A stretch of DNA of 64,000 nt from Beverwykella pulmonaria (lineage: Eukaryota; Ascomycota; Dothideomycetes; Pleosporales; Melanommataceae), in NCBI GenBank assembly GCA_001599595.1, contig BCHH01000001.1, positions 2,513,837-2,577,836 on the forward strand, in the 5' to 3' direction. Positions 1 to 64,000 of this stretch are shown here, in pieces. The notes under the pieces are model-generated. The model saw only the letters and a list, made by a program, of their open reading frames with translations, did no database searches and was not told the origin of the DNA. Both the position numbers and the translations under genes were made by a program. Position 1 is the stretch's first letter; every line of letters starts with the position of its first letter.

Positions 1-389
1 CAGATCTTGGCGAGCTCGAGGTGTTGATGAATTTGAACAGCGAGTGACCTGACGTTCCAGATCTCAAACACACACTAACCCCTTTACGGCAAGTGCCAAC
101 TGCCGTTCCTTATCTCGTCGGACCCCGTTGCTTTTCCCTTGCTTATCGGCGCCTCTGGCAACCTACACCTCATCAACACCATCTTTCCTACCCCGAGACA
201 ACCTGGATCACCATCGCCGCCAGTGATTGCGCCTGCCTCCGTTCTTATTTCAAAACAAGAGTACTTGGCGACGCATCGCCAAGAACTGTCCGCCCCACTT
301 ATCCTCGCGTATTCTTCCAGTTCCAGTGTCACGTCACGCTAGACAAAGTTTCTGTTACCTAAACCTGTGCGAGCATTCGTATTGGATAT
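1..389. other. upstream region of the TRP channel gene
   Basis: No convincing gene is seen. The short open frames here lack start context and protein-like composition. The stretch probably holds the promoter and 5' leader of the channel gene that starts at 390. Confidence 0.4.
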
Positions 390-2775
390 ATGTCTAGTCC
401 AACCTCCAACCCTAACGGGAACGGTCATTCCACCGGTACCTCCAATTTCAGAAGCACATTTCCCTCCAACCTCAACCTCAACTTCAACCCCAACTCTAAC
501 TCTAATGCCGCCAACGCCAATACCAATGCCAACGCTGCTGGAGACGGGAGCGCGCCTCCCAAGAGAAAGCAATCCTCCCAGCACATCCGACTCCCGGACC
601 AGTTGACTAGGCCTCATTTGACGGCGAACCATCGTAGTCTGAGTGATGCGTTGAGGGCTGTGAGAAGTAGAGAAGAGCAGGAGACGTTGCTAAGTGCCGA
701 TGAAGAGCTTGTGGATCCGGACGGATGTGTGAGGGAGGGTGGGGGCGTTACAGGGCCGAGGGAGGTCTTTTGTCGTGATCCACATCAAGAACTGATGGTC
801 TATTATACAATTCATCGGTGAGTCAATGGTTTGATTATTCTATGGCCAGATGTGGAGCTGTCTAGGAACAGTATCAACATGGAGAATCCAGATGGCTAAT
901 GCAGATGCAGAATACGGAGAATTGTATTGGCTAGTATTGACGATCCATACACCTTAGACCAGCTGAAGGAACCTCGTATGAATGTTTTGGTAGTCAAGCC
1001 CCTAGTAGACCGACTCTTCGATGAGGACGATGTCTCGATTGGTATGTGTAGGTTTCAATGTGCTCAAACATCCTGCTAAAAATTCAGTCTACTGTCTTCT
1101 GGTCAACCGTATGCAGTTCTTACGCGAGCAGCATTTCCAGCATCATCACCAAACGGTGAATCTAACACGAGCCAACCTCTGCGAACTAGTTGCAATGAAG
1201 ATTTTACGGAGACACGACGAAGAAAGCACTGGACGGCCTGGCCTGCTTCTACTCGCCAACATTCTGGTCGCCCCGTTTCAACCATTTCAAAATGCGCCAG
1301 CTGATATCTGTCCTGAGAGACACAACTTGGAGTTTTTCAGCCAAGGCGGCTACGAAGGCAAAATGACCGCTTTAGAAGTTGCCATCATATCCGAAAGCAA
1401 GGCCTTTCTCAGCTGCTCGGCATGTCAGAAAATCATCGATGCAGTGTATCGCGGGAGGGTCGTCTACACCCCGGTATCGTTCATCGACATCATTCCAGAT
1501 CATTACAAGCACAAGCCAATCTCATTGTATGATCCTCGGAAGGCGCACCTGCTCAACCAATATCGGCTCATTGTGCCTCGAACGCGCAATATCATCGAAG
1601 TCGTTCAGTTCTGTATTCTTCTCAGTCTATTTTGTCTATGCATGATGAACCGCGAGAACACAGTGGTCACTACGTCCGAGCTATGGTTTATCATTTACGC
1701 TGCCGGTTGGGTGGTGGATGAATGCGCCTCGATGTTGGAACACGGATGGCAAGTGCATACGCAGAATCTTTGGGCCTTCCTTGACATTACTTTCGTCGGG
1801 ATATATACCGTCTACATGATTGCGCGTATGCGTGGTTGGAAAACAGGAAATGTAGAGGAGGCTAGACAGGCTTTGGATATCCTTGCGATGGCGGCTCCGA
1901 TACTATTCCCTCGTCTGGCTTTCAATCTACTGCCCGAGAATATGCTCTTCATCTCGCTTCGGGCCATGATGAAGGAGTTCCTCGCGTTAAGTCTCATCGC
2001 GGTGTGGTGCTTTGGTGGCTTCTTGCTAGCATTGAAGTGGCTCGGCATGGGCAACAGCAAAGTCGATTTCGAAGACTCTCCCAATCCCGTCACGATATCG
2101 AAATGGATGCTTTGGATTTGGTTTGGCCTCGACGGCACAGGTATTCAAGAAGCGCCCACGTTCCACGAGTTCTTCGGTCCGGCCTTGATGGTCATCTACG
2201 CCTTCCTAGGAAACACACTCTTCCTCACCATCCTCGTCGCCATCCTGTCCAACACATTCTCAAAAATCGCCGCGGACGCTACAGCTGAGATCCAATTCCG
2301 CCGCGCAGTCATGACCTTCGAAGGCGTTAAGTCCGACGCCATCTTCGCCTACCGACCCCCTTTCAACGTCCTCGCCATTGTTTTTCTACTTCCATTAAAG
2401 TTCATCCTCACCCCACGTTGGTTCCATAAAATTAACATCACACTTGTACGGATCCTTAACGCGCCTATCCTCCTTATTATCGCACTCTACGAGCGCAAAT
2501 ACCTCTGGAAACCCGCTCGGCGTCCGCATACACTGGGCCCTACCAAGCGTTCTAAATGGGACTTCAGCTGGAACAAATTCTCTGTTCATGCAGACCTGCA
2601 GGCTGTGTTCGATGAGGAGCCCCCGCAAGAGATTATCGACAAGATTGATGAAGAGGACGATGTGGATCAGGACGTGTTTGAGAATAGTTTTGGCGGGGTG
2701 AGGAGTAGGAGTATGAGTCCCGGGAGTGTACAGCAGCCCAGAAGGAGGAGGCTGAGCAGTGTATGGCAGGGCTGA
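390..2775 (+). CDS. YVC1: vacuolar TRP-type cation channel (YVC1/TRPY family)
   Basis: Probable vacuolar-membrane cation channel that releases stored calcium, as known for the fungal TRPY family. Three exons (390-817, 911-1041, 1088-2775) give 748 aa; both introns are GT-AG (93 and 46 nt) and the frame is preserved. The N-terminus is low-complexity and Asn-rich. After the second junction comes SIVYCLLVNR, conserved in fungal Yvc1 proteins. Several hydrophobic segments follow, including IIEVVQFCILLSLFCLCMM, and a pore-side stretch WMLWIWFGLDGTG. An acidic run (DEEDDVDQDVFE) near the C-terminus resembles the acidic calcium-sensing patch of yeast Yvc1. The start at 390 is the first ATG in frame with the conserved region. 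The family call is firm; the vacuolar location and calcium role come from family knowledge. Confidence 0.9.
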
Positions 2776-3160
2776 TATGGATGAGTGATATTTGAGTTTT
2801 TGGATTGACAGCGACAGGTTCTTTCGATGATTGATTGAGAGATATGGCTATTTTTTCATAAGCGGGGGATATACCCTAAATTTAACTTGGATTGGTCGCT
2901 GCACCCAACATTGTTATATTTCTTTACTTTCACCTACCATTCATGATTTCGAATGTTCTCCGTTCCGTTATCTGGCCGTAGCAAAATTCTGGTGGCAGAT
3001 ACAGTACTAGGACAAAAGTCTGTTCCCGCGACTTTCGGGGCCGGAAAATCCTCAAACTGATCCCTCTACTTTTAAGTATGGAAACACCGATAGAGATTGT
3101 ATTTGTATGAGACTTGCTGCTCTAATTGATAAACGAAGTCCCTCTAGAGTTTAGTATTTA
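2776..3160. other. 3' flank, no gene seen
   Basis: AT-rich sequence downstream of the channel gene with no supported coding region. It leads directly into the Tc1/mariner relic. Confidence 0.4.
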
Positions 3161-3164
3161 GTTT

Positions 3165-3660
3165 GCCAGCCCTTTGCTTGTCGTACTGCCTCTCATCTCC
3201 TTAACATGAAGCTGCGTATGAGTTGAACTAGGTATCGCCCTCCGCGCTTCCCAATCGACCTCGCTCTTGCCTATAGTAATTAACTCTGGGTGTATTTTAA
3301 GGACGCACGTTTTGAGAGTCTACTAAATGTGCTCTGTAGGGTTTAAATTAGGCGAGTAGGGAGGCCACTCTATAGTCTAAATCCTGTGGGTTTCAAGAAA
3401 GTCAACTACCTGTTTGGAGGAGTGTATTAGCGCGTCGTCTTGCATGAGGATTTACCCAAGCATATAATTTGGAAGGAGCCCTTTTCTAGGGTGTTGCAAT
3501 AGCTTACGCCTGTGGATCGCGTTCTATGATGATTAATTCACTCCTTCCTACCCGCCTGTTTGGTCATAACTATATTGCCCCCCACAACATCTAAGAGATC
3601 TACTTTGCAGTAGGCTTAGGAGTAATTGTCTTGGCATTGTATTTCTTGTGTAGGAACTAG
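3165..3660 (-). pseudogene. Tc1/mariner transposase relic (DDE region)
   Basis: Reverse-strand translation gives fragments of a Tc1/mariner catalytic domain in order: LMQDDALIHSSKQVVDFLE, IEWPPYSPNLNP, LKIHPELITIGKSEVDWE. The first matches the family block usually reading MQDNAPIH, here with the Asn replaced. Several in-frame stops interrupt it, e.g. after ETHRI and in the EH-W block. No terminal inverted repeats were identified. The changes are compatible with C-to-T and G-to-A decay (RIP). It lies just upstream of a broken BTB gene. The 5' end (helix-turn-helix) was not recognised, so the relic may extend to about 3780. Confidence 0.75.
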
Positions 3661-3918
3661 AAACACCACTTAGCCTATTGCCTAGTACCCCTCTGCACAG
3701 AGCACTTAACAACTCTCCTGTGCCATCTGAAATTGTGGTTCTCCCTAACAAACATAAGGCGCAATTCCGCGTACCCTACATTAATTTTTGGCCTCTTTTC
3801 ACAACAGTGATTTGTGATGCCTTGTTTCTTAAGTATATGGGCGATAGCGCGTTGGTGGGGGTGGGGGTTCGTTCAGCTGCTGAAATATGTCGCTGCTACT
3901 GAGAATGAGGGGGAAATG

Positions 3919-4316
3919 AAGTGTGGTCAGAAGAACCTCAAGGCCATTTTGAGCGATAGTAGTGACAGCAGCGACAGAGACATCGACAACATCAATAGAG
4001 ACAACCAGAATGAGGAGTTCACCAAGTTATACAAAACTTACGTTCTGAGCGACAAACTTCAAGGCATCATTGACGCATTCGTCAAAGGGACCAATGAGAT
4101 ACGAAGGGGCGGCTACATTCTTCCACGTTTGATGAGATCCGTATCACCTACGATGGAACACTACAACCGAGCCCTATGAGGACACTGCTGATCAATCATT
4201 ACGTCTTTAATGGAGGTTGTGCTGATATACACAATGGCAATCGGGACGAGCTTCCGAAAGACTTCGTACTCGATGCCCTAGTCGTGATGTTTAATACCCG
4301 AACCCGTCCAAACTAA
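3919..4316 (+). pseudogene. BTB/POZ domain protein, 3' part, frameshifted
   Basis: Two frames together give the C-terminal part of a fungal BTB/POZ protein. The first has FTKLYKTYVLSDKLQ and IIDAFVKGTNEIRRGG, as in the helices after the BTB core. A one-base frameshift near 4129 then leads into DEIRITYDGTLQPSPMR and LLINHYVFNGGCADIHNG, ending FVLDALVVMFNTRTRPN at 4316. The same blocks occur in the intact BTB gene at 15116. The N-terminal BTB core is not visible; an acidic Ser/Asp-rich stretch and the transposon relic lie where it should be. The gene is therefore truncated and frameshifted, unless the frameshift is a sequencing error. BTB proteins usually mediate protein interaction; no specific role can be inferred. 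Confidence 0.65.
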
Positions 4317-5713
4317 AAATTAACAGCGACCATAGCCATGGCTACCACGAAGAGACGAAAAAAAAAATGATGGACCAGAATCGCTCATTGTCCGTCCGTA
4401 AATAAAGAAAAAACCTTGACTGGAAGCCCGCGACTGGCTGCAATTGCATGTATATTACTGTCATTCTCAAATCGTTCGAAGGTTCACTGACTGGAGATAG
4501 ACAAGATTCACTAAGTTGGATTACGGCTATAATCTAGAACTCGATCTACATTCTCAAGATTGAATATTTGATGGTATGACGTAGTGATGGTTCACGGATG
4601 GAAGGAATCACAATCTGGCACTATGATATACACGGGTGGTCATAAATAGAAAATCATTGAATTCTCTCAACCAAAAATGGGCGGAAAGGACACTGTGGTG
4701 TTTATTAAGGCCTCCTTGTCCAATAGTAGATCTCATGAAGAAGTACAGTTTAGAACTTCTTGCTCTCTATGCAGTACTTATGACCGTTTATCCAGCACAT
4801 TTACTCCCTAAACGATATCGCGAAGCTTCTGCACTCAAACAGCTCATGCCTAAACGGCAAATATCACAAAAAACTAGCGTTACTGTTGAAAAAGCATAGA
4901 GAAATATGCAAGCCGATCTATCACAAAACCCACGTTTAGCTTCTTCGTTCTCAGAAATAACGGAATCGCGTATCTAGAAAATGCGCCTGTTGCTAAAGTC
5001 TTAACGCAGTCATTATTTTTTATTGCGGTAGCTGCATTGGCATTGGATTTCGAGGAATAGTGGCTTTATACAATATCATTGGCCTGAGCAAGGTGTGGTA
5101 GTTGGGTTTTGGAAAAAAAACAAGGCTGTATTCGGGGCGTAGGTTCGAAGTGGGCTCACGTGACTGCTATCTTGATGAGGTTCTTAAGCTGCCGTGAGCG
5201 TCAATCGTAAGCCAGCTGTTTGGCCGAGCGCAAGCGTGATAACTATCTACAAACAAGCAAAAACAGAGAATTATGGGATGGTGGGCGGGATCGCAGAATT
5301 GTACAATCTGGAGCCGAGTTGATTGCTTGATGAGGTTGCTGATAGTTGAAGGTTGAGGCTCCGAGGCATCCTGAGATCGACTTTGGAACTCTGCTGAGAA
5401 GCTTGGTGGCCTAACCAAATATAGAACAAAACATGATTTGTGAATGCCGATCGTCACATGACGCGCTTACTTTTCGGAAGTGCTCTAGAGCGATGACTTC
5501 CAACCTCTCCTAAGGCGACTACAACGTAGCAGCAAACCACCACTTACATTTTTCTTCTTTATCTCGGCCTCTCATCACATCCACGATTTTTACAGCATTC
5601 GTCTCATCTGAACTGTTCATTCTCGGTTATCACGGTCTTGTCATCTAGGACCGAGATTTGTCATCGCCACATCTTTTTGTGTTACGCCTAACTTACATTA
5701 ATATTTCTTCAAT
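4317..5713. other. AT-rich intergenic region, no supported gene
   Basis: No recognisable gene. A 56-codon open stretch ending at 5060 has no ATG. A TCACGTGA palindrome at 5156-5163 is a possible bHLH (Cbf1-type) site. The last 200 bp form the pyrimidine-rich promoter and leader of the dioxygenase gene. Confidence 0.4.
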
Positions 5714-6902
5714 ATGGCGACAAACGGATCGAATGCTAAAGCTCATCACGAAGTCCCCATCGTCGACGTCTCGCCCTTTACCTCCAACGGAGACTACGAG
5801 TCTCGCAACAAGGCAGCACAAGATCTCGCTGAAAAGGGACATGTCAACGGCTGCATTGGCATCACCGGTCATGGCGTATCACCGGAATTACTCACAGAAG
5901 CCTTTGTAGTAGCAAAGAAGCTTTTCGACCTTCCATATGAAGAGAAGATGAAAGCTCCGCATCCCGATGGACCTACGCCTCATCGTGGGTATTCTGGGAT
6001 CGGTCGGGAGAGAGCTGCTGCGAAGACGGAGAAGGAGGACTGGTATGATTTGAAGGGTGAGGAGAAGATTACCGACTACAAGGCACCACTCCTTCTCCTT
6101 TTCCCTAGTGTTATTGCTAATTTGACAAAAAGGAGAGCTACGAAATCGGCAGCGAGGAGAACGAAGTCCAGTACAACATTTGGCTGCCCGAAGACGTTTT
6201 CCCGGGCTTCCGTGAGTTCACCACCAAGCTCTACTGGGAGCTAAATAAGACGGCGATGTTCATTCTTGATGCGTTGATTCTCAGTCTTGAACTTACGGAA
6301 GACGAGGCGACGAGCGTAAGAGCGTTGCACTCGGGTCATGATAATCAATTGAGGCTTCTTCATTATCCACCTATTGAGTCGAAGAGGCTGGAAGATCAGT
6401 ATGCCTCAAGGTTAGGCGCTCATACAGACTGGAGGTCAGTTATGGTTTCCTAATTGTTTATTATTGATAGATCATTGACAGGAGGAATAGCGCTTTCACT
6501 CTTCTCTTCCAAGATACGCACGGCGGTCTTCAATTCCTCGACCGTGCTAGTGGAGAATTCATTGACGCAGCACCGAAAGAAGGCGTGTTGTACATGAACA
6601 TCGGCGACATGTTTCAGCGCATCTCGAACGGTAAGAAGAGTAGCCTCACAATTATTCTATAGCAAATTCTTTACTGACATGTCCGAATCATAGGTTACTA
6701 CCACTCAGCTCTCCATCGCGTGGTCGTCAAAGATGCGGGAGCAGCGCGCTACTCGATCCCTTATTTCGTGCCGCCGGATTCACACGGAATCATTGAACCG
6801 CAGTCTTCGAGAATTGCGAAAGATGGGAATAGCATGTATGAGCCGGTGACATTTGAGGAGTATTCAGAGCAGATGTTCCGCACTACTAATGTGTATGATT
6901 AA
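5714..6902 (+). CDS. 2-oxoglutarate/Fe(II)-dependent dioxygenase
   Basis: Member of the isopenicillin-N-synthase-like 2OG-Fe(II) oxygenases, enzymes that couple decarboxylation of 2-oxoglutarate to substrate oxidation. Four exons (5714-6082, 6133-6434, 6491-6630, 6694-6902) give 339 aa. The N-terminal DIOX_N region has VPIVDVSPF and ITGHGV. The iron ligands are visible: H220 and D222 in GAHTDW, and H278 in HSALHRV. The 2-oxoglutarate-binding pair is R289/S291 in ARYSIPYF. Intron 1 must be GC-AG (6083-6132, branch TGCTAAT) to reach the conserved ESYEIGSEEN block; no GT donor keeps the frame. The substrate is unknown. It is not next to a P450 or transporter, so membership in a biosynthetic cluster is not supported. 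Confidence 0.9.
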
Positions 6903-7973
6903 GCTTATGAGCTTTGAATAGGCAGTAATAGGTTAATCCTCTAATTTTCAAAATTTAGCGTACTAGGACGGCCTTTATTATCTCCTAGTTCAGCTCTGAC
7001 GAAACGAGAAGTCTGCGAAATACATTTTCATCAAGATCATGCTTCTGTCTCTGACTTGCGTGAAGATTATTTATAAGGCCACGCAAGAACTAGATCCTAC
7101 ATGGCGGTATCTAATTACTCTTTATGTTGATCTTCTGGCGGGGGGCCTAGGTGGAAGAAATAGGATACTACAATTGCACCAGAAGAGTTTCGGGTCTATC
7201 TTTTGTATGAGATGATTCTGAGGGGACCATGGTGTTTGAAAGACGAGCACAAGACTCATTCTTTCTTTACATTCAACGCAATTTATGAGTCATCCTAGCA
7301 TTGCATCCCCTCCTCTAGTTAAGACGATATAATAAGTTTTTCGAGTCTATCTCGTGTGACCAAACGCTCTCTCACCCACTTAGCTTCACATTGAGTCGCT
7401 CGAACTCCACTCGAAGACTATCCACTCCAAACGCAAAATTTTCATCCGATATTACGCCAAGCCTGATAAGGAGTCCACGTTGCTATTGCAATGTCTCAAG
7501 AAGGTCCCAGCGGAATTCAGTGAGATTTAATTAGTTCTACTAAGGAAGAGCGGTTGCTAATCTTGTCGAGAGAGGAATTTCGAACTCTAGAACCATATGG
7601 AGAAGATGCCCGAGGGAAGGGTGAAGCTGGTGCAAGCCACTGAGTACGGATATGGACTTTGCGCAGCCCAACTTCCTAGACTGGATGCACGGGCTGACAC
7701 CAGCTAATACACAATACGGAATCATGAGGGAGTTCAATCGCACTTGGGACAACGAATGGACATTCAATGATGGTGTGGTCTCGTCTGATGCGAAACAAAA
7801 TGACTAACCTTTATAAATCTCAGCGTCAAAACGCGGTCAAGAATTTTCCCATGTATTGAAAATCTACTAAGCCCCTACTTGGTAATTTCTGGCGCTAAGA
7901 CCATGAGATTTCTTTGCTCCTATGTGTTTTTTGGGTGAAGACATTGACACCAGACAGAAAATGAACGGTATCA
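6903..7973. other. AT-rich intergenic region, no supported gene
   Basis: No gene recognised. A short ATG frame at 7652-7807 (51 codons) has a plausible composition but no identifiable homology or partner exons. Confidence 0.35.
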
Positions 7974-8099
7974 AAAGCAAGATCCACAAGTCCTAAAGCA
8001 AGATCCACAAGTCCTAAAGCAAGATCCACAAGTCCTAAAGCAAGATCCACAAGTCCTAAAGCAAGATCCACAAGTCCTAAAGCAAGATCCACAAGTCCT
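7974..8099. repeat. 21-bp minisatellite, six perfect copies
   Basis: Six identical head-to-tail copies of a 21-bp unit that starts AAAGCAAGATCC and ends ACAAGTCCT, with a partial seventh (AAAG) after it. The array abuts the 3' end of the cysteine-rich gene: the stop codon of that gene (TAG on the minus strand, 8098-8100) is formed by the last unit. In another minus-strand frame the array stays open and encodes LVDLALG heptads. Confidence 0.95.
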
Positions 8100-8633
8100 A
8101 AAGCCGATCATCATAATACCTCAAAGGTACCTGCGCCGCATTCCTATCATCCTCCACCCACCTCTTTATCTCCTCCACTTCTTCCTCTGACATCGACATC
8201 GACGGTCCCTCCACACTTTTCCCCTCAGGCCAAAACTCATCACAAACACCCTTATCACAAAAACAAACTCCACCCATCTGTTCTTTCGTGCCACCGGGAA
8301 CACTGCAAAACCCTATCGCGCCTTGGTCACACCCCAAAATGTGGTTTACCTCTTCGTAAGGAAACACCGCGCCTTTACGCGCACAAGTCTGCGTGGCACC
8401 CCCGCAGCACGTGTATGGAGAGTAGTCAACCCATCCGCAGTCTGTATTTTTGGAGCAGATGCGACGCATATCGATGCCATTTTGGTACGTCGGCTCGGGC
8501 ATTGCTCTGGGGTTGGGTGAATTGGTGGTCATGGGGATGAGGGGAAGAGATATTGAGCTTACGCTGGACGGTATTTGAAGGCGTAGTATAGACCAGTAGC
8601 AAGAAGCGCCAACACCATGAGAATAGTTTTCAT
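8098..8633 (-). CDS. small secreted cysteine-rich protein (candidate effector)
   Basis: Two exons (8633-8563, 8506-8098) joined by a 56-nt GT-AG intron give 159 aa. The start at 8633 is chosen because it gives a clear signal peptide or anchor, MKTILMVLALLATGLYYAF, which longer readings lack. The rest holds ten cysteines in the pattern C, C, CC, C, C, C, CxC, C (e.g. NTDCGW, YTCCGG, GVCFCDKGVCDEF), compatible with five disulfides. An acidic tail (EEEVEEIKRWVEDD) follows. I do not recognise a named family. Small size, a secretion signal and many cysteines fit a fungal secreted effector or a protein-binding module. The stop codon comes from an adjacent minisatellite, so the C-terminus may differ between strains. 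Confidence 0.7.
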
Positions 8634-8969
8634 TATTGACGGTACGGTTGGAATGCTGGTTTTGATTTGTTGTGAGACTTAGTTTTATTGATGTAGACAC
8701 ATATGCTAGGTAGGCCCACTTCGCTAAATGAGAAATCCTTCGATATTTCGCGCCCCGTGCCAAGCATAATAAAGTATGAACTTTTCATAATGTGAATTTA
8801 CAGCAGAGGAAGCTAATGGAATGTTCAATAATCGCATCGCACTAAAAAGTCCCATTAAAGGATATTAAATAAGTGAAATTGCAAAGCAAACACCCAATCT
8901 TCTCTCACTTTCTCCACCTAGTATAATCTTGCTTCCATATCATTCTACTCTCCTTCCAACATCCGACAT
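8634..8969. other. intergenic region between cysteine-rich gene and terpene synthase
   Basis: Both neighbours are on the minus strand, so this holds the promoter of the cysteine-rich gene and the terpene synthase 3' end. No other feature is seen. Confidence 0.4.
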
Positions 8970-11404
8970 TTAAACGCTAAGCTTCTTGACCAGCAACCTC
9001 AACACCCAGTTCTTACATCCGGAATATGTTTCTACCCTCTCGATCTCATCCTGCACTCTTCCCTGTAGCCTCTCCAACGTTGCTTTGGTATAGTCTAGGC
9101 TGCCAGCATTCTTTAACTGCTCTAGTGCATGCTCCTTCAATGGTCTGCTCATGCCGCCTTTATCTCTCCGCTCTTGAAGAATTCCAAGAAGCTGAAGATT
9201 CGGCAGGTGGGAGTTCAAGGCGTGCACCACAGGAAATGAGTACTTCCCCTCATCTAAATCGTCGCAGAAGCCCTTTTGATTGGTATACTCCGCTGATGTG
9301 ATGTTTTGATAGTCGTCACGGATCTGGAACAGTTGGCCTAGCAGGGTTATAAGGTTGTTCAAGTCCATATTGCGGGTCTTAGGATGCGGACTGGTTACAA
9401 TGAGTAATCGTGTTAGGAGGCGAAAGAGACCTCCCGTTTTCTTGTTGACCATCTCTAGATACTCGTTTTCTGTGGGGCAGATTGAGTTGCGTGTCCAATG
9501 GAGATCGTAGCTTTGTCCTACATGTAAATTTTGCGTCTCCTCGATGAAGATCTCTAGCGCCTGCAGATTTCCTAACCGCCTGACTTCATCAACTGCCTGG
9601 ACGAAGATAAAATATGCTGAATTGATCGTCTGTGGCGTGCCAAATATGGTGTGCGTGGCCGGCTTACCGCGTCTAAACGTCGTGGAGTCTTCAATGTCAT
9701 CGATCATGAGAGACCCATTATGTAAGAGACTGATGATTGATTTGACCTGAGATACAATGGGCTCCGGAATCTCAAGCCAAACATTTAGCGAGTCAATAAA
9801 GGCATCTCGAATACCTTTCGAGGGTTGTGAGCTTATGTATTCAAAGGGACTTAGCACAAGCTCGACGCCCAGTTGAGAAATCCTGGATTTGCGTGAGTCA
9901 GGTGATTTTTCGGCTCCTGACAAGGCGGCTCCTGACAAGGCTGAAGATGCGGGAGAAGTCGGTGATCCAATGAATGCGCTTTCATAATCTAACGTTGACC
10001 CTTTGGAAAGTTGGTAGCTGCTTGCCTTCAAATTGGATGGTGATAATGTTCTTGATGGCATATTGAAGGGGTTTGTGTTAGAGAATGACGAGGCACTATC
10101 GTTACTGATTTCATGGTGATTCTTCCGTTCATCTGGATCATCCCCAAGTGTGCTGTTATGGAATTCTAATGTAGGAGGGTTTCTTTCGGCCGACATAGTA
10201 TATTCCGGGCCAGCATTAGGGTCGTAGCGATACTTCGCATTATATCGAGGGCATCCGAGGGACCAGATAATGTTTCCAGATATTAAGTAGGAGAGTGCTG
10301 AAAGATATAACCGCAGTTTTGGTGTGGTTCTCTGGTCAAAAGAATTGCGTAGTCGTTGGAACTCTTTCTCGTATCCAATCGTCTCTTTCTTCAATAACTC
10401 TTTCGCGTCTTCAATGCCGACATTATACCATTGCATGAAAAGCCATACACAATTGGTAAGTGAAGCTTGATCCGATGCCTTGTACTCTTCATATTCCACA
10501 TCGAACGAAAAATAATCATTCGCAAGGCAGAGAGCAGCGTAACATGAATGGACAATATTCGCAGTTTCCACTTCCTCCTCTTTACTCAGTCTCATACCCA
10601 TGCCCCAGAGCATAATAGCTTCTGCGCACCTAGAATTGCTGTTAACTAAGTTCCAATACTCTAGGTAAAAGCCGATTCGCTGATCGCTTACATAGCTCCA
10701 AAATCGACGATACGATAAGTCAGATATTCATCAATGTTTTCGAAGGACTTGCTATTATCTCGCTTGGTTGTTGCCGAAACCGAGGCTTCCCACTGCTCAA
10801 CCACTCTCGCAGAATGATCTTGGTCAATTGACATAAGATCCAGTATTATCTTTGACTGTAATTGTTTCATCCCGCTCGATGAATACGCAGTCTTTACCTC
10901 CGTTTCATTCAGGGCAAGCTCATTAGCGTGTGTGTTCGACTATCATCTGTCAGCTACATGAACCTGCAATAGGGTTCACAGCGTAGCACACTTACCTTGG
11001 TTCTTGCAGCTGACTCTAGGACTCTATCGTATATGAAGGCATCTTATATGGTGTTAGAATACCCGCGGTATATTATGGGGGTTTAAATTGGATGAACAAG
11101 CTGTCGCGAGGGGGTACTTACATTCAAAAAGATACGCAATAATGCTAATCCGCTCAGGCATACAAAAGGGAAAACTGAGTGCAACAATGCTACCATCGTT
11201 AGGATTGTATGTACCAAATTCATCAATGGGGCCTAAGTAGCTGGTCCAGTCTGACCGTAATTCGTGAGTAGATTTGTTTATTTCTCTTTCAGATTTGTGT
11301 TTTCGGAATGTGTAGCCAGAAGCAAAACCATGGGTGTCATAGCATAGGGGATGGATGAGTACAGAAGTCTTGTCCGCTTTGATTTGAACCTCCAAAAAAT
11401 CCAT
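8970..11404 (-). CDS. chimeric terpene synthase (class I cyclase + prenyltransferase)
   Basis: Bifunctional fungal di-/sesterterpene synthase: the C-terminal domain builds the linear prenyl diphosphate, the N-terminal domain cyclises it. Four exons (11404-11122, 11042-10996, 10939-10692, 10629-8970) keep frame and give 745 aa, the usual length. In the cyclase domain (about 1-335) the NSE triad is N230/S234/E238 in NDYFSFDVE. The first metal motif reads DRVLE at 100-104, with Arg where the family normally has a second Asp. A Ser/Asn-rich linker spans about 340-440. The prenyltransferase domain has DDIED at 503-507, DDYQN at 631-635 and the KYSFP block. The linker holds an in-frame 15-bp duplication (LSGAALSGAE). 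No P450, transporter or regulator is adjacent. Chain length (C20 or C25) and product cannot be read from the sequence. Confidence 0.92.
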
Positions 11405-12196
11405 GGCTGTTGTAGGATTATGAGTAGCTTAAGGATGGGACAAGGGTGGTAGAGACGAAGATGAACTGGCTGGCTTGAAAACGTTCTACGGTTGTCTGCG
11501 AGCTATTTATATATTACAGATACGAATGAGCTTTGAAGATCGCCATCTACATCCTGTTAAAAATTGTACACAAAAACCAACAGAGGGACCATAACTCCCC
11601 CGAGATAACAGGGAGCTTCAACGGAAATTCGCACGAATCATTTTGCCTCCGTGCTGGCAAATGGATTGCCGCATACATACTTCCAATGCAGCTTGATGCA
11701 GATTTAAGTTCGAGAACTGGAGTAAATCTGCACTGATATAGTGTTTTTTCTTTGATACGAACGGCAATCATATGCGTCCAGTCGTGCAAATAAATGGATA
11801 CCCGCTTTGAGACCGCGCAGTAGTTTTGTTGACCGCCACAGGAAATTGTCTGTGAGTATCGCAACTTAATAAGATTTTTTCGATAACTATCAGCCCCATT
11901 GCACGCTATCTAGTATATCTTTGCTAATTAGGGCTAAAGCAAAAGGAAAAAGTGCTTTGGGCTTAGGTGCGCACAGTTCAACCTGAAACCCACTCGCAGT
12001 TATCAACATTTTGTTGGGCCATCTTCTTGAATTCCCCCATCCAAACCAAGTAATGGGTCTGGTTAGACTTAAAGCACCATACAAGATTTTCAACAAATCA
12101 AGAATAATGCAACTGGGCGTTCATACAGTCACGCGTCAAAAGTTTTGCACGCTACGGTAAGCGAGAACTCAGAAACGCGTTTCAACTCACAGCTAC
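11405..12196. other. upstream region of terpene synthase, no gene seen
   Basis: Promoter-side sequence of the terpene synthase, AT-rich, without a recognisable reading frame. It leads into a Tc1-like relic. Confidence 0.35.
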
Positions 12197-12197
12197 G

Positions 12198-12640
12198 ATG
12201 TCGCAAGGTCGCCAATTTGGCACAGAAATCTCAGGAAATAGGCGCTAGCAGCCTAATTTAACGCCAGACTAGCAGCTACAAATCATCTCCAAGGCCTCAG
12301 CTAGTGCTTCAACTGCAGAGCTTGTTAAGGAGCTTAATTGCAACCCTTCTATAATTCAACACCTACTACACTCAGCTGCCACCTGCACCACCACAACTAA
12401 AGTGCTCGCGCGCTCTACTCCAGTGGAGGTGGTGTAGAGACTATTGTCATTTCAACTTCGCTCAGCGGCCAATTAGGTTTTCTAACAAGTGCTCAATTCA
12501 GAAGGGTGCAGGGCATATAAGAGAGTAGGCATTTATGTACTCATAAGAGAAATAGGATACAAGGATAATTACAGAGCTCTCAACGTCGCAGCCGCGAGCG
12601 CAGATGGTGTGGGGAGCTATATGGCTTGATGAAAGAGGTA
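12198..12640 (+). pseudogene. Tc1-like transposase relic, 5' part
   Basis: Starting at an ATG at 12198, the translation shows the N-terminal helix-turn-helix region of a Tc1-like transposase, NLTPD then QLQIISKASASASTAEL and ELNCNPSIIQHLL, with a stop between the first two. A linker with stops follows, then MVWGAIWLDERGK at 12604, the block that opens the DDE domain in this family. The rest of the catalytic domain is missing: similarity ends near 12640 and the next gene's 3' end is at 12758. The element is truncated and stop-ridden, so inactive. It belongs to a different subfamily from the relic at 3.2-3.7 kb. Confidence 0.7.
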
Positions 12641-12757
12641 AATGTTCGCCTCACGAGAAAGAAACCTCGAGTGGAAATTCCAATCGTTGGAGCTGGAATG
12701 CGAATTTCAGAAATGACGACTGCTACTACGATTTCCATGCTCAATCGATGTTTCCCG

Positions 12758-13279
12758 TCATTTCTGGAGCACCGACTGCTGCGTGAGCCATTCTTCCAAC
12801 TTCTTCTGCGCCTCCTTATCCACAGAACAGAACTTGACCAACCTCGTCTCGCTAAACCCATTCACAACCTTAGGAACCTCGTCCAGCCCAGCGACCTCCT
12901 TAACCTTCTCCGGCGTGTCCAGCAGCCCACCCAAGCGGAACAACCACACAAACCCCCCATCCTCACCCTTCGTCGGAATCATAGCGCTCTGGTCCTTGTA
13001 GATGTTTGGAAGCTGAAGGCTGTGCTCGTAAGCCTCGCGGTCATACCCCGCGGCCTCTTTCTCGTCCTTGATCAGATCCCAGTGGTCGTCCATGATGCGC
13101 TCACGGGTCACGTCGCGGCGCTGCGAGGAGATAAGATGCATGGCTTCCATGTGAGAGTACCCGAAGAGCCTCTTCCATCGGGCGATTGTCTCGGGCTGTG
13201 GGTTCTCGTCTGCGATCTGTGCATCGGCGGCTGATGCAGCTTCTGCCATTCGCTCGACCTCTTCCCAGCTAGCATCCAT
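12758..13279 (-). CDS. conserved-looking hypothetical protein
   Basis: Uninterrupted 173-aa frame with an ATG start (MDASWEEVERMAEAA) and a natural stop. It is soluble, charged and mostly helical, with Trp-containing blocks (ARWKRLFGYSHMEA, DGGFVWLFRLGG) and a lysine/glutamate-rich C-terminal helix. No signal peptide or membrane segment is seen. I do not recognise the family. Its regular codon use and composition, unlike the flanking relics, support a real gene. Its 3' end lies about 120 bp from the truncated transposase, so the last codons could have been altered by that insertion. Confidence 0.7.
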   Translation of the reverse strand: MDASWEEVERMAEAASAADAQIADENPQPETIARWKRLFGYSHMEAMHLISSQRRDVTRERIMDDHWDLIKDEKEAAGYDREAYEHSLQLPNIYKDQSAMIPTKGEDGGFVWLFRLGGLLDTPEKVKEVAGLDEVPKVVNGFSETRLVKFCSVDKEAQKKLEEWLTQQSVLQK

Positions 13280-14160
13280 TTTTATATTTGTGTGTCGTGG
13301 CTAGGAGAGTGTGCGGGTTGGCTGTATGAAGACGTTAAGGAAGAATGAGTTTCACTCGAATGACAGAGTTAACAAAGATGGGATGGGGAAGTAAAGCCAG
13401 GGTCATGACACTTTATAGGAAGCGACAACTAAGCCCCCATTGGATGACTCATCAGGTGTCAGGGTTTGAATCTCGAGATGAATCACATTTAACCATGACC
13501 TATGCAATAATATGACTCCTGTTAGTATAATCTTGCCTTGCCATAGCATTGTATACGAGGCAATGCCTTAGATACGCAGAGAGGAATGTGATAAAGATGT
13601 GACCTTCTAGCTAACCAAAATAGTACTAGCGTCTCACTCTTCCCATTTATTACGCTCAGATATCAACGTTTATATAAACTGCAATCAATACCTCCCGCCT
13701 AAAATACTCACATCAGGGATATCTCTCTGACGGTTCTATTCTCAGTATTTTAGAGTGCTTTTGGCGATGCTCTGCTCGATGTTCTAGACTAGGAAGATGC
13801 TTCGAAGGGGCAGATGCATTGCATACGGTTAAGTGAAATCCAGTCGGAATGCAGGTAAATCGTGCTTTCTGCCACTTCCGCGGACTTTGGCTAGTGTGTC
13901 GGTAGCTACACTACAGCGGCAACAGTCTGACCCTCTGGCAAGAATGACGCTTGCGTCAAACCAAAAGGTACGTAATAGCGAGAACGGTGCGAGGTAGCCA
14001 CTCCATACCCATCCTAGATGGAAACTAATTTTTTCAAACTCGAGAGATATACCCTCGTTTATTGGCATAGATCAATTTACTTCCGTCTCTAAATTCGCCT
14101 CACTCTTCTATTTACTCAAAATTAAATATCTCACGGTGCTCTCGTTTGCCATAAGTAAAC
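13280..14160. other. intergenic region, no supported gene
   Basis: Promoter side of the hypothetical gene, then AT-rich sequence up to the first BTB copy. A 79-codon minus frame at 13829-14068 has no recognisable content. Confidence 0.35.
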
Positions 14161-14742
14161 ATGGTGGTCTCACCGATTCGGCAATCGCAGTCATGGTTGG
14201 GCGAAACCAAGCATTTTCTTTTGGACCGGATCCGCAAAAACGTTCTGTGCGCGAACTCAATATTCTTTCGCACCACAACCAGTGCGGAAGGCTTCAACAA
14301 GAAAGTGAAACCCATAGTGCTCGAGCACGGTGACCCATCCGTCCCTCAAGACATACATCTAATAGCGGCACACACGAGAAGTGGTGGGCAACTCCTCCGA
14401 CCCCGCCAACACTAACAAATGGTTTCATCTAGCGAAGTCATACGTGCTAGACGAGATGCTTATAGACCGAAACTTCCAGAACGCGGTCACAAATGTACTT
14501 GTCAAGTACTACGAGGAAGGAGCCGCGTTTCTAAATAATGCTGGGGTTCGGGTCATCTACAAAGACTCCATAACTTCCGCGGGTACAGAGATTGATGGTG
14601 GATATCTGGGCTTGAGTGCCTACTCTAATTTGGAAAAATCTTGGAAGGTTGACCCAAGCTACCTGCGAAGTTCGTTGAGGGTTTGATTTTAGCGTTGATA
14701 ATGCGACGAGCGCGAACATTGAAAGATACAGTGAGGCCGTAG
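14161..14742 (+). pseudogene. BTB/POZ domain gene broken by two frameshifts
   Basis: Three frames read in order cover a BTB protein. The first, from an ATG at 14161, has FLLDRIRKNVLCANSIFF and IVLEHGDPSVPQ, the BTB core normally reading F-x-x-H-x-x-x-L-C-x-x-S-x-F-F. A one-base shift near 14377 leads to NTNKWFHLAKSYVLDEML and DRNFQNAVTNVLVKYY. A second shift near 14655 leads to LPAKFVEGLILALIM and a stop at 14742. Each block has a counterpart in the intact copy at 15116. Two independent frameshifts make a sequencing error unlikely to explain everything, so it is called a pseudogene. Confidence 0.7.
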
Positions 14743-15115
14743 GCCAATCAACCAGGGTTATGTCATACCGTTAGCCAAGATGAAGATGAATGATATGCCG
14801 AGTAAATATGGTGAGTTACGCTCCAAAAATGGATACACAGTTAAGATGGAAGAATACACAGAACAACAGCAAGGGATTCTCGATCGATGAATTTTCATTC
14901 TATTCTTCACTGGGACATTCACCTTCATTATTCGAATTCTTCAGCGTCTCACTTCACCCGAGCTCCAATTCATATATCACCCCTTAAAGGTAGCGAACCA
15001 TCCACCAAGCAACCACTACCCATCTTCAAGCAGCTCAAACGAGTGAGTATCAAATCTCACAGCTTATCTCGATCACTAGATAATCCATTCAAGCACTCAG
15101 ATCATTCTACTCAGT
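14743..15115. other. spacer between BTB copies
   Basis: 373 bp without a recognisable gene. The last part, with pyrimidine-rich tracts, probably includes the leader of the intact BTB gene. Confidence 0.35.
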
Positions 15116-15829
15116 ATGGCGTCACCAACGAAGCGTGCTCGCGTATCCAAAGAGTCTCAAGCAACATGCAATGTTCCAGAGTAAACAAAATAGCACTCAA
15201 CCCTCAAGCAATCTTCAGCTAACGGTTGCAGTTTCACCGGAAAGACGATCGATATCCGCCTCAAGGACGAAACCTTCCACATCCATAAAAACATCATCTG
15301 CAAAACATCCGAGTTCTTCAAGAACGTTGTGAAACTGGAATGGACAGGCGTCGAGGGACGACCGATCGACCTGGAAAACGAATCGCGAGACATTTTCAAT
15401 ATCTACCTCGGCTGGCTCTACGCAAAGAACCTGAACCACGTCTCCAAGCCAGCGACTACCTGGACTCAATTGACCCAGTGTTATGTCTTCGGAGAGAAGT
15501 TCATGGATTCCGCTTTCCAAGTAGCGGTCATGGAAGCGATGATATCGCACCACTGCATGTATCCGTTGTCGCGGTTTCCTACTGTCAAGAACGTTAATTG
15601 CATCTATGATGGAACGGTCGAGTCTTCTCCAGCACGTCGCTTCATGGTGGATCTGTGCGTTTGGAGGGACGGGAGATCCCCGTGGACGCACAAGAGCGAA
15701 TTGGTTGCGGAGATGCATAAGGATTTCGTCAATGACCTGCTTGCAGCTTTGCTGGATCAGCGGAAGCCGCCAGCGGGAAGGTCTCGTGTTCCATGGATGG
15801 ACTCGCAGGTCTATCGCCGTTCTGCATAA
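15116..15829 (+). CDS. BTB/POZ domain-containing protein
   Basis: The intact member of the local BTB group: 220 aa from two exons (15116-15180 and 15232-15829), with a 51-nt GT-AG intron. Exon 1 begins MASPTKRARVSKES, a basic leader that could act in nuclear localisation. Exon 2 starts with the BTB core FTGKTIDIRLKDETFHIHKN, then IICKTSEFF and IYLGWLYAKNLNHV, the helix LTQCYVFGEKFMDSAFQ, and the tail VNCIYDGTVESSPARRF. BTB domains usually dimerise or bind Cullin-3; nothing here indicates a partner. Such stand-alone BTB proteins form large, fast-evolving families in filamentous ascomycetes. Confidence 0.82.
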
Positions 15830-17250
15830 ACGGTTCTCAGGGTACTGGTTGTGGATTTGAAGAGTTTTTGCGCTCTTGGGCCGCGGGTAGTTGCTGTGGA
15901 TCAAACACATTGCGAGAATAATGAAAGCATAAAGCGGAAATCATGACCTTGGTCTGGCATATATACTAAATTTCTTTCACCCTACGGGTACTTTGGACCT
16001 CATTGCGCTAAGGGCACAATCGTTGCATAGCATGAGACAGCGGAGGTCTTGATAAATTCAATCACAAGGAAAAATTCGACGTATTGTTCACTTTCACTGG
16101 GCATGTGAGCATCAACCGTTTCATCGCTCGTCTCTATGGGTCCTGAGGATACTTAATATCGCCTTAGTCCGTTTTTTTATTTGCTCTACCCTCGCGCCTT
16201 CTTTTCCTGCAAAGCGTGTGCGCTCGTCATAACATGATGATGCAACCCTGGAGCCCCTCGGGTGAGAATGGCCAGATCAACTGACCTGAAACAGGTAAGT
16301 GGGAGGCAAATTGCCAAGTATGCACTGCAAAGAGCGTACAGAGGCGTCAAAATATAGGTTTTGCTCATGTTTGAATATGTACCCAAGGTTCCGTAGTAAT
16401 CGTAAGTGATATTATTACTACCCGGGTTTCATAGAGGGAAAACCACAACGTCAGGACCATGGATCTAAGATCTAGAAGTCCGTCTGAACAAGATCAAACA
16501 ACTTTTCAATGCGACAAAAAATCCCCATCATTGCTTCAGGCCCAGAAGACTTAGATAACGAAATGCTCAAAACATACCCATAAGGAGGAGAGCTTTCTCT
16601 CGTCGCTTATAAAACAGTAACTGGTATGTATTCCCCCACCTGGGTGAGACTCCAGAACGGTACGCGAGATTCTGAGTAGTTAGAGGAGAACACCACAATT
16701 ACACGGTACTTCTATATGTCGGGTAGGAGGCAGAGTTAACTGAAGGATATAATTAGAGACCATGTAGCGGGCGAATATGCTACTGGAGAATATGCATGTA
16801 ATACTATCTCCCCTTGTAGTCTAGGCTATGGAACGGGATGCGTGTCCGTGTCCATTTACGACAGTGGACGGACTTCTGTTTATCGAATGATAGAGTCTGA
16901 ATACTAGAATACATAACCATCGATACATAGTCATCAATTTCGACAGCATTCCCCCGAACTGTTGTCAGACTCCAGAGACGTTGCAAGGGCAAGAGGAACG
17001 TGTTTCAGTCTCATACGACCCAGACGCAGTGGAGTGGGTCGCAACAGCAACCGGCAATCACTTATTCGGATCTCCCACGACCTAGTTATACTTCCCAGCA
17101 CCAAGAAGATACGGGTTCGGTGGTTTTACTTACGGCCGCTCGCTCTTCGGCTTCTCTCTCCTATGCCTCTCAAAGTGACAATAACATCTCTGAGTTAATC
17201 CACATATATCGCGCTACCAATCTTCGTCTCTTTCAATCCCTATGCTGAAA
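15830..17250. other. intergenic region, no supported gene
   Basis: About 1.4 kb of AT-rich sequence with stops in all frames. A short open stretch at 17000-17248 has no ATG and no recognised similarity. Confidence 0.35.
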
Positions 17251-17969
17251 CTACCAAGGCATAAGAATACACCATCAGACATTTGGCGGCAATTTCTCAG
17301 TAGCCCCCTCATAAATAACATTGACAGTCTACAACGGTGCCAATGAATCTTCCACATTCCACATCCATAAATATGCATTGGGAATCGCGTTTGGAAAAAG
17401 CACCCATGAGTTTTTCGCCTAGAGCGTGAGATTGAGCGAGAAGAATGTGGGACACCATGCTTTTGTGCGGGAAGACCCCGCATGGCTTTCACATACAGCT
17501 ATTGGTCGTACATCTCGAAAGCGGCGAGGATATTGTTGCTGAAGTCAACGAGACAAAGGGCAGCGTGGGCCCATTGGGGCTTCGTGGCATTGTAGAAGAA
17601 CAGCAACATGCGGAGGGCGGTTCTATACATGTAGAATGTTTTTGGACGGGGTTGCCGACATGGATTGTGAGAATGGCGCCGGTGATGCTTAGATTGGTTA
17701 GTAAACCGTGGATAATTATGATTTAAAAGAGTGGAAGTGAATGAGGGAGGTGAAAGATGTGCAGGATACGTACTTAGGAACTGGAGTCCCAGTGATACCT
17801 TCTGATAGTTGGACACGCTTTGCAAGCTGTGTGTAATTTGCAACATTTTATAATGGTATACCTTGAAGCATAGAGAAGGCTTACCAAGTGTGACTCTTGC
17901 AACGTAGTTGCTCAAAGTGGTTAGGAGGTGATTAGAAGCGCGGTGGAGAGTGCTAGAGGGCAAGGACAA
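17251..17969 (-). pseudogene. BTB/POZ domain gene, heavily degraded, minus strand
   Basis: Reverse-strand fragments line up with a BTB protein in the right order: GAILTIHVGNPVQ (first beta strand), KTFYMYRTALRMLLFF and KPQWAHAALCLVDFSNNI (BTB core), LLAQSHALGEKLMGAFSKR (helix as in the neighbour copies), then TVNVIYEGATEKLPPNV. The fragments lie in different frames and are separated by a stop after EMYDQ and another after PNV. Possible upstream exons reach an ATG at 17969 (MSLPSSTLHRASNH), but their link to the BTB part is uncertain. It faces the intact copy at 15116 in opposite orientation. Confidence 0.6.
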
Positions 17970-18235
17970 ACTGGGCGAGCGGCTAACTATCTGAATGTTT
18001 ATTTACGCTGAATAAGCGGGTCGTATGGAGTACAGCGATTATGCCTTGGGCGGCCCTACATCTTTTTCACCTATTTATAAAGCTCTTGCCCATGAACACA
18101 CGACATCCAATACACTCGACATGCGCGCATGAAAGAAATTTGATATGGTACTCTTCTACAATCTCCAAAGTCCTGAACTAGTTGTTTGAAATATTTACAC
18201 AGTTCACCCTTTCTTCCTGGATATCGTCGCATCCG

Positions 18236-19718
18236 CTACTGATCGTCAATGACGTGCAGATACTTCTTATCTTCCCTCTTTTCCTTTTCTGTCATTGGAG
18301 GCAGGTCGTAGTATTGCTCTGAGCGGTATCCTTTCTATAACCATATCGTCAGTAAAAGATTCTCAACATATAGAAGTGGGGATGATAATCTTACCAGATA
18401 TTCATACGTCATACTCCTCAACTCAACTGGCTCAATCCCCAAATCCTTGAATGACTTCGCATTCGGGTCGAACACTTGGTCAAGGAACTCCCGCTCAACT
18501 TCGTCAGGCGATCCGACAGGCCACCAGAGGAACTTATTGAGGTAATTGACGGCAGGTTGCAGAAGGTTCTTAGGGATGTTAATGTGCCGTCTGCGCTTCA
18601 TGATCTCCTTGTCCACGAGTTCAGCAATCTCAGCTAAGGAGTACTCGGTTGGGCCGTAGAGTTCGTAGGTCTGGGCTGCGGTGGTGTCATCGTGGAGCAT
18701 CTTCTCGAGAGCCATGCCGACGTCGATAGCATGAACAGGCCAGAAGCGCTCTTGCATCCAGTTGGAGGTAATGAGATTGCTGGTGCCAGCGAGTCTGTTC
18801 AGGAGGCGGTCTTCAAAGCCGAACATAGGGGCTGGGCGCACGATCGTAGTTTCGGGGTAGACGTCTCGGGCTATCTTCTCTCCTTGGGCTTTGGTGCGGT
18901 AAAATTCCGAGGGTGAATCTAGGGTGGCGCTGTGTGATGAGACGTGAACGTAGCGGTCGATATCATATTTCGCTACGGCTTCTACAATGCGTTCAGTTCC
19001 TTCTACATGCACATCGGAGAGGGAGAAGTTTCTAGACCTTGTTTAATGCATTGAAAATTGCCAGCTTCATAACAAACTTACTTGGTAGGGTAGTCTCGCC
19101 CAATCAGGTTATATACGATGTCGGAATGTCGAACGCTCTCCTCGATGGACGCAGTATTGCGGAGGTCCATTTCCTGATAAATTCAGCATTGCGACGCATT
19201 GCATTTAATGACTAGAGCCATACCAGAAACACGACTCTGCCTAAATCTCCGGTGACTTTCAAATGGCGCTTGGCCATCTCCTCGCGGAATGGAATGACGA
19301 CTGTGCATCCTGACCGAGCTATCGAATCCAGTATTAGCCCTGCATCTTCCTCCTAGAAATTTTCCATGTACCTAGTCGATTGACGATGTATCTCCCCAAG
19401 AAACCGGTGGCTCCAAAGACTGTCGCGGTATAACCTGTGATCGAGTGTGAGTGGGGTGTTATGTTCGGCGGTGCGGGCGCGGTATGTACCTCCGAGAGAA
19501 GATCTGGGATGAAGTTAGCAATATATACACATCCCCCAAACGAGTCTTCTTTACCTGCCACCCGCCACGGTCAAAATGGGCTTGCCGGTCCTAGTGATGC
19601 GCACATCCGAGTTGATGTTCCGCTGGTAAATGGATGGGAGAGGCGATGCGCGCATCGCAGGGCGCGATTGAGCCGTCAATGCCGCTCCAGAGCGAGCACA
19701 ATGACGGGTTGCGGCCAT
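18236..19718 (-). CDS. NUO-40: NADH:ubiquinone oxidoreductase 40-kDa subunit (NDUFA9 homolog), mitochondrial
   Basis: Accessory subunit of respiratory complex I; family members bind NADPH through an SDR-type fold and help stabilise the matrix arm. Seven exons (19718-19555, 19503-19490, 19434-19372, 19318-19224, 19173-19082, 19031-18395, 18334-18236) give 387 aa with frame kept throughout. The start at 19718 gives an Arg-rich mitochondrial presequence, MAATRHCARSGAAL. The dinucleotide-binding loop is GATGFLGRY, after TGKPILTVAGGRSS. Other landmarks are RPAPMFGFEDRLLNRLAG and the C-terminal YEYLKGYRSEQYYDLPP. Exon 2 is a 14-nt microexon needed to read GGRSSLGGYTATVFG. Introns are 50-60 nt. The gene shares a 260-bp divergent promoter region with the proteasome gene. 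Confidence 0.95.
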
Positions 19719-19978
19719 TTTGAGGGCGTTCAATGGCTTCAAGGAGGTGGCATGTACCTGACGTGAAGCTTGCCTTGCGGGACGACGTCGGATCGGCTTA
19801 TCTCAGCCGCCGGCCGATCGTGCCAAGACGAAGCTCTTACCTTAGAAACAGTCCCGCAACCACAACACCGTGAATTGCTCCCACACCACTCCCACCCGCC
19901 GCATTTCTCTCGTTGATTCTCCCACCGGCTCCGCCATACCCTCCAAATACACAAATACTTCGACAACAAATCGCAATC
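19719..19978. promoter_or_regulatory. divergent promoter region between complex I and proteasome genes
   Basis: 260 bp between the ATGs of two head-to-head housekeeping genes. No single motif stands out; shared regulatory DNA is inferred from the arrangement. Confidence 0.45.
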
Positions 19979-21232
19979 ATGGCCATGGACACAGACACGA
20001 TTCCGAACCTACTCGGCGACCAGCGCGACCAGGCACCGGAGGAGCTGCAGAACTACTTCATCGATTTTGAGGACTACTGGGAGCGTAAACTGTGGCACGA
20101 GCTGACGGACAAGCTGGTTGAATACTTTGACCACCCCGAGAGCGCCAAGCAGCGGATACCACTCTTCGAGACGTTCATCAAGAGCTTCGCCAACAAGATC
20201 AACCAGCTCAAGCTAGTGACGTTGGGGTTGAATACCGCCACACAGTACAGAGGTAGGAAACTAAACCATCCTTATGCGTGTCGAATTCAGGCTGATTGTA
20301 GCAGATGATGACGAGCGCCTCGCCTTTGTCACGGCCCTCGCAAAGAGCGTCAACAAACCCGCCTCACAAGATGCCTACGTCTACGCCACAGTCGCCGTCG
20401 CAACTATGCAGCTGCGGTTAGGAGAGTTTGAGGAAGCACGGAAGCAGCTTGACGAGTGCGAGCAGATACTAGAGGGCTTCGACTCGGTGGAGACGGTCGT
20501 TCATGCGTCCTTCTACAGAGCCAACGCTGAATACTACAAGGTAGGTTTCTCTATTCTTACCTGCTTGGACTCTAATTTAATTGTATTCAGGCCAAGCACG
20601 AGTTCGCCGCCTACTACAAAAACGCCCTTCTCTTCCTCGCTTGCATCGACCTGGCTGACCTCGACCTCCGAGAGCGCCAATCCCGCGCCTATGACCTGAG
20701 CATTGCCGCTCTTGTCTCCGACTCTATCTACAACTTCGGCGAGCTCCTACTCCACCCCATCCTCGACTCGCTCGACAAGACGCCGCACTCATGGCTGCGC
20801 GACCTCCTCTTCGCATTCAACCGAGGCGACCTCATCGCATACGACGTGCTTGCAGGCAACATCTCAAAAGTACCCCTACTCAAGGAACACCAAACCTTCC
20901 TCTATCAAAAGATCTCGCTCTCCGCACTAACAGAGACCGTGTTCCGCCGCCCACCGCACGACCGTGCCATGACGTTCGCCACTATCTCCGAGGAGACAAA
21001 GGTCCAGTCGAATGAGATCGAGCACTTGATCATGAAGGCGCTGAGTCTGGGGCTGTTGAGGGGAACGATCGATCAGGTGGCGGAGATCGCACGGATCAAC
21101 TGGGTACAGCCGAAGGTGTTGGATATGAAGCAGATTGAGAGCATGAGAGGCAGGCTGAGGGAGTGGGATTCTAGCGTGAACCAGCTTGGCAACTGGATCG
21201 AGGGGGTTGGGAAAGATGTCTGGGCTGCCTAG
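19979..21232 (+). CDS. RPN9: 26S proteasome regulatory subunit RPN9 (PSMD13)
   Basis: PCI-domain subunit of the 19S lid, needed for lid assembly in the cytosol and nucleus. Three exons (19979-20252, 20305-20540, 20591-21232) give 383 aa, the family length. The N-terminus carries LLGDQRDQAPEELQ and YWERKLWHELTDKLVEYF, typical of Rpn9, followed by NKINQLKLVTLGL. Helical repeats lead to the C-terminal PCI/winged helix: ATISEETKVQSNEIEHLIMK, LLRGTIDQVAEIARINWVQP. The ATG at 19979 is the first in frame and lies right upstream of the conserved block. Both introns are about 50 nt GT-AG. Confidence 0.95.
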
Positions 21233-21526
21233 GTGTCTTATCTATGAGAAGTGAAGATATCAACCTCTACATGAAGGCCTTCGAAGAGACTGTCGGCGAC
21301 GGGGGATGCAGAAGCTAAGGTAGGGTTAAGGACCCAAGCATGAGAGATGTAACTATATACTTTAGCAATGCTAGCTCAGCTATAATAGCTGGACGGCATC
21401 ACGACTTCAACACAATAGATCAAACTACCTTACCACAAGTGACGTGTTGATAAAGCTCATGTAGTATATATACAACCTAACTCTTTTCATCTCCTCATAA
21501 ATTTCTTATAACTACAAAGTAATCAT
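21233..21526. other. convergent 3' spacer
   Basis: Spacer between two convergent genes; it should hold both polyadenylation regions. Nothing else is seen. Confidence 0.4.
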
Positions 21527-23490
21527 TTACGCGAACAGACCCCCCGAAACAACAACGCTCCCCGCAAACCATGCCGGCCACCAAACAAGCCAAACCACAA
21601 CTTGCGTCCACAGCCCCCAAACATGCCACCCCTCTGCAGCCTGCACCAGGACCTTGACAATATCCACGCCAAAAAAGAACGTTGCTGCTCGGATAACAAC
21701 CACCGGATTCACCAGCACGAGCAACACGCTACTCGCCGCACTAACGGCATTATTCTTGGATCCCCGAATGAAGGTCAGTGGGGAAGTAGCGATTCCGATG
21801 AGGAAGGATAGTGAGAAATTTAGGGTGGCTAGAGCGGAGAGGAACATTCCAAGTAGTAACAGCGAGAAACATTGTATAAGTGTAGTCTCTTGTTCTGTGG
21901 GTCGCGCGAATCGTTTTAGTGTAAAGGAGGTAAGGAAGGGGAGCAGGGTGGTTAGGATGGTGATGAGGGTGAAAGTTTGAGAGAGGTACGTGGAGGACGT
22001 GTTGTTGAAGATGTACAGGGGTAGCAGGCCGAGGAAATGCGTTGCGAGGACGAAGGAGAGGGGGAGGAAGAGAGCACGCTCCGCGGTTGTGAGGAGAGAT
22101 GTCGCGCCGTCTTTTGAGGCAAGCGTCATGGGAGTCGTTGAGTCTTGCTTCTCGGTCGGTTTCTCGCTCTTGGTTGCTGGGGGTGCGGTGGAGGCGGGAT
22201 TTGTGATCTTTCCTGTGCGGCCGCTGGCAATCCATAGCGCGATCGAGGTGATACTAAAGTTTACGGCGATGAGCATCGCGCTTGGAAGATAAGTACCAAT
22301 GCTGACGAAGCGGTTGGCCTGGAGGAGGAGGTAGAAGAAGAAACTCTGGTGTAGATGTTCGAGCAAATTATTCAGACTCCGGAACAAGCTTTCCACGGTG
22401 CGTCCCAGACTCATCTCATCGTGCCAGCCATCACCCACGGTCTGTAGCGTGATAGCATCGACGTGGTAAGGGATGAAAGAGCTGTGCGGTCCCGAGGCGT
22501 GGCCGAGCCCTTGAGAAATCATGCCCCTGAGCATTGTTTGAAGTCGCTCTTTGTACGAGTCGTCATGCTTCCACATGCGCTGGAGGGTGCAGCCTATTCC
22601 CATTTGGCCAGAGGCAACCGACACTGCGGTATTGAAGAGGTCCAAATTTGGTAGTTGTCCATTTACACCGTCGTATACAATGTGGAGCTTGTCGTAACGG
22701 TGTCCCCAAGGCCCAGCCGGGTAGTCGATGGCAATAGCGCCCTGCAGCGCTCCACTTTTAATAGAGAGAGACTCGATAGTGTCAGGAGAGTGAGAGTCGT
22801 GGTAGGCATCAACCCAAGCCTGGGGTCCTGATGTGCTGTCCCCAGAAATCAGGAATATGATGTCCTTCGACCACAAACTCCATCTCTTGAAATAGCGAGC
22901 GAGCGTCAACACTAGCGCGACACCAGAATGGTTGATTTCGCCATCCATGTTCCTCCATGCTGCAATTAGCACGATAGCTTCTGTCGCATCGGCGCGCGGG
23001 CCCTGGAGAATAGCGTATACGTTTTCGTTCGAGATGTTGCGGCCGGAGGTTGCGTATGAGTACTTCTGGGTCGCGACCTTGAGATTGGAGGAGCGGAGTA
23101 TTTCGCCCAGTCTTTGGTTCCGCCTACATTTCCTATCAGTACGACCTCTTTTACTCAATTGTGCTGTTGGTCTCACTCTTGGACAGATCTGTCTGCCAGC
23201 GCCGCAACCTCATGTCTGTAAGCCCTGAAAATATTGTGCTCGCTACCCGTAAAGTATGTATGGACCTGTCCTGGCAGCAGCGCGTTCTCCGACACATATG
23301 TATTCCGCGAGTATTCATTCAACGGGAGGACAAGCAGCCAGACCACGCCCACGATGATGCATAGAGCGGACAGGTAGGGGGGTAGCTTGAGAATGCGGGC
23401 ATCTTTCCGAAGCGCCAATATCGTGGCTATCAACTACATTAGCCCGTCTCGATCTGTATACCGTGGGACTCACTCACATATTAGAGCCAT
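21527..23490 (-). CDS. GAA1: GPI transamidase component GAA1
   Basis: ER-membrane subunit of GPI transamidase, which attaches glycosylphosphatidylinositol anchors to proteins. Three exons (23490-23478, 23426-23177, 23123-21527) give 619 aa. The first exon is only 13 nt; joined to exon 2 it gives MALISTILALRKDARILKL, as in fungal Gaa1. A transmembrane segment (LSALCIIVGVVWLLVLPL) follows, then the lumenal M28-peptidase-like domain with ENALLPGQVHTYFTGSEHN, GVALVLTLARYFKRW and WSKDIIFLISGD. Several hydrophobic segments fill the C-terminal third. It sits head to head with the rhomboid gene, 171 bp between ATGs. Confidence 0.94.
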
Positions 23491-23661
23491 AATGCCCTTC
23501 GTCCTCCACTTCACGCGGTCGTGATGTTGCGGCTCTGTGCCTGGTCGGAGGATCTGATCGCCGCCCGCCCCTAGCGCCTGCCTGCCGTCAGAGCGTCAGA
23601 CCTCTGGGAAAAGTCGCGCGCCAAAGCCACCTTTGCATCACCGCAACACCTATACGTCGCC

Positions 23662-24885
23662 ATGCCGTCGTTCCCACAGCTGAATCCTCTCCGGCTGCGC
23701 TCCTATATCCTTCGCCTACCACTGTGTACGCGCCTTCTTTTGACCATTTGCGTGGCATTATGGGTTGCCGCGATTCCGTTTCCGTGGCTGAGGGACTGGG
23801 CGAGTCTGGAGCCGAATAAGATGGATTTGACGCAGAGTAGGTTACTTTCCTTTTGCTGGCCGTCTCAGGAAGGAGAAGGTTCAAAAGAAGGACAATTGTG
23901 GAGGGTTCGGAGGTCGTGGGTATCTTTCACTACAAAGCCGCAGCAGGACTGGATGGACAACAGCAACCCTTGAGGTGGAGAAATGGGCCAAAATGACCGT
24001 GGGACAAGACGTGCTTCAACAAATCTTCTGTCCTCGAGAACAATGCGAGCATAGTGCTAACAGTCTTGCCTCCGTAGTGCACCGCCTAAACTCATTCCCC
24101 CTAATGCACCTCAACTGGCTGCACCTGCTCTTCAACGTCATCGCCCTCACGCCTCTCCTCGAGCGCTTCGAAGCTGAATTCGGGACGCTGGTCACATTGG
24201 CGCTCTTCACTGGACGTAAGCTAGGCTTTCAATACTTTGGGTGAAAGACGAGGAATTGACAGAACGGCAGCATTTGGACTACTACCAGGAGGTATATTCG
24301 TGCTGTTGGAAAAGTATGTGTTTCGGAGTAACACGGTTGTTATGGGCGCAAGGTATGGGGCATTTCTTGAATGGATGTGGATGGGCGCTAACAGATGGCA
24401 GTATTTGGGTGTTTCTGCTCCTGTCCGCGGAAGCGCTGAAGACGCACAAGACGAATCCAAACTTCAAGTACGAATCTCCCTGCGCCGTTATTCCAGTCCC
24501 CATTTCTAATATTTTACAGCATCGGGCCTTATAAAATTCCTACTTGGACAACCCCGCTCATTCTCGTCCTCATTACAAGCTTCCTCGTCCCCAACGTGAG
24601 CCTGATCGGGCATCTCTGCGGCGCCGGAATCGGATATCTATGTAATTCACCCATCAGCCCACTGCCTATTATCTTGGCTAATCGTTTCCAGGGGCGTCCG
24701 GTTACATTAAATTCCTCGTCCCTCACGAAAAGATCCTCCGCTGGGTCGAAACCAAGCTAAACCTCCTCGGCCGCCTTCCACACTACGTCTCCGTAGACCA
24801 GAAAACATATGGCCGCTATGGTGTCTTGCCTAGCACATCAGCGGGGCCAAAGAGCCCTGAGGTGGGACAGCGACTTGGGCCCTAG
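23662..24885 (+). CDS. RBD2: rhomboid-family serine protease RBD2
   Basis: Intramembrane protease of the secretory pathway; in fungi Rbd2 takes part in SREBP cleavage. Six exons (23662-23836, 24078-24215, 24271-24352, 24402-24467, 24520-24641, 24692-24885) give 258 aa. Landmarks are HRLNSFPLMHLNWLHLLFN, TPLLERFEAEFGTL, and the catalytic pair: Ser132 in MGASIW and His185 in GHLCGAG. The Ser codon is split by intron 3 (AG|T). The C-terminus LLGRLPHYVSVDQKTYGR is characteristic of fungal Rbd2. The first intron is long for this genome (241 nt); it is chosen because it restores DLTQMHRLNSF. The N-terminal exon is therefore slightly less certain than the rest. Confidence 0.9.
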
Positions 24886-25598
24886 ACGCGAGTGGATTGG
24901 ACCATAGGTGCAGATGGATTGATGTACTTGGATAACTATTGAGCATGGTTTGGAGTTGGACGGCGTATTTTTTCTCCAGATTTGGATAAGCAAGCGTATT
25001 CTTTGGGATGGCGGGTGGTGGGCGACGTTTGACGCGCAGGAAGCGGATGCTTTTGCGGCGAGCGAGTGAGCAGGCGTTTTCGGCATCGCATCTGCAGCGG
25101 GCGTCAAAAATTTTGCGCGCTGCTATCTTGTAATATTATGTGCATACGTATATTCTGTGTAGCGCTCTGGGCGTATTGCACACTTCGGTTCTACTGCGCA
25201 ATACCTACGCTTTAAACTCATGATTGCTCACTCTGAGGGCACTTCAGCAATCTTTATGAGTGAGACATACCACACACGACCGATTCAGATATGCGTGTTA
25301 TAGAGTGTAAGTTCTTTGACCAAACTCATACAAAATAGATGGATACTCAAATCGTGATATAAACCGTTAAGTTTCCCCAACACAAGCCCACTAAACCAAT
25401 CAACTATCTCAATAATTCCTTTCCTGCCTGACCGCCCAACGCGGCACTGCCGAACAATGTCTCCTCTTTGGCCGCCCACACACACTACTGTTATCTACAC
25501 ACCATTTCACGATCGCGACACAATTAAATAATTCTAGATATATATTTAATAAATTTCGGATCTACTCATAAATCAGAGCAGCTTCTAGTTGTCTTGAA
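24886..25598. other. intergenic region, no gene seen
   Basis: 3' flank of the rhomboid gene, then AT-rich DNA without supported coding sequence. Confidence 0.35.
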
Positions 25599-25704
25599 GT
25601 CTCCTTGGTGTAGTTGGTTATCACGTGGGTCTCACAGCTACCACAATATGACTGCTGTTCCAAGCAGGAAATCCCAAGGCCGCCAGTTAGTCTGGCAGGG
25701 GACA
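25599..25704 (+). tRNA. tRNA-Val(CAC)-like gene with intron, probably a pseudogene
   Basis: An almost complete tRNA cloverleaf. The acceptor arms 25599-25605 (GTCTCCT) and 25697-25703 (AGGGGAC) pair at seven of seven with one wobble. The D-arm has a good A box (GGTGTAGTTGG). The anticodon loop reads CTCACA, anticodon CAC. A 34-nt intron at the canonical position after base 37 (25637-25670) is followed by TCCCA, which closes four of five anticodon-stem pairs. The T stem is perfect (GCCAG/CTGGC), but its loop is only TTAGT, two bases short, so the B box is damaged. A T-run at 25716-25720 could terminate Pol III. Either a decayed tRNA-Val or one with an odd T-loop. Confidence 0.55.
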
Positions 25705-26447
25705 TCACATGTTTCTTTTTGCAGCTTTTTTTAGTTCCACCCTCAACACTTACAACCAAAGACTGTGTGCGCTGCTCTTTGAGGTAAAGAGATATGCTAC
25801 CTTTTGTGCGCCCTGCGCGTGAAATGAGATTTTCACGTCCAAGGATTACTGTTACATTTCTTTGCTTTTGAGATCCACTGAATGGTGCTAGGCTCCAAAA
25901 ATAGTTAGAGTACTAGAGAAGTTCTGTCTCTTCTACGTCTCTCCAAGCCGGTACCCAAGATTTCTTTCCATGCCTAGAACTCTGATTCTTCCCACCAAAA
26001 ATGTTCTGTTTTGGTGTAGTAGGACTTTGACTCTGAACCGTTGCTATTTTATTAATAAACTGCTGTTCGTTTCGCTTCATAGGCATCATCTAAGTCCCCA
26101 GCCTGCGAAACAACGGCAGAGTGGTTGCAGACGAGGTTGATGTCGTAACTCAGCTTTCCTAGACTCGTTTTCGGAAGCTTGCTTGAACTATAACCCGTTA
26201 ATCATTTCAAGAAAGTCATTACTTTGTATTTATGATCTGGGGAGGAAAGAAGGACATCAACGCACTTTTAGCCATAATTAGATTAGTACGAGAAATAAAT
26301 GATACTAAAATTCGACTTCAAAAATGGTACCTACGTTTCCTTCCTAAGGGAACCATATCGAAAGAAGTAATTTTACTTACGTTGTTCTATCTTCCCGGCC
26401 TATGACGGCGCCACGGTAACCCTTTTGGGGTTTAGAACATGAAGAAG
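25705..26447. other. intergenic region, no gene seen
   Basis: AT-rich DNA between the tRNA-like locus and the nucleoside-phosphorylase relic; nothing supported. Confidence 0.35.
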
Positions 26448-27330
26448 CTACCTCGCATATGCTGCAGCTACAAGCGTTGCGTAGCTGTGTCGCTTGCAAA
26501 CTTTGTGCGAATCTAAATAATCGTAAATTCGTTGAATTACCAGGCACAAAAAGTTATTTATAACGTCACTAGCTTCTATCTCAAAGCATAAGCCATTTAG
26601 CTCTGGACTGTTGGCATAATGGCCTCTTTCTCTGGCGTCCATTATAACTGAATTAGCAGACACGATGATGCCATAGTAGACAGTAACTTTACGGCTGGGT
26701 CCGCGCTTTGGACACTCCTCTACGGTATCAACATCGCAATTCTCGCAATTATTTCTACTTGTGTCTGAAATCGGCGCGATAGAGTCAATCTTCTGCTGGT
26801 TGTTGATAGTCGGGAATATCATCCATTAGTTTAAGAGCTCAACGACTCTATCCGGCCTCCTCTAGCTATCATGTCGCCCTTTTATCTTGGGGATAACTCC
26901 TAGGAGCACCGGCGGAGGAGCGTCTAGCTGACCGGGTTATTGGAATTGCCTATTTGACAGCCTTCACCCGACATTGTACTATATTACACCTCTAAGCCTC
27001 CCTTGTAGTGCACTGAGGACCACATCCCCGAGTTAAATATCTCTTTTTCGCATCGGAGACCTCCCCCAATTCCTACTATTGAGGCGAACCTTAAGCTGGG
27101 AAACGATCTATATTTTTGGCGACGCTTGTAGCAGAACTGATACTGCATCGTCCGGTTAACAGGCATCTAATCACCACCTTGTTGTCCGTTAATACAACCA
27201 AACACATAGGTGTCGTTATCATTACCCTCGTTCGCCTCTGGGTCATCGAATTCATCCTCCAGCATTCGACACGGAGCCTCATACTCTTCTTGCAGACACA
27301 TGATCAACCAATGGTATAATCTTCGATTAA
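26448..27330 (-). pseudogene. nucleoside phosphorylase (PNP_UDP) domain of NLR type, degraded
   Basis: Reverse-strand fragments in several frames follow the phosphorylase domain often found at the N-terminus of fungal NLR proteins. In order: LQEEYEAPCRMLEDEFDDPE, NDTYVFGCIN, NKVVIRCLLTGR, SFPSLRFASIVGIGGGL, and a longer intact C-terminal piece (26822-26448) with YYGIIVSANSVIMDA, LCFEIEASDVINNF and LCLVIQRIYDYLDSHK. The last block normally reads IRGICDYADSHKN. At least two frameshifts separate the pieces. No NACHT, ankyrin, TPR or WD repeats follow within the window. This is a relic of an incompatibility/immune-receptor type gene or of its phosphorylase module alone. Confidence 0.7.
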
Positions 27331-27993
27331 TGGATCCTATAACGTTATTCGAGGACCGACCGTTTGTTCTGTAGAGCTTCATGGTGTGCTAATGTGATAA
27401 TTTGCAACGACTGAATGAAAGGATGATGTTATCTCACAATTAGGCTACGGAGTCTGCAATACCAAATGTCCTTGGGTCTGATGCGACTGCCAGTCAATAG
27501 GTACAGTTCTTTCAGAAGACGAATTCAGATATGGGCATATAACTGAGTTTGGTCGCTTCTGTTCAACCATAAGGTCTCTCGGTAAAGTTCTACGGCCTCA
27601 ATTCACTGGGACGAAGTTGAGCATCCAGCATCTCGCAAGGATTATGATAAATTGTGAAAAGGTTAAAATTAGGGAAGAAATAAGAGAAGGGATTCAGATG
27701 CGGCTTGGCTACAGCGCCGGTTGCCTACTTCACCTAGGCGAACTTGAACCCCACGTTCCTAAGGGCATTAAAAGGTAGCCCTGCATTGTTGCGCTTCGGA
27801 TTCAATTTCATTGGCTGGCTATTGATCAAACGCTAATTGTCGTATCCTTGAAATTGGGCTCTAATATCGGCCCCATTTTACTAGGATCCCGATCCGCATT
27901 GTAACTTTTTAAGGGGTTGAAAATATCCTTCCAAGTATTCTGCCTGCCTCCACGGTACTTCCCTTGAGAGCTTTCGCAATCTTCATCTTCTAG
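27331..27993. other. intergenic region upstream of the DUF3433 gene
   Basis: No supported gene; it presumably contains the promoter of the large membrane-protein gene that starts at 27994. Confidence 0.35.
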
Positions 27994-30900
27994 ATGAGTT
28001 TCCGCAGTGATACGAAGAGCAGTCCGCAGGTGCAGCCAAAAACGAGCATTGAAATATGGGATGACTTTCTCGATAGTGAGAATCTGTACGACGACGGTCC
28101 GCGAAATTGCGCAACTGCAAAGTCCATTGGTACGTATCTCAGGAATATATTCAAACTCAGTAATTGAGACTGGCACATAAAGGGCGCCCGGATCCGCAAA
28201 GTCCAACCTCCGGGGAATGGCGCCCACGTGCCATTCGCTGGCAGTTTTTGACAGCACTTCTTCTGTTTACTTCTATTCTATGTATCGCCTTAGGCGTTTT
28301 GTGTTGGCAATCTCATAAGAATTACGGATTAGGCAGAGATGACGGCTCATCGATGCTTCAGTTTGGCTGGAGATTTAGTCCCACACTTATAGCAGTTGTG
28401 TATACACAGTTGGTTGCAATGGTCTTCGAAGATATCTCTCACACAGAGCCGTACGCCCTGCTAACAGCGTCATCCCCTCATGGGATTGGACCGGATTCGA
28501 CCCTCTTACAGGGTCCGCGAGCTTGGTGGGCTGCCTTCTCACATGGCTGTTCCAAGAAGAGAAATGGAGGTCGCAGGAGCTATGTCCTAATATGCGCAAC
28601 GCTTCTTCACGTCATCGGGTTTCTAGCCATATCGCCTCTATCTTCATCTCTCCTCGTGTCTGAGGACACGGCTATTTCTGGACAGGTGGATATTCTTCGG
28701 ATGATACCAAAACCAGATATTGGAATACCCATCGTTGCTTTTCGAGAGACCTACCTCCGAACCACCAGCAACTTGTTTCAAAATGCTTCGACATCCCCAT
28801 GGATCAATGGGAACTTTGTCATCTTGCCATTCTGGCCTGCCGCAACCGCAAGTCCAGGGTCTTTGAATGAGATTTCGTCTCCCGATTTCCAAAGATGGAA
28901 AACGGATACTTTCGTGTTTCAGCACCAATACGAATGTAATCCATTTAGCTTACAAGGCAAAAAAGCCTGGAATGAAACAATGTACGTGGATTCTGGTGGC
29001 ATAACGGAGGTGTATGACGCTCCATGGCAAAGCCTGGAACTGCAGTCTGCCGATAACTGTACCGTTGAGTTGCAGTTGAGTGGAACTTTTTGGGGTAACA
29101 CAGATAATGACTGGGGCATATGGACTAGTTGGTCAACATTGAATATGGGATATCCTTCTACAGAATTGGAGGACTTCCCGACGGCCATCTATTCATGGAA
29201 CCACAACACTAGCGAGCTACGTTCTACCTATTCCAAAGAATGTGACCAGACGCACGACCTTATTCTGCTCACAACCAAATGGAGAACATTAGATCCACCG
29301 GTCCAAGACGAATTTCCATTAAACTTCAGCATCCGGGCAGAGGCTTGTACTCATGAATATTATGTAGCTGAGCTACCGGTTATTCTTTCTACCTCCTTGG
29401 ATACACCACAAATTACATTTGACGAGCAAATGTTTCAGAACACTCGAAGCCGAGTATCTGAGCATATTCTTAACACTACGAAAATCCGAGAGCTGTCCCT
29501 CGACTCCAAATGGCCGGATTACGTAGGAACCAGGGTTTTGGCAGGACCATCTAGTGTACTTGGCTTGTTCAACGGCTTCAATATCACAGCCCTCATAGAT
29601 GATCCATCACTACCTGAAAAAGCCGCGGGTATTATGCACCGTTTCTTTGGAGAAGTCATTGTTGCATCATTGGCTCAACAAAACGCCACCACATTAGAAA
29701 TAACGCATGGATCAATTTCACACACCGAGAGAAGGATAGCCGTAGTTGTCGAAGTTGCTCTACTGATTGGCACATTGCTTCTCTTCTCATTATTCCTCCA
29801 GGCTCTTGTCTTCTTTCTCTCTACCCATCGGCGCCGGCCTCTTGGACTCAACGCCGATCCTACAACTACAATTGGTGCTGCCTCACTCGTCACTTCACCT
29901 ATAAGTTTCCTTGTGCTATGCCGTCTTCGACACTACTGTCATACACCAAAAAGTACTCTAAGAAGTCTACATGAGGCACGATTTTCTATAGAGTCCGGCC
30001 AACTTTTGGAACACGGAAGTACAAATGAAAATAAGAAATGTAAGTCATCCCTTTCGCTATCAATCAACTCACCTTGCTCAACCGTTGTAGTAATTCCGGA
30101 AACGAAATTCGATACCTTAGAATCCAACCCCAGGTCTTTGAAGAAATTTGGCCTTATCGCTTTTACCATCTATCTCTCTACAATCTTAATTTCTATTTTA
30201 ATTCTACGAAAACTTGCGAAACAGTCAAGATTATATCAATCAGCCATTGTATATCAAGCAGACCTGCCACTGTTTGTTAATCGGATTTCAGCATTTGCCC
30301 CATACTCTATCGTACCCACACTCCTAGTAGTTATTGTAGGGCTATGGTGGGCTGCAATCGACGAGGCTTTTCGCGAGCTACAGCCTTTTCTTGCAATGGC
30401 GAGGCGTCCTGTACATCTAGATGGCGGTGGAGGACTCTCGTACAAATCTAAGCACTGGATAACTGCGACATATACTGCTGTGCGAAGGAAACACTGGCTG
30501 CTCGCCTCTATTTCATTAGGTAGCATGTTCTGCCAAATCCGTAAGTTACATCTCACTCGGAGGTATACGTTGCGTGGAAAACTGTTTGACATTTAACTAG
30601 TTACAATATCAATATCTGCACTCTTCCGGCGCACCGATGGGAATTTGATGCAGCCGATCAGCCTTCGACGAGATGTGGAAATGCGACTCCTTCCGTTCCT
30701 TCAGGAGACGCCAATTCTTTACGCAACCGAAACGTATAGAGGGACTAGGACCAGCCTTTATCGGAATTTGACAGCGAACTGGATAAACACTGCTACAGAA
30801 CAGCTTACGCTTAATGGATCAGAGCCTCCCTGGTCTAGTCAAGGCTGGTCCTTTGCCCCGATACCTCTTGTCCTTGCGGATAGTCAGGTCGCTAAAGTTT

Positions 30901-32525
30901 CGACCGATTTATCAAATGCCGCAAACATCTCGTTTCAGACGACGGCTATGCGGGGCCGAATCGAATGTCAGCAATTGCAAATCAGTGATTGGGTTGATGC
31001 TGTGAATTACACAGCTTCAAAAAGGAGTAGTACTTCACGGGGGGAACCTACACGATACGAGCTGAAACGAACAGTGTCTTGGGATACAGGAAATTCATCG
31101 GTTTTGGCGCATCCTTACCGACCAGTTTGCTGTGTGAACGGGACAACTCCAGAACCAGGATCTGTCGCGATTGGTTATTGGTCCATGAACGATCAAAGCT
31201 CCGTTACGGATTGGTCGCGTGCCTGGCCTCAAAATTTCACAGTGAAATGGATTCGGGGTGTAGCCGACTACTACGGAATCCGACAAGTTAAGTACTTTAA
31301 ATCAGAAAGCAATCTCGGATTTATGGAAATACCGGCCGCACAAGCTCTGAATTGTCAGCCTGTTATTGAAAGCGCAAACGCGCAAGTCACCGTAGATCAT
31401 ATCACGGGGAAAGTGCGTTCCTTTGAGATTGTAGACTCACCAAAGCCACTTCAAGAAGCATGGTCCGACGCACTTATCGTTCGAGAAATGAAAGCAGTGA
31501 ACCAATCAAGGCTGGACCAAACTCCTCCCTATTGGGAAGCAGTCGCCAATATCACGACTAGGTATGCCTCACTCTCAATTTCGCTTAGGAGCAGGCACGC
31601 TGATTTTATATTTAGTCACGGTATTATATTCATGATAACCTTACTCACAGCCTCCGATTCCCACATCTGGACTTCCATAGAGCAAGAGGACACTCCAGGC
31701 TTCGTTTATGACGAGGTTTATGACGAACCTTTGACTGAAGCGAGATTCAGTATCAAGGATAGTAACGTCGGTCTCAACATCGACTTCATGACTTACGCTA
31801 TGTATTCGCTCGCCAGAAGAAACCCCGAAGCGTTACTTAACGCAACAACCATGTATACACTAGCCAACAAAACATTCTCAACATTCTTCCAGCACTTTGT
31901 CAGCAACAATGTAGATGCTACAGAGGCAAGTTGGGCATGGCAAAAGATTGGCGACACTTCCTTAGACGATTTGCTTCGAATGAATGGTTCCGTCCGGTAC
32001 GATAACAGATCGATGAATGAAGGTATTGTAATTCCAACGGCATACCCAATCTCTAATACAAGCCGCTACGTCAACGCCACGCTCTCTACTAATGTTAACA
32101 ACCTACGAATGAACGAAATGGCAGCCTCTGTATCTATGGCCATCCTGGTCTGGCTTTTGATTACCTCCATTGTCATCATAGTCCTGTCGCATCGCCACAT
32201 CCACCTCCTCCGCCACAATATTGAATGCCTTGCCGATGTCCTAGTACTGGTTGCTGGCAGTGATAATTTGCTAAGGCTCATCCAACAGGATGCGGAGCGT
32301 TTGAAGCGCGATAAGGATATTTTGATTCGTTTGGGTTGGTTCAAGGGCAATGACGAAAAGGTAAGATGGGGGATCGAGGTTTTTGGTAAGGCGGGAGAAG
32401 GTGGAGAGGCAGTTAAGTGGGTTGAAGAGCCTGGAGAAGAAAAGGAGGGTAGGTGGAAGAAGCCAGGGACGGTTGTGAGGTGGAAGGATAGAGTGAGAAA
32501 GATATTGGAGCGCTTTGGCTTCTAA
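27994..32525 (+). CDS. large multi-pass membrane protein, DUF3433 family
   Basis: Three exons (27994-28129, 28183-30540, 30601-32525) give 1472 aa. The soluble N-terminus starts MSFRSDTKSSPQVQP. Hydrophobic segments follow, e.g. FLTALLLFTSILCIALGVL, then the hallmark EDISHTEPYALL, as in fungal DUF3433 proteins, and LICATLLHVIGFLAISPL. Two long Asn-glycosylation-rich lumenal or extracellular regions alternate with membrane clusters (e.g. VVVEVALLIGTLLLFSLFL and VSMAILVWLLITSIVIIVL). The C-terminus is short and basic. The family is restricted to filamentous fungi; its function is unknown. A GT-AG stretch at 31562-31615 (54 nt, in frame, no stop) could be a further intron and would shorten the protein by 18 aa. 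Confidence 0.85.
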
Positions 32526-33493
32526 TTCACCTATTGTACACTATGGTCTTGAATGGATGAAGCTATTCCAACGAGACTTAATCGGCGTGCCTTGTCATCG
32601 TGAGTTTACGGAACTATGAATGTATCTTTGAGATACAAGTTCCAAGGCGTTCTTGCGAGTTTGTGGTCCGTACCATTCCGAATTGATGATCCATATGCCA
32701 GACTCTTTATAACCGCTACGAGGCTCTAATGTACGCAGATCCATGCTTGTGTATACTTGGCCCCGACCGGTAAATACCGAAATGGCGCGGACCGCCAGTA
32801 ATGGATGAGGGATGTAAAGAGAAGCGCTAGTTGGACGATGAATGTGGTGGGCAAGTGGAGCATGATTCTGTTTTAGGACTTTGTAAGCAGTCAGTGGTAC
32901 ATGGTATCAAGCGCGTTGAGCTATCTTACATTCTATATAGAATATCTGGCCGAAAAAGATACGGTAGCTCACCCGTTGTCCAAAATTGGGCTGAGAGTAC
33001 GCACTGGGGCAACAGCAGCCTTTATCATTTGGACTGCCGTGCAGCTGAGTCTTTGAGTATGACTCAACTAGGACGAGAAATGGCTTCGTCCTAAACTGTT
33101 CTTTGTATTGTCTCAGCTGCTGCGATGGGGCACGCCCTCTAGCCTGCTCAGAACTGTTAGTCCTACTCTATTTCATCCCAGAGATTAGATGCTAGACGAT
33201 GATATACTTCCCCACACATTAACAACTTGTTACAAGGAAGTGAGAATTGGTAAATTTAAAGATGTTGCCTATTTCGCCTCAGCCATACAGCAACCAAAGA
33301 CCATGCAACCTGAGTAGAAAACGCCTCTAATGCACATGGTGTCATGTATGCCTTGCTACACACCCTACTCCAATCCATACCGTGCAAACACAAGCTAGGA
33401 GTCCCATGACACCAGAAATGATAATAGATATCCAAGTCCAATTTCCACATACTCTATGCATATACACCTCTCTACGTCAACAGTTTATTCGTC
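32526..33493. other. convergent intergenic region, no supported gene
   Basis: About 1 kb between two converging genes. An 87-codon frame at 32831-33094 lacks an ATG and shows no similarity I recognise. Confidence 0.35.
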
Positions 33494-36400
33494 CTATCGT
33501 TCGACTATTTTTTCCTTCTCCCTGCACACCACACATCCTTGGCCCACCGCACTCTTAATAACATGTGCATGTGCGACCTTCACACCGATACGTCTACCCC
33601 AACCGCCGCCATCGGCTGCATCACTCGCAAGCCTCGCTTGCAGCGTGGCGGCCATACTCGCACTTGCACTTGTTTTGGGCAGCAGGCAAGATAGATGGAA
33701 GACGTGCCCACATGCGAAGCCCACCAGCGTGTCTCTACTTTTCGGTATGGGACCGTCTGTGATATCGTCTTCATCGGCTGTGGACAATATAAATGGATTG
33801 TGACAGCCCGTGCAGTGGCCCGGCGGCGCGTCGCCTTCTGGATCTGCAGGGGGGACCGGATCGGGTTGCAAGCCCGGTTGTGTAGTATTCATGGTTGTAT
33901 TGTCTTCTGTGACTTTGGTAGCAGTGAGGGGATCCACGCCCTTAGGCTCAATATCGACTTTCTTCTTTGTGTCCCCTGTAAACGCGCCAGGCATTTTGCC
34001 GGTGAGCATGCCGGCATCGTCGTCGCATGGGATGACTTCGAACTTGACACCGCGTTTCTGACCTGCGCGTAAGGTGTCCATGCCGGTTGAGACCTCGCCT
34101 CGTAGGACTCTGGCTACGCCCTCGGAAATGGAGTGTTGGATTTCGTATTCCCTAACCATCCGCCCAATCCCGTCTCTTAGGCCCTCAATCTCTAAGCCCT
34201 CGGGGATGCGTTTTACGAGCTGAATGGGGTCGATGGCTGTGCCGACTTCTTCGAGGAGGCCACGGATGAATTGTGGTTTGTCCATTGAGTAATTGAGGAG
34301 ATCATTCCAGAGATCGGGGTCATCCTGTTCTTTGGCAAAAGAAATGGCGAAGCTAACGTCGGCAAGATTCTCAATGATTAGGTAGAGGGCACGTTTTGTC
34401 TGACCGGATTTGGAGAGAACATGGCTATGATAGATGTTAGGTATATGCGCGAGGACAGTCAATGGGGGTACTTACACAAGTTCAGGGATGTAGTCGTTCT
34501 TCTCACAGATAACCGTTGCCTTCCCAAGATCAAGAGTTTGAGACTTTCTGAGGTAGTCCATAAATAGTGGTCGGTCATACTCTGCGAATAGCTCCACCAT
34601 GAGGTCGGTGAATTCCTCTGCCACGATCTTGCCGTCAGCAGCGAGGCGATCTGCGGCTACACGTTCTTTAGCCGTACTAGCGGTGCGTTCGTGAGTTTCC
34701 GGTCTCCAAAGGGATCTCAAATAGAAGAAAAGAAAAGGTCGGAAATGTGGCCCCTTAGCGTCCAACTGTTCGACTACTTCGCTTGCGGGCACGGTACCGC
34801 GGCAGCCCTCCTCCACAAGAACGTTGATCGCTTCTGAAGACGTTTCTTCCAGCTCAGACAGCGGTGCTGACTCCATTTGCTCTTTCGAGACTCGGAGCAG
34901 AATGAATCCTGGAATATCGTCTCGGACGGTATCCATGAGGTGGAAGTCTCGGATGAGGGCCATAGCGGAATCAGCATTCTGTAGTCGAATATAGCACCGC
35001 AACGCATCTCTTTGATGACCTCCAGCCAGATACAGCTTAGCAAGTGCATCTTGCAGAATTCGCCAGTCTCGGCCTTGTTCGTTCCCTTCGACAGACTCCT
35101 CGGTGACATCGCCGGCCGATAATTTGCTCTTGATCGCTTCGACGACACTGTTGATATCGAATAGGTCAGGGTCCCAGTCCTCGAGCAGGTGCTTGAAACG
35201 TATTCGATCGTGGATGATATAATGGCCTAAAACAACCTCGTACACCAGCGATGGCAGTGGCGGGGTCATCTGCTTCTTCGGAATATAGGGCGCGATCTCG
35301 TTGAAGTGATTTGACTGAGCAAACTTCCAGACCCAATGTTCCCATCTTGCTGATGTACCAAGAACACGGCCAGCAACCTTTCCAGCCTGCTTCCAGTCCC
35401 CGGCAGTCACGAGCTGCTGCACCCAAAGATCCCCAATGCGTCTTTTGTCCTTTTCGACAGCCGCGTTCTGATTAGACCGATTTGCGGAGATGGTCGTTTG
35501 CGAGGCGCTTTCATCGGCGAAGAACTCCTGTAGACTTCCCTGTTTCTTCGATGGAGTACTGATCGGCGATGAAGACTCCAAGGTCAGCTGAGAGTTGGAT
35601 GTGATGATCTCTGGATGATCATCTAGTAGCTCCCACGCATCCTTGTAGTTTTCGTGCTCCAATTCCCAATTGAAGTGATCTGTGAGATCACGCTTTATTG
35701 CCAAAACACAGTCATAGGGACTCTGTATGAAAATTTTCAGTCCAGCAGTGGCAGCGTTAGGATGAAGTTGTAGATGTCGTTTTCCGGGTATCGAGGCTGA
35801 AGTGTTACTGACACTCGCGTCTACACTGCCAGGCGCGCTGATCACACTCGCACCGGAGCTGAAAATCCGTGCTGCGCTTACACCGGCATCCCATAAGCCT
35901 CCCCCTATCGCTTCAAGCGCGCTTCTTTGAGCAGGGGTCATAGTTTTAGGATGTGGAACGTATAGCGTGCTCAAGTGGTAGTCGGCAGCAGATAAGCTCT
36001 CGTATCGGCTTACTGTCAAAGAGTCCACCTCCACCTCATCGGAAGTAGCAGCATCAATAAGTTTCAGCTCGGGTGAAAGGCCGTTCGTGCGTCGATGCAT
36101 ACCGCGGCGGGGAGTGGTTTCGTTCGTTGAGATGGGGTTGTCGTCGTCATCGCGCGTTCGGTATGCAAGTACAAGAAGTAGGGAAGGGGTATAAAGCGAA
36201 ATGCCAGAAACAATACAGTCGTCGAACCGAAGGCTGGGGTATATTAGCCACGATGAATATTGGGCGAGCGAACTCGAAAGACTCACAAATGGATAATTTC
36301 GGCGCTGCCGACCGATCTCTCGCCAACATCTTTCCCAACTCCAGGCCCGCCGGGATTAATGTGAACAACCCAGGCCGCATCTCCCCACCCAATCACCAGT

Positions 36401-37728
36401 TTCTCAATCTTGGCGCTCTTCTTTTTCGTGCCATGTGCGGCGTGCTTAACATGCACGCCTTGTCGCGGCTTATCTGCTCTCTGATGGGGCAACGTTGAGT
36501 CGACCTTTTCTGCGGCTTGGCTGCCGTTCAAAGATATGATGGAATCCTCGTCGGATTCTAGAGATTGGTCATCAACCCACTCGAGACGAGCTTTCCACAC
36601 GCCTGCCATATCCTCCCAGACACGACGATTGGGTTTGTCGATGAAACCGATCCTTTTCCACGCATAGTCTGAATCCGCGCTGTCCAGCTGCACACTGCTG
36701 CGCATAATACGAATGCCATGCTCGTTAACCCACGCCACATACTTTCCAGACAGGGACCATTTGATAATGCTGATGCTTCCCTCTCCTGAATGCAGAACCG
36801 TGTCTCTTCCAGTATTTCCACCTAGCCCGATTGCCCCCAGCCACCCTTGCGCTGCGGCAGCTGCATGACTGGTATTAGCATTTGAACGAACCCCTGCCTG
36901 ACCACCAGCCGTGAGTATAAGTTCCCCTGCCAAGCCTCCCGAAAGGTATGACCGATCTGACTTGTACTCTGGCGATAGAGCTACAGCTTGCACTGGTCGT
37001 CCGAAGTTCCGAAGTGTGACGTCCTTGGGGTCCACTAAAGAAGAAACGCAAACATGTCCGTCTATGGACGAGGTTCCAATGTAGATTTGATTCGACGGCG
37101 TAGCGGGAACAGGCGGCTGGCGAGGGTTTCGAGGTGAAGAGGCGTGTCCGGATGATGTTGGCGGCTGTTTTGAAGGCGCATCCGGCTGCTCGGAGGCTCT
37201 ACTGGGCGAGTTTGTCGGGAGGGTAGGCAGTGGAGGCGGGAATGGTGATACGGATACGGACGTGACAGAGGCGGATGGATGCGCATTGTAGTTGCGCAGC
37301 GGTTGGAAGGCCGGAACCGTCAGGACGTGCTGTTCGAGTCAGAAGCCCGCGCGTTTGAAGCTCAAAGAAGCTTGGAGTGCGACTCACGATGTTGCCGTTA
37401 TGTGTGCCTACGATCTGCGGATAACTCAGCATATGTACCGCGATGGATGGCGGCTCTCGCAGCCTGGGGGAATGCGCTGTACCATTTTGTCCCCCGCAAC
37501 CATGAAAGTGCTGGTCGCGTCGCCATTGCGATACACCGGGCCCAAGCTACTCGTCAGGCGTGTGTATTTGAGCTTGGGCTCCTCGTCGGCATCATCATCA
37601 TCATCGTCGTCGTCCTCTTCCTCAGACTCCTGCTCGCCGTTGTCCTTGCCATTGCTCGCGGCGCGCTGCTGGAGAGCCTCATCACGGGCGGCCACGGTCA
37701 GCTCATCTTCGTTCGACTCCGCAGCCAT
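33494..37728 (-). CDS. VPS41: vacuolar protein sorting protein 41 (HOPS subunit)
   Basis: HOPS tethering-complex subunit for fusion with the vacuole and the AP-3 pathway. Five exons (37728-37483, 37414-37388, 37329-36287, 36233-34476, 34424-33494) give 1334 aa. An acidic leader with a run of Asp precedes KLKYTRLTSSLGPVYRNGD, the start of the WD40-like propeller. The 27-nt exon 2 encodes IVGTHNGNI. Propeller landmarks include RPVQAVALSPEYKSDRSY and LRFDDCIVSGISLYTPS; a clathrin-heavy-chain-like helical region follows, with ENLADVSFAISFAKEQDDP. The C-terminal RING-H2 has CTGC, CGHVFHLSC and CVVC. It is divergent from the RMD1-like gene, 239 bp apart. Confidence 0.94.
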
Positions 37729-37967
37729 GCTAGATGCATAGGCTGCGGTTATGTGTGGAAGGCTCCGGCGGGGCTGCGGAGGGGCGAAAGTGAGGGTGTT
37801 GAAGCTTGAAGGTGAGGCTCCGACGATCAAGAGCTGTGACGTCCAGGATCGCCCGCCAAGCCGAATGACCTCGGGCGTGCATCCTGGTTCCTCCGCAGTG
37901 CTACATTCTACGCTTTCATCCGCCATTTTCTTCCCAGCACGATGCTCAGCACCAATTCCTTCTGGCG
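37729..37967. promoter_or_regulatory. divergent promoter between VPS41 and the RMD1-like gene
   Basis: 239 bp separate the two ATGs. Long open frames of both neighbours run through it, but the conserved protein starts place it as shared regulatory DNA. Confidence 0.4.
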
Positions 37968-39425
37968 ATGATTCTTTCCCGGCCGAATGCGTTGAATTGC
38001 CTAATACGGAGCTTCGTTCCAGCTGCGCGCGCCTCTCTTGTCCGGAGCTCTGATGGCGCACCATGCCATATTACGTCCGCTAGGCCGTTTTCTTCGACAA
38101 GAGTTGGTCACAAGAAAGTAGACTTCACCCAGAAACAGGAACCAAAGCAGGGGCAGAAACAAGACCCAAATCAAGAGCAGGAAGTGGAGCCAGCCCCAAA
38201 GGATTCGCCCCAAACATCAGAGCGAAAAGGGCCAAGGAAGAATGCTAGCAAGACTTCGTCGCTCCGGAGGGTAGCCGTAGAGGCTCAAAGGTCAAGAGGC
38301 ATCGTGAAGGGCAAGGGCAACAAGCGATTTGTGGACCCAGAGGTGGACACAAAGGTACGGCTATAGCTTAGAAGAGTCTAGCGCATCCAGACGTTGACCG
38401 TGGACTAGACCGTCACAGCGTACTGTGCCGCCGAAACATACAACATTTCTACCGCTGCCCGACTGGTAAAGGCCCAAGGCTACGAACTCGACCCTTTCCA
38501 AACCGGATTGTACCCTCAAGTCATTCATGTACGGACTACCGAGCGACCATCCGAAGTCAAAGATTTCCAGCAGGGGGATATCTTCATCTTTCCCTCAGGC
38601 ACTGTAGTAGCGTGGAATGTCCGGGAAAGAGAAGCTCTGAATTTGGTGAACCACATCTTGCCAGCCGCAGCAGAAGGATCACACCTGAATCTGCTGGAAA
38701 CAGAGGATCTGGATTATCTCGAGGACACGACTCGGGAAAACAGCGAAATCATTGGCGATACCATCATTTTGGGGACAAAAGCTGGTTCTGACGGCCCTGA
38801 AGCTCTGAAAGATGCCAAGGTGGATGACGCGGATCAGAGCCATGAGGTCGATACAGCTCTCGCAAAGATCGCCTTCTCTTCAGGCCTAGCGAGGTCTACG
38901 AAGCTAGCCGTGCTGGAGAGCCTCTTGGGTGCATATCAACACTCAACACGGTTGATTCCTACCATGCTCGCCAAAGGAGAGAACGTTGCGCTGGGCCGAA
39001 AGAATATACCTTTTACAAGACAGTTCATCCTACGGAAAACCGGAGAGCTGCTGAGCATCCGGGCTCAGCTGAATCTTTACTCCGAGCTTACTGATTCACT
39101 GCCGGACATCTTTTGGGATAGCCGACACGAGCTCGGACTTGGCGAGTACTACGAACAAGTGGGACGCGCCCTGGACGTTGGTGTCCGCATAAAGGTCCTG
39201 AATGAGAAGATTGGCTTCGCGCAGGAAATAGCAAGCGTGTTACGGGAATCACTCAGCGAGAAGCATGGTCTGCGACTAGAATGGGCTATCATTGCTCTCA
39301 TCGCCGTCGAAGTGGTTCTAGAATTCTATCGCCACTGGAAGGACTCACAAGAAAGGGATGACCCCAACAGTACGGAGCAGTTGCTTAGGCAATATCTGAA
39401 GAAGATGAATAAAGACGCGAAGTAG
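37968..39425 (+). CDS. mitochondrial DUF155 protein (RMD1/MRX10/RMND1 type)
   Basis: Two exons (37968-38354, 38409-39425) give 467 aa. The N-terminus MILSRPNALNCLIRSFVPAA is an Arg/Ser-rich mitochondrial presequence. A Lys/Gln-rich linker follows, then the DUF155 domain: TVTAYCAAETYNISTAARLV, QGDIFIFPSGTVVAWNV, EIIGDTIILGT, HSTRLIPTMLAKGENVALGR. A hydrophobic segment near the C-terminus (LEWAIIALIAVEVVLEFY) fits the membrane anchor of this family. Homologs (yeast Mrx10, human RMND1) are inner-membrane proteins linked to mitochondrial translation. That role is by family, not from this sequence. Confidence 0.88.
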
Positions 39426-40622
39426 CATATTGAAGTTTCAGGATACCCCGCCCAATCAATGATTGTTCTTTTTCGAATTCTAATGTCATCTCTCCTCTTC
39501 GCTCCTTTGTTCATGTCCCAACTACCTTTATATGAACGTATATTAGAAGATGGTAGGACGACGTGTATATAACATGCACTGTGGAACGGCTCCTCTAGAG
39601 TGTACAGTTTAGGAGGATTAGGGAGTGTCAGATCACAGTTATTGATGGGGGCGATGATTGTCAATGAACAGGAGATGTTTGAGGCGGATGTTGACGACAT
39701 AGATGTATGTAATAGGTTGCAGGATGAGAGGGATGTGACAGGGCGATCTTGATGGGGGTTTTCTTGTGGGTTAGATTTTGGTGATGTGAGATACAGGAAG
39801 GCTCGTATCGCGCTTCTACAAATACTGCGAATCGAAATCAAATTAGGCTTTTCAGCTGCTTTGCAGCTGCTTTGACTTAACATCTGGAACAATGGAAAAC
39901 AGGAAATCATTTGAATAGATGGGTAAAGCATGTCTTGTTCGCATTCCTCCAAGCTCTCTCCCTTTCTCTTGCTCTCTCTGCCCCTGGTTCGGCTGACTAA
40001 ATTCTTTCTTTTCGATTCTCAACTGATTCTCTCGTTTTCCTACTCTCTCATCCATTTGGCCTCATGTAATCGGGCCCTTTCAAAGAAATTGTCTCACCTG
40101 GATATAAATTCTGGGTTCTCTCATCTATATTCATCTTGTTGACATATTGTTCCATTTCTCACTGATAAATTGGAGTAGACAGTTGAAGAGTTGTGTAACC
40201 CTAGAGATCCAGGTCCGAATCAGGGTCATCGCGACCATTAAATTGATCGAGTCTATAGAACATAAGAATAATTGAAAAGGCGTACTCACTCAAGTTTTCG
40301 ATGAAGTCTGCAGAAAGTTATTATAGTTTCTGCTTTAATTCCTACCTCGATTACAAAGTAGTACTTTTAGCGAGTACTCATTAGCTCGAGAACAGAGATA
40401 TAAATACTAGCATACACATAACCTAGTCCTTTATAAGTTAGCACACCATCTCCTCTTCGCTACCGCCTCGCCTGCATGCACATTCCACTCTTTTACATTC
40501 CTTCTCGGCCCACTTTCCGTGCGTAACCGAGTCCCTGTGTACCACCTCCTGCCCGCGCACTCAACACTCATCATACCAGCCAATATAACTTACGCTATGC
40601 TGCGCAAACTCCACAATTGCAC
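39426..40622. other. intergenic region upstream of the tRNA gene
   Basis: 3' flank of the RMD1-like gene followed by AT-rich DNA. No coding region is supported. Confidence 0.35.
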
Positions 40623-40746
40623 GGGCTTGTGGTTTAGTGGTATAATTTTCCCTTAGCATGGGAAAGGTCCTGGGTTCGAGTACGTCTCCCCCTTATCCAT
40701 CAACCTGCGGCTTCATACTAACATGCGATAGTTCCCAGCAAGTCCA
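40623..40746 (+). tRNA. tRNA-Ala(AGC) interrupted in the T-loop by a 52-nt GT-AG intron-like insert
   Basis: Exonic parts 40623-40679 and 40732-40746 together fold into a full tRNA. The acceptor GGGCTTG/CAAGTCC includes G3:U70, the alanine identity pair, and the discriminator is A73. The anticodon stem TTCCC/GGGAA encloses loop TTAGCAT, anticodon AGC. The T arm becomes CTGGG-TTCGATT-CCCAG, perfect only after removing 40680-40731. That segment starts GTACGT, contains TACTAAC at 40717-40723 and ends TAG eight bases after it, just like the mRNA introns of this window. There is no insert at the canonical 37/38 site. A T5 Pol III terminator follows at 40752-40756. The insert splits the B box between GGTTCGA and TTCC, though its first bases partly restore it. 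Confidence 0.85.
40680..40731 (+). other. spliceosomal-type intron candidate inside tRNA-Ala
   Basis: 52 nt with GTACGT at the 5' end, TACTAAC at 40717-40723 and TAG at the 3' end. Length and signals match protein-gene introns nearby. Shifting the boundaries by one base would also leave a seven-base T-loop (TTCGAGT), but would lose GT-AG. Confidence 0.75.
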
Positions 40747-40751
40747 GTATC

Positions 40752-40756
40752 TTTTT
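40752..40756 (+). terminator. Pol III terminator of tRNA-Ala
   Basis: Run of five T six bases after the discriminator base, where a Pol III terminator is expected. It shows that the tRNA 3' exon, beyond the insert, belongs to the transcript. Confidence 0.7.
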
Positions 40757-41456
40757 GCCCTTGGTGCGAGACCATTTGCTTCAAGTCTTGAGTGCTGAAA
40801 ATTTTCATTGTTTCGACAAGTATATGAAAGTATGCGAATTGACCGCAATTGAATTCTTTAACAGAAAGTATGAGCACATACTATTGCAGACGGCATTTCG
40901 GAGCTCGCAGCTGCTCGAGCACCTCGTACAAGTGCTCTCTTTTTAAGATTACATTTGTATAGTGTATTCCACTTCCATTTCTGTTAATATGTTTCGTGCG
41001 TAAAGACAAGGGCAAGCAACGCAGGGCTGGCGACATACCTCAAAAATACTGTCGCGGACATCAATGCACACGAACTGGTACACATGCCATTAGCAACGAT
41101 CTGATGGAAAGAGGAACCATGTAAGGGCTGATGCAGGAGGGGTTTTTGAAATATTTATACTGTACCCACATATTTCTTGGTTAAGTTTGAAAATAGCAAG
41201 GGGTATCGACCAGCTTTGCAAGACGCTCCTCAATGCGGTTGGCTCAACAATTATCCAGGAATTAAAGAAGGCTTAAAATGACCCTGAAGAATAATAAGGA
41301 AGCCGGTGCAACGAAAGATAAGACGAGAAAGGAAGGATATACCCCTCGCTATGCATTTGCAAACTCCACCAATGACGAAACCCCCTTCTTCTCTTCGATG
41401 ACCACCGCAACCGTAACCGCAACCACCACCTCCACCCACCACCTACCCACCTGGAA
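40757..41456. other. intergenic region downstream of the tRNA
   Basis: No supported gene. A 63-codon open stretch at 40755-40946 has a weak non-ATG start and no recognised similarity. Confidence 0.35.
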
Positions 41457-44400
41457 CTAGGACTCCTCAAACATATCCGACACACCCGCAAGCCCCGGAC
41501 TCGTCCCTCTGACAATCTCGCTCGCCTGCGGATCCACACTCATGTACTGTTCTTGAAACTTGCTCTTCTTCGGTCTCGCGCGCTCAATCTTGCCCTGTTC
41601 ATGTATACTTACGCCTCTTACACTTGACAGCAAATCCAGCACAATAGCGCGCTGCTGCCGCTCATCACTGCGGTTCGAAGTCTTCAATTTCGTGAGGCGT
41701 CGGTCCACGCGGGAAACGTCGCCCATGCCGGGCAGAGAGAGCAGGATATTCCGGGGCATCTCATCGTCGAGATGGATAATGGCAGCGATGAGGGTCGCAA
41801 GTTCCTTTTGGCAGTCGACGAAGTACGGTTCGTGGAGGCTGGTGATTGCGTTCTTCAGAATATCGTTGCAGAAGAAGTCGCGAATCGGTGATTTCTCTTT
41901 GAAGCGGGTGATGAGCGTGCGGAGGACGCGGACGATAGTAACGACGGATCGCGTGTCGCGGACACGGATGATCGAGTTGCAAAACAGGAGGATGCGTTCG
42001 AGGACAGCGGTGTTGCTGAGGATAAAATCGCACATTGGTGGCTCATCTTTCCGCGACTGGTCGTCCTGGCGCGCGAATTCTATGAAAGGGTTAGCGGGGA
42101 TGACAACATCGTTCCACATCCATGGATGAATTTTGACTCTGTCCAACATCTGATCCAATTGATCATGAACTTAGATTCGCGTCTTTCCCCAACGTTCACA
42201 TCATTTCTTTTCACTGCACTGGGAATAGTACTGACCCTGTCTTGAGTCGAGCAGCACAGCAACGAGTGAGACTGATGAGTACGTGAGTTGACGCAATATA
42301 CTCTCGGTCTTCATCTCATCGGTTAAGTTGTCGTTCTCGCCTGATTCTATGATTTGGCGATTGATTTCATTCCATTCGGAAGATATCTTGCTATCCAATT
42401 CCCTAAAAAGACCTTCAATCATTGGGGGTAGAAACTGCGGCCTGAGTGGCGCGGGGCAGCCCTCGATTAGATGTGTAGAAACACTTAGAAGAACGGACAG
42501 GTGATGGGCGGACAAGGCATGTGCATTTCCGAACAATGCCTCGCTCAGAGGCCCTGGTAGATTAGTTATTCCATAAAAGAAGTCTCGAAAGCGCGTCAAT
42601 GAGTATAGAATGTAGTAAGAGCTCTCGCGAATCTGTCGCACTGTACCTCGGACAGTGGATGCGAAACCCTCGTATGTCGATTTCGAACCGCTCACACGGG
42701 CGAAGAAATCATCCCGACTCTCTGTGGAGATTCCGGCTTGCCAAAATCGATCAGTTAGTACCCTGCGGATGACCTGCTGCAGCTCCAGCGGCAGGTGAGA
42801 CCAGTTGCTCTCGATGTTGTTGAAGGCTTGCGCATGACTGGGATAGATTAGAAAAGGACAGAATCAAAATCATAGAACTGTCCATACCTGACAAGCTGGA
42901 GAATGTTTGGAAGAATCACGGGAATGGCTGCAGCCCACAGTACTGCAGCGGTTTCGTACGCAGCAGAGCCATCCCGCAATTTCTCAATGGAAGCAGCAAG
43001 TAAGGTTTTGGTAAGACGAAGGGGAAGTTGCTAGACGCGGTTAGCTAGAGAAATTATTGTGCTCGTTTGGGTCTACATTACCTGCGACCTATCGAGAATG
43101 GCAGCCTGCAGGGCCTGTCCGTCCGTGCCGAGCGGTTGTTCGGACCAGTCCTGGACACCTCTGAAGTTGTTTGCGGAAAGAAATTCAGGCAATCGGTCCA
43201 TGCCCAGAACGCCGCAGAATGATTGGAAAGTAGAGATAGAGTTCGTGAACTCCTCGTTCTGCCAGGCACTCTGTACCCGGTCAAGCATTTGCTTCATGCG
43301 GGTGGTTTGCGTTTCGCGATCAAGCACCGTAGAACGGTGACTAAAACGTGTTAAATGTACTCTTCGCATAGCGGTTAGAGGTGTGAATGGGTAAATTTAC
43401 ATTATGATAAAGAGGAAGGCCGAGAACGCCATTCGTTGTCTGTCGTCTGTCGATGGGTCGGCAATCATTTCGTTGATCTTGCGCTCCAATCCATCGTATA
43501 CATTCTAAACGTGTTAGCCTTACCATTATTTGTGCTGGTCCATAGAAATCCTACCGTGAAATCGTCAGGGAACTTCATCGCTAACTTCTGCATTTCCAAG
43601 CTACAGACACGCTCTAGGTCCTTCACAGCATCTGAATACTGCGGAAATGCAGTATTATCCGCCAACTTGACTGTGAGCATATGCTCCAGAAATGTGAGCG
43701 CAAAGGCGGGTCGATTGGGTAGGGCTTTGGTAGAGAATGTAGACATCAGCTGGATGACCTTCTTTGCAATCTCGGGGTCCTGTTTCTGATGAGCAGTAGG
43801 CTTGGAACGCTCTTAGATGAACGTACCTCAAATCTCGCCTGCAGCACCTGCCTACACCATTGCTCAAAAGAATCCTCCATTACGGTGCGTTTGCGTTCCT
43901 GGGTATTGTTAGCTATCAATGTCATATTACCGGCCATGTTACATACATCTTCCTGAGGGTCTGAACCTTGAACAGATAACCATTTAAGATATCCTTTCAA
44001 TGCGGCGTCGATGATCGTGACTTGAGCATCTACTTGTAGTACGGGCGCAGATTGTTTTGAGAAGGTTTCAGCTATATATGATTAGTATACAACTTCACAA
44101 GATGATGTCGCGGATAGCATACGCTGAAAGGGTGGCTGGTCATTGTACAGTTTCTGGAACATGTCCGTTGCCTGTCCAAGTATGTGCTCCATAGCTTCCA
44201 CGGGTGTCCTCCGGACGAGGACCTCAATAACGTCAGCGCAGAATCGTCGATAATTTCCGAGAAACGCGTGCCTCTCCGGAACGGTGTCGATGTCCTCATT
44301 CAGAAACAGAAGTGTGACATCTTGTGAGTCCTCTGGAAACGACTCGTACCGTATCAGGCGTGCACAGCAGACCTCTAAGAGGCCACCAATCATCGAAGTC

Positions 44401-45748
44401 ACAACACTGGAATCGCGAACAATTCGGGATCGCAGAAGCTTGCTCCAACAGTGCAGAACGGGGATAGAAACGACGAGACTAGGGTTGCGCAGGATGTCGA
44501 AGAGCAGGCCAAAGACACCTGGAAGATCGCTTCCTTCCGGGATGCTCTGCGGCTTTTGCTCGATGAACAGCCCAAGGCTATTGGCCAGCTGGTTTTCATT
44601 AGTAAATAGGAAGGGGGACAATATGCAAAGTGGAGTACCTCTGATAGCTTTCTACACAGAGTGTACTTTTGCTCATTAAGATCATGTATATTCATATCTG
44701 ATAAGGTCCAGCCATAGACTTCGCGCAGTAGGGAAACGCTGCCTGGGGTGAACATGGGGCACACCAACTCCACAAACTCGTCATCGTGGAGGTGATGTCG
44801 ACTGTAGATGGCCTGTAACACTTCAACGGAAGCCTGCAACGGTAGCGTTAGAAACGGAGCTTTTCTGAGAAACACGCATTGCGCGCCTACCAATTGTATT
44901 TCCACCACCGGCACAGACAGAGCCTTGCAGACGTGCTCAATGGCCTGGACTGCCACAATGGCTTTCGGCATGACCCATGTCATGGATGCTCGGAGGGCAC
45001 CCATGGTTTTTACAGCGCAAAGCCGCACGCTCTCCTGGTTTTGGTAGTCTTGTGACAGACACCAGGTCAGGTTGTCGCACAGCCTCTTCAGCCAGCCCTC
45101 GTCCCCGAATCGAACGTGGAGATTCTTGTCGCGCGTAGGGAGGTGTTCGGCCATGACAGCCACCGGCGTAAAAATCTCGACGCACACTCGTCCCAGGTCG
45201 CTGCCTCGGAGGCCCGCCGTCGCATCCTCGCGGTTGAAAACTTCCTCGGACAGCGTTTCCAGCACGTACAGCACCACGGCCTGGTGGTGGAGGGAGTTTT
45301 GCCAGAGCTGCACCAGCTGCTCGTCCATGTTCATCCACTCGGCGCCCCACGAGCGCTTTGCGATCTCGGTCCACAGCTGCGCGATTTTGTTCCGCAGGTA
45401 TATGGGGTCCTCCTCCGCGGTGTTCTGCGCAAGCTCCACCACGTAGTTGCGCAGCGCCTCGCCCTGGTCCACGGTGAAGTCCTCCCAGTTGTACTTAATC
45501 GAGTATTCGAGCATGGTGAGCCCATAGTGGCGGAGCTGCGCAGGCTGCGACTTATCGAGGGCCAGCGTGTGGCCATTGGAGGGGGCTTCGGGGTGCCGTT
45601 TGGCCTGCTCGAGGTATTCGGTGGCCTGGCGGCGGGTGTCGTTGCTCGACGAGGGCTCGTATATCGCGCCCAGCGCAGCAAGTACCTGTGAGAGATCGTT
45701 GGGAGCGTGGGGTGCGTCGCCGTTTTGCGGGGTTGCGGCAGCCTCCAT
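41457..45748 (-). CDS. MSN5: karyopherin exportin-5 homolog (MSN5)
   Basis: Importin-beta-type export receptor; yeast Msn5 exports phosphorylated regulators, animal exportin-5 exports pre-miRNA and other small RNAs. Ten exons (45748-44639, 44588-44123, 44071-43947, 43898-43827, 43785-43555, 43504-43401, 43340-43082, 43030-42888, 42837-42236, 42079-41457) give 1244 aa with frame kept. The N-terminal importin repeat carries RRQATEYLEQAKRHPEAPSN, RHYGLTMLEYSIKYNWEDF and YLRNKIAQLWTEIAKRSW, the exportin-5 signature rather than CRM1. The rest is HEAT-repeat helices, and the C-terminus ends GLAGVSDMFEES. Introns are 41-60 nt except the last (156 nt), which could hide a small exon. Confidence 0.92.
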
Positions 45749-46337
45749 AGTGGAGGCGGCTCTGTGGCTCCCTGTAATAGAACCCGGTGGCGGGGACTTT
45801 TATGCAGATGGTGGGGGGGTGTCGGGGATGTGGGTGGAAGTCGGAGGCTTGCTTTGGGTGCGGGCGTTTGGTGGTGGTTAGTGTTCAAGCTGGCTAAAGC
45901 GCTGGCGTGTAAATTATAAGTCGGAGAAGGACGGACTTAACATGTCGGTCAGGCGAGATATGATACGAATAAATTTGCAGTGAATATCGCGTTTGGAGTG
46001 GAGTCATCATTTCTTTTGCAGCGAGGGGCCGCAACGCGTCTCGCAGGCAGCCATCAGGCGTGCAGAAGACGCCGGTGTTTGGCGCTTGGCGAATTCTACG
46101 CGCAGTCACGTTGCAAAAGGAACGTGTTTACGAATGTACATGAGACTTTCTAACAAGGCCCCTCCAAATCGATTCCGTCGACATGTTCAGTAGAAGTACA
46201 ATCCCCAAAATGACCGACCAATTATATGTGCGCCGAATTATGCTGACTGTCGAATGCGCATCACACCACAAACAGCTGACGGCTTGCACAGCTGCCGCAA
46301 CCACCCAACGCCCGTTAAATACTGCTCGCTTTCTGCA
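45749..46337. other. promoter region of the exportin gene
   Basis: About 590 bp between two minus-strand genes, holding the exportin promoter and the 3' end of the sterylglucosidase gene. No other feature is seen. Confidence 0.4.
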
Positions 46338-48711
46338 TCACATGACTGCACACGCCTGTTTCTGGCACTGCTGCAAGTATCCCTCGTCCTCTTCAGTCCC
46401 TAATGCGCCGCCTTGCTTTCTGATCACGCCCTTGACGGTCAGATTCTGGTCCCCCTCAGCGTGCCACCAGCGCAGTATTTGCTGCGAAGCGCCGCTCGCA
46501 TCTTCTGTGCTAATGGTCCACTTGCCACCGCTTACCTCGACCGTAGTGTCTCCTGTCGGGAAATGGAACTCAGGGAGAAATATCGTTGTGGGAAGCCCTT
46601 CAGGAGTCGGCGTAGGCGCCAACACGGCGAGTTTGAAAGTGCAACTCCGCAAGTCGAATCCATACGATGTTACGTTCCCGTGCGTGGCCACGGGCGTGGG
46701 TCGCACAAATGCTTCTGCGGCCCGCAGACCTCGGACGTCACCTCCTGCGGACTTGGCGCTCATCTGGTCCTTGGAGAGTGTCTTTTGTAGATTGGTAGGA
46801 GACACGTTGAGGGTCTCGGACGACTGTGCCTGAGAAAAGGAAGGGGAGGTTGTGTCGAGTGATGCACGGGATTCGGCGGGTGAAAACGCGCCAGTGGGCA
46901 AGGGCTTGTCGTCTACTGAATAGATGGAGAGATCTTCACCGTTCCATTGATCGCCCCAGTAGTGATTATTCTGTTGAACGTGAGTATGCTAAATCAGAAT
47001 CGAGGTGGAGCGCGTACCGTTACCACATAAGTCCATAGGGTAAAGCCATTTGCCTTGCTCTCCTCGAGCGCAAAGTGATTGGCATCCAAGGCGGCTATCT
47101 GGCTACTATAGTCTCCGGTGGTGTATGCGTATTTATTGTCCATGTCATAGGGAATGCCGATCTCCGTGAACACGCAGGGATGGACGCCCATGTAGTCTGC
47201 GCCTTCTTCCCGTATCGCAGTGAGCTGGTGCGCGAAGCAGTTCCTGATGGCTGTCTCTCCGATCTTGATGGCAAAGGCCGGGGTAAGGTACTTGCCCCGG
47301 AGGACACCAAATACGTCAATGTTCCACACACGGTTCCATTTCTTGGTCAGCAGTGTGATGCCGTCGTAGAAGTGCGGCGCGAAGATCATGTTTGGATCAT
47401 CATCTTCCGTCCCCTTGATCTTCGGCGGGATCTCCAGGACAGGAGGCTGGAAGAACATCAACGAATCCGGAAATACCGACTTGACCATGGCTTTGTACCT
47501 CCGGTAGTGGGCCATGTAGTAGTGGTTTGTGAAGTACTCATAGTCGATGGTTGCGCCGTTCTTGGGGTCTATGCCAAAATAGTCCTTCTTGAGCATGGTG
47601 TCGGTCGAGGGGTCCCAGATTCCATGCTGCGCCCAAAGGCACTCGCCAAGTCGCCACCCTGGATCGCGTTTCCAGCCATAGTGCGAATCGTCGTACGCTG
47701 GAGACAGCCATGCACTCTTGCCTTCAGGATCAATCAGGGCTGTGCCCGACTTGTACGGCCCCATGCCGCCGAAATCCCAAGTATCGATCTCGCAAGCTCT
47801 GCCCGATCCGGTTAGGATGGCCTGCCAAGCCGTGGGAGAGGTGCCCTTTTGCAGCTTCTGTTCTTTCGGAATGGCGGTAAGATCCTGGAAACTGATCAGG
47901 CCCCGGTTGGGCTCGTTCAAGCTCTCCCATCCCACAATTGGATCGTACTCGAGATCGCCGGCTTCGTGGATGCGCTTGGCCAAGTGCTCGCATGCGCCAA
48001 GGTAATGGTCCTGCAGGTAGTCCTGGATGTTCTTCCCGTCCAATATGGCCTTGGGGGCAAAGTCGCGGCCGCCGAAGAAGAGCGTGAACATGACCTGGCA
48101 CGCCAGCCTGGTGTAGTTGGTGGCCCAGATCATCTTGGGGAACTTGTCGGGCTCGGGGTACACGTTGTGCACGAGCGCGGCTTCGGTGACATCAAAGGAC
48201 TCGGGGTCGAGCCCGCAGGCGTACAGCGTCCAGAGGGGCGCGCCAGAGCCCCCGCTGAATCTCGACCACTGGCAGACCGGTCAGAGGAGAACATGATGCA
48301 TGGATTCGATGGAGATGGCCTACGTACAACATCTTGGTGGGGGTCCATGAAGATATAGAAACCAAAGCCCTTGGCCACGCGCAGAATCGATATCGTGTGC
48401 TGGATCCACTCCTCGTCGTACCGGCCCGGCCCAGCGTGCTCAATGGCTTCCCACGTGAAGACATAGCGGATTGTGTTGTAGCCCCATCCCCGCAGCCTCG
48501 CGAAGTGCGAGGCCGCATCGTTGACGGAGAAAGGACGGTTCACAAACGAGACGTTGTCGCCATCGAAGAAGTTGTCGGCGACGTGCGAGGGCTGGTCGGG
48601 TTTCGCGGGGAACTTTGCGTCGGCGGCGCAGTTGATGCCGTGGAGAGTGACTTCGCGGTTGTGACGGTCGCGGAATATCCGCCCATCTATCCGCAGGCGA
48701 AGGGGCGCCAT
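46338..48711 (-). CDS. glycoside hydrolase family 5 sterylglucosidase / glucocerebrosidase-like
   Basis: GH5 subfamily-12-type enzyme; fungal members hydrolyse ergosteryl beta-glucoside or glucosylceramide inside the cell. Three exons (48711-48328, 48268-47024, 46970-46338) give 753 aa. The start MAPLRLRIDGRIFRD has no signal peptide, in line with an intracellular enzyme. The fold begins NREVTLHGINCAADAKFP, followed by RGWGYNTIRYVFTWEAIEH and MDPHQDVWSRFSGG. The acid/base is E247 in SLNEPNRG and the nucleophile E497 in FTEIGIPYDMD. The C-terminal third is a beta-rich domain with GFDLRSCTFKLAVLAP. It is divergent from the ER DnaJ gene, with a CACGTG palindrome between them. Confidence 0.9.
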
Positions 48712-48934
48712 GTGTGTTTAAGCCAGACTAAGGACCTCGGGAGTGTGCACGAGGAGGAGCAGAGGAGAGGGGAGAGGGGAGTCAGAGGACGGAGGCAAAT
48801 GGAGGAGCGTAGGGCACGTCTTTAGTATTTCCCAGATGGGACCTGTTTGCGGCATGTCATCACTCGCGCTGCGGTCCGGGGGCCAGCTGCATGACGCGGG
48901 TCTAACGAGCTCGGTCAGGGCGCGCACAAGCCAC

Positions 48935-48944
48935 GTCACGTGAC
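48935..48944. promoter_or_regulatory. GTCACGTGAC palindrome (E-box/Cbf1-type site)
   Basis: A perfect 10-bp palindrome with the core TCACGTG, the consensus of Cbf1-type bHLH factors. A CCAAT box follows at 48955-48959. Both lie in the 431-bp region between the sterylglucosidase and ER DnaJ genes. That they act on both genes is inferred. Confidence 0.5.
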
Positions 48945-49142
48945 CGCGCAGCAACCAATGCGAAGGCGGGCGCATAGTTGAGGACAAGTATCGCCTTCAT
49001 CACGATATTGCGCCCGTTCTTCGCCCATAAAACCGCCCTCTGTCCACCCCATGCCTGCCCCTTAGGACACCTTCCCCTCCTCCACACTCTCTGACCCATT
49101 CGACCAGCAACGCTCTTTTACAACCACAACGTCTTTGCCGCC

Positions 49143-50759
49143 ATGATTCTGCGACTCTCTTCCCTGGCCCTCGGCCTCCTCTCGGCCTCTCCTCTGGCCA
49201 CCGCCCTCTCTGCCTCTGACATTCCCGCCGATACGCCCGTATCGCAATTGATCAAGGATGCGGGCGTCAAGCTTGCCACCGGGAACGCGCAGGAGGCCCT
49301 TACCTACTTCGACATTGCCATCTCCCGCGACCCGCGCAACTACCTCACATTCTTCAAGCGCGGCGCAGCCTACCTCTCGCTCGGAAAGACTGTGCAGGCG
49401 CAGCATGACTTCGACAAAGTCTTGGAACTAAAGCCCGGCTTCGAGGGAGCCTTGGTGCAAAGAGCCAAGATACGGAGCAGAAAGGCCGACTGGGCTGCGG
49501 CGCGGAAAGACTACGAAGCCGCGGGTAAGGTGGACGAGATTGCCCAGCTCGAGGAGGCCCAGGGCGCCGCCGTTTTGGCGGCCGAGGCCGCCGCGAAGGG
49601 CGACTGGGAGTCTTGCGTCCACCAGGCCGGCGTGGCCATCATGGTCGCAGGTGCCGCCTACGACATCCGCAAAACACGGGCCCAGTGCCGCTTTGAGAAG
49701 GGAGAAGTGGTCGAGGGCATCAGCGACTTGCAGCATCTGCTGCAAATCAACGCAAACGACATGGGTCCCCATCTGCAGAGCTCCGCCATGGCTTTCTACT
49801 CGCTGGGTGAAACCGACAAAGGCATCAAGTACGTCGCCCAGTGCCTCCAATCCGATCCGGACTCGAAGATATGCATGAAGCTCCGGCGGCGGGAAAAGAA
49901 CCTGGAGAAGGAGCTGAAGAAGGTCCGCCAATTTTTCGAGAAGCGACAGTTCGCTAGTGCAGCGAAACTCCTGGTTCCCCGTGGCGAGGACCCTGGACTC
50001 ATGAAGGAAGTCAAAGATGATTTCAAAGACTACACAGAGCAGGGCTACATTCACAAGAATTCGCCCGAGGGACTGTACACCAACCTCGTGGAGATGACTT
50101 GCGAGGCATACATGGAAGTAAGTAGACTACGGCCTGCTATCCTTATCATCAGTACATTAACCTTGCATTAGATGAACAACGTTAAGAAAGCCACCCCATA
50201 TTGCACAGAAGCACTTGAACTGAACCCAACATCTCTCCACGGCCTACTTAATCAAGCCCAACGTCAACTTGACGCGGACGACTTCGAAGCGGCCATCCGA
50301 ACACTAGACAATGCAAAAGAGCATCACCCGCAGCACAACAAGATCCAAGAACTCCTCCAAAAAGCACACACGCTGCTCAAACGGTCCAAGCAGAACGATT
50401 ACTACAAGGTCCTAGGAGTGTCCCGTGACGCCGATGATCGCGAGATCAAGAAGGCCTACCGCAAGCTCACCAAAATCTACCACCCTGACAAAGCCTCTTC
50501 GAGTGGCATCACCCCAGAAGAAGCGCAGAAGAAGATGGCCGCCATCAACGATGCCTACGAGATCCTTTCCGACCCCGATCTGAAAGCCCGTTTCGACGCG
50601 GGCGACGACCCAAACAACCCAGAGCAACCAGGCAACCCCTTCCACGGATCTCCGTTCGGCCAAGGACCCGGCGGCCAACAGTTCTTCTTCAGACAGGGCG
50701 GCCAGCAGTTCAAATTCCAACAGGGAGGCGGCGGTGGCGGGTTTCCCTTCGGGTTTTAG
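49143..50759 (+). CDS. ER-lumenal TPR-DnaJ co-chaperone (P58IPK/DNAJC3 type)
   Basis: Hsp40 co-chaperone for BiP in the ER. Two exons (49143-50117, 50172-50759) give 520 aa. The signal peptide is MILRLSSLALGLLSASPLAT. TPR repeats follow, e.g. GVKLATGNAQEALTYFDIA and FFKRGAAYLSLGKTVQAQ. The J domain starts near residue 401 (DYYKVLGVSRDADDREIKKA) with HPD at 429-431. The tail is rich in Gly, Gln and Phe and lacks a KDEL/HDEL-type retention signal, so localisation depends on the family assignment. The single intron is 54 nt GT-AG. Confidence 0.92.
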
Positions 50760-51148
50760 TTGGGCCCATTTTGGTTGTAATAAGGCCCCGACGATGGAAG
50801 ACGGGTCATGGAGTAACAGGGTGGGCATTAGGACTGGAGTCATGCATAGAGGCATTTTTGGGCGTTCTGTGTTTTGTATGATATCACAATTGCATGCTTC
50901 TTTGTAACTCCCACAAAGTAATTCAATACTTCACCACATATTTTGGATACTTCAACCTCACCTTCTGCGGGGGGTTGGGTTAAGGACACCGTGGAACACC
51001 GTAAAAGTCGTTCTTCATCCACGGCATCATAATCTCGGCTCGCATAGTCGATTGCTTTATATTGCGGCGCAGTCGTACCGCGACGTGGGGTTGGTCGGAG
51101 ACTTGGGAGTGCTATGGTTTCTATCTCAACACTGGGACTCTCTAAAAT
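50760..51148. other. spacer between the DnaJ and P450 genes
   Basis: 389 bp between two plus-strand genes; it holds the DnaJ 3' end and presumably the P450 promoter. Nothing else is seen. Confidence 0.4.
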
Positions 51149-52783
51149 ATGAGCTTTCTCTCCGTCGCCGGCACCCTTTCCATTCTATTATTCATTCGCA
51201 TTCTTCTTCCCTATATACAACGTCGACACTCCCTTGTCGCGGGAGCAAGCACCCAGAACTGTGCCACACCGCCCTCCCTCCCCTCCTACGACCCACTTTT
51301 TGGCCTCGACACCGTTCTCGACAATCTCCGGGCATTGAAGGAGAAAACGCGCATCGCACAGATTTTCTCCCAGCACCACAAGCATGGCAAAACATTCCAA
51401 TCTCATCCCTTTGGCCGGCGCGTTGTCTCTACTGTCGACGCCCGCAACATCCAAGTCGTGCACTCTACCTCGCACGAGAAGTTCGGCGTAGGACTTATTA
51501 GAGAGAGGGCTCAGGGGCCCATGACGGGGAAGGGGATCATTACATCTGATGGGAAGGTGTGGGTGCATGGAAGAGATATGGTAAGGCCGACGTTCACAAG
51601 GAGCCAGATTGCGGATCAGGCAGTTTTTGAGGAGTTTATACAGCGGTTCTTCAGGTTGTTGAATGGGGAAGAAGGGAACACGGTGGATTTGCAGCCGCTG
51701 TTTGATAAATTGGTGAGTGTGAATCGGCCTTGGAATGGGCATCTGCGACTGAACGAGCTGGGATGCACCATGCTGATTCTTGAAGGTAGATTCTCGACGC
51801 CTCGTCGAAGTTCATCTTCGGCTCATCGTTCGACTCCCTATCATCAAATTGTCCGATCGACTCTCAGTCCTTCCTTGACAGCTTCAGCTACGCACAGCAA
51901 GGCGTAGGCCTACGCGTTCTCATGGGGAAGATGAGTTTCCTGATCCGAGATCGTCGGTTCTGGAACTCTTGTTCACTGATCAGAGAGTTCACGCGGAGGC
52001 ATGTTGACCGGGCCTTGGCGGATCGCGCTTCCAAAGATGCGATCGAGGGCGGGAAAGAGAAGTATATCCTAGTCCACGAAATGGCGAAGCAGAGTCAGGA
52101 CAGAGAAGAACTCACCAATCAGCTCCTAAACGTGTTTTTTGCGGGACGGGACACACCGGCCGTAGCGCTGTCCAACACATTCTTCTGCATTGCCCGACAT
52201 CCTGAAGTGTGGGCGAAGATACGGACGGAGGTCGAGGGACTGACAATCGAGGACCTGACTTTCGAGCGGCTGAAGAGTCTAAGATATATCCAGCATGCCA
52301 TCAATGAAGGTAAATTCCTGGCCTTCCTACAATGTGAGAAAAGAAATTGACACGACCAAAGCACTGCGTCTATACCCCCCAGTCCCCAACATGTCTCGCG
52401 CGTGCCTCACTCCAACTACCCTCCCCTTCGGCGGCGGTCCCCACGGCACCTCACCCATCTCCCTTCACGTCGGCGACACAATCTCCATGTCCTTCTACAC
52501 GCTGCACCGCAACCCCACCGTCTACTCCCCTGACCCTGAATCCTTCCGACCAGAACGCTGGCGCGACATCCGGCCCAACTGGGACTATTTACCGTTTGGG
52601 GGCGGCGCGAGACACTGTCCTGCACAGCAGTTGGCGCTGTTTTGGGTGGGTTATACGGTTGTGAGATTCGCGATGGTATTCAAAGAGGTTAGGAATAGAG
52701 ATGATGAGGAAGCGTTTGTGGAGAAGTTGAAGTTAAATATGGAGAGTGGGAATGGGGTGAAAGTAGAGTTGGTGAGAGCTTAA
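51149..52783 (+). CDS. cytochrome P450, CYP52/CYP539-like
   Basis: Haem monooxygenase of the CYP52 clan, whose members oxidise alkanes and fatty acids at the omega end; the substrate here is unproven. Three exons (51149-51712, 51790-52309, 52362-52783) give 501 aa. The N-terminal ER anchor is FLSVAGTLSILLFIRILLPY. The I helix has FFAGRDTPA; the K-helix ExxR is EALR in NEALRLYPPVP, restored by the last splice; the haem loop is FGGGARHCPA with Cys447. Ala replaces the usual Gly after the Cys-Pro, which also occurs in CYP539-type sequences. Exon 2 contains LDASSKFIFGSS, typical of the clan. No other metabolic genes flank it. Confidence 0.88.
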
Positions 52784-53723
52784 TGTGATGGAGGTTGTAA
52801 TATATATGCACGCTCCCGCATGTAGGGATAGTATTAGGAATAAGAAACAAGTATACGCAAAGGTGAACTAAATTAACTGTAAGCAATATGCTACTGCGTG
52901 CTTGCTCATCTGATGTACTGTACAGCTAGCTCTGCTTATCGCACCTCACCTCAGACACATACACAATACGATTATCCACAACCTAACCCTGTCCTTACAT
53001 TAACTATGACCTACCTTATTGTATCTGCCCATAGTCGTTCCAAAGAAGCCTCTATTGTTCTCTCCCTAAGTAAAGACATATAATGCTTCTTGAAAAGCAA
53101 ATGTAAGAAGGCAAGAAATCTTAGTTCTGTGTAGGTTCTGATTGCTTTAATATTTGGAAAGCCCTCAGAATTCTAACCGCGCAGGTAGCTCGGGGCCATG
53201 CCAAGAATCTACCTTCACTTGCATTAACATACCAGATCCAGTGATATATTTTCTCAGCAGCATGTTACGTTAAAAGCTTATCAAGTAAGTGTAGTGACCG
53301 TCACTGTCTCATATATACCCCTAAATGAGTACATAAGCAGAAACCCCATGCCGAAACTAGAACTAATCGATCTGAAGGAAGCAAACCGACCATTTTCTTA
53401 TAATATACGAGAAACAAAGATCAAAACTGCTTTTACACCTGGTATTAAAGGTATTTGGTCGGCGTGAAGCGCTGCGGTGTAGGAATGTTAGCATGCAGAC
53501 TTTAAAAGCAAAACTATTTTGTTGCACTTACATTTGCCATGATCTCCATTGTTTATTATTACACGTCTCGTCTTCCTTCATACTCTATACTTGTATCCCT
53601 CGCTCCCTTACTTTCGCCTCTCTATAATATTTAGCACTGTCGAATCCAAAGCCAATTTCCGAGCAAAATCAAACTCAGCCCCTGTTATATTAGTCATCCA
53701 ATTTTCGTACTCGCATAAGACAT
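52784..53723. other. AT-rich intergenic region, no gene seen
   Basis: Gene-poor DNA downstream of the P450, running into a dispersed repeat. No coding region is supported. Confidence 0.35.
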
Positions 53724-54087
53724 TGTCGCGAGAAGCTATCGGCAGTTATACGATCAGGGCTTAATTAGTTATCGGAGACTACAGATATAGCTCAAGTGCG
53801 ATATAGTTGTTATACAAGACGTTGCGTAAGGAGCTCTACCAGAGGTCCTACGCATTCAATAAGTACTTGGGTATGGTTCATGCGTAGACCAAGCCCAATT
53901 ATGGTACGGTTGCACAATTCAAGGTTAGGTCAGTTAGTTGCCGAGCTCGTCATTCGGAGGGTGTCGTAGAATACGATACCCTCAACAGTGTCACTCCGTG
54001 ACACAAGGTCAAGTTGGCTAATCGTCAAGTTCGTCGTTCGGAGCTTATTGTAGAATACAGTACCCTTGACAGTGTCACTCCGTGACA
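53724..54087 (+). repeat. dispersed repeat copy A, RIP-like decay
   Basis: Similar over roughly 270 bp to 58464-58740. Shared runs include TACAAGACGTTGCGTAAGGA, CAGAGGTCCT and AGTTGCCGAGCTCGTC. The left end reads TGTCGCGAG and the right end CTCCGTGACA, so the ends are inverted (TGTCRCG/CGTGACA), like a TG...CA element. Differences from copy B are largely C-to-T and G-to-A (CCGAGCCCGG versus CCAAGCCCAA). Its 3' third holds two related units of about 65 bp, each ending in the hairpin GTGTCAC-TCC-GTGACA. Confidence 0.7.
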
Positions 54088-55824
54088 TATATCTTCTATT
54101 ACATTCACATAGACTTGGAAAGGCTGTCTGTACATCACACTTATTTTAATAATTCTAACATGCATCCACCCGTAACGGGACAACCACCATAACGGAACAA
54201 ATTATAGGTACTTCGACTTTGAAGCAATATATACCTCCACACATCACGTATTTTACCATATTTACCTTGGGTTACATGCTGATGCTCTTCCTCAAGCGCC
54301 GTAATACTACCTACATAATATTACACTTGCGTTGACGTCTTCCCGCACAAACGAACCTCGTGGACAACAAAACTACCACCAAGCTTGCACCAATGTCATA
54401 ACACCTAAAGGATCATTATCGAAGCCAGAGAATCTAACAGCATCGCTAAGAAGTAATAATTAGCCATAAGGCTCGGTAGCGCTCAATTTATGGGGCATCA
54501 CCACGGCAGTCCGAGCGGGACTTATTGCGTGGAGACGCCGATTCCCGTCGTTTTGCCACAAATAGCTGAAACGAGGCCTGAAATTCTCGCATTACCCCGC
54601 CTTGCTTCGTGGCTAACCTTTATTTCCACGGTTTCAATGAGGTCGCTGAGAAATTGGTTAGCGTGATGTCGGTGCGGGGTAGCCAACAGGGTCGCACCGT
54701 GTCATGCGGCTGTAGATCTGTGTTCGCATCAATGCGCTTTCCGGGTCGCGCATGTTTCCCCAACCGTCGCTCGGGCAGCGCCAAGCCGTATGGCCTTGGC
54801 ACCGTCTTGTAAATTTACGAATAGCAATCTGCACGGCTGATTCGTGGGTTCGTGAGCACGCCAGGAACCTAACGTACTTTACAAGCGAGCCGTTAGTACA
54901 AGCGAGCCGTTAGTACGAGCGAGCCGTCAACCCCATCAACTTTTCGCGATGCCTCAAAGTGTGAGGTTGATCGCCTGATCGGGAGCCACATCAACCACTA
55001 GTCACATACAAAGGGGCAACGCAAGTGTGTGCAGCTGACTTTGGACCTCCAGACTGTCTAGCTCCCGTCTTGACAGCCATGGAGCGATGTGCATGAGGGT
55101 TGGCACGGATAAAATCAGAATGCGGGTGGTTCAGAGTGGCGTCAGGGCGGGGCAATCGGCGTCGCTTATCCTGAATGTGCCCACCCATGTTCCACTTGAT
55201 ACGCGCTACTGCGTGTCAGGAACCTTTGCACTCACAGCACGTAACAACTGCCCGTGCAGGAACATGTCCAGCTACCATCACAAGTTGCAGCCGTGGGCGC
55301 GGCGAGACAAATGATGGCTTAGGTATATCGAAAGCGTTTCATGCACTTTCACTCGAAAATGCATGCTAAGGTCCATCACAAGTTCATCTTCTTTGCGCAT
55401 ACTCTGCACTGGATCAAACCGCCTGAGGGGGTAGAAGACCAATGATCCCACTACTACAGCCCTGGGCTGTCGCGTTTGTGATCCGATGATCAGGCACCGA
55501 CCGCCAGGTTTTTGGCTGACTGGGGTTGCCATTGCTTGAATGTCCTGCCGAGGAATGCCGTTGTGTGGCTCCCAACTGCTAATATTTATCCTTGCATAGA
55601 CTGTCACTGCATGAGCGTGGTAACCGAAACCTTATTGGGAGTTCACCTTGCATTGGTTACATAGGACCCTGATCACTATGGAGTCAAGTGCAATACATAT
55701 CGGTGGGATCACAGCTCCTAGCGTAGTGGCAACGGTCTTCTCCGACCTGCGTCCAACCTCTATAGCGGGTGGGCGATCTCAAATACTTATCTTTGTGTAA
55801 CCCTGTGGTCGGGTGCATTGCGAT
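54088..55824. other. gene-poor region with a short tandem repeat
   Basis: No supported gene. At 54881-54928 a 17-bp unit beginning ACAAGCGAGCCG is repeated about 2.8 times. The end of the stretch is the promoter of the rhodopsin-like gene. Confidence 0.4.
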
Positions 55825-57136
55825 ATGGCGGCCGTCATGGCTTCCCACTTCATTGTCCGCCAGAGCGGTCCGACTACAGTGAGCATCCTTTTTCAGCCCG
55901 GCTCTGTTTGTTGAGAGAATTCTCCATTTCCTTCTAACACATACAAAGTTTCCTCCCGGTTACCTAGAACAAACCAGAGCGCCACAAATTTGGGCGGGCA
56001 ATATCTTCCTGCAAACTGTTGGGACACTTTTCGTCATCGCCCGCGCGTACTCGCGGCTTTTCATAACGAGGATATGGAAAAGTGAGGACTGGGTACTGAC
56101 GATCGCCTGGGTGAGTTAGCGAGGCGCAAACATAGACTTTTCTGCTAACACCCAACACTAGCTTTTCGCGACAGGGCTCAGTGTCACACAATATGGGGTG
56201 ACGGCCAATGGAGCGGGTCGTCATATAGGCGCGGTGAAGAATCCTAACGCACCCGTGACAGCTCAAAAGTTCGCCTATGTAGGCACATTGCTCCTAATCG
56301 TTGCTATAAGTCTCCCGAAACTGAGCATCTGTCTCGCATACCTTCGAATATTCCACTCGGACAAGCTCGGCCGACGCTTCATCCAAGCCTTGATAGTCGT
56401 GATAGTCCTCGCCATCGTTCCATTTTTTATCGAAGAGTTGTTCACGTGCAAGCCGCTTAAGGCTTACTGGGAAGAATTTAAGCCGCCGAGCAAGTGCCTC
56501 AACGATTGGTCCGTGTTCTACATCCAGGGATGCCTGAACGTCGCAGTGGACCTATGCTTGATGGCCATCCTTATTCCTCGCATCCTCGCATTGAACCTCA
56601 GCAGAAGGCAGAAAGGGGTCCTCCTCGGAATAGTGTCACTGGGATCCTTCGCTGTTCTCGCCGGCATAGTCCGCATGGTCAAAGTCGGAATGATAGTGGA
56701 TAGGTACAGCACGGGCCCTAAGGACCTGCCTTGGGACGCTTACGACATATCTATTTGGACCGCCACCGAGGTATATGTGAGCCTGATCTGCGCCTCGGCG
56801 CCTGGTATGAAACCCCTCGTTTCCAAGATCATCCCTCGCCTGCTCGGAACCACATTTCGAAGTCGCACACGTACCACCAGCGGAGGTACAGATCCTGTTG
56901 AGCTCAACTCGAAGCCGAAGCGATTAACGCTGAGTACGGGAAGCACGCTGCACAAAAGCCTCAGCACCACAGGTCTGGCGGTTGGGCAGGGGCCGTACTC
57001 CGAGGTCGGTAGAGGGACGGACATCGAGAGCATTGGGGATAGGAGCAACGAGGAGCGGTACGGTCAGGCTAGCCCAGGCACGGGGATTTTCAAGAAGAGC
57101 GAGATTATGGTGCGGACGAGTGAGAGGAGACAGTGA
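55825..57136 (+). CDS. rhodopsin-like fungal integral membrane protein (PTH11-related)
   Basis: Three exons (55825-55878, 55949-56110, 56162-57136) give 396 aa. Membrane segments include WAGNIFLQTVGTLFVIARAY, FAYVGTLLLIVAISLPKLSI, FIQALIVVIVLAIVPFFIEE, VAVDLCLMAILIPRILAL and LGIVSLGSFAVLAGIVRMV. Family hallmarks are LSICLAYLRIF, the F-x-C-x-P block ELFTCKPLKAYW, and the end of the last helix, WTATEVYVSLICASAPGMKP. The C-terminal tail is cytoplasmic, Ser/Thr-rich and probably phosphorylated. This large family of seven-helix fungal proteins is thought to sense surfaces or signals; no ligand can be assigned. Confidence 0.88.
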
Positions 57137-58463
57137 GATGTGGGCGGCGATCATCACATGCTAAATGCCTGCGTTAGCAGCCACGCTTGTCGCAGAGTGG
57201 GTCTCCGCATCAAGGACCGATATGTCCAGGATTGAATACGTTTCCGATTCCGGGAATCTGTATACTTTCTTCTGGTCTTTGTATTTTCTTCAGTCCTCCA
57301 CAACATTTAAGTGGGAAAATTGCTTCTTGCTGATCTATATACCTACGCAATGCTTATTGTGAAGGGAGGGCTGTAGGGCTCTAGTCCTTTTCTAACTGCA
57401 ACAACAACACGCTAAGTAGGGGAGGTGCTAGGAGGCTGGCACGCATATCAGGACCACCAGCACGACAAGTATTAACAACTAAGGGGAAATGATCCACTGC
57501 GAGAATAAGAGTAGGCAGGCTGGACAAGGAGGGTATAGTTTCTAGGTCTATTTTCTTGCTTGCGGCTTTGTTTTCATTGCTCTGCTTTATGGTTTCAACA
57601 TTTCCACTCTTGTCTATGTTGGGTGCATCCTTATCTGTTTATGCTCTTCTCTATTACTAATTTGTAAAGTAGAAGATTGCAAAGTAGAAGAGTCAGGGGA
57701 CCGCTCTTAAAGTGGGGGAGGTTTGCGCTATAGCAAAGTGCTACTTTGCGCGAATACACCACTAGCATAGGTTGAAGGCTTGGATGCATAGTGCAGGGAA
57801 CAAGTCTTAGTTTTTCTGTCAGCTGCTTGCTTCGTCATCAATCAACGCGGCATATATATGGGGATCCGAACACCACACCCATGGAAGACATAAACAACAT
57901 GGGAGGAGGCACACAATGCACCAGAGCAATCACCATCAACCGAACCCCAACGAGATCATGAACATTCCTTCTGTCTTTCATCACACACATCTTTTTTTCA
58001 TTTGGTTTGGTAGCTAAATACAACGAAATTGCAAAGAGTCTACTGCCAAACCTCCACTTTGATTCTCCTTCCCCCAGTGCATCGCTGCTTCGGACATCGC
58101 ATGGCTGCGAGTCGCCTTCCACCCGTGTGATATTTTCACATCACACACCTTTCCTCCACCACAATATATGACGGACTGATTAGTCAGTGGCATATCCACG
58201 TGACTGTATAGTGTCCTGGGCTTACATATAATAAATATGCAAGCCGTGTCAAGGTGGTAGTGATAGAACACGTAGAACACATGACAAAATTTGGATAATA
58301 AACCAGGTCAATAAAAGAAACAAAGCACAAAAAAAGGGGCAAGAAGATCAATTACTCCCCAATTCCTAAGCCCAAATTCTGTTCATATAGAATTGAAACT
58401 GTATATGAAGTCCTACAGCTCTCTTGACTCGATTTCTCATACAAGAGTGCAGTTTGAGTCATC
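57137..58463. other. intergenic region, no gene seen
   Basis: 3' flank and AT-rich DNA between the membrane-protein gene and repeat copy B. No coding region is supported. Confidence 0.35.
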
Positions 58464-58740
58464 TGTCACGAGAGGCTATTGGTAGCAGAGGATAAAGACT
58501 TAATTAAATATCGGGGAGCTACAGATACAATGTCAGGTGCGATGACTTATCATACAAGACGTTGCGTAAGGAGCTCGACCAGAGGTCCTTCGCGTTTGAA
58601 TAAATACTTAGCATGGTTCGTGCATCAGGGGTCTGGTTCGTGCGCGGGCCGAGCCCGGTTGGGGCTCGGTTGAGCATTTTAGGTTAGGTCGGCTAGTTGC
58701 CGAGCTCGTCGTTCGGAGAGTACTGTGGGTAACAGTACTG
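58464..58740 (+). repeat. dispersed repeat copy B, GC-richer
   Basis: Counterpart of 53724-54003, starting TGTCACGAGAGGC. It keeps more G and C than copy A and so looks less mutated. Its right boundary is unclear, because hairpins and a tandem array follow immediately. Confidence 0.7.
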
Positions 58741-58931
58741 TGCCGACGGTCGTCACCGTCGGTGTACTGTGAGTCAGAGTACAGTGATGTGTGCAACGGG
58801 TATTAGTCGGTATTGTGCGCAATGTCAGGTGTATGGAGTACTGTGCTGCAGAGTACGGTACTTGTCGGGATCGTCGTTCGGGACCGTCGTTCGGGACCGT
58901 CGTTCGGGACTGTCGTTCGGGACCGTCGTTC
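58719..58931 (+). repeat. hairpin block and 13-bp tandem array
   Basis: Three inverted repeats in a row: AGTACTGT-GGGTA-ACAGTACT, CCGACGGT-CGTC-ACCGTCGG, and GTACT...AGTAC. Then, at 58867-58931, five copies of a 13-bp unit GGGACCGTCGTTC (two with single C-to-T changes). Although open frames cross it, the repeat explains them. Confidence 0.85.
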
Positions 58932-59225
58932 GGACTGGTGTCGCGGTGGTTACCGTGACAGAGCCCGTATTGAAGTTGAGTGGGGAGCAGGTTGGTAGCC
59001 GGAGTCCTACCGGTTCGGATAAGAACAGGACCTGTATCAGGGTCGGGCAGGAAGCAGTCAGTCATGTGATGGAACGATTGTTCGAATCGTTACAGTTTGT
59101 CGCCCCTCCTCTGCCCCCTAATGTTAAAACTAATAAGGAACCCAACAATGTAATAGGCAGGCTTGGGCTTGCATTTGTAGTACTAGAGGGTTAAAAATTA
59201 CCTGTTCTAGTACATACTTAAATCA
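58932..59225. other. spacer between repeat block and solo LTR
   Basis: Possibly still part of the repeat-copy-B element; no coding region and no clear boundary seen. Confidence 0.35.
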
Positions 59226-59230
59226 GATAG

Positions 59231-59430
59231 TGTAACGACTAGCACGTGGTAGGAAAAGGGANACGTGGCTACTCGCTTATGGCGGCGAAGGCGCAGACAC
59301 TTAGCCCCAACACTATATATATTATACTACACAAGGAATACTTGGTTCAAGTATTCTTGTGCGTACCTTTTGGTCAAGTGGGGAAGTCACGTAGCATTGG
59401 CTTAGTGGGCAGGGCGCCTACCTCATTACA
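59231..59430. mobile_element. solo LTR with 5-bp target-site duplication
   Basis: 200 bp beginning TGTAACGACTAG and ending CTCATTACA, so the ends TGTAA/TTACA are inverted and fit TG...CA. The bases GATAG stand directly before (59226-59230) and directly after (59431-59435). No internal retrotransposon sequence or second LTR is adjacent, so this is a solo LTR. It contains one ambiguous base at 59262. Confidence 0.8.
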
Positions 59431-59435
59431 GATAG

Positions 59436-60779
59436 ACGGCTTGCCATAAGTATCCAAAGCCACTGGCTAATAACCAAGATGTTGTAGATAAAGTTTTCTA
59501 GTTAAAGATGTTGTCTATAACAATGGCATTTTTTGGATGTGAAAGTGCTAACTAGCAGCATTAGAAGATGCTACCTAGAGCGCTAGGGCAATTGTAGTCT
59601 GAGAACTAGTTGCACATTAGTCACTCTCTCCCCAGGCCTTTTTACTAAACGAATAGCTACTTACTAGTTAGACAACAGAACGCAATAGTCTCCCCTGGGG
59701 CTATTTTCAACGCCAATAGGGTATATAGCCCCGGACACGACTGATATTGCTCCAGACACACCCCTGATGAGTATTAGCTTGTTATCCAGGCCCATGGTTC
59801 TGTATAAACATTCCTGGATGGACAGCACGTTTTCACAGCGCATCCTTGCGTCATTTGTGTCCAGGGCATTCCTAGTCTATTTGTGTGGAAGTCCCAGAGG
59901 CTAGAGAGACAGTCTGGCGGGAAGGTGGTTGTAGGGAGGGGCCCGAGATTTGTAGATGTAGACCATGAAGGGATATAAATGAGACCGTTGCCTGCGGTTA
60001 TTGTTGTTATGGTTAGTGAGATGGAGAGAATTGTTAGTAAGTTGGAGCGGAATGAAGAGCATAATCCATGAAGAGGTGCACATTGAAAGATATCAGCAAT
60101 TTGTAGTTGTCCCGACCTAAGCCCCCCCTCAACAATCCAGACAGAACCTTTCCGTGAGTGGTAGTTTTGATGACCCTTTTTGTTTTCCAGACGGCCAATG
60201 GTGGGCTTGCTACCGGTAGTTGCGTCGCTCGCTTACCGTAGTATCTACGTTAAGGAATAATTGTTTTCCATCTTCTAGGGTATAATTCATGGACGACCAA
60301 GACTAATTTCAAATCATATCCAGAAGGTGATGCCTTTATACGTGTGTTGACGGTGCTTTGTCCCACCTATGTGGGGTACTTGCCCCACACTCGGAGCTGA
60401 TCTCAAGTAATATGGGATTCTTACAATATCTCGTGTTGTTAATTCATATTGTAGAAAGAATATCTTTTTACCAAATATCCATGTTTTTATTCCAGCAAGG
60501 AGGATGGTTCGACAGGTTAGAAAGGGAGGCGCCATATACGGTATTATTTTCATTTCCCCACCACTTTCATTTTCATCGTTTTGGCATCGACTAAGTTGTA
60601 TATGGTCACTGTGACTACGCTCTAGAGCTGTAGGCATTTTGACGAACAAGACGCTTCGGTGGAAATTAAATATTGGTGGGGGCTATTAGACGGCTCAAAT
60701 GTAACCATGTGACTTAGTCGATTTAAAAGGGGGTTGCATTGATGTCAAAACATAAATAATACATGGTTCAAGGTCTCCA
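59436..60779. other. intergenic region, no gene seen
   Basis: 1.3 kb without supported genes, ending at the stop codon of the peptidase gene. Confidence 0.35.
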
Positions 60780-62558
60780 CTACTGTTCACTGGTAGGATC
60801 CGGCCCACCAAAAAAGTAGTTAGCATCAACATCGTGCTCACACCAAGTCCATCTTTCCGGCAGCTTGCCATGGATGAAATATGCATCGATAGCATCTGTG
60901 GTACATTTCGAAGGGGCGTTTGAAACGCCGTGGCCTGGCGAGTTTTGGATGATGACGGCGGAGTCTTGAAATAGGCGGGACATTTGATTAGCGGCACTAC
61001 TGGGTGTTACCTGGCACATATTTAGCACATCTTCACATCTTTTAGAGCTGTACCACCCACAGGATCGGCTGCAGTATTCACAAAAAGGACCGGGAAGCTT
61101 GTGTTGACGGGTTGAAAGCCAGGGAAGAGCTGGCTCTCGGGCGGTACAAAGGAATCCATAGCAAGGCCCGTAAGACTAGATACAAAGATAAATTAGTGGT
61201 GTCCGAATGAATAACTTCTCAAGTAGAAGGGTATTTCAACTTACCCGTAAACGGTAGCATAGCCAAAAGCACCATATGGTGCAGTAACAGCAAGTCGCTC
61301 AGCAGCGGCCTTCCAATCCTCGTAGTTTGTCCAAGGGTATCGACCCCCGATATCAACCGCAGTGATGATAGTGATTTCATCGCCTGAGGGATCGAGATTG
61401 TCCCGCTTCTGAGACTTAGTCTCGGTGAGTGCAGCCAAATCGCCGTTCTCTATTGCTAAGGTAGCATTTACTATCCGGGAATAGCCGCTTTCGCTACGCG
61501 GGAAATACATCCATCCTTGGACTTGGCTCAGGAAGGTGTTGTGGTCAAAAGTGGCGTCATCAAGTAGCATGGGCTCTTTCTCCAGCTTTGCTATTGCATT
61601 ATTGAAACGCTTATGGACATCGTCCAGGGACTCTTGACCCTCGGCAAGAAGACACCATTCTGGCCCGGCTTCGAAGCAGAGTTTAGCGAAGAGCCATACT
61701 CCATGTGCGACATCATCGATAGTGGCGGGCTCCCATCCCTGGTAGTAACCGACGCCATAGAGATTGGCGTCAAGAAGCACACGTCCGATGCGATCAGGAT
61801 ACATGGCCACAAGCGTCTGCCCAACACCTGTGCCATACGAGACACCATAGAAGTTGATGTGTGCTTTTTCCGGGTCCTGTCCCCTCATTGAAGCTTGGAG
61901 TTTGGTGAAATGCATCATATCCTGGACGACCGCCGATGTACCCACGTATTTAGCATTTGTATTCTTATTCGCATCAGAGCAGGCCTTGTTGGTCTTCAAC
62001 GTCGTATCCCATGCCTCTTTTAGATTCCCCATGCTGTTAAATTGTCGGCCGGTAAGTTGTCGGCCGGTAAGTGGGGCAGTCTCATTGGAGGAACAAGAGA
62101 TCCTTGGGCCCGTGTTTTTGACTCCCCGGGGATCAAAACTGACGAAGTTGTAGCCCCATTTCTTGGCGATTGATTCTCCATAACTGACTACGTGTTCGAC
62201 ACCACTTTCTCCAGGGCCACCTAGCCAAATATCAGTAGAGTTTGACCGGAGACAGGGCAGAAAGCTTACCCGGGTTGAAAAGAAGATCCTCGGCATTCTC
62301 GTCAAGCAGGTACCTGATAAAAGCTACATCCGTAGTTCCGGCTGAATCATCTGCATAGTCGAGAGGGACGGTGAGATAGGTGCACTGCAAGTTTTTCCCG
62401 TAACAATCAACCCAGTTAATATTGGCTGATGGTGAGATGTCCGCGAAAGTGGGTCCAGTCGTAGGATCGTCTTGACGTTTGAGAATAAAGGGTAGGGCGG
62501 ATGCGACGCCTATGACGGCTAGAAAGCTCAAGGTAGTGACTGAAATTGTTCTTCCCAT
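60780..62558 (-). CDS. secreted TAP-like serine peptidase (alpha/beta hydrolase)
   Basis: Tripeptidyl-aminopeptidase-like hydrolase, probably secreted. Four exons (62558-62270, 62220-61245, 61175-61061, 61010-60780) give 536 aa. The signal peptide is FLAVIGVASALPFILKRQ, ending in a Lys-Arg site. The oxyanion block is NPGGPGESG, split by intron 1. The triad is S224 in YGVSYGTG, D459 in NTAADP and H487 in NSPGHG. Intron 3 (61060-61011) is placed to read ADPVTPSSAAN; without it the frame stops. A 15-bp in-frame duplication (LTGRQLTGRQ) lies near 62045-62075. Two cysteines near the C-terminus suggest a disulfide in the TAP C-terminal domain. Confidence 0.88.
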
Positions 62559-63722
62559 ACCGGCGATGAGGTTATCGAGAGATTACAATTAAAACTTAGG
62601 AGAAAGAATGACTGAAGGGAAAGAAGGACTGAATGATGATCGCATAAAGTGCAACGACGACGAATGTTTGGCAGATGTATGAAGGGTGCGAAATACTACC
62701 ACTCTATATAGCGCGATAGGGCTGCTCCTCCGTTGCTGCTGCATGCGCTACACGGTGAGACTTGGACTTCGTATGTAGTATGAGACAAATAAAACAGCCT
62801 TTGCCGTTGGCGCTGTACCAACAGGACTTCATGCTGATCTTTTATCATGGTCTGTTTTGGGAAGACGCATATTTAAACATGTAATACGAGTGTAGACGTC
62901 TGGGGCGTGCGTGTGCGGCACTGGTGGGCTTGATGTATCTTTACCGCCTTCCGGATAATGTTAATTTAAGCTCCTCGGTGTGCTGAAGGGGGGATCCAAC
63001 AGTGTCGGAGATTATGGGCCAAATGTGGTCAGTGCGACGTCAGGGAGGGGCTGTGCAACTCTATTTCCACCACACCCGAAACTCGTATTTCACTTCTCAC
63101 ACATCACCTCGTATTTCCTCCGCTCCTCCTTTTCTTGTTACCTAATGATCAAAATCATGGGCGTCTTACATAATACTTCTGACTGCCATTCGTACGGTTG
63201 CACTGTCTGTCGCAAAATCTACACCTTGCCCTTCGCCAACAACCAGCGCATCCTGCTTAGCACACAGCTCTTCTACTGCGGACCACACCATTCATAGCCT
63301 AACATACGCAACGAAGGCTACCAAGAACCTGGAGTACCATTATCAACCCGGATACGGAGTATTGAGCACCTCAGATGGTGATGGTTGCGTCAAAACTCTC
63401 CACTAATAAAAAGTATCGCAGGACAATGGCAACTGGAACAGCCATATCAGCTCTCCAATGGATTCCAAAGGGGTGCCAAGACTGATACCTGCTACATGCT
63501 CTATACAGGTCCAGAACGTCAGCGTGCTGGGTTCTCACTACCCAGTACTTGCCAATCGAGATGGCTGTGAGGGACACGGGAAAGATGCGCAGGAAGGACA
63601 TGAAGTTATTACAATTGCGGTGAGCTTCTATGGAACTATCATTCACCTTTGATCGCTCTTGCTGTCAACGATGTAACCCCCAAGCTGAGATGTCTAGGCA
63701 AAAGCGACGCCGTATTGTTTGA
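62559..63722. other. intergenic region, no supported gene
   Basis: Promoter side of the peptidase gene, then DNA with short open frames on both strands near 63.4-63.65 kb that I cannot assign. Confidence 0.35.
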
Positions 63723-63944
63723 TACAAAGATGACGGTCGAAAAGCCATTAACGCCGATATAAGCAACTATTTACATGATGCAAAGGTAAATCGGCCCAAA
63801 TACCCAGCTGATGAGGCCCATAAAGTGTACGAGCTCAAGAGCCTACAAAATTCTAGAGGCATCTCGCTTGATAAGATGATGTTCATAGGTGACGCGCTCT
63901 TCATCGTGGCAATAAACATCCTGCCTAATACCTATAATTGCTAA
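63723..63944 (+). pseudogene. HAD-like hydrolase C-terminal fragment
   Basis: An open stretch without an ATG that reads KVYELKSLQNSRGISLDKM followed by MFIGDALF, like the last HAD motif (usually GDALFPGGND), then NILPNTYNC and a stop. The residues after the motif are altered (IVAIN instead of GGND), which should destroy metal binding. A stop lies directly upstream. Probably a relic; an exon of a gene continuing outside the window is less likely because the stop lies inside it. Confidence 0.4.
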
Positions 63945-64000
63945 AGGAGGGACTCCTATTATTGTAATATCTAGTAATATAGAAAGGGGTTCAACAGTAA

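Follow-up and report, generated by a model that had tools for sequence, protein, structure and literature searches.

A passage of a 2017 paper names U3 and U6 as the sole small structured RNAs in which introns are known to be frequent (PMC5832005). The fungal U6 snRNA and U3 snoRNA introns are short spliceosomal introns in small structured RNA genes, U6 being a Pol III gene, and in this they resemble the introns described here; the present case differs in that at least 19 tRNA genes are the hosts, that most of the introns lie within the internal promoter, and that many of the host RNAs also need endonuclease splicing. Fungal nuclear rDNA likewise carries mRNA-type introns in a non-coding RNA gene that is not made by Pol II, with an RNA, a polymerase and a maturation path different from those of the tRNA introns considered here. 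One case of a spliceosomal intron in fungal rDNA is cited in the reference list of PMC11782384.

In the part concerned of a 2026 review, tRNA splicing is set apart from the spliceosome (PMC13149111), and a section of the tRNAscan-SE 2.0 paper gives a single intron as the limit for a eukaryotic tRNA gene (PMC8450103). Ectopic eukaryotic tRNA introns are supposed to be rare, and most such insertions to be pseudogenes, nucleomorphs excepted, in a passage of a 2014 review (PMC4090602). Cyanidioschyzon merolae has three-intron tRNAs with bulge-helix-bulge motifs, 53/54 being among the sites (excerpt of PMC9602550). C. merolae, nucleomorphs and Crenarchaeota are like the present genome in having D- and T-arm introns, including at 53/54, with several per gene (parts of PMC9602550, PMC4090602 and PMC8450103). 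Unlike those ectopic introns, in which bulge-helix-bulge is a structural endonuclease motif, the introns analyzed here have GT..CTRAY..AG at the length of fungal mRNA introns. In a literature collection with few subscription papers and no bioRxiv preprints, none of the matches listed describes a tRNA gene with a spliceosomal intron. For U6, a Pol III gene, such introns are already known; no precedent was found within tRNA biology.

The interrupted tRNA-Ala(AGC) gene and its paralogues

The window, i.e., the whole stretch of 64,000 nucleotides that was analyzed, gave no tRNA match when scanned with ARAGORN and with Rfam at the gathering score. A 72-nt tRNA-Ala(AGC) is legible at 40623-40746 of the forward strand once 40680-40731 is left out, and ARAGORN names it tRNA-Ala(AGC) after deletion of these 52 nt. 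The gene has the following features.

40623..40679 (57 nt), + strand: tRNA-Ala(AGC) exon 1, positions 1-58, 100% identical in C8:768879 and C14:149382
40630..40640, + strand: A box region TGGTTTAGTGG, unbroken, read from the sequence against the general consensus
40673..40683, + strand: B-box-like GGTTCGAGTAC, formed by the end of exon 1 and the start of the intron, 10/11 to the general consensus GGTTCRANYCC
40680..40731 (52 nt), + strand: spliceosomal-type intron at 58/59
40680..40685, + strand: 5′ splice site GTACGT
40716..40722, + strand: branch-point-like TACTAAC, with the branch A at 40721, 10 nt before the 3′ end
40729..40731, + strand: 3′ splice site TAG
40732..40746 (15 nt), + strand: tRNA-Ala(AGC) exon 2, positions 59-73, identical in the C8 and C14 copies
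40752..40756, + strand: T5 run, Pol III terminator-like

The sequence-only reading had claimed that the tRNA is complete only without the 52 nt, and this was borne out, since G3:U70, A73, the AGC anticodon, a 5-bp T stem and a 7-nt T loop are all in place after their removal. The mRNA-intron signals that it had noticed (the GTACGT start, the TACTAAC and the TAG end) lie where it put them, its coordinates for an insertion at T-loop 58/59 rather than at 37/38 are exact, with no sliding ambiguity of the exon-intron junction, and the Pol III T run that it had reported after exon 2 is the T5 listed above. The motif GTRNGT-N26..40-CTRAY-N3..12-YAG occurs at about 1 in 10,000 window positions (12 starts among 128,000 strand positions, a count that takes in genuine mRNA introns). 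No match to a group I or group II intron ribozyme was found by Rfam within the window, which holds the Ala intron alone of the 21 extra introns described below, and their lengths of 47-72 nt are far too short for either class.

A comparison with the other Ala-AGC genes and a covariance-model scoring had also been proposed from the letters, and both were made in the genome searched (45.6 Mb, 31 contigs). Exon 1 is present three times, each copy being 100% identical. The C8 copy has no insert and its exons are identical to those of the window gene, and the C14 copy carries, after position 58, an unrelated 49-nt GT-AG insert (GTGAGT..TACTAAT..TATCAG), followed by the same exon 2 and a T8 run. In a covariance model built from 22 tRNAs of this genome, the C8 Ala copy among them, the window gene scored 43.4 bits versus 77.8 for the uninterrupted C8 copy, and the C14 copy scored 35.9 bits. 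Because an intronless Ala-AGC copy exists, the window gene may be dispensable.

Extra introns in the tRNA genes of one fungal genome

At least 19 tRNA genes of this one fungal genome, covering 14 isoacceptors, were found to carry a total of 21 introns outside 37/38. In addition to the two Ala genes, they are the following.

53/54 introns: His-GTG, Trp-CCA, Leu-TAG (from Rfam tRNA matches)
58/59 intron: Cys-GCA (from Rfam tRNA matches)
Variable-arm intron: Ser-GCT, L027 (from Rfam tRNA matches; misread by ARAGORN as Leu)
53/54 introns: Lys-CTT, Gln-CTG (from short pattern searches)
58/59 introns: Arg-ACG, Asp (two genes), Val-AAC, Pro-TGG, Gly-GCC (two genes), Ile-TAT (from short pattern searches)
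58/59 intron: a third Gly-GCC (from homology search)
52/53 intron: a second Val-AAC (from homology search)

The sites are 58/59 (n = 12), 53/54 (n = 5), 52/53 (n = 1), the D loop (n = 2) and the variable arm (n = 1), and these position counts, like part of the motif statistics below, are biased by the motif-driven searches. None of the 21 extra introns is at 37/38, the site of tRNA endonuclease introns in eukaryotic nuclei. A separate anticodon-arm intron is present in 14 of the 19 interrupted genes, and the D-loop introns are the second extra introns of the two interrupted Asp genes, each of which has an anticodon-arm intron as well. The searches also turned up about 34 tRNA genes free of extra introns, but 19 of about 53 is no unbiased fraction, since the searches were aimed at interrupted genes. 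The set is incomplete: in the genome-wide Rfam tRNA search, 63 of the 1174 candidates were scored and 39 matches listed, and no Phe, Tyr, Glu or elongator-Met gene was identified among the tRNAs found.

The yield of the searches varied. The first 53/54 pattern gave 12 matches (control, 13), of which four were tRNA genes (Leu-TAG and His, already known, and Lys and Gln, new) and eight were not, and the 58/59 pattern gave 30 matches (control, 42), three of them already known, with eight tRNA genes among the 27 others inspected. When position 52 of the 58/59 pattern was set to be other than G, none of the 12 matches (36 in the reversed-pattern control) was a tRNA gene. A relaxed 53/54 pattern had six matches (control, 16), one being the known Trp gene; the other five were inspected, and the single detector match among them, with a 94-nt intron (L120), was judged spurious. 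A query with eight fungal tRNAs returned one match, Pro-AGG, which has no extra intron, and exact exon patterns had no match in three scans of viral contigs and one of GTDB contigs. Two ARAGORN calls of Glu (L026 and L029) were read instead as Leu-CAA and Arg-TCG. A Phe D-arm pattern had four matches (control, 2), two of which were inspected and held no tRNA, and one lies inside L033 (G000:C5:674835-674920, − strand), a tRNA that we read as Ile-like, in which positions 34-36 appear as ATA beside the anticodon-arm intron and which ARAGORN calls Thr(tgt); its intron may be wrongly set, or the gene may be defective. A weak organelle-like tRNA (L039, G000:C17:711695-711764, − strand), scored at 31 bits by the Rfam model, agrees with none of the nuclear isoacceptors found in this genome and is possibly mitochondrial DNA in the nucleus.

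The extra introns share one build. They start with GT in 20 of 21 cases and with GC in one (GCAAGT), and all have G at +5, a tally in which 11 of the 21 introns owed their discovery to a splice motif. The 3′ end is AG throughout (CAG in 12, TAG in seven, AAG in two), which was demanded in the pattern scans and in the placement of the junctions. CTRAY is present within the last 30 nt of 20 introns, whereas 2000 rounds of shuffling gave 2.66 on average and never more than 10; the sole intron without CTRAY has TTAAC, and YTRAY occurs somewhere in all 21. In 19 of the 20 CTRAY introns, 9-13 nt separate the branch A from the 3′ end, and the length is 47-55 nt in 20 of the 21, the remaining one being 72 nt long. 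The 10 introns that came to light without a motif match of their own (Ala_2, Cys, His, Trp, Leu, Ser, Val_2, Gly_3 and the two Asp D-loop introns) all begin with GT or GC, carry G at +5 and CTRAY, and end in AG, the AG having been required in their placement. The junction is fixed in three of these 10, slides by one base in three and by two bases in two, slides one base either way in Ser, and may be shifted by −1/+3 in Val_2.

When all pairs of introns were compared, only those of the two Asp genes stood out (z of 5.6 and 3.2; the next, 3.0), so that no shared mobile element is visible. As the inserts differ and lie in independent genes (21 introns, 19 genes), a chance origin is untenable. A strict 4-bp central helix of a bulge-helix-bulge was found in 0 of 21 extra introns and likewise in 0 of 16 canonical controls, so this test does not discriminate; none of the 37/38 introns inspected by eye has the full GT..CTRAY..AG set. 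That the introns in many tRNA genes of this fungus are, as judged from their letters, of the spliceosomal type is well supported.

The same build was observed in the only U6 match found (L036 1500-1690; G000:C3:4042637-4042737 and downstream), where a 55-nt mRNA-type intron (GTAAGT..CTAAC..CAG) follows GGATGACA of the U6 snRNA gene. A B-box-like GGTTCGAATCT lies downstream of the T run of this gene. The proposal that the Ala insert is an mRNA-type intron, made from a single locus, holds and is much strengthened by the comparable inserts of 18 further tRNA genes and U6. The window offered two mRNA introns for comparison, namely one of 53 nt in the Gaa1 gene (GTGAGA..TACTGAT..TAG) and one of 62 nt in a terpene synthase gene (GTAAGC..TTAAC..TAG), and both resemble the tRNA introns in build; these two only were placed, via the proteins of relatives, with GT or GC and AG required, no mRNA intron could be placed in the first intron region of the terpene gene, and one in Vps41 was read in part. 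In contrast to U6 and to many of the tRNA genes, the 23 full-length matches to 5S rRNA (RF00001) are uninterrupted; they are dispersed over many contigs, three matches below the cut-off having been left out, and this is a search that interrupted 5S genes could escape.

Internal promoter and integrity of the interrupted genes

The B box covers positions 52-62 and has the consensus GGTTCGANTCC. We counted how many of 10 B-box bases are kept when a GT..AG intron is placed after each position: all 10 after 49-52, nine after 53, seven after 54, six after 55-57, eight after 58, seven after 59, eight after 60, nine after 61, and again 10 after 62-65. Hence, the observed 52/53, 53/54 and 58/59 sites retain much of the B box, and introns after 54-57, where the breakage would be worst, were not seen. 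Introns after 49-51 and 60-65 were also not seen, though the B box would be kept there as well as or better than at 58/59, so survival of the B box is by itself no full explanation of the positions; the search patterns, moreover, were weighted towards 53/54 and 58/59. The 11-mer most like a B box by each T-arm junction of the unspliced genes has 9-11 matches of 11 in 18 of 18 introns, partly by construction, and the A box is split by the two D-loop introns. The doubt raised earlier, whether a gene with a split B box would be transcribed at all, is answered in part for the Ala gene, in which the first bases of the intron complete the near-consensus GGTTCGAGTAC.

By several marks, the interrupted genes appear functional. 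ARAGORN named none of the 19 unspliced genes correctly (it misread Ser-GCT and returned nothing for the other 18), and after removal it found a tRNA in all 19, with the expected anticodon in 17; the other anticodon obtained for Asp_1 and Val_2 is put down to its placement of the anticodon-arm intron. A run of T5-T9 begins 5-16 nt past the discriminator base in all 19 genes. Inside the introns, a run of T4 or longer occurs in one of 21, against 4.6 expected (2.9% of shuffles were as low), and T5 or longer in none, against 1.4 expected, which is not significant (23% of shuffles were as low). One mismatched anticodon-stem pair was noted by eye in each of Trp, His and Ile.

Copies both with and without an extra intron were found for Ala, Ser-GCT, Lys-CTT, Gln-CTG and Asp. 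As compared with the intact copy, the exons are identical for Ala and Lys and show one difference for Ser. The two Lys-CTT genes, L023 (C5) and L055 (C12), are letter-identical in exons and anticodon-arm intron; a single 53-nt T-arm intron sets them apart, pointing to its recent gain or loss. The mature sequence is identical among the three Ala-AGC genes (two interrupted, one intact) and also among the three Gly-GCC genes, and in both sets the introns are unrelated. For Cys, His, Trp and Leu-TAG a single gene each was found by a mature-sequence search, and all four are interrupted; among the genes found, only interrupted ones represent Arg-ACG, Pro-TGG and Ile-TAT (one each), Val-AAC (2/2) and Gly-GCC (3/3). 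The same searches returned uninterrupted Gln (76%) and Asp (72%, identities with gaps included) genes that have anticodon-arm introns. These searches were non-exhaustive and missed two known interrupted Asp genes with short exons; uninterrupted copies should be easier to find than interrupted ones.

Proposed removal of the extra introns and rival explanations

Read from the sequence are the intron positions and splice signals, the cloverleaf restored by removal, the terminator-like T runs, the paralogues that lack an intron, and the intron of U6. The best explanation for them is that tRNA-Ala(AGC) would be a real gene whose T loop holds a U2-type intron, and that this fungus has many tRNA genes of the kind. 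We consider it highly probable (about 0.88) that Pol III transcribes these tRNA genes and that the spliceosome removes the extra introns. In the proposed pathway, Pol III would transcribe the interrupted gene from its intact A box and a surviving B box, which is mostly completed by the GT of the intron (58/59) or by its AG (52/53 and 53/54), and would terminate at the T run past the last exon. The spliceosome would then recognise GTRNGT, a CTRAY about 10 nt from the end, and AG, and removal of the lariat would rebuild the T arm. Where a 37/38 intron is present, the tRNA endonuclease would take it out separately, and the usual end-processing enzymes would finish the tRNA. Transcription, spliceosomal removal and use of the product are what we infer here.

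The extra introns might instead be excised by the tRNA splicing endonuclease and ligase, as ectopic bulge-helix-bulge introns are in red algae and archaea, with GT, branch and AG being incidental. Such introns are known at 12/13 and 53/54 in C. merolae (excerpt of PMC9602550), and the 14 genes of the 19 that have anticodon-arm introns point to working endonuclease splicing in this fungus. The endonuclease, however, reads structure and not GT..CTRAY..AG, whereas 20 of the 21 extra introns have the full set at near-fixed spacing, a set absent from the 37/38 introns inspected by eye, and we regard excision by the endonuclease as very unlikely. We give equally little credence to the view that the interrupted genes are pseudogenes disabled by insertion and that uninterrupted copies supply the tRNA pool. 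It draws on the intact copies of Ala-AGC, Ser-GCT, Lys-CTT, Gln-CTG and Asp, and on a passage of the 2014 review in which eukaryotic tRNA genes with a short insertion in the D or T arm are supposed to be pseudogenes (PMC4090602), but ARAGORN accepts all 19 genes after removal, the Ala and the Gly-GCC copies agree in mature form despite unrelated introns, terminator-like runs are retained, every insert has splice signals, and non-exhaustive DNA searches gave only interrupted genes for Cys, His and Trp. The sequence-only reading had kept a dead gene as an alternative for the Ala locus, and this is now disfavoured by exons that match intact copies, by unrelated introns and by the several isoacceptors found only in interrupted form.

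The mRNA type of the splice signals would also be expected if the genes lay within Pol II transcripts, the introns being those of an mRNA or non-coding RNA that overlaps them and the tRNA a coincidence. This is the least credible of the alternatives, since 18 of the 21 introns are exactly at tRNA 52/53, 53/54 or 58/59, removal rebuilds a tRNA in all 19 genes, and T5-T9 lies within 16 nt after each gene. Returning to spliceosomal removal from Pol III transcripts, we find a wider form of it somewhat more likely than not, in which the spliceosome would be an essential tRNA-maturation enzyme in this lineage, with the sole Cys, His and Trp genes dependent on it and two splicing machines acting on a precursor. 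The introns would then have entered tRNA genes repeatedly, and in part recently, by reverse splicing or a similar route, where GT or AG keeps the promoter readable.

If these introns are spliced, a rule would be broken on a genomic scale, translation would depend directly on the mRNA splicing machinery, and tRNA finders restricted to anticodon-arm introns would overlook essential genes. The pairs of paralogues with and without an intron, whose exons are identical or nearly so, are a rare test bed for intron gain and for the tolerance of the Pol III promoter.

As for the other genes of the window, the Gaa1 protein has 90% identity to that of Melanomma pulvis-pyrius and 87% to that of Pleomassaria siparia. 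Melanomma belongs to the Pleosporales (Dothideomycetes), and the genome is that of a pleosporalean fungus close to it. A bifunctional terpene synthase/prenyltransferase gene lies at 8970-11386 (− strand), its relatives being named geranylgeranyl pyrophosphate, fusicoccadiene or ophiobolin F synthase. At 28164-32525 (+ strand), two abutting ORFs in the same frame, with a stop codon between them, jointly match a DUF3433 protein of 1353 residues at 35% identity.
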